DNA of 20,527 nucleotides. It comes from a virus. This document shows, in pieces, positions 1 to 20,527 of this stretch. The DNA lies in IMG/VR virus record IMGVR_UViG_3300017773_000198, positions 1-20,527 of that record; one strand, 5' to 3'. The position numbers were made by a program, and so were the translations under genes. Below the pieces are notes generated by a model. It ran no database searches. It saw nothing but the letters and a program-made list of their open reading frames with translations, and was not told where the DNA came from. Each line of letters begins with the position of its first letter. Position 1 is the first letter of the stretch.

Positions 1-289
1 AGCAGGACTTGCAGCAGCCTTCTCTGCTAAACAAATACAATCAATTTTAGCAATTCAGACTCCTGCTGGAGCTTCTGCTGGTGGTTATTCTAGAGGCTCG
101 GCTAATTTTACTCCTTCTCCTTCTGCAGCACCAGCTTTTAATGTAGTAGGACAATCTAGTGAAAGCCAACTAGCACAAACCATAGGCCAAAACGATCAGA
201 AACCGATAAAAGCATTTGTAGTAAGCTCCGATGTGAGTAATGCACAAGCTTTAGACAGAAATATAATAGAATCAGCATCCATAGGATAA
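1..289 (+). CDS. tail tape-measure protein, C-terminal end (5'-truncated)
   Basis: An open frame runs in from the window edge (first full codon at position 2) and stops with TAA at 287-289, leaving 95 residues. The visible part is rich in Ala, Ser, Gly and Gln, then ends in a more conserved tail around IKAFVVSSDVSNAQALDRN and a final IESASIG. Tape-measure proteins of Bacteroidota phages commonly end in a similar K-A-Y/F-V-V...D-V...Q...D-R block; this is from memory of the family, not a search. Tape-measure proteins span the tail lumen and set tail length, which implies a long-tailed virion. The gene lies 10 nt before the maturation protease gene, so tail length and capsid genes seem co-transcribed. 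The N-terminal bulk, where membrane segments or lysozyme domains could be, is outside the window. Confidence 0.6.
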   Translation, partial: AGLAAAFSAKQIQSILAIQTPAGASAGGYSRGSANFTPSPSAAPAFNVVGQSSESQLAQTIGQNDQKPIKAFVVSSDVSNAQALDRNIIESASIG

Positions 290-299
290 AATAAACAGT

Positions 300-1592
300 A
301 TGAAAATAATAGAACTAGTATTAGACGAAGAAAACGAAGACTCAGGAATAACTGCTATTTCAGTAGTAGAAAATCCAGCTATAGAAGAAGACTTTATAGC
401 ACTTAAAAACCAGAAATATAGTTTTGCAGAACAGGACAAAGAAAAAAGGCTCTTAATCGGAGCTGCACTTGTTCCTAATAAACCAATATTTAGAAAATCT
501 GGAGACAAAGAAGAAGACGAATATTATATATTCTTTTCTAAAGAAACTGTTAGAAAGGCCTCTGAGTTATTTTTCATAAAAGGAAACCAGTCAAAGTCCA
601 CATTAGAGCATAGTGTAGATCTAGATAAAATGAAAGTAGTCGAATCCTGGATAGTAGAGTCTGAAATAGACAAATCGAGACAGTATGGCCTAAATGTTCC
701 TATAGGTACTTGGATGGTTTCTATGAAGGTAAACAATGACGAAGTATGGAATGAATATGTCAAAGAAGGCAAGGTAAAAGGCTTTTCTGTAGAAGCATAT
801 TTCTCTGATAAGATGGCAAGGCCTAAAGACAAAACTCTAAGTGAAGATCTTAAACAATTAGAAGCAGAAATAGCAATAGAAGAAGTTCTAGAGATCTTAA
901 ACGAAGAAACAAATTTAGAGTCTTATAATGATTATCCTAAGTCTATTGTAAACAATGCAAAAAGAGGCATTGAGATGAACAAAAAAAATGGAAACAAGTG
1001 TGCTACTCAAGTTGGTAAAGTTAGAGCCTCTACGTTAGCTAAAAAGGGCAAGATAACACTACAGACCATTAAAAGAATGTATTCTTATTTATCAAGAGCA
1101 GAAGCTTACTATGATCCAAACGATTCTAAAGCATGTGGCACTATATCTTACCTTTTATGGGGTGGCAAAGCTGCACTTGGCTGGAGTAGAAATAAATTAA
1201 GGGAATTAGGAGAGTTAGAAGAAGAAATGAAAAAACCATGCGAGCCAGGATATGAAATGATAGGATTTAAAATGAAAAATGGTCGCAGAGTTCCAAATTG
1301 TGTTCCACTTTCAAAAGAAGTTCTAGTTACAGAGGTGGTCAACGATCAGTTCGCAATTATAGACGATAGATTAGCATATTCTACTAAAGAAAAGGCCGAA
1401 GAAATGGCTAGTAATATTGGATGTGCTGGATTTCATGTACATAACCTAGATGGAAAAGACTGGTATATGCCATGTGAACAGCATAGTGTATCGGACGAAG
1501 AATTTAGAAAATACAAATGTCCTAAAGGGTATAAAAAAGACTACATAAAACATAAATGTGTAAAAATGACAGAAGATGCCAAAGAAATATAA
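300..1592 (+). CDS. XkdF-type capsid maturation protease with C-terminal Cys/His modules
   Basis: Residues 1-172 match the XkdF family (PBSX-like putative serine protease). They include an N-terminal ISVVENPAIEEDFIAL block, LLIGAALVPNKPIFR (51-65), a candidate catalytic His104 in STLEHSVD and a candidate Ser163 in VKGFSVEAYF. Such proteins are thought to process scaffold and capsid subunits during head assembly. After an acidic linker, residues 212-303 form a second module beginning YPKSIVNNAKRG, with ACGTISYLLWGG near 279-289; this type is often fused to phage protease proteins. Three short Cys segments follow: PCEPGYEM...PNCVP (313-336), a GCAGFH...WYMPCEQH module (374-395) and KCPKGYKKDYIKHKC (406-420). 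The protein (430 aa) is much longer than a plain XkdF. Position directly before scaffold and major capsid genes supports the role. The catalytic residues are inferred, not shown. Confidence 0.75.
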   Translation: MKIIELVLDEENEDSGITAISVVENPAIEEDFIALKNQKYSFAEQDKEKRLLIGAALVPNKPIFRKSGDKEEDEYYIFFSKETVRKASELFFIKGNQSKSTLEHSVDLDKMKVVESWIVESEIDKSRQYGLNVPIGTWMVSMKVNNDEVWNEYVKEGKVKGFSVEAYFSDKMARPKDKTLSEDLKQLEAEIAIEEVLEILNEETNLESYNDYPKSIVNNAKRGIEMNKKNGNKCATQVGKVRASTLAKKGKITLQTIKRMYSYLSRAEAYYDPNDSKACGTISYLLWGGKAALGWSRNKLRELGELEEEMKKPCEPGYEMIGFKMKNGRRVPNCVPLSKEVLVTEVVNDQFAIIDDRLAYSTKEKAEEMASNIGCAGFHVHNLDGKDWYMPCEQHSVSDEEFRKYKCPKGYKKDYIKHKCVKMTEDAKEI

Positions 1593-1596
1593 ATCA

Positions 1597-1716
1597 ATGA
1601 GTAGAATTACTCCAAAAGGTGGCCGAAGGGGCTGTCTTTGTAAGGATAAAAAAAGATACCATCCTGATTGTTGTGACGGATCAATGCAGGCTCAAGGAGT
1701 AGGCAAAACAAATTAA
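1597..1716 (+). CDS. Cys-rich mini-protein of the phage head module (GCLC...CCDGS type)
   Basis: This is a 39-residue protein with PKGGRRGCLC near the N-terminus, then CCDGSMQAQGVG. The four cysteines, arranged C-x-C and CC, suggest a small metal-binding or disulfide knot, which is inference. Similar short proteins with a G-C-L-C...C-C-D-G...A-Q-G-I/V-G pattern recur in Bacteroidota phages next to XkdF and scaffold genes; function is not known to me. An in-frame ATG at 1576, inside the protease gene, would give 46 residues. The start at 1597 is preferred because it lies 4 nt after the upstream stop and its upstream sequence (AAATCA) resembles that of the scaffold start at 1777. The GC-richer centre contrasts with the flanks, in keeping with strong protein-level constraint. 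Confidence 0.7.
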   Translation: MSRITPKGGRRGCLCKDKKRYHPDCCDGSMQAQGVGKTN

Positions 1717-1776
1717 TAGTAAAAATATGACCTAATTTATTTTCTCATACGTTTATATAGTATAACATTTTAATCA

Positions 1777-2421
1777 ATGAAAGCAACAGAAATCGTAAAC
1801 CAAATCAAGGACGTTCTAGGATTAGAACTAACTGAAGAAAAAGTTGTTTTAGCTACAATGAAGCTAGACAATGGAACAGAAATAGAAGCTGAGAGTTTTG
1901 AGTCTGGAAAAGAGGTTTTTATCGTTAGCGAAGACAATGAAAAAATTGCACTTCCAGTCGGTGATTATACTCTTGAAGATGGAAAACTATTAGCAGTAAA
2001 AGAAGAAGGTTTAATAGATTCTATTGGAGAACCAGAAGCAGAAGAAGTTGTAGAAGAAGAAGCAAAATCTGAAGAAGTCGAAGCTGAACAAGTTGAAGCA
2101 GAAGACAAAAAAGAAGATATGGGCTATGCTACAAAAGAAGAACTAGCAGAGGTAAAATCCATGATAGAAGAAATTAAAGCTATGATCGACAAAGAAGATC
2201 TAAGTAACGAAGAAGATGCTTCTGTAAAATCAGAAGAAACTACAACTAAAGTAGTTTACACATCTAAAGAAGAAAAAACAGAAGACGTAGAACTAGCTGC
2301 TGAAACAGTTGAGCCTATTGCTCACAATCCAGAGGCTTTGTCTTCACAAAAAAACAATATGCAAAAACAACCGAGTAAGCATATTGATATAATAAGACAA
2401 ATGATATATAATAATAAATAA
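1777..2421 (+). CDS. capsid scaffolding protein
   Basis: The 214-residue product is highly acidic and largely helical. The N-terminal third looks globular (residues 1-70, with an ILG-type hydrophobic pattern). A Glu/Ala-rich run spans about 80-115, and GYATKEELAEVKSMIEE near 116-136 is predicted coiled coil. The C-terminal part ends in a short basic helix, IDIIRQMIYNNK. That composition, with position between protease and major capsid genes, is characteristic of scaffolds that template procapsid assembly and are then removed. The basic C-terminus fits the capsid-binding end seen in other scaffolds. A gap of 60 nt precedes the gene; it contains an AT-rich stretch with TACGTTTA at 1748-1755, but no TTG at the proper upstream distance, so a promoter there is not claimed. 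Confidence 0.7.
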   Translation: MKATEIVNQIKDVLGLELTEEKVVLATMKLDNGTEIEAESFESGKEVFIVSEDNEKIALPVGDYTLEDGKLLAVKEEGLIDSIGEPEAEEVVEEEAKSEEVEAEQVEAEDKKEDMGYATKEELAEVKSMIEEIKAMIDKEDLSNEEDASVKSEETTTKVVYTSKEEKTEDVELAAETVEPIAHNPEALSSQKNNMQKQPSKHIDIIRQMIYNNK

Positions 2422-2430
2422 TTTTTAAAA

Positions 2431-2832
2431 ATGGCAATATTTACAAGTAATGACGTAATAAGAGCTAGAGTATCTCAAAATACTGTATCTGGCTCTCAAG
2501 ATGTTAATGCTAATCAAGCAGGAGAAGAATTTAACGTAGCTACAGATGCTCTAGTTATCACACTTCCTCAGATTACATCTAATAATTTAGGCATGGAATT
2601 TCTATTTAGAAATACAGGTGCAGATGGAAATAATATTATCACACTTTCTCCAAATGCTACAGATGCCATTCATGGTACTGTTGGATCAGTTTCGTCTGGT
2701 GGAGTAGATAATAAAGACTGGATCAACACGAAAGCTACAGCTAACAAAGGAGACTGGTGTAAATTAAAAGCAGTCGCACTAACTGACTGGTATTTAACTG
2801 GTGGAGACGGAGTATGGGCTTCAGAATCTTAA
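2431..2832 (+). CDS. small virion protein, probable head decoration or stabilising protein
   Basis: A 133-residue product without signal peptide or membrane segment. It is predicted mostly beta, with alternating hydrophobic strands (ALVITLPQI, GMEFLFRN, NIITLSPNATDAIHG), and ends in a Trp-rich stretch, GDWCKLKAVALTDWYLTGG. It lies 9 nt after the scaffold gene and 31 nt before the major capsid gene, the slot usually taken by decoration or capsid-stabilising proteins. The general pattern (ITLP, an N-x-I-T-L-S-P core and a final W-strand) also occurs in phage fibre modules, so a surface-exposed adhesive decoration is possible. The strand pattern is also reminiscent of the C-terminal half of the protein at 7440-7991. 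Role inferred from position and composition. Confidence 0.5.
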   Translation: MAIFTSNDVIRARVSQNTVSGSQDVNANQAGEEFNVATDALVITLPQITSNNLGMEFLFRNTGADGNNIITLSPNATDAIHGTVGSVSSGGVDNKDWINTKATANKGDWCKLKAVALTDWYLTGGDGVWASES

Positions 2833-2863
2833 TAATTAATTAATAAATAAAAAATAAAATACA

Positions 2864-3799
2864 ATGGCAAGTTCATTAAATATAACAACAAGTTTTTCAG
2901 GTAAAAATGCTAGTGGTTACTTATCAGCAGCTTTATTATCTGGGAAATCTCTACAATCAGGAACGATTGATATTAGAGACAATATACAATTTAAAGAAGT
3001 AGTTCAAGTTATGTCTTCGGATGCTAATTTGATAAAACCAGGATCGTGCGACTTTACAGCTACAGGTACTTTAACTGAAACTGAAGTAGTAATAGAGCCT
3101 AAAGAAATACAAGTAAATTTAGAAGTTTGTGCTAAGAACTTTAGATCTTCTTGGGAGTCTTTACAAATGAAAGGGATCAAGTCTGGTTTACCAGGATCTT
3201 TTGGAGAGTTCATTCTAGAGCATGTAGTACAAAAAGTTGCTGCTGGTATGGAAACTGCTATCTTTAGTGGAACTACTGCTGGAGATATTCCTTTTGATGG
3301 TTTCGAAGTTTTAGCAAATGCTAATGGAGATGTAGTAGATGTAGCAAAAGGTGCTATCACTGCTTCTAATGTAACAACAGAAATCGGAAAAGTAGTAGAT
3401 GCTATTCCTTCAACTATTTATGGTAAAGAAGATCTTTATATCTATGCTCCAACTGCAATCTATAAGGCATATGTTAGAGCTTTAGGTGGTTTTGGTGCTG
3501 CTGGTACTTCTAACGTAACTATGGGTATTGAAGACAAAGGGCAAATGTGGTATAATGGCCAACAGGAACTTTATTACGATGGAATTCCTATCGTTCACTG
3601 CCCAGGAATGACCGCTACTGATATGCTAGCTACAAGAAAATCTAATTTAATTTTTGGTACTTCACTTTATAGCGAGCTTGGAGAAGCTTCTATTATAGAC
3701 ATGAGTTCTATCGATGGTAGTCAAAATTCAAGAGTTATTCTTCGCGGGTCAGGCGCATGCGCTTTGGGGATTGCATCAGAGATAGTTTTATATTCATAA
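2864..3799 (+). CDS. major capsid protein
   Basis: The 311-residue protein follows scaffold and decoration genes and has features of Bacteroidota phage major capsid proteins. It has a Ser/Gly-rich N-terminal arm, an early IQFKEVVQVMSSDANLIKPG segment, a long helix around FGEFILEHVVQKVAAGMETAIFSG (about residues 112-136), a mixed alpha/beta core with DLYIYAPTAIYKAY, and a final ARKSNLIFGTSL...RVILRGSGACALGIASEIV. Length and order of secondary structure fit an HK97-fold subunit, but the fold is inferred, not modelled here. The last 60 nt contain an unusually GC-rich patch (3742-3769) with codons CGC, GGG, GGC, TGC and GGG, unlike the AGA/GGA style of the rest. A near-empty AT spacer (2833-2863) precedes it. 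Confidence 0.75.
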   Translation: MASSLNITTSFSGKNASGYLSAALLSGKSLQSGTIDIRDNIQFKEVVQVMSSDANLIKPGSCDFTATGTLTETEVVIEPKEIQVNLEVCAKNFRSSWESLQMKGIKSGLPGSFGEFILEHVVQKVAAGMETAIFSGTTAGDIPFDGFEVLANANGDVVDVAKGAITASNVTTEIGKVVDAIPSTIYGKEDLYIYAPTAIYKAYVRALGGFGAAGTSNVTMGIEDKGQMWYNGQQELYYDGIPIVHCPGMTATDMLATRKSNLIFGTSLYSELGEASIIDMSSIDGSQNSRVILRGSGACALGIASEIVLYS

Positions 3800-3841
3800 T
3801 AACAGGAAGCTGAAATGCTAACTACATAAAAATCTAATTAG

Positions 3842-4393
3842 ATGGCATGTAATTTAACTCAAGGTAGAGCAATAAATTGTAAGGATGTAAGTGGTGGAAT
3901 TTCTGCTGTATATCTAACTAATTTCGGTGGACTTGGAACTATTACTGATAGCTCAGATGCTATCTCTAATATGTCTGGATCTTTTACAATTTTTCGCTAT
4001 GACCTTAACGGATCAGCTAATACTTTTACTACAACAGCTACAGCAAGTAGAGAAAATGGAGTAACAAGTTTTGCTACTACTTTAAGCCTATCGCTTCCAA
4101 AATTATCTAAAGAAGATAATGCAGAATTGAAGCTTATAGCATACGGAAGGCCTCATATTATTGTTGCAGATAGAAATGGAGCTGCTTTTTTACTCGGTAG
4201 AGTGAATGGCTGTTCTCTTGAAACTGCTACAATGACTACAGGAGGAGCTTTTGGTGATATGACTGGTTATACAATGGAATTTAGCTCAGAAGAAACGTCA
4301 CCACCTGACTTTATCACTGGTGCGACTACTGCTAATCCACTAGCTGGAATGTCAAGTGCTACAGTTACTGTAACTGGGGGTACTAATAGCTAA
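3842..4393 (+). CDS. tail-tube-like structural protein
   Basis: The 183-residue product starts MACNLTQGRAINCKDVSGGISAVYL and has a beta-rich centre: FTIFRYDLNGSANTFTTTATASRENGVTSF, then LPKLSKEDNAELKLIA and HIIVADRNGAAFLLGRVNG, and finally GAFGDMTGYTMEFS. This series of short strands, a turn with R/K-E-N-G-T and the terminal G-Y-x-M-x-F-S strand is familiar from a common family in Bacteroidota phages. It is encoded just after the major capsid gene and is usually taken as tail tube or a tube-like structural protein. The C-terminal 25 residues are Thr/Ser/Gly-rich and probably disordered or a small surface extension. The gene is separated from the capsid gene by 42 nt with no clear signal and is followed by a hairpin-containing spacer. 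Confidence 0.5.
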   Translation: MACNLTQGRAINCKDVSGGISAVYLTNFGGLGTITDSSDAISNMSGSFTIFRYDLNGSANTFTTTATASRENGVTSFATTLSLSLPKLSKEDNAELKLIAYGRPHIIVADRNGAAFLLGRVNGCSLETATMTTGGAFGDMTGYTMEFSSEETSPPDFITGATTANPLAGMSSATVTVTGGTNS

Positions 4394-4400
4394 ATAATGT

Positions 4401-4446
4401 GTTTTGTTCTGGGGAGTAAGTCCTTGTGGCTGCTCCCTTACAAAAC
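4401..4446 (+). promoter_or_regulatory. intergenic RNA hairpin, possible weak terminator or processing site
   Basis: GTTTTG (4401-4406) pairs with CAAAAC (4441-4446), and inside it GGGAG (4412-4416) pairs with CTCCC (4433-4437). A second pairing, GTAAG (4416-4420) with CTTAC (4437-4441), competes with the inner stem. There is no U-run after the 3' arm, so it is not a standard terminator. It sits in the 67-nt gap between the tail-tube-like gene and a 56-residue gene, and may tune the ratio of capsid/tube proteins to downstream products. Structure is read by eye. Confidence 0.4.
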
Positions 4447-4460
4447 TCTAAATAAAACTT

Positions 4461-4631
4461 ATGAAAGACAAAACAAACAAATCAGTATATAAATTTAAGC
4501 CTTTTGACAGTCCAGAATGGAATAGTGTTTCAGAAAAAGAAGTCAGTAAGGCACTAGAAAAAGAACAAATAGAATTATTAAAGAAAAACAAACATTATAG
4601 TACAGGAATAGGAACTTTTAAAATTAATTAA
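4461..4631 (+). CDS. small conserved-context protein of unknown function
   Basis: A 56-residue open frame (ATG 4461, TAA 4629-4631) that fills the gap between the tail-tube-like gene and the next structural gene. The product is charged and mostly helical: a short YKFKPFDSPEW segment, then a Lys/Glu helix SEKEVSKALEKEQIELLKKN, and a C-terminal HYSTGIGTFKIN tail. There is no signal peptide or membrane segment. I do not recognise it. Support for coding is position, tight spacing (3 nt to the next ATG), in-frame AT-rich codon style like the neighbours, and a compact amphipathic helix. In long-tailed phages this slot, after the tube gene, often holds a tail assembly chaperone, but nothing in the sequence proves that here. 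Confidence 0.55.
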   Translation: MKDKTNKSVYKFKPFDSPEWNSVSEKEVSKALEKEQIELLKKNKHYSTGIGTFKIN

Positions 4632-4634
4632 TAC

Positions 4635-5000
4635 ATGATTGTTTTAGACAGAACACAAACAATAAGTACAATCTCTTTTATTCCTAGATCTTATGCTCCT
4701 ACTGGGAGTAACATATTTAAAGTAGAGGTGAAAAACGAAGAACAAAACAAACTAAACTCAACAGCTACAGTAGGTAGCTTTACAGCAGTAGATTATTATT
4801 ATACTTATGCTGCTAATATAGGCATGGATCAGACAAAAGATCAAACCTATATACTAGAGATTACAGATACAAATCAAAGCAAAGTAATCTATAGAGATAA
4901 AATATTCGGAACAGATCAAACAGCTAGCACTTACTCGCCAAATACAGGCAAGTTTAAAAGCAATACAGCAGGATCAAATGATTATTTAGTATATGAATAA
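4635..5000 (+). CDS. small beta-rich virion protein, unknown function
   Basis: The 121-residue protein is beta-rich with many Thr, Tyr and Asn residues. It begins MIVLDRTQTISTISFIPRSY, has strands NIFKVEVKNEEQNK, AVDYYYTYAANI and QTYILEITDTNQSKVIYRDKIF, and ends in a flexible, Ser/Asn/Gly-rich tail YSPNTGKFKSNTAGSNDYLVYE. The order of strands (short acidic turn, V-I-Y-R-D-K-I-F, then T-D/N-Q) recalls a recurring small structural protein of Bacteroidota phages found before the portal or connector genes; I cannot name its role. Its end overlaps the portal start by 8 nt, so translational coupling with the portal is likely. No membrane segment is present. Confidence 0.5.
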   Translation: MIVLDRTQTISTISFIPRSYAPTGSNIFKVEVKNEEQNKLNSTATVGSFTAVDYYYTYAANIGMDQTKDQTYILEITDTNQSKVIYRDKIFGTDQTASTYSPNTGKFKSNTAGSNDYLVYE

Positions 5001-6735
5001 TAGCAACTTCCATATATTAGAGCTTGAGGCATATCAAACTCCGACAATACACGAAGATCCAAGAGATGATTTTGTAAGTTTTGGCCAAGACAATAACTAT
5101 TATCAAGAAGTTATTGATGCTTATTTAAACTCGGCTACTACAAATTCAATCATTACAGGTGTATCAAACCAGATATACGGAAAAGGATTTTCAGCCTTAG
5201 ACAGTAATCGTAGGCCAGATGAATATGCACAATTCAAAGGTTTGTTTAAGGCTAAAGATTTAAAAAAAGTATGCTTAGATCTTAAATTATTAGGAGAAGC
5301 TGCTTTTCAAGTTACTTACAAAGGCAAAAAAGTCTCTGCTGTAAGTCATTTTAACAGAGAAACATTACGAGCTGAAAAGTGCGATCATAGAGGCAAGATA
5401 AATGCTTACTATTATTTTCCTAAATGGGAAGACTACAGAAATGGAGATGAGTTAACTAGGATTCCTGTTTTTGGATCTGGTGCTTCTAATGAGGTTTTTA
5501 TAATTAAAAGATCTATTCCTGGTATGCACTATTACTCTCCCCCTGACTGGGTTTCTGCTCTTAACTATGCAAAGCTAGAGTGTGAGATCTCTGAGTATTT
5601 AGTAAACGAAGTAGAGAACTCTTTTTCTGGAACTAAATTAGTAAGCTTTACAAATGGTGTACCTACCCAAGAAAAGCAGCACATGATTAAGACAGAAATC
5701 ATGAATAAGCTAACAGGTGCAAACGGAGAAAAGGTAATAGTTTCTTTTACAGATTCTCCAGAAAACAAAACTCAAATAGAAGACATTACAGTAAGTGATG
5801 CAGCAGATGTCTATTCGTATATCGCAGAAGAAGCTACTAGAAAGCTACTTTTAGCAAATAGAATTACTTCTCCCTTACTTGTAGGAATTAGAGATACTGG
5901 AAACTCGCTTGGATCAAACTCTGAAGAAATACAAAATGCACATAATCTTTTCGAGAATGTAGTTATAAAACCTTACCAGGATCTTATTATAGATGCCATA
6001 GATGAAATCTTAGCTGTAAATCATATTGCTTTAGATCTATATGTGCAAACACTTACACCTATAGAATTTGTAGATACAGACGAAGTAGTTTCTGACAAAC
6101 AAAGAGAAGAAGAAACAGGAGAAAAACTCTCTAGCGACAAAGAAAGTAATCTGATGGATGAAATGATTGACTCAGGAGATAACGAAAAAACATTATTAGA
6201 TCTAGGGTATGACCTGGTTGATGAAAGGCCTGTAGATTATGACTTAGAAGAAGAATTAGATAATCAGTTAAAACTTGCTTCTGCTCCTAAAGGTAGAGGT
6301 ACTGCTCCAAGCTCTTTAGATGGGGTCACAAAGGATGGCGATAAATACCTGGTTAGGTATCAATATGCTCCACTTTCTGTAAGTGCAAATAGCAGAGAAT
6401 TTTGTAAAAAAATGGTTAGAGCAAAAAGAGTTTATAGAAAAGAAGATCTAGACAGAGAATTTGCAGGAAATAGTGCTTTTGCACCAAAAGGCTCTACTAC
6501 TTACAACCTATTTTTCTACAAAGGGGGAGTTAATTGCCGACACTATTTTCAAAGAAAAACGTATCTATTAACAGATGATAAAAAGATAGATCCAAACAAT
6601 CCAAATGCGAAAAAAGATCTAATCTATAAAACAGAAATAGCAAAAAAAGGTATTAAAGCACCTAGTAAAGAACAACAGCCAGACATAGTTGGTCAAAAAA
6701 TGATTGACAGAGCTGACAAAGGAAGAAAAAATTAA
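4993..6735 (+). CDS. portal protein with a C-terminal Cys/His extension
   Basis: The first 365 of 580 residues look like a portal subunit, the dodecameric ring through which DNA enters and leaves the head. Visible are DDFVSFGQDNNYYQEVIDAYLNS and TNSIITGVSNQIYGKGF (about 25-66), then KKVCLDLKLLGEAAFQVTY, the stem/clip-type region with IPGMHYYSPPDW and LECEISEYLVNEVENSF (171-210), and a long helix with ATRKLLLANRITSPLLVGIRD. After an acidic linker (365-425), residues about 449-530 form an extra module: KYLVRYQYAP, SREFCKKMVRAKRVYRKEDLD, and YKGGVNCRHYFQRKTYL with Cys471, Cys515 and His517. This module is familiar as an add-on to head proteins of Bacteroidota phages. Unusually for a siphovirus, the portal gene lies after, not before, the capsid gene. 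Confidence 0.7.
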   Translation: MNNSNFHILELEAYQTPTIHEDPRDDFVSFGQDNNYYQEVIDAYLNSATTNSIITGVSNQIYGKGFSALDSNRRPDEYAQFKGLFKAKDLKKVCLDLKLLGEAAFQVTYKGKKVSAVSHFNRETLRAEKCDHRGKINAYYYFPKWEDYRNGDELTRIPVFGSGASNEVFIIKRSIPGMHYYSPPDWVSALNYAKLECEISEYLVNEVENSFSGTKLVSFTNGVPTQEKQHMIKTEIMNKLTGANGEKVIVSFTDSPENKTQIEDITVSDAADVYSYIAEEATRKLLLANRITSPLLVGIRDTGNSLGSNSEEIQNAHNLFENVVIKPYQDLIIDAIDEILAVNHIALDLYVQTLTPIEFVDTDEVVSDKQREEETGEKLSSDKESNLMDEMIDSGDNEKTLLDLGYDLVDERPVDYDLEEELDNQLKLASAPKGRGTAPSSLDGVTKDGDKYLVRYQYAPLSVSANSREFCKKMVRAKRVYRKEDLDREFAGNSAFAPKGSTTYNLFFYKGGVNCRHYFQRKTYLLTDDKKIDPNNPNAKKDLIYKTEIAKKGIKAPSKEQQPDIVGQKMIDRADKGRKN

Positions 6736-6738
6736 GAT

Positions 6739-7257
6739 ATGGCAGAAGTATTATTTTGTACAAAAGAAGACATAGTCAGAAGATCACCAATATTAGATGG
6801 AAATATTGATAGTGATAAAATTATTCCTGCACTACATCTCAGCCAAACACAATATTTAAGAGAGATTATAGGTACGGATCTATATAATAAGTATGTAACT
6901 GATATTACAGCCTTAGTAGATTCTGGAACAACATTTCCAGCAGCCTATAAAGCCTTATTAGATGACTACATAAAACCTATTTTAATACATCTCTGTACAG
7001 CAGAGTTTTTAAAAACAGGTGCTATTACAGTTTCTAACAAAGGAATATACATGCACAATTCTGAAAACTCCAGTAATGTTAGTGCTGAGGAAATCAAAGA
7101 TCTAGTGCAAATAGAAAGAGATAGAGCAGAGAGTTATACTCAACGTTTTTTAGATTACATGGCTTTCAACTCTACAGGATTTCCAGAATGGAGATCTAAC
7201 AGTAATGGAGATGTATCGCCAAATTATGAAAGTTACACTATAGATTGGGTTATATGA
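6739..7257 (+). CDS. head-tail connector candidate (DUF6712-like)
   Basis: A 172-residue, mainly helical protein directly after the portal. It opens with CTKEDIVRRSPILDGNIDSDKIIPALHLSQTQYLREIIGTDLYNKY, continues with a helix LLDDYIKPILIHLCTAEFLKT, then a short strand pair (GAITVSNKGIYMHNSENS), a long charged helix with EEIKDLVQIERDRAESYTQRFLDYM, and a C-terminal FPEWRSN. This helical bundle with position just after the portal matches head-completion or connector proteins that sit on the portal ring. I place it with the DUF6712-type family of Bacteroidota phages from memory. Gap to the portal stop is 3 nt, and its own stop overlaps the next start as ATGA. Confidence 0.5.
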   Translation: MAEVLFCTKEDIVRRSPILDGNIDSDKIIPALHLSQTQYLREIIGTDLYNKYVTDITALVDSGTTFPAAYKALLDDYIKPILIHLCTAEFLKTGAITVSNKGIYMHNSENSSNVSAEEIKDLVQIERDRAESYTQRFLDYMAFNSTGFPEWRSNSNGDVSPNYESYTIDWVI

Positions 7258-7421
7258 GTTTTGGATCAATATATACTGTCAGTTACTGGGGTGATGTAAA
7301 TGCTCCTAATGGATGGGGAATAATATATCCTTTTGATGCAGATGGAAGTGCCTTTACAATCGACTCAAATGAAACTACTATAGATAGTGCAGTTTTCACA
7401 ATAGATAAAACAACATATTAA
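7254..7421 (+). CDS. small virion-module protein, unknown
   Basis: A 55-residue open frame coupled to the upstream gene by an ATGA overlap (ATG 7254, TAA 7419-7421). The product is beta-type: an aromatic start SIYTVSYWGDVNAPNGWGIIYPFDADGS and a repeated acidic-Thr ending, TIDSNETTIDS...FTIDK, where T-I-D occurs three times. No membrane segment or Cys. It resembles short phage proteins that form a loop-plus-strand head or neck fitting, but I do not recognise a family. Coding is supported by the overlap, by the position in an otherwise gap-free operon and by codon choice like its neighbours. Confidence 0.6.
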   Translation: MSFGSIYTVSYWGDVNAPNGWGIIYPFDADGSAFTIDSNETTIDSAVFTIDKTTY

Positions 7422-7439
7422 AAATTAAAACAAAAAATA

Positions 7440-7991
7440 ATGCCTTCATTTAACATAAACGTATCTGGTTCAGCAAATAGTGGAACTGGTGATAATTTGC
7501 GAGATGCTTTTATAGCAGTTAGAAAAAACCTCGCACAAGTATTTGGAATTACTTATTCAAGTGATACTCAAGATATATCTGGAACTACTTTTACTTCTGA
7601 TGTAATTACAGCAGGATCGACCAATAAATACTTATTAGCTGATTCAGTTACTAATGCAAAACTAGGAGCTGAATTTACTACATCAAGTCCTTTAAGCTCT
7701 GCTGCAACAATAGCAGTAGATGCAGATAGTGCTGACATATTTACTTATACAGCAGGACATTCTGCTACTTTAAACTTCACAGATGTAACAATAGGAGCTA
7801 TGAAAAGTTTAATGATTACAGGGGGAGGATCTTCTTATACAGTAACACTAGGTACATCAAATGGTTCTGCTTGTACTTTCAACAAAATAAGTGGCACTTA
7901 TGATGATACAGGCTCTAAAAAGAACTTTATTCAAATTAAATGGATTGCAGTTAATGAAGCATGGTATTCAATTAGTCAAATAGCATCTTAA
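7440..7991 (+). CDS. fibre-base or baseplate-associated virion protein
   Basis: The N-terminus contains SGSANSGTGDNLRDAFIAVRKNLAQVF (about residues 9-35), a motif (G-T-G-D-x-L-R-x-A-F...N) shared by T4-like and marine phage tail fibre and baseplate proteins, where it forms the attachment helix. The middle (36-90) is Thr/Ser-rich and probably an elongated shaft, with SVTNAKLGAEF as in fibre shafts. The C-terminal half is beta: ATIAVDADSADIFTYTAGHSATLNF, then SLMITGGGSSYTVTLGTS and a final FIQIKWIAVNEAWYSISQI. No signal peptide. The 183-residue length is short for a fibre, so it may be an adaptor between the tail tip and the DUF7483-like fibre encoded two genes later. Confidence 0.55.
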   Translation: MPSFNINVSGSANSGTGDNLRDAFIAVRKNLAQVFGITYSSDTQDISGTTFTSDVITAGSTNKYLLADSVTNAKLGAEFTTSSPLSSAATIAVDADSADIFTYTAGHSATLNFTDVTIGAMKSLMITGGGSSYTVTLGTSNGSACTFNKISGTYDDTGSKKNFIQIKWIAVNEAWYSISQIAS

Positions 7992-8003
7992 TAAATAGAA
8001 ATT

Positions 8004-8507
8004 ATGGGAAAAAAAGCAAGAAATAACAATGGAAACATAGAGGTGCAAAATGGAGTGCCATCAAGTTTTTCATCTTCAAAAGGAACTGTTATCGGTGGTG
8101 GTCAATACTTAACTGATGAACAAGCACAAGAGCATGGATGGTATAATGTAGAAGATATTAAAACCACTCATTCAGATTTTGATGATAGAATACATGATAT
8201 TGGAGCATTAAGTTTTGATACAGACAATAATGTATATAAATATGCTAAAACAAATAAAACCTTTAGTCAATCTTTAGCAGAATTAAAAACACAAAAGATA
8301 GCTAACCTTGAACATATCTATCATAGAGAATTAGAAAAAACAGACTGGATAGTAACTAAACATTTAGAATTAGGCATAAGTGTGCCACAAGACATACAAG
8401 ATGCAAGAAAAGCATTAAGAACAGAATGTAATAATCACGAAAGTTCTATAAATGCTAAAAGCACAAAAAATTCTGTTGTTCTTTATGATTTACCAAATTT
8501 TAACTAA
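8004..8507 (+). CDS. tail fibre assembly chaperone-like protein
   Basis: The 167-residue product has a Ser/Gly/Asn-rich start, then LTDEQAQEHGWYNVEDIK (36-53), a short strand with FDTDNNVYKYAKTN, and a C-terminal helical region SLAELKTQKIANLEHIYHRELEKTDWIVTKHLELGISVPQDIQDARKALRTE. The pattern R-x-x-L-x-x-T-D-W...E...P...R-x-A-L-R is the signature of the phage tail (fibre) assembly chaperone group, which help fold or trimerise fibres. Position immediately before the large fibre gene (stop and start overlap as TAATG at 8505-8509) fits well. Whether it stays in the virion is not visible. Confidence 0.55.
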   Translation: MGKKARNNNGNIEVQNGVPSSFSSSKGTVIGGGQYLTDEQAQEHGWYNVEDIKTTHSDFDDRIHDIGALSFDTDNNVYKYAKTNKTFSQSLAELKTQKIANLEHIYHRELEKTDWIVTKHLELGISVPQDIQDARKALRTECNNHESSINAKSTKNSVVLYDLPNFN

Positions 8508-9532
8508 TGGGTTTTAACGAAAAGTTATTAGCAGGTGCTGCAGGTGGTATAACACCAAGTGAACATTTTAGTGTAAAATTATATAATGGTAATGGCTCAT
8601 CGCAAAGCATAGATAATGGATTAAATTTATCTTCTGATGGTGGTTTAGTTTGGATTAAAGATAGGTTAGCAGGTGGTGAATGGCACGTACTTACAGATAG
8701 TGTTAGAGGTACTAACTCTCAATTATTTTCAAATGCTTCAAATACACAAGATACAAAATCCACAGTTGTAACTGGTTTTAATACAGATGGCTTTTCTGTT
8801 GGAAGTGATAATTTAGTAAATAGAACACTTTCAGGGTCAAATGGTTCTTACGTTGCTTGGTCGTGGAAAGGTGGTGGTGCAGCAAGTTCAAATGGTGATG
8901 GAAGTATTACAAGTTCAGTGAGTGCAAATGTTGATGCAGGATTTTCTATTGTTACTTATAGTGGTGCAAGTACAACTTCTACTGTTGGGCACGGACTTTC
9001 ATCAGCCCCAGAGTTAATTATCGTAAAAGGTAGAACTGTTACAGCAGGATGGCCGATGTTATTAATTGATGGTAGTGATTCTTATACAGTAAGATTAAGT
9101 GAATCGGGTGGTAATGATAATGCTAATAAAACTTTGATGTTTGGTAATGGTTCATCTCTTATTGCACCTACCAGTTCAGTTTTTACAGTAGGAAATTCTG
9201 ATGAAGTAAATCAAGGGCATAATTATGTAGCTTATTGCTTTCATAGTGTTGCAGGTTATTCTAAAATTGGAACATATACTGGAAATAATTCTGGGCAAGA
9301 TATAACAGGCTTTGGCTTTAACCCTAGATTCGTACTTGTTAAATCTTTAGATTCATCTGCAGCTTCGAGGATTATTGATTCTGAACGAGGTAATAATACT
9401 TTTTTATATCCAAGTGAATCAAATGCAGAAGATACAGGAACGTATTTTAGTTTAATTACAGATGGTATTAGATTAAATGGATTAGATTCTAATCAAAACG
9501 GACAAAAATTTCTAATCTATGCGGTTGCTTAA
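8507..9532 (+). CDS. tail fibre / receptor-binding protein with DUF7483-like repeats
   Basis: A 341-residue Ser/Gly/Asn-rich beta protein. After a short N-terminus come VKLYNGNGSSQSIDNGLNLSSDGGLVWIKDR and ERGNNTFL/VRGTNSQLF-type strands, SYVAWSWKGGGAASSN, DGSITSSVSANVDAGFSIVTYSG, TVGHGLSSAPELIIVKGR, TSSVFTVGNSDEVNQGHNYVAYCFHSVAGYSKIGTYTGN and GFGFNPRFVLVKSLD. These are the landmarks of the DUF7483-like fibre domain common in marine phages, an outer tail protein likely to touch the host surface. Glycine codon choice differs from the capsid genes: 10 of the first 12 Gly codons are GGT against 2 of 12 in the protease gene, which suggests separate ancestry of this module. Receptor is unknown. Confidence 0.7.
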   Translation: MGFNEKLLAGAAGGITPSEHFSVKLYNGNGSSQSIDNGLNLSSDGGLVWIKDRLAGGEWHVLTDSVRGTNSQLFSNASNTQDTKSTVVTGFNTDGFSVGSDNLVNRTLSGSNGSYVAWSWKGGGAASSNGDGSITSSVSANVDAGFSIVTYSGASTTSTVGHGLSSAPELIIVKGRTVTAGWPMLLIDGSDSYTVRLSESGGNDNANKTLMFGNGSSLIAPTSSVFTVGNSDEVNQGHNYVAYCFHSVAGYSKIGTYTGNNSGQDITGFGFNPRFVLVKSLDSSAASRIIDSERGNNTFLYPSESNAEDTGTYFSLITDGIRLNGLDSNQNGQKFLIYAVA

Positions 9533-9538
9533 TGAACA

Positions 9539-9679
9539 ATGGAAAATTTAAAAACAATACTCGGAGTGAATGGAACTGCACTTTTTATTAGTGCTATAAA
9601 TATTAATCCTTATCTGCAAACAATATCATTAATACTTGCTATTGTTTATACAGGTATATCAATTTATAAGAAAATATGA
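9539..9679 (+). CDS. 46-residue single-membrane-segment protein
   Basis: An open frame from ATG 9539 to TGA 9677-9679, 6 nt after the fibre stop and overlapping the next start by ATGA. The product has a polar N-terminus (MENLKTILGVNG), a hydrophobic helix covering about residues 25-43 (YLQTISLILAIVYTGISIY) and a short KKI end. Such a small membrane protein at the head of the lysis cassette could be a holin, antiholin or regulator of the following membrane proteins; I do not recognise a family. Coding is supported by the tight overlap and a clean hydrophobic helix. Confidence 0.6.
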   Translation: MENLKTILGVNGTALFISAININPYLQTISLILAIVYTGISIYKKI

Positions 9680-10068
9680 AAATTATAAATGGTGCAGCAA
9701 AAGAAATAAGATCTTATGCAGGATCACTTTTTGTTTTTCTTTTTATAGTAGCTATAATAGTAACTTTTGTACAATATCCTGTACTTGAAAGTAATAAAGA
9801 AATAGTTCTAATGCTTATTGGCTCTATAGCAGCAAGTATTCCAGTATTAATAGGCACAATAAGTGGCACACAAACAGATGATATAAATTCTCTAAAAATT
9901 AGTTTACAAAAAAAGGATCTTACTATAGATCATTTAACAAAGTGTAAAGATGATTATGAAGAAATGATAATAAACTTGCAAAGAGAAATAATAAAAAATC
10001 AAGATGATATGTTCGATAGGTTTATGCTTAAAACAGCTATGGATCACGATGATAAAAATAAAAAATAA
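9676..10068 (+). CDS. two-membrane-segment protein with coiled-coil tail, lysis-cassette candidate
   Basis: A 130-residue protein with two predicted transmembrane helices (about residues 16-33, SLFVFLFIVAIIVTFVQ, and 43-62, IVLMLIGSIAASIPVLIG), a short loop, and a cytoplasm-facing or periplasm-facing charged coiled coil (about 68-115, DDINSLKISLQKKD...EEMIINLQREIIKN). It starts inside the end of the 46-residue membrane gene and ends by TAATG overlap with the next small gene, so a single polycistronic unit is likely. The layout recalls holin-like or spanin-like proteins, but no family is certain. Two membrane proteins ahead of the endolysin and a typical holin after it make this a candidate accessory holin. 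Confidence 0.55.
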   Translation: MKIINGAAKEIRSYAGSLFVFLFIVAIIVTFVQYPVLESNKEIVLMLIGSIAASIPVLIGTISGTQTDDINSLKISLQKKDLTIDHLTKCKDDYEEMIINLQREIIKNQDDMFDRFMLKTAMDHDDKNKK

Positions 10069-10163
10069 TGCCATTAATATTTGAAGCTTTTTTAATGTAT
10101 GTAGTATTTAGAAGCATTGAGTATGGTGTTATGTATATGATAAATTATTTAAACAATGATTGA
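10068..10163 (+). CDS. 31-residue hydrophobic peptide
   Basis: A very short frame coupled on both sides: ATG overlaps the previous stop (TAATG at 10066-10070) and TGA at 10161-10163 overlaps the endolysin start at 10156. The peptide is hydrophobic and aromatic (MPLIFEAFLMYVVFRSIEYG, then VMYMINYL) and could be one membrane helix. Its function is unknown. It may mainly serve translational coupling to the endolysin. Coding is supported by the double overlap in a gap-free operon, but the length makes it uncertain. Confidence 0.45.
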   Translation: MPLIFEAFLMYVVFRSIEYGVMYMINYLNND

Positions 10164-10533
10164 ACTAAAATATTTTAAAGCACATGAGTTTGACAGTCCA
10201 GATCAAAAAAATAGTCATGTTAACATGGATAACGAGTTCCTTAGGATGCTCGATACAGCTAGGGAACACTCGTCCGTTCCGTTCAAAATTACTTCAGGCT
10301 ACAGAACAGAATCGCATAACAATTCAATCTATGCAAAACTTGGAAAAAAGCCTGTCGCATCAAGTCATCTTAAAGGAAAAGCAGTTGACCTTGCCTGTTC
10401 TGATTCTAGGAGCAGACACATTATTCTTACCTCTCTTATCAAAGCAGGATTTACAAGATTTGGAATATCGCACAATTTCATCCATGTGGATTCAGACCAG
10501 GAGAAATCACAAAACGTCATTTGGACTTACTAA
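10156..10533 (+). CDS. M15-family peptidase endolysin (D-Ala-D-Ala or L-Ala-D-Glu peptidase type)
   Basis: The 125-residue protein is a single zinc peptidase domain of the M15 family (VanY / peptidase M15_3-like). Zinc ligands are visible: His71 and Asp78 in SSHLKGKAVDLA and His110 in NFIHVD. The upstream VPFKITSGYRTESHN segment (41-54) is the usual substrate-site strand. Such enzymes cut stem peptides in peptidoglycan and act as phage endolysins. There is no signal peptide, so export would need a holin, and membrane proteins flank it (9539-10163 upstream, 10557-11006 downstream). An alternative frame at 10184-10567 covers the same bases and is rejected, since this frame has the family motifs. 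Confidence 0.85.
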   Translation: MIELKYFKAHEFDSPDQKNSHVNMDNEFLRMLDTAREHSSVPFKITSGYRTESHNNSIYAKLGKKPVASSHLKGKAVDLACSDSRSRHIILTSLIKAGFTRFGISHNFIHVDSDQEKSQNVIWTY

Positions 10534-10556
10534 TACAGTAGGTAGCACACTTAATT

Positions 10557-11006
10557 ATGGCAGGTAAAAAATTTTCAGAAACTAAAGTAGGGCAGTTTTT
10601 GTCTAAAGCAGCTCCAGGACTACTTGGAACAGTAGGACAAGTATTGCCAGACAAGGGTGTTCTAGGCATTGTAAAGAACTTAATACACAAAGACAATGGA
10701 CTACCTATAGAAGACAAAGAAAAGGCTTTAAAACTACTAGAACAAGATATGATAGAAATGCAAGAAGTTTCTAAAAGATGGGATTCAGACATGAAATCAG
10801 ATTCCTGGCTTTCTAAAAATACAAGGCCATTAAGTTTAATTTTTTTAACTCTTTCTATGGTCTTTTTAATTCTATTAGACAGCTCTGATATAAATTTTGA
10901 TATAGATAGTGGCTGGGTAGATCTTTTAAAGTCTTTAATGATTACTGTCTATGTTTCTTATTTCGGATCTAGAGGTGTAGAAAAGTTTCAAACTATTAAA
11001 AAATGA
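10557..11006 (+). CDS. holin of the three-TM / GTA-holin type
   Basis: The 149-residue protein has an N-terminal amphipathic part (SKAAPGLLGTVGQVLP), a charged helix with EKALKLLEQDMIEMQEVSKRWDSDMKS (56-81), the characteristic SWLSKNTRPLSLIFLTLSMVF motif (83-103), and two clear membrane helices (about 92-108 and 121-137), followed by a short GSRGVEKF end. W-L-S-x-x-x-R-P-L plus two helices is the mark of the Holin_3TMs family seen in phages and gene transfer agents. It would form lesions in the inner membrane to release the endolysin. It sits 23 nt after the endolysin stop, and its own end overlaps the next gene as ATGA. Confidence 0.75.
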   Translation: MAGKKFSETKVGQFLSKAAPGLLGTVGQVLPDKGVLGIVKNLIHKDNGLPIEDKEKALKLLEQDMIEMQEVSKRWDSDMKSDSWLSKNTRPLSLIFLTLSMVFLILLDSSDINFDIDSGWVDLLKSLMITVYVSYFGSRGVEKFQTIKK

Positions 11007-11326
11007 CAGATAGTACAGAACTTACAGAAACTTCTAAAGTGAGTTTAGATATTAAGGCTCTTATAGGAATGGTAATTGGAATTATTTCTATTGCTGGAGT
11101 GTGGTTTTCTCTTACTGCTGAGATAGCACAATTACAGTTAAATGTAGTAAGAATGGAAGATGCAGTCCATTTAAACGAAGAATTTAGAATTAAATGGCCT
11201 AGAGGCGAAATGGGTGCTTTGCCAGATGATGCCAAGCAAGATCTTAAAATAATGTATCTGCAAGCAGAAGTACAGGAATTAAGAACTGTAGTAAAAGAAT
11301 TAGAAATAGCTAATGCTAAAAAATAA
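11003..11326 (+). CDS. single-TM protein with coiled-coil domain, lysis cassette
   Basis: A 107-residue protein with a short Thr/Ser/Glu-rich head, one membrane helix (about 18-38, IKALIGMVIGIISIAGVWFSL), and a charged C-terminal domain that is mostly coiled coil (IAQLQLNVVRMEDAVHLNEE and LKIMYLQAEVQELRTVVKELE), with an insert KWPRGEMGALPDDA. The layout (N-terminal anchor plus coiled coil) resembles the inner-membrane component of spanins or a Rz-like protein, but there is no Rz sequence signature. Overlaps the holin by ATGA and the next gene by TAATG, so it is translated with the lysis genes. It may bridge or regulate holin assembly; unknown. Confidence 0.55.
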   Translation: MTDSTELTETSKVSLDIKALIGMVIGIISIAGVWFSLTAEIAQLQLNVVRMEDAVHLNEEFRIKWPRGEMGALPDDAKQDLKIMYLQAEVQELRTVVKELEIANAKK

Positions 11327-11436
11327 TGGCTAGAAGTGTAATAAATATTTACAGGCCAAATAAAAGAAAAAAAAGACCTGGAGTACATTCTAAGAATCTA
11401 AGTTTTAGTCAAAGAAGAAAAAAGAAAAAAAGATAA
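11326..11436 (+). CDS. 36-residue very basic peptide (KRPGVHSKN type)
   Basis: A short frame sharing an A with the previous stop (TAATG, 11324-11328) and ending TAA 11434-11436, one base before the phosphoesterase start. More than a third of the residues are Lys or Arg: RPNKRKKRPGVHSKN in the middle and QRRKKKKR at the end. Similar tiny basic peptides with K-R-P-G-V/I-H-A/S-K recur in Bacteroidota phages, often near lysis genes; this is recalled, not searched. Possible functions include nucleic-acid binding or an internal virion protein. No structure is evident apart from the charge. Confidence 0.6.
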   Translation: MARSVINIYRPNKRKKRPGVHSKNLSFSQRRKKKKR

Positions 11437-11437
11437 T

Positions 11438-12151
11438 ATGTACACCGAAAGACCTAGATTAAGTGGAAATAAACTAGCAGCTTTCCAAAACCTTAATAAA
11501 AAAGAAAGACGAATCTTAGTTATAGGAGATCTGCACTGCCCTTTTGACTTAGAGGAATATTTTGATTTTTGCAAAGAAACTTATGCTAAGTGGAATTGTA
11601 ACCAGGTTATTTTTATAGGTGATGTAATCGACAATCACTACAGCTCTTATCATGAAACATCAAGCGATGGATTAGGTGGAGCAGACGAGCTAGAATTAGC
11701 TATAGACAGACTGCAAAGATACTATCAAGCATTTTCAAAAGCCGATGTAATAATTGGAAATCATGATCGTATGATTATGAGAAAAGCACAAACTTCTGCA
11801 ATTCCTACAAAATGGATCAGATCTTATAAAGAGGTTCTAGATGTTCCAAAATGGAATTTTACAGAACGAGTTATATATGATGATGTGCAGTATATACATG
11901 GCGAAGCAGGAACAGCTAGAATAAAAAGCAGAGCAGATATGATTTCAACAGTACAGGGCCATTTGCATACACAAGCATATACTGAATATACTGTAGGTAG
12001 AAAATTTAAAATATTTGGATCTCAGATAGGATGTGGAATAGATTTTAATTCTTATGCTATGGCCTATGCAAAAGCTGGTAAAAAACCTGCTATTGGATGT
12101 GGTGTTATTTTAGGTGGCCACACTCCAATTAATGTTATGATGGATTTATAG
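11438..12151 (+). CDS. calcineurin-like metallophosphoesterase
   Basis: The 237-residue protein shows all five metal-binding blocks of the calcineurin-like phosphoesterase superfamily: IGDLHCPF (D31, H33), GDVIDNHYSSYH (D62, D65), IGNHDRMI (N108, H109, D110), YIHGE (H154) and GHLHTQAY (H175, H177). These enzymes cleave phosphoester bonds with a two-metal centre. Related phage proteins include polynucleotide phosphatase/ligase partners, Mre11-type nucleases and cyclic nucleotide phosphodiesterases; the substrate cannot be told from the sequence. It is the last gene of the structural-lysis unit, followed at once by hairpins with U-runs. An intact set of ligands suggests activity. A role in DNA repair, nucleotide recycling or counter-defence is inference. 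Confidence 0.8.
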   Translation: MYTERPRLSGNKLAAFQNLNKKERRILVIGDLHCPFDLEEYFDFCKETYAKWNCNQVIFIGDVIDNHYSSYHETSSDGLGGADELELAIDRLQRYYQAFSKADVIIGNHDRMIMRKAQTSAIPTKWIRSYKEVLDVPKWNFTERVIYDDVQYIHGEAGTARIKSRADMISTVQGHLHTQAYTEYTVGRKFKIFGSQIGCGIDFNSYAMAYAKAGKKPAIGCGVILGGHTPINVMMDL

Positions 12152-12156
12152 TATCT

Positions 12157-12178
12157 AAGCAGTCAATGCTTTTTTTTG
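12157..12178 (+). terminator. Rho-independent terminator after the phosphoesterase gene
   Basis: AAGCA (12157-12161) pairs with TGCTT (12167-12171) across a 5-nt loop, followed by an 8-base T-run and further T-rich DNA. The stem is short and AT-poor enough only at its centre, so efficiency is uncertain, but the position, 6 nt after the stop of the last late gene, fits the end of the transcript. Confidence 0.5.
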
Positions 12179-12203
12179 TTTTTTTATTTTTAACAATAGG
12201 AAT

Positions 12204-12245
12204 AAAAAAAAGGCATCGTCCACTAAAGAAGATTCTGCCCTTTTT
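12204..12245. terminator. bidirectional-type hairpin in the switch region
   Basis: A-rich run plus GGCA (left arm ends at 12214) faces TGCCC plus T-run (12236-12245), giving a stem of about nine pairs with one bulged C and a loop near 20 nt. A-tract on the left and T-tract on the right would let it terminate transcription from either side. Seen by eye only. Confidence 0.4.
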
Positions 12246-12300
12246 AAATGATTAATAAATTCGAAGCTATCAATCACTGCAAATATAGTTAAAATTGTTT

Positions 12301-12320
12301 AGCAATCAATGTTTTTTTTT
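12301..12320 (+). repeat. degenerate copy of the first terminator
   Basis: AGCAATCAATGTT followed by a T-run of nine repeats the pattern AGCAGTCAATGCT plus T-run at 12158-12177 with two changes. The stem survives with one G-T pair. It may be a second terminator or a duplicated remnant. Bases between 12245 and 12300 hold no gene or other signal that I can see. Confidence 0.35.
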
Positions 12321-12389
12321 CTTTATAACAATAAAATTATCCTTTTCTTTTATTGCCTTTTTTTAATAAATTTTATTTTTTTTGTTTTT

Positions 12390-12422
12390 TTTGCAAATAT
12401 TAAAAAAAATGATGTATATTTG
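12390..12422 (+). promoter_or_regulatory. Bacteroidota-type promoter for the early/replication genes
   Basis: TTTG at 12390-12393 and TATATTTG at 12415-12422 are separated by 21 nt. This agrees with the Bacteroidota primary sigma promoter (TTG at -33, TAnnTTTG at -7), and matches both elements exactly. The predicted start is about 4-7 nt after 12422. A T-run upstream of TTTG and A-rich spacer are like strong promoters of the phylum. It lies 190 nt before the first early gene, behind the hairpins. Confidence 0.75.
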
Positions 12423-12427
12423 CTATG

Positions 12428-12611
12428 TAGTTAATCACAAAGCTATTTAATTTCACAATTTAAAATTAAGTAACTAAAGGAAAACGAGTCAAAGGTTAGA
12501 GTTACCGAGTTAATCACTACAAACTAACAATAGTAAAAATTGTAACAAGGTGTAAAATGAAAGCACCTACTCACAGACAAATCAAAATTTCTAAAATTAA
12601 AATGAAAAAAA
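12428..12611 (+). other. 5' leader of the early transcript (non-coding apart from a short uORF)
   Basis: About 185 nt between the predicted start of transcription and the first early gene. It holds an exact 10-base repeat AGTTAATCAC (12429-12438 and 12508-12517) and a hairpin AGGTG (12548-12552) / CACCT (12564-12568) whose loop contains an ATG. GGTTAGAGTTACC near 12494-12505 can fold in a short way. No known riboswitch is recognised. The length is unusual for a genome where most genes abut. Confidence 0.4.
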
Positions 12612-12622
12612 ATGAGTTATAA
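12557..12622 (+). CDS. possible leader peptide (uORF)
   Basis: A 21-codon frame (ATG 12557, TAA 12620-12622) begins in the hairpin loop of the leader and overlaps the first early gene start at 12612. The peptide is basic (KAPTHRQIKISKIK). It could couple ribosome entry to folding of the AGGTG/CACCT stem or may just be chance in AT-rich leader. No homology is recognised. Confidence 0.25.
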   Translation: MKAPTHRQIKISKIKMKKNEL

Positions 12623-12827
12623 ATTATTAGATAAAAAAGAAAAAAAAAATGTTATTAATATGATGATGCAAATATCAAAATATACTAACAATAACTTTTA
12701 TGTAAATGAAACAGAAGTTCCAAATAGAATAATTATAGCATTTAGAAAACCTACAGAAAAACAAGCTACAATTATTTTAGAGAAATTAGCAAAAGATATA
12801 AAAGAAGATAATTATTCTGTATTTTAA
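12612..12827 (+). CDS. small early protein, unknown
   Basis: The first clear gene after the early promoter, 71 residues. It begins with a charged helix SYKLLDKKEKKNVINMMMQISKY, has a short strand NNFYVNETEVPNRIIIAFRKP, then another helix EKQATIILEKLAKDIKED. The order helix-strand-strand-helix is compact and Lys-rich. Early phage genes in this position often encode host take-over proteins, but nothing here identifies a target. Start choice: ATG 12612 lies after a run of A, like many starts in this genome. Confidence 0.55.
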   Translation: MSYKLLDKKEKKNVINMMMQISKYTNNNFYVNETEVPNRIIIAFRKPTEKQATIILEKLAKDIKEDNYSVF

Positions 12828-12835
12828 AATTAAAG

Positions 12836-13168
12836 ATGAAAGAGTATTTATTTAGCAAAATTATGAAGCAGCTAGAATCTAAAACTACATTTAGACTAAA
12901 AAAAACACATTCAAGCAGCACTAAAGAAAGTATTAAATATAAAATAGAGCCACAAGTTATTTCAACAGGTGACTATATGGTAGAAGTTTTAGGATCTATA
13001 ACAGAAGATCATTCTGTTACTGGTAATTGGAATCAAAGAGTTGCAATATTTTTTACTATTAATAAAAAAAATAATATAGAATCTAATGCCTTAAAAAGTA
13101 GTTTAATTTTAACTAGTGAACAAAACAACAAAATTTATAATCAATTAGATAAAAAAATTATAATATGA
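12836..13168 (+). CDS. early protein, unknown
   Basis: A 110-residue protein, 8 nt after the previous gene and overlapping the next by ATGA. Predicted alpha/beta: an N-terminal helix EYLFSKIMKQLES, basic turn RLKKTHSSSTKESIKYK, then strands IEPQVISTGDYMVEVLGSITE, RVAIFFTINKK and a helix near the end. There are no Cys or membrane segments. The third strand pair (G-D-Y-M-V-E-V-L-G-S) suggests a small sandwich or ferredoxin-like fold. I do not recognise a family. Its place between the first early gene and the HTH gene suggests an early regulatory or take-over role, which is inference. Confidence 0.5.
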   Translation: MKEYLFSKIMKQLESKTTFRLKKTHSSSTKESIKYKIEPQVISTGDYMVEVLGSITEDHSVTGNWNQRVAIFFTINKKNNIESNALKSSLILTSEQNNKIYNQLDKKIII

Positions 13169-13428
13169 AAACAAACAACTTAGAGCAGAACATAAAAAGT
13201 TTTTTAAATAAAACTGTTAGCTCAATAGAAATAGATGGTATTACCTACAGCTCATCTAAAGTTTTTCCTAATAAAGAATTTTATACTATTAGAGAGGTTT
13301 GTAAAAAAATTAATGTTTCAGAGCATTTAATAAAAAAAGCAATACTTTTGAAACAGATAAAAACAAAAAACATAGGAGGTAAAGAATTCATATCTCATGA
13401 AAATTTTAAAAAATTTATAGAATCATAA
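13165..13428 (+). CDS. small HTH DNA-binding protein (MerR/excisionase-type fold)
   Basis: The 87-residue product ends with FYTIREVCKKINVSEHLIKKAILLKQIKTKNIGGKEFISHENFKKFIES (about 39-87). That is the HTH_17 arrangement, T-I-R/x-E-V/A-x-x-x-x-x-V-S-x-x-x-I...G...I-x-x-x-x-L/F-x-x-F-I, used by excisionases and small transcription regulators. The first 38 residues form a short extra domain with IDGITYSSSKVFP. It is coupled to the upstream gene (ATGA) and 9 nt before the next. As no integrase is seen here, control of early transcription is more likely than excision. Confidence 0.6.
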   Translation: MKTNNLEQNIKSFLNKTVSSIEIDGITYSSSKVFPNKEFYTIREVCKKINVSEHLIKKAILLKQIKTKNIGGKEFISHENFKKFIES

Positions 13429-13437
13429 CAATAAAAC

Positions 13438-13827
13438 ATGCAAAACACACAAACAAAACAAGAAAGACTAAATGATATGTATAAATTATACAATTTAGTA
13501 GAAGAAGATTATTTTACATCCACTCAAGGATGGACAATTTTTAGAAGATCTGGAGTAGAAAAAATAGAAGCTGCTGTAAAAATAGCAATCAAATATACTC
13601 CAGTAATTGTAGAAAGAGATTTTGTAGTAATTAAAGCTTCAGCTACTATGAAAAATCAAAATATAGAAACCTTTGGCGAGGCTGACATTAAAAGTAATTG
13701 TAAAAACAAGTACCCTATTGCGATGGCCGAAAAGAGAGCTATGTCTAGAGCAGTTTTAAAATTAACTGGCTTTTATGCTCAAGGGCATTTTGGAGAAGAT
13801 GAAAGCGATTGGCAAGAAAAACAATAA
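13438..13827 (+). CDS. conserved phage protein, possible single-strand annealing/recombination factor
   Basis: The 129-residue product contains a conserved core: SGVEKIEAAVKIAIKYTP (38-55), a strand pair DFVVIKASATMKNQNIETFGEADIK, then MAEKRAMSRAVLKLTGFYAQGHFGEDES (96-123). The block A-E-K-R-A-x-x-R-A-V-L-K-L-T-G is shared by a wide group of Bacteroidota phage proteins and recalls the Rad52/ERF type annealing proteins, in which a similar helix precedes a G-F/Y; the assignment is tentative. The motif E-T-F-G-E-A-x-x-x-x-x-x-N/K is also like those families. It is smaller than typical ERF (about 200 aa). A recombination role would agree with SSB and NinG in the same region. Confidence 0.45.
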   Translation: MQNTQTKQERLNDMYKLYNLVEEDYFTSTQGWTIFRRSGVEKIEAAVKIAIKYTPVIVERDFVVIKASATMKNQNIETFGEADIKSNCKNKYPIAMAEKRAMSRAVLKLTGFYAQGHFGEDESDWQEKQ

Positions 13828-13833
13828 ACAATT

Positions 13834-14418
13834 ATGGAAGCATGGGCAGAGTATTTAACACATTTAGTAAACAATATTAGAAACGATATGGAAAAAAACA
13901 AATTAGAAATAGAGACAGTTAGTAAAGGTATGATGCAGATAGGATCACATGAAATAACAACTCCAGAGCAAGTAGTTCTTCAAAAAACAACAAAGGTAGA
14001 GGAGGTCTGTAAAGATCTAGTAACTCAAGTAAGACTTGGAAATGTAAATGCAGCTTTTGTAGCTCTGCAATTAAAACACATGACTAGAGTAGTTACTGGA
14101 ACTACAAAAAACATAGAAGAAGAAGCTATAAATGAGCTTAATAAAGAAGGCAGAGATGGCCTAGAGTATGGGGATTACTCTTTAAAATTTAGAGAGGGAT
14201 CTAGGACTGTAGATTATTCTGATATTCCAGAAATAGAAAAGCTGGAAAAACAATTAAAAGAAACTAAGGATAAATACAAACAAGCTCTCCTGGGTGTAGA
14301 GAGAGATGCTACAGTAATTGAATCTAATAAAAGATGGATAGGAAATGGTGGTGAAGTTTTGCCACTTGCTTCCTGGAAATATAATAAATCAAGTTTAGTA
14401 TTAAGTAAAATTAAATAA
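13834..14418 (+). CDS. coiled-coil protein of the replication module, unknown function
   Basis: A 194-residue protein with three parts: a helical N-terminus (WAEYLTHLVNNIRNDMEKNKLEIETV), a middle with PEQVVLQKTTKVEEVCKDLVTQVRLGNVNAAFVALQLKHM (44-83), and a long charged coiled coil (about 93-158: TTKNIEEEAINELNKEGR ... EIEKLEKQLKETKDKYKQALLGVE), then a Trp/Ser end with GEVLPLASWKY. The layout, and the K-L-E-K-Q-L-K-E-x-K-x-x-Y-K-Q-A pattern, resemble phage proteins of the Gp157/Gam-like nuclease-inhibitor class only in general form. I cannot name a family. It lies 6 nt after the annealing candidate, so both may work in recombination. Confidence 0.5.
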   Translation: MEAWAEYLTHLVNNIRNDMEKNKLEIETVSKGMMQIGSHEITTPEQVVLQKTTKVEEVCKDLVTQVRLGNVNAAFVALQLKHMTRVVTGTTKNIEEEAINELNKEGRDGLEYGDYSLKFREGSRTVDYSDIPEIEKLEKQLKETKDKYKQALLGVERDATVIESNKRWIGNGGEVLPLASWKYNKSSLVLSKIK

Positions 14419-14428
14419 CAGAGAATAA

Positions 14429-14467
14429 AGAGGCCTACTGGCTAAGTGGAATTAACAAAAGGCCTCT
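14429..14467 (+). promoter_or_regulatory. perfect 8-bp intergenic hairpin
   Basis: AGAGGCCT (14429-14436) pairs perfectly with AGGCCTCT (14460-14467) across a 23-nt loop that contains GGCTAAGTGGA (14440-14450). No T-run follows, so it is not a usual terminator. It lies in the 72-nt spacer just before the DnaA-domain gene. An attenuator, RNA-processing site or protein-binding site is possible. Confidence 0.5.
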
Positions 14468-14490
14468 AGTTCGTATAAAAAAATAAATAT

Positions 14491-14967
14491 ATGGAAAATT
14501 ATACTGATAAAATTCTACAGACTTTAGTAGATAAAATCCAAACGACTTACGGAATAGACATTTTAAAAAAAGGTAGAATACTTAAAAAGGTGCATCTCTT
14601 TAAAATATTCTGCAACTATGTAAGATTTAAACTTAAAATGGATGGCAAAAAACTTACATGTCAACAAATAGGAAGCTTCACAAAAAGAAATCATAGCACC
14701 ATAGTACATGCTTGCAAATCTTATCAAAATTTAATATTTGCAGACAGAGAGTTTAGAGAACTAGCTAGCACCCTAGAGTCTTCTTTTTACGAGGTAACTG
14801 GAAACCCAAAAAAGAATAGTTTACTGCATAAAGTAGATAAGTTCAACGAAAAAAAAGCTGAGTATTGGACTCGAAAAATACAAAAAGAAGAAACAAAAGA
14901 ATCTTATTTCCCTATTATGAATCACACTTTTAGTGATGTTAATATAGAATCTGTAGATTATGACTAA
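14491..14967 (+). CDS. stand-alone DnaA domain IV (origin-binding HTH) protein
   Basis: The 158-residue product has the DNA-binding domain of DnaA without the AAA+ motor. Residues about 33-82 hold the helices, with LTCQQIGSFTKRNHSTIVHACKSYQNLI at 55-82; RNHSTIVHA (66-74) is the DnaA signature loop that contacts the DnaA box. Residues 1-32 are a short helical N-terminus, and 100-158 are a charged tail (EKKAEYWTRKIQKEETKE). In full-length DnaA this domain is C-terminal; here it is central. No Walker motif is present. Possible roles: binding to a phage origin, recruiting or blocking host DnaA, or regulation. Overlaps the replisome-organiser gene by 8 nt, which carries the iteron cluster. Confidence 0.8.
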   Translation: MENYTDKILQTLVDKIQTTYGIDILKKGRILKKVHLFKIFCNYVRFKLKMDGKKLTCQQIGSFTKRNHSTIVHACKSYQNLIFADREFRELASTLESSFYEVTGNPKKNSLLHKVDKFNEKKAEYWTRKIQKEETKESYFPIMNHTFSDVNIESVDYD

Positions 14968-15637
14968 AGATCCAGCATTTTTATTTTATTCTTCAGACTT
15001 TTTAACTGGAACTATGTTTATGACCGATCAGCAAATTGGTCAGTATATAAAACTTCTTTGCATCCAGCATCAAAAAGGTACGATTAGTGAGACCGAATTT
15101 TTAAACGTCTGCAAAAATTATGATGAAATTCTTCTAGAGAAATTTATTAAAGATAATGAGGGAAAGTATTATAATAAAAGGCTTTGCGATGAAATGGCCA
15201 AACGTAAAAACTACTCTGATTCTAGAAGAAAAAATAGATTAGGTAAATCTAAAAAACATATGATAAACATATCTAAAACATATGACAAACATAAGGAAAA
15301 TGAAAATGAAAATAAAGATATAAATATAAATGGAAATGGAAATGCAATTGAAATATATCCAACTCATGAAGATTTCTGGAATGAGTACGATTATAAAAAA
15401 GGAAAACCAAAATCATTAAAGGCCTGGAATAATTTGAACTACAAGACTAAAGAGCAGATTATGCAATATATCCCAAGCTATAAAGATGCGACTCCAGATA
15501 AACAATTTAGAAAATTTCCTGCAACCTTTTTAAACAACGAAGGCTGGAAGGATGAAATAACAATTAAACATGTCAGAAATAATAAAAGTACAAGACAAGA
15601 AACAAAAAGTGCAATTAGCGAAACTCTTAGGAGATAG
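14960..15637 (+). CDS. replisome-organiser / replication initiator-type protein (DUF1376-like N-terminus)
   Basis: A 225-residue protein of two domains. The first (1-95) is winged-helix: FYSSDFLTGTMFMTDQQIGQYIKLLCIQHQKGTISETEF, as in DUF1376/YdaU-type phage initiators. A Lys/Asn-rich linker (96-133; KHMINISKTYDKHKENENENKD) follows. The second domain (about 135-200) begins HEDFWNEYDYKKGKPKSLKAWNNL and closes with FRKFPATFLNNEGWKDEI, which is common in phage replisome organisers and thought to contact the helicase loader. The linker-coding DNA contains four AAACATA units with 11-bp period and a C-free AT-rich track. As in lambda gene O, the origin could lie in the initiator gene. Ends with a 67-base overlap (68 nt including the shared start) into the following gene. 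Confidence 0.65.
   Translation: MTKDPAFLFYSSDFLTGTMFMTDQQIGQYIKLLCIQHQKGTISETEFLNVCKNYDEILLEKFIKDNEGKYYNKRLCDEMAKRKNYSDSRRKNRLGKSKKHMINISKTYDKHKENENENKDININGNGNAIEIYPTHEDFWNEYDYKKGKPKSLKAWNNLNYKTKEQIMQYIPSYKDATPDKQFRKFPATFLNNEGWKDEITIKHVRNNKSTRQETKSAISETLRR
15254..15344 (+). repeat. candidate replication origin: four 11-bp iterons plus C-free AT-rich track
   Basis: Four direct units start at 15254, 15265, 15276 and 15287, a constant 11-bp step. Three read AAACATAT and the last AAACATAA. The units lie on one face of the helix. Directly after, 15291-15344 has no C on the + strand, is A-rich, and contains GAAAAT and AATGGA short repeats, a good unwinding region. Since 11 is not a multiple of 3, the peptide (HMINISKTYDKHK) is not repetitive, so the pattern is in DNA, not protein. 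This recalls lambda ori, in which iterons and an AT/purine-rich stretch lie in gene O. Origin activity is inferred. Confidence 0.55.
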
Positions 15638-15986
15638 TCAAAAACTTGTTAGAAATATAAATTCTGTTAAAGCTGCAAGAACTGCTATAAGTCCTAGAAT
15701 ATCAGAATTAATAAAAATACAAGGAGAAGAAATTATAGCTCATTTCATTGGGGATCTAATAGATTCTTTAGAAGATAATATAAACACGAAGGATAGGATG
15801 ACTGTAAATCAAAAAGCAAGTACAGCAATTCGAATAATTGACAAGTATAAATACTTTAAAGTTTCTGATCTAGTGTATGTTTTTAATAAGATCATGGATG
15901 GAGAGATAAAAATTTATGGATCTCTGACTCGCCAGGTTATTATGGGAGCATTATTTGAACATGAAAATTTAAGATCACAAAGATAA
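15570..15986 (+). CDS. small replication-module protein, unknown, long overlap with upstream gene
   Basis: The 138-residue product starts inside the previous gene (68 nt overlap) in a different frame. It is helical and basic at the start (IKVQDKKQKVQLAKLLGDSQKLVRN), then AARTAISPRISELIKIQGEEIIAHFIGDLIDSLEDN, and a C-terminal IRIIDKYKYFKVSDLVYVFNKIMDGEIKIYGSLTRQVIMGALFEHE. The final block (Y-x-x-F-K-V-x-D-x-x-x-x-F-N-x-x-x-x-G...I-Y-G-S-L...I) is reminiscent of DUF6633-type Bacteroidota proteins; I am not certain. Next in-frame Met is about 75 residues later and would cut off the conserved start, so 15570 is preferred. The stop falls in a hairpin (15985-16005). It may cooperate with the replication initiator. 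Confidence 0.6.
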   Translation: MSEIIKVQDKKQKVQLAKLLGDSQKLVRNINSVKAARTAISPRISELIKIQGEEIIAHFIGDLIDSLEDNINTKDRMTVNQKASTAIRIIDKYKYFKVSDLVYVFNKIMDGEIKIYGSLTRQVIMGALFEHENLRSQR

Positions 15987-16005
15987 GGCTAAGTAGATGT
16001 GCCTT
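15985..16005 (+). promoter_or_regulatory. short hairpin at gene junction with GGCTAAGTAGA motif
   Basis: AAGGC (15985-15989) pairs with GCCTT (16001-16005), with the loop holding TAAGTAG; GGCTAAGTAGA at 15987-15997 differs at one base from the motif inside the hairpin at 14440. No T-run follows. It overlaps the stop of the upstream gene and includes a possible ATG (15997) of the next gene, so folding could affect start choice. Confidence 0.4.
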
Positions 16006-16032
16006 AAATCATCTAAGAACAAAACATTAATT

Positions 16033-16473
16033 ATGATAGAAACAATTAAAAACAGAAATAATACATATAAGCTAATAGTAGATAGCCTTCCTGGTAAGAG
16101 AAAGGAAATCTATAATTTAATTTTGCAAGAATATCCTTGCTCTCCACAAGAAATAAAAGAAAAATATTCACACCTTAAAAGCATAAGCAGAAATGTAGCA
16201 ATGCGATTTACAGAATTAAGAGAATCTGGATATATAGTAGAGCATGGAATTTATATAAACGATACAGGCCATGCTTGTTCTTCATATAGACCTACATCTG
16301 AAGACGAAAGGATAGATATTATTAATAAAAAATATCAAGCCCTTGTAGATAAAAAGTCTGCTTTAGAGAGAGACTGGGTATTTGGTAGCCTTCAGCTTTC
16401 TGGAATCACTAAAGACATGATCCAAAAAGAAATAAATAAAATAGACTTACAAATTAAAAACTTAAAACAATGA
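16033..16473 (+). CDS. winged-helix DNA-binding-type protein
   Basis: The 146-residue product begins IETIKNRNNTYKLIVDSLPGKRKEIYNLILQEYPCSPQEIKEKYSHLKSISRNVAMRFTELRESGYIVEHG. This is a winged helix pattern: first helices, a P-C-S-P-Q-E-I start of the recognition unit, then R-x-x-E-L-R-E-x-G-Y-I-V, typical of the wing. The C-terminus has a charged coiled coil (QALVDKKSALERDW; QKEINKIDLQIKNLKQ). ATG 16033 is favoured, as the ATG at 15997 (12 residues longer) lies within the hairpin. The protein could regulate the replication genes. It overlaps the SSB gene by ATGA. Confidence 0.55.
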   Translation: MIETIKNRNNTYKLIVDSLPGKRKEIYNLILQEYPCSPQEIKEKYSHLKSISRNVAMRFTELRESGYIVEHGIYINDTGHACSSYRPTSEDERIDIINKKYQALVDKKSALERDWVFGSLQLSGITKDMIQKEINKIDLQIKNLKQ

Positions 16474-16820
16474 TAATTAAAACACAAGCTGAAATAAGTG
16501 ATATTCAAGATGTTATTACAAGAGGTAATAATTTTCAAATCACTCCAATACTTTTAAAAATAGACAATGAACTACATCAAGTAGAAGCAGTAGGATTAGA
16601 TCATGCAATCTGTAATGGATTTAATGTAGGAGACATAGTACAATGTGAAATAGTCTGGAAATCTGTACAATCAAAAACAGATTCTAATAAATACTGGAAT
16701 AATATTAATCTAGTTAAGGTAAACAGTATTAATAATCAGATGAGTATTACACCAGAACAGGCATCTATAGAAGCACAATCATACAAGCAAGATCTTAGTA
16801 AAGATGACTTGCCTTTTTAA
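16470..16820 (+). CDS. ssb: single-stranded DNA-binding protein
   Basis: A 116-residue protein of the OB-fold type: an N-terminal FQITPILLKIDNELHQVEAVGLDHAICNGFNVGDIVQCEIVWKSVQSK and NKYWNNINLVKV strand pattern (G-D-x-V-x-C-E...N-N-I-N-L-V), then a flexible Gln/Ser-rich linker, and finally DLSKDDLPF. The ending DDLPF (112-116) is close to the acidic tip D-D-x-P-F by which bacterial SSB recruits partner enzymes. Some phage SSBs have the same. This places it in ssDNA binding during replication and recombination. The start overlaps the winged-helix gene by ATGA. The fold is read from pattern; a tetramer or dimer state is not known. Confidence 0.75.
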   Translation: MIIKTQAEISDIQDVITRGNNFQITPILLKIDNELHQVEAVGLDHAICNGFNVGDIVQCEIVWKSVQSKTDSNKYWNNINLVKVNSINNQMSITPEQASIEAQSYKQDLSKDDLPF

Positions 16821-16838
16821 TAACTAAAAACAAAACAC

Positions 16839-17597
16839 ATGGAACTATTCAAAACAAAAACACATACACCTCTTTTTAAATTACATGAAACTAAAGACTA
16901 TACAGAATTTTCTTATTATACTTATAATCGTAAAATTGATAATAAAAAAGTAGCTCGATTAAAAAAATCTATATTAGAAACAGGTCAAGTTATATCTCCA
17001 ATAATTGTAGATTATAAAGGTAGAATAATAGATGGTCAGCATAGATTTCAAGCTTTGAAAGAGTTAGGTTATCCAGTATTTTATTTAGTAAGACAGCTTA
17101 ACGGAAAACTAACAAAATATCTAATTGAATCTAATAATGTTTTAGATAAATGGAAACAATATGACTTTGCAAAATTATATGCAGAAGCAGGAATTAAAAA
17201 CTATGAAGATATAATAAATGTTTATAATTATTGGGAAAAAAAGTTAAACAGGGATTTCCCTTTTGGTAGAATAGTTTATGCATATACTGGTGGAGAAAAC
17301 CCAAAATTTAAAAATGGTACTGCTGTCTTTTTAAAAAATAATGGCGATAAAATTTTAAATATTTTATTTGAATTAGATAAACTGTACGAAGACAAATTAG
17401 CATTTCATTTTAACAATTTTAGATCTCTAAAAAAATTATTAGCTGTAAATAAAAAATTTGACTCCAAACATTTTATAGAACAATGCAAAAAGAAAAAATT
17501 TAATACATATTCTACAGTTGAAGATACATTAGATTCTATGGTTTCAGTATATAATTATCACATCATAAATCCAAGTAAAAAAATTCGCACAGCCTGA
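16839..17597 (+). CDS. ParB/sulfiredoxin-fold (ParB-like nuclease domain) protein
   Basis: The 252-residue protein has a ParB/Srx N-terminal domain: VARLKKSILETGQVISPIIVDYKGRIIDGQHRFQALKELGYPVFYLV (38-84), with the conserved GQHR (66-69) motif. Proteins of the family bind nucleotides and, in ParB, DNA sites; in phages they often are fused to or adjacent to replication, methyltransferase or terminase genes. The remaining 165 residues form a helical domain with LDKWKQYDFAKLYAEAGIKNYEDI and ENPKFKNGTAVFLKNN; there is no second known domain. It is the last gene before the terminator at 17649. A second ParB-like protein is encoded at 20115. Confidence 0.65.
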   Translation: MELFKTKTHTPLFKLHETKDYTEFSYYTYNRKIDNKKVARLKKSILETGQVISPIIVDYKGRIIDGQHRFQALKELGYPVFYLVRQLNGKLTKYLIESNNVLDKWKQYDFAKLYAEAGIKNYEDIINVYNYWEKKLNRDFPFGRIVYAYTGGENPKFKNGTAVFLKNNGDKILNILFELDKLYEDKLAFHFNNFRSLKKLLAVNKKFDSKHFIEQCKKKKFNTYSTVEDTLDSMVSVYNYHIINPSKKIRTA

Positions 17598-17648
17598 TCC
17601 ACTTTACGGATTACATTTTTTCATTTTTTTAGTTTAGGTTTGGAAAGG

Positions 17649-17675
17649 CCCTTCTATCTCACCAGAAGGGTTTTT
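17649..17675 (+). terminator. Rho-independent terminator ending the replication operon
   Basis: CCCTTCT (17649-17655) pairs with AGAAGGG (17664-17670) with an 8-nt loop, then TTTTT (17671-17675). The stem is flanked on the left by GGAAA and on the right by TTTTTC, giving extra A-T pairs. It is the most classical terminator of the window and lies 52 nt after the ParB-like gene. Confidence 0.85.
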
Positions 17676-17702
17676 CTGTTCATAGTAGTCAATAACTTAT
17701 AC

Positions 17703-17734
17703 TTGACAATATGGAATATTTATTCTTAGATTTA
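17703..17734 (+). promoter_or_regulatory. second Bacteroidota-type promoter, for the NinG-methylase-sigma genes
   Basis: TTG at 17703-17705 and TAGATTTA at 17727-17734 are separated by 21 nt, the same spacing as the early promoter. The -7 element matches TAnnTTTG at all fixed bases but the last (A for G). It lies directly after the terminator and 26 nt before the NinG start, where a new transcript would begin near 17739-17741. The TTG belongs to TTGACA, also like a general sigma-70 -35 box. Confidence 0.6.
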
Positions 17735-17738
17735 CATT

Positions 17739-17749
17739 TCCACTTAGCC
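17739..17749 (-). promoter_or_regulatory. inverted copy of the GGCTAAGTGGA motif, operator candidate
   Basis: TCCACTTAGCC on the + strand is the exact reverse complement of GGCTAAGTGGA at 14440-14450. Here it lies at the predicted transcription start of the second promoter, where a protein bound to it would influence initiation. The one-base variant at 15987-15997 is the third site. Confidence 0.35.
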
Positions 17750-17759
17750 CATTTACATT

Positions 17760-18158
17760 ATGGGCGAAACAATAGACAGATATAAAGACAAAACTGTAAG
17801 TCAGTTAAAACTTATAGCAGTACGTCATTTCCATAAATACATAAGATCAAGAGATCAAGGCAAGCCATGTATTTCATGTGGATCTCACACTACACTACAA
17901 GCAGGACATTTTTATTCAGCAGGCCATCATCCAGAATTAAAATTTGATGAAGACAATGTGCATGGCCAATGCACTCGCTGCAATCTGTATCTGTCTGCTA
18001 ATTTAATTCCTTATGCTGATAACCTTAGAGATAAGATAGGCATAAAAAGATATGAAAGACTAAAGCTTATTGTTTCGCTTAGTAAAAGAACTCCTTTTAA
18101 ATGGAATCGGTTTTTCCTTATTGAAATCATAGAAAAATATAAAGCATTAAATAAATGA
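17760..18158 (+). CDS. ninG: NinG/Rap-like recombination endonuclease (Holliday junction type)
   Basis: The 132-residue protein belongs to the NinG family, related to lambda Rap, which cuts branched DNA such as Holliday junctions and D-loops. Visible are the Cys pair CISC (37, 40), LQAGHF (H50), the DEDNVHGQCTRCN block (64-75; Cys71, Cys74), then SANLIPYADNLRDKIG (79-94) and ERLKLIVSLSKR. The four Cys and the conserved His/Asn match the zinc and HNH-like catalytic core. The protein is shorter than lambda NinG (about 200 aa) but has all core parts. It is the first gene after promoter 17703 and overlaps the methyltransferase start by ATGA. It may support replication-recombination and resolve branches before packaging. 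Confidence 0.85.
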   Translation: MGETIDRYKDKTVSQLKLIAVRHFHKYIRSRDQGKPCISCGSHTTLQAGHFYSAGHHPELKFDEDNVHGQCTRCNLYLSANLIPYADNLRDKIGIKRYERLKLIVSLSKRTPFKWNRFFLIEIIEKYKALNK

Positions 18159-19204
18159 AAAAAAATATAACTCTGTTAGATTTATTTAGTGGAATAGGTG
18201 GTTTTCATCTAGGATTACAAAGAGCTGGATTTAAAGTTAAATCTTTTAATTCAGAAATAGATAAATATGCAAATCAAGTTTATAAACACAATTTTAAAAA
18301 TTCAACTTATGTCGGATCAGTTACAGATGTTCGAGGATCAGAACTACCTAGAATCAATGCCATCACTTTTGGAAGTCCTTGTCAAGATTTCTCGATTGCT
18401 GGAAAACGTAAAGGAATGGAAGGAGATAGATCAAGCCTTATCAATGAAGCAATTAGGCTTATCAAAGAGTGCAGACCAGATTTTTTTATCTGGGAAAATG
18501 TTAAAGGAACGTTCTCCAGCAATAATCGCCAAGACTTTGCAGCAATCTTGCAAACGTTTGCCAACATTGGGGGTTATAGAATTGAATGGCAACTGCTTAA
18601 TACAAAGTGGTTTTTACCCCAAAATAGAGAGAGAATCTACCTTGTCGGATATGCTCCAGGAAAAAGTAGAGGACAAGTATTTCCTATCGGAGAGATTAAC
18701 AAAGTATTTAATGGAACGAGCATCGACAGTAAAAAACAAGACAAAAGTATCTCGTCTAGACATACACGAACAATAAGAGCTGGTTATATGAAAACTGGAT
18801 CTGGCGACACTCTTATAGCAGCTCAAAGAGGTAGAGATCAAGGACAACAGCTTGAAATACAAAAAGAAGACAATACAAATACAATAACCTCTGTTCAAAA
18901 AGATAATTATGTAATAGGAGACTATAGAAATGATGATGGCTATAGAAAAAGAAAAGACGGAAACTCTCCTTGCTTATCTGCTAGAAGACATTCGCAAACA
19001 GATGTAAGCACTATGCCACCACTAGTTAACAAAATTAGAAGACTAACTCCAATAGAATGTGAAAGACTCCAGGGCTTTCCAGATAACTGGACTCAACTAG
19101 GTATCAATGGCCCTATATCTGATACTCAACGATACAAAATGTGTGGCAATGCAGTTACAGTAGATGTTGTAGCAGCAGTAGGTAAAAAAATTCTAAAACT
19201 ATGA
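18155..19204 (+). CDS. dcm: DNA (cytosine-5) methyltransferase
   Basis: The 349-residue enzyme shows all main C5-methyltransferase motifs: motif I LDLFSGIGGFH (9-18), motif IV GSPCQDFS (73-80; catalytic Cys76), motif VI ENV (114-116), motif VIII QNRERIYLVG (156-165), the target-recognition region (about 180-290), motif IX RRLTPIECERLQGFPDNW (295-312), and motif X GNAV (331-334). Methylates cytosine in a specific DNA site; that site cannot be read from sequence. There is no partner restriction enzyme beside it; NinG is not one. A lone methyltransferase in a phage usually shields its DNA from host restriction or changes gene expression. It is coupled to its neighbours by ATGA overlaps at both ends. 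Confidence 0.9.
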   Translation: MKKNITLLDLFSGIGGFHLGLQRAGFKVKSFNSEIDKYANQVYKHNFKNSTYVGSVTDVRGSELPRINAITFGSPCQDFSIAGKRKGMEGDRSSLINEAIRLIKECRPDFFIWENVKGTFSSNNRQDFAAILQTFANIGGYRIEWQLLNTKWFLPQNRERIYLVGYAPGKSRGQVFPIGEINKVFNGTSIDSKKQDKSISSRHTRTIRAGYMKTGSGDTLIAAQRGRDQGQQLEIQKEDNTNTITSVQKDNYVIGDYRNDDGYRKRKDGNSPCLSARRHSQTDVSTMPPLVNKIRRLTPIECERLQGFPDNWTQLGINGPISDTQRYKMCGNAVTVDVVAAVGKKILKL

Positions 19205-19776
19205 CAAGAAGACAAGCATTTTTATTCATGGCTAGTAAATACAATCAAGTAAAAAGAAATGTCCTTGATATTGAAAACAAATATTTTACAGTCAAAGGCA
19301 CTTATCACCAGGATATAACTCAAGATCTGTACATAAAAATATATGAAGAATTACAAAAAGTAGAAGAATCTCCAGACAAAGTTTTAAAATTTCTAGATCG
19401 GTATTACAATGGTCGTACGTTTAATATATATACAATAGTTAGAAATCAATATGTAGATCTACTTCGTAAAGAAAAAAAGTATGTTCATTTTGATTACTAC
19501 CAATTAACAAAAAACGAAAAAAAGAAATTGATACAAGCTGCAAAAGAAATAGAATTAGAAAACACTCCTACTATCCAGCAGAAGATAGATCAGTATGTAG
19601 AGACCTTTTACTGGTTTGATAAACGATTGTACAATTTATATAGATATGAATTTAAACAGCATAGAACTAAAATGTCTGAGGCTACAAAAATTAGTCAAGC
19701 TACAATTTATAGAACAGTTAGAAGATGCAAGGTTAAAATAAATCAAAAATTTAAAACCCAATACTATGAAAAGTAA
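19201..19776 (+). CDS. sigma-factor-like transcription regulator
   Basis: A 191-residue protein with a split similar to sigma-70. Residues about 34-92 resemble region 2: YHQDITQDLYIKIYEELQK, then FNIYTIVRNQYVDLLRKEKKY, as in ECF-type proteins (D-x-x-Q-D-x-Y/F...N-x-x-x-D-x-x-R). Residues about 137-186 resemble region 4 with a helix-turn-helix: FDKRLYNLYRYEFKQHRTKMSEATKISQATIYRTVRRCKVKI. No extended region 3 or 1. Such proteins direct host RNA polymerase to late phage promoters. The gene follows the methyltransferase by ATGA. A short target promoter is not visible before the structural genes in this window. It could also be an anti-sigma or late activator. Confidence 0.55.
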   Translation: MTRRQAFLFMASKYNQVKRNVLDIENKYFTVKGTYHQDITQDLYIKIYEELQKVEESPDKVLKFLDRYYNGRTFNIYTIVRNQYVDLLRKEKKYVHFDYYQLTKNEKKKLIQAAKEIELENTPTIQQKIDQYVETFYWFDKRLYNLYRYEFKQHRTKMSEATKISQATIYRTVRRCKVKINQKFKTQYYEK

Positions 19777-20128
19777 AGGTCTTGGAGATACAGTTGCAAA
19801 GATCACAAAAGCTACAGGTATTAAAAAAGTCGTAGATACAATAGCTGATGCTACTAATTCAGATTGTGGATGTGATAAAAGACAATCGCTGCTTAATAAA
19901 TGGTTCCCATATAAAGGATCTCTTACAGAAGAAGAACATGCTTTTCTAAAAAGCTTTTTTGACAAATACAATGGCACTACAATTAAATCATATATCGAAA
20001 GAGATAGACTCCTGGAGATTAGTAATAGAGTATTCAATAAAAAAGAAAAGCCTACAAGCTGTAGTAGATGTCTTGGAGATATGTTAAACAAATTAAAAAA
20101 AGAATTTTTGAAGTATGAAGAAGCTTGA
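19766..20128 (+). CDS. conserved small phage protein with four cysteines (GLGDT...CGCDKR type)
   Basis: The 120-residue product begins KSKGLGDTVAKITKATGIKKVVDTIAD (2-28), followed by DCGCDKRQSLLNKWFPYKGSLTEEEHAFLKSFF (33-65), a basic middle, and CSRCLGDMLNKLKKEFLKYE (99-118). Cysteines C34, C36, C99 and C102 are paired, suggesting a zinc ribbon. The first block (G-L-G-D-T...K-x-T-x-A-T-G-I-K-K-V-V) and the CGCDKR pattern are a well-known but functionally open family in Bacteroidota phages, mostly encoded near terminase or packaging genes. It overlaps the sigma-like gene by 11 nt and the next ParB-like gene by 14 nt. The role is not known. Confidence 0.65.
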   Translation: MKSKGLGDTVAKITKATGIKKVVDTIADATNSDCGCDKRQSLLNKWFPYKGSLTEEEHAFLKSFFDKYNGTTIKSYIERDRLLEISNRVFNKKEKPTSCSRCLGDMLNKLKKEFLKYEEA

Positions 20129-20527
20129 GAAAATATCGAATCTAACAAAACATAAAGATAATCCTAGAGTAATTAAAGGTAAACGATATGAAAAGCTCTT
20201 AGAATCAATTAAAACCTTTCCAGAGATGTTAGAAGCAAGGCCTTTAGTAGTCAATAAAGATATGCAGGTAATTGGTGGCAATCAAAGACTAACTGCTCTA
20301 AGACAGTTACAAATAAAAGAAACCTATATAGAAATAGTAAACTGGTCTGAAAAAAAACAAAAGGAGTTTATGATAAAAGATAACGTAAGCTCTGGAGACT
20401 GGGATATGAATATGATTGCGAATGAATGGGATCTTGAAGAATTAGAAAGATTTGATTTTAAACTTCCCAATCATGTCTTTGATAATAATCTAGACTTTGA
20501 TCCATATAGATCAGAGCCAAAATGTGA
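20115..20527 (+). CDS. second ParB-like nuclease domain protein, cut by window end
   Basis: An open frame from ATG 20115 through the window edge, giving 137 residues. It has a ParB/Srx domain: KISNLTKHKDNPRVI, KLLESIKTFPEMLEARPLVV, QVIGGNQRLTALRQLQIKE (51-69) with the family motif GGNQR (54-58), and FMIKDNVSSGDWDMNMIANEWDLEELERFDF (85-115). In Bacteroidota phages this type is often next to terminase and is sometimes joined to an adenine- or N4-cytosine-methyltransferase; whether that follows is not visible. It starts inside the preceding gene. The 16839 protein has the same domain but is clearly different in sequence. Confidence 0.7.
   Translation, partial: MKKLEKISNLTKHKDNPRVIKGKRYEKLLESIKTFPEMLEARPLVVNKDMQVIGGNQRLTALRQLQIKETYIEIVNWSEKKQKEFMIKDNVSSGDWDMNMIANEWDLEELERFDFKLPNHVFDNNLDFDPYRSEPKC

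Follow-up and report, generated by a model that had tools for sequence, protein, structure and literature searches.

A probable replication origin in the linker codons of a phage initiator gene unrelated to lambda O, and a second repeat array in the helix-turn-helix codons of its relatives

In phage lambda, the replication origin lies in gene O, where iterons bound by the initiator and a strand-asymmetric AT-rich track occupy the middle of the gene, and the helicase-loader gene follows that of the initiator (PMC7466680, PMC5043065). Phage SPP1 has the same layout at oriL, which lies in gene 38 of the gp38-gp39-gp40 system (PMC6316719), and the iteron origins of plasmids P1, F, RK2 and R6K combine helically phased direct repeats with an adjoining A+T-rich region (PMC5043065). 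The window analysed here, a stretch of viral DNA of 20,527 nucleotides, contains a repeat array and a C-free track laid out as in the lambda ori, phi80 gene 15 and Stx phage origins, with iterons and an AT-rich track in the middle of an initiator gene. The array and track are most likely a replication origin of the lambda/SPP1 intragenic style, paired with an unrelated initiator.

The initiator gene (14960–15637, plus strand) encodes 225 residues comprising an N-terminal winged helix, a disordered linker and a C-terminal helical domain. Its product matched phrog_270, 'replication initiation protein' (E=3.6e-14), and phrog_9327, 'primosomal protein' (E=1e-11), and scored 17.8 bits against DUF1376 (PF07120; gathering cut-off 30.1), to which the relative L161 scored 33.8 bits; together, the window protein and its relatives match DUF1376, PHROG 9327 and 3992 ('primosomal protein') and PHROG 270. 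No O-like family was found among the PHROG hits of the window initiator, in keeping with the earlier note, which had called it unrelated to lambda O, and no plasmid Rep family was matched in Pfam and PHROG scans. In an AlphaFold2 model built from 60 relatives (mean pLDDT 82), the winged helix covers residues 23–72 (15026–15175, plus strand), with helices at 23–39, 44–51 and 56–60 and two wing strands, while linker residues 108–129 are disordered (pLDDT<50). Searching the PDB with this model gave nothing significant (best E=0.44) and only weak winged-helix matches, the DnaD N domain among them. The C-terminal domain, about residues 133–200 (15356–15559, plus strand), is common to other phage initiators, as tblastn matches restricted to residues ~133–215 were to initiators of Vibrio, Staphylococcus and Arthrobacter phages, and it is swapped in the relatives L008, L026, L028 and L030. 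Two window proteins, the portal and a virion-type protein of 311 aa, are nearest to those of the Nonlabens phages P12024S/L (31% and 27%, respectively), which favours a Bacteroidota host, as had been proposed.

Within this gene, four AAACATA units start at 15254, 15265, 15276 and 15287, an exact 11-bp step, and span 15254–15293 on the plus strand: iteron 1 (AAACATATGAT, 15254–15264), iteron 2 (AAACATATCTA, 15265–15275), iteron 3 (AAACATATGAC, 15276–15286) and iteron 4 (AAACATA, 15287–15293). The last overlaps the start of an A-rich track with GAAAAT and GGAAAT hexamers on the same strand, a putative DNA unwinding element, whose uninterrupted C-free run occupies 54 nt at 15291–15344. Both the four units with their period and the 54-nt stretch had been described in the earlier note, and both are real. 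The codons of array and track correspond to about residues 99–129, that is, the linker plus a low-confidence stretch just N-terminal to it. Tandem AAACATA is confined to 15254–15293 in the 20.5-kb window, which contains only one perfect array of four 7-bp units at any period of 8–24, and such an array appeared in 0 of 200 dinucleotide shuffles of the window. Folding of the strand of the array region was weak (z = −1.4).

Despite the shared layout, namely an iteron array in the initiator linker and an adjacent AT-rich strand-asymmetric track, the initiator is not homologous to O, and the iterons are 11-bp direct repeats, palindromic only in the CATATG core, rather than the 18/19-bp inverted-repeat iterons of lambda. 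Judged from the sequence by initiator homology and iteron form, the candidate origin falls outside the lambda O family. Like the origins of iteron plasmids, it has direct repeats at about one helical turn (a step of 11 bp in the window and of either 11 or 12 bp among relatives); unlike them, the array lies inside a gene, a plasmid Rep match is absent and there is no DnaA box (TTWTNCACA) near the array, the single occurrence in the window being at 1557. We found no description in the open-access literature of an origin inside DUF1376 or PHROG 9327, 3992 or 270 genes, which is weak evidence for absence.

Given that the array and track are also coding sequence, the repeats could simply reflect AT-rich codon usage and a linker peptide rich in Lys, Asn and Glu, and have no function at the DNA level, an explanation that we regard as very improbable. 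It is favoured by the AT-richness of the initiator gene, the conserved linker peptide (H-M-x-N-I-S-K-T-Y-x-K-H-M-E-N-E-N), the in-frame GAAAAT hexamers and the C-free runs of similar length elsewhere in the window (77 nt at 12592–12668 and 54 nt at 1182–1235). However, because 11 bp is out of frame, successive iteron units fall in different reading frames, and the repeats exceed what the protein imposes: identical or near-identical 7-mer pairs at 11 bp numbered 13 in the window linker versus 2.8 expected (0/200 with the protein fixed) and averaged 7.2 versus 1.8 expected in the linkers of 94 loci under a synonymous null, and the perfect array arose in 155 of 20,000 trials that replaced the local codons by synonyms drawn from the codon usage of this phage. 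In addition, the window iterons encode Asn by AAC, whereas the tracks use AAT almost exclusively.

The length of the C-free run was discarded as stand-alone evidence, since similar runs occur elsewhere in the AT-rich coding strand; as such a run is not rare in the window, the significance of the track comes from its conservation. Moreover, its GAAAAT hexamers are in frame and encode Glu-Asn repeats, so a codon test was required. In the tracks of relatives, AAT and AAC encode Asn at 685:6, as compared with 1873:1202 elsewhere in the same genes, and GAA and GAG encode Glu at 540:10, as compared with 2777:817, contrasts that are inflated for the first 18 of 36 nt because the track pattern itself demands C-free hexamers. 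C is avoided in the track through synonymous choice, and the C-free track is thus selected, or maintained, as DNA. The earlier assertion that protein constraint is excluded thus stood for the 11-bp iterons; for the track it needed the codon test, which was passed across relatives.

To follow the array beyond the window, IMG/VR (2.9 million viral contigs) was scanned with the DNA-only pattern AAACATA-N4-AAACATA-N4-AAACATA, which returned 25 contigs, 18 of them, by our count, in this initiator gene family. Nearly all of these 18 loci carry the pattern in the linker, with L017 carrying it in the N domain, and some of the genes have a swapped C domain. Protein-guided scans added 80, 67 and 240 loci and were the source of 191 non-redundant genes. 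Some relatives come from named strains with sequenced genomes, among them Flavobacterium caseinilyticum AT-3-2 (L166) and Chryseobacterium antibioticum RP-3-3 (L161). The test proposed in the earlier note, loss of the iterons in related phages with the same protein, came out in favour of the origin, with a classifiable linker array in 167 of the 191 relatives and a C-free track in 165 of them by the track pattern used, while 17 had no classifiable array in either the linker or the N domain. The relative L005 (76% identical) has retained the track as well as the four units, and linker array and track persist also in genes with an exchanged C-terminal domain. The lambda-like intragenic layout is therefore supported, with array and track both in the linker and both kept in relatives.

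Spacing is also maintained: in ACATATG-type linkers, steps between ATAT[GC] units were 11 bp in 139 cases and 12 bp in 52, with few others, and the last linker unit usually continues into CATATGGAAAATGA (70 genes). In other lineages the same site holds other iterons (GCCRYGGC, ACCATTAGGT, GGTCATATGACC, AAGCTAYSCTT, GGTTAACC and GATAACCC), and there too the array is mostly followed by a GAAAAT-type track. In ten near-complete ~32-kb relatives, all ATATG-N6-ATATG pairs but one stray lie in initiator-gene arrays, forming two clusters about 150–180 bp apart, both inside the gene. The array is absent from a distant DUF1376 gene of a Rhizobium phage (L434), indicating that it is confined to a subfamily. 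GC skew, another check that had been suggested, gave no pointer to the site: in six near-complete ~32-kb relatives it follows the coding strand, and it was rejected as an origin marker.

The gene upstream of the initiator (14491–14967, plus strand) encodes a DnaA domain IV-like helix-turn-helix protein (partial match to Bac_DnaA_C, E=6.7e-4), which may be accessory or unrelated. A DnaA-domain protein is thus encoded beside the array, as the earlier note had stated, but by sequence comparison it is probably not the iteron binder: it is only 28% identical between the window and L005 despite nearly identical iterons, and it was detected in 44 of 191 loci, sometimes upstream and sometimes downstream, and in only 29 of the 94 loci with ACATATG-type arrays. 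Owing to this poor conservation and inconstant presence, it was rejected as the main iteron binder. The same figures weigh against the array being, instead of an origin, an operator for this neighbour or some other regulator, or a site through which the initiator regulates its own gene. Tandem sites are often used in autoregulation, and in the window phage a candidate regulator is encoded next door; however, the missing DnaA box and the position of the array in mid-gene, beside a C-free track rather than at a promoter, also speak against such a role, which we therefore consider improbable.

An origin is further suggested by what lies downstream. Overlapping the end of the initiator gene, in the position of lambda P, is a gene for a 138-aa protein (15570–15986, plus strand; phrog_35728), a putative helicase loader. 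Directly 3′ of the initiator, DnaB is encoded in 54 of 191 loci (in L058 with DnaB_C E=7e-75), and 44 loci carry a homologue of the 138-aa protein there, with the two never found together; the window itself has the loader-like gene only. This mutual exclusion makes the 138-aa protein a candidate recruiter and, by analogy with lambda P, suggests that it recruits host DnaB. Its homologue in L005 lies at L005:2750-3265, and the family seems to replace DnaB downstream. The same replication block of the window encodes an SSB-like protein (16470–16820, plus strand; phrog_4932, E=5.5e-5) and a ParB-like protein (16839–17597; phrog_12305, E 3e-16).

Taking the array, the track, their conservation, the codon-level constraint and the gene context together, all of which were observed in this analysis, we consider it highly likely that the linker of the 14960–15637 gene is the phage origin, at which the initiator would bind the repeats and melt the track for helicase loading. 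For the binding, melting and loading steps, lambda O and SPP1 gp38 serve as models. The winged-helix N domain of the initiator would bind along one face of the DNA, at the four direct repeats phased by 11 bp, and the resulting nucleoprotein complex would strain and melt the adjoining C-free A-rich track. The C domain, acting with the small product of the following gene or, in relatives, with phage DnaB, would then load the replicative helicase on the opened strand.

A more surprising result than the candidate linker origin is a second array: in most relatives, the lineage-specific iteron of the linker recurs within the stretch of the initiator gene that encodes the helix-turn-helix, at about residues 36–60 (for example, in L058:4001-4597, L161:7998-8780, L132:335-1048 and L157:7040-7969). 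Lambda O and phi80 gp15 have no N-domain iteron copy, so that the second array distinguishes these relatives from both, and in SPP1 the second origin lies about 13 kb away, whereas the second array here is in the same gene, ~0.2 kb from the first. It is absent from the initiator genes of the window, L005 and L022 and hence is not essential.

In 122 of 130 genes, N domain and linker carried the same array class (36 on average and 52 at most after shuffling), although the class patterns were partly picked by eye, so the weight falls on permutation, positional and synonymous tests, all of which leave gene kinship in. Summed over 191 genes, similarity of the N part to its own linker was 2693, compared with 1849 (sd 39, max 1967) when linkers were permuted. 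The excess over the linkers of other genes peaked, at ~+4, for 60-nt probes from CDS nt 105–120; values at the 5′ end were ~0 to 0.4, and those in the C domain 0.1 to 0.2. The match of N part to linker exceeded the synonymous null at p<=0.05 in 106 of 188 genes, 50 of which had 0/100 draws. An independent-pairs test on the tree, with array columns masked, contained 2 supported pairs and was hence underpowered. Several iteron classes show matches between N-domain copies and linker, and in L161, L168 and L231 the copies match on the opposite strand, which peptide constraint cannot account for.

The second array may provide extra binding sites, mediate looping or handcuffing, or be a relic of internal duplication. 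The last of these, in which a copy of the linker array arose by duplication or gene conversion and has no function, is a serious contender to which we give somewhat less than an even chance. It fits the initiators that manage without an N-domain array (lambda O, phi80 gp15, the window and L022), as well as the varying distance to the linker array, mostly about 170–260 bp and not locked to 11 bp; the idea that the arrays keep a constant helical phase relative to each other was tested and rejected, as no such phase was found. Against a relic, units of the second array are still 11 or 12 bp apart (84 and 40 steps, respectively), and the array exceeds the synonymous null and tracks the linker through several iteron classes. 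More tentatively, and in our judgement rather unlikely, the helix-turn-helix codons may be built from the putative DNA site of the protein itself, with the second array co-evolving and working with the linker array (for example, in looping or handcuffing), so that a switch to another iteron class would alter the site and the DNA-binding motif at once, in a single gene.

These findings offer a putative, testable function and a candidate origin for a large phage gene family whose best annotations are 'DUF1376' or 'primosomal protein' (at least 571 confirmed IMG/VR candidates in one scan, and members in genomes of Bacteroidota and Clostridia as well), and they suggest that the lambda design recurs with an unrelated initiator. 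With the second array, one stretch of DNA codes for the DNA-binding motif and at the same time matches the iteron of the lineage, which would open joint change of initiator and origin specificity to study.

Several further loci came to light. An unannotated homologue in a human faecal phage contig (MT837034.1; L007:3575-3640), located just 3′ of an SSB-like ORF, has a GGAAAT track and linker repeats of the TACCACGGTA type. At L006:2817-2930, a DnaD-like/replication-initiation gene whose N domain differs carries a CCACAGA array and a C-poor purine track in its linker, with a DnaB-like ORF downstream. Tandem 11-bp arrays of five or four AAACATATGTA or AAACATAGGGA units occur outside any gene of the initiator family at L010:1078-1150, in L032 (the L010 array on the minus strand) and at L025:818-860, and may represent intergenic origins, or operators, in other phages. 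In the window itself, an AT-rich gap without long ORFs (12152–12668, GC about 0.21–0.25) separates structural from early genes, ends in the 77-nt C-free run and is likely regulatory.
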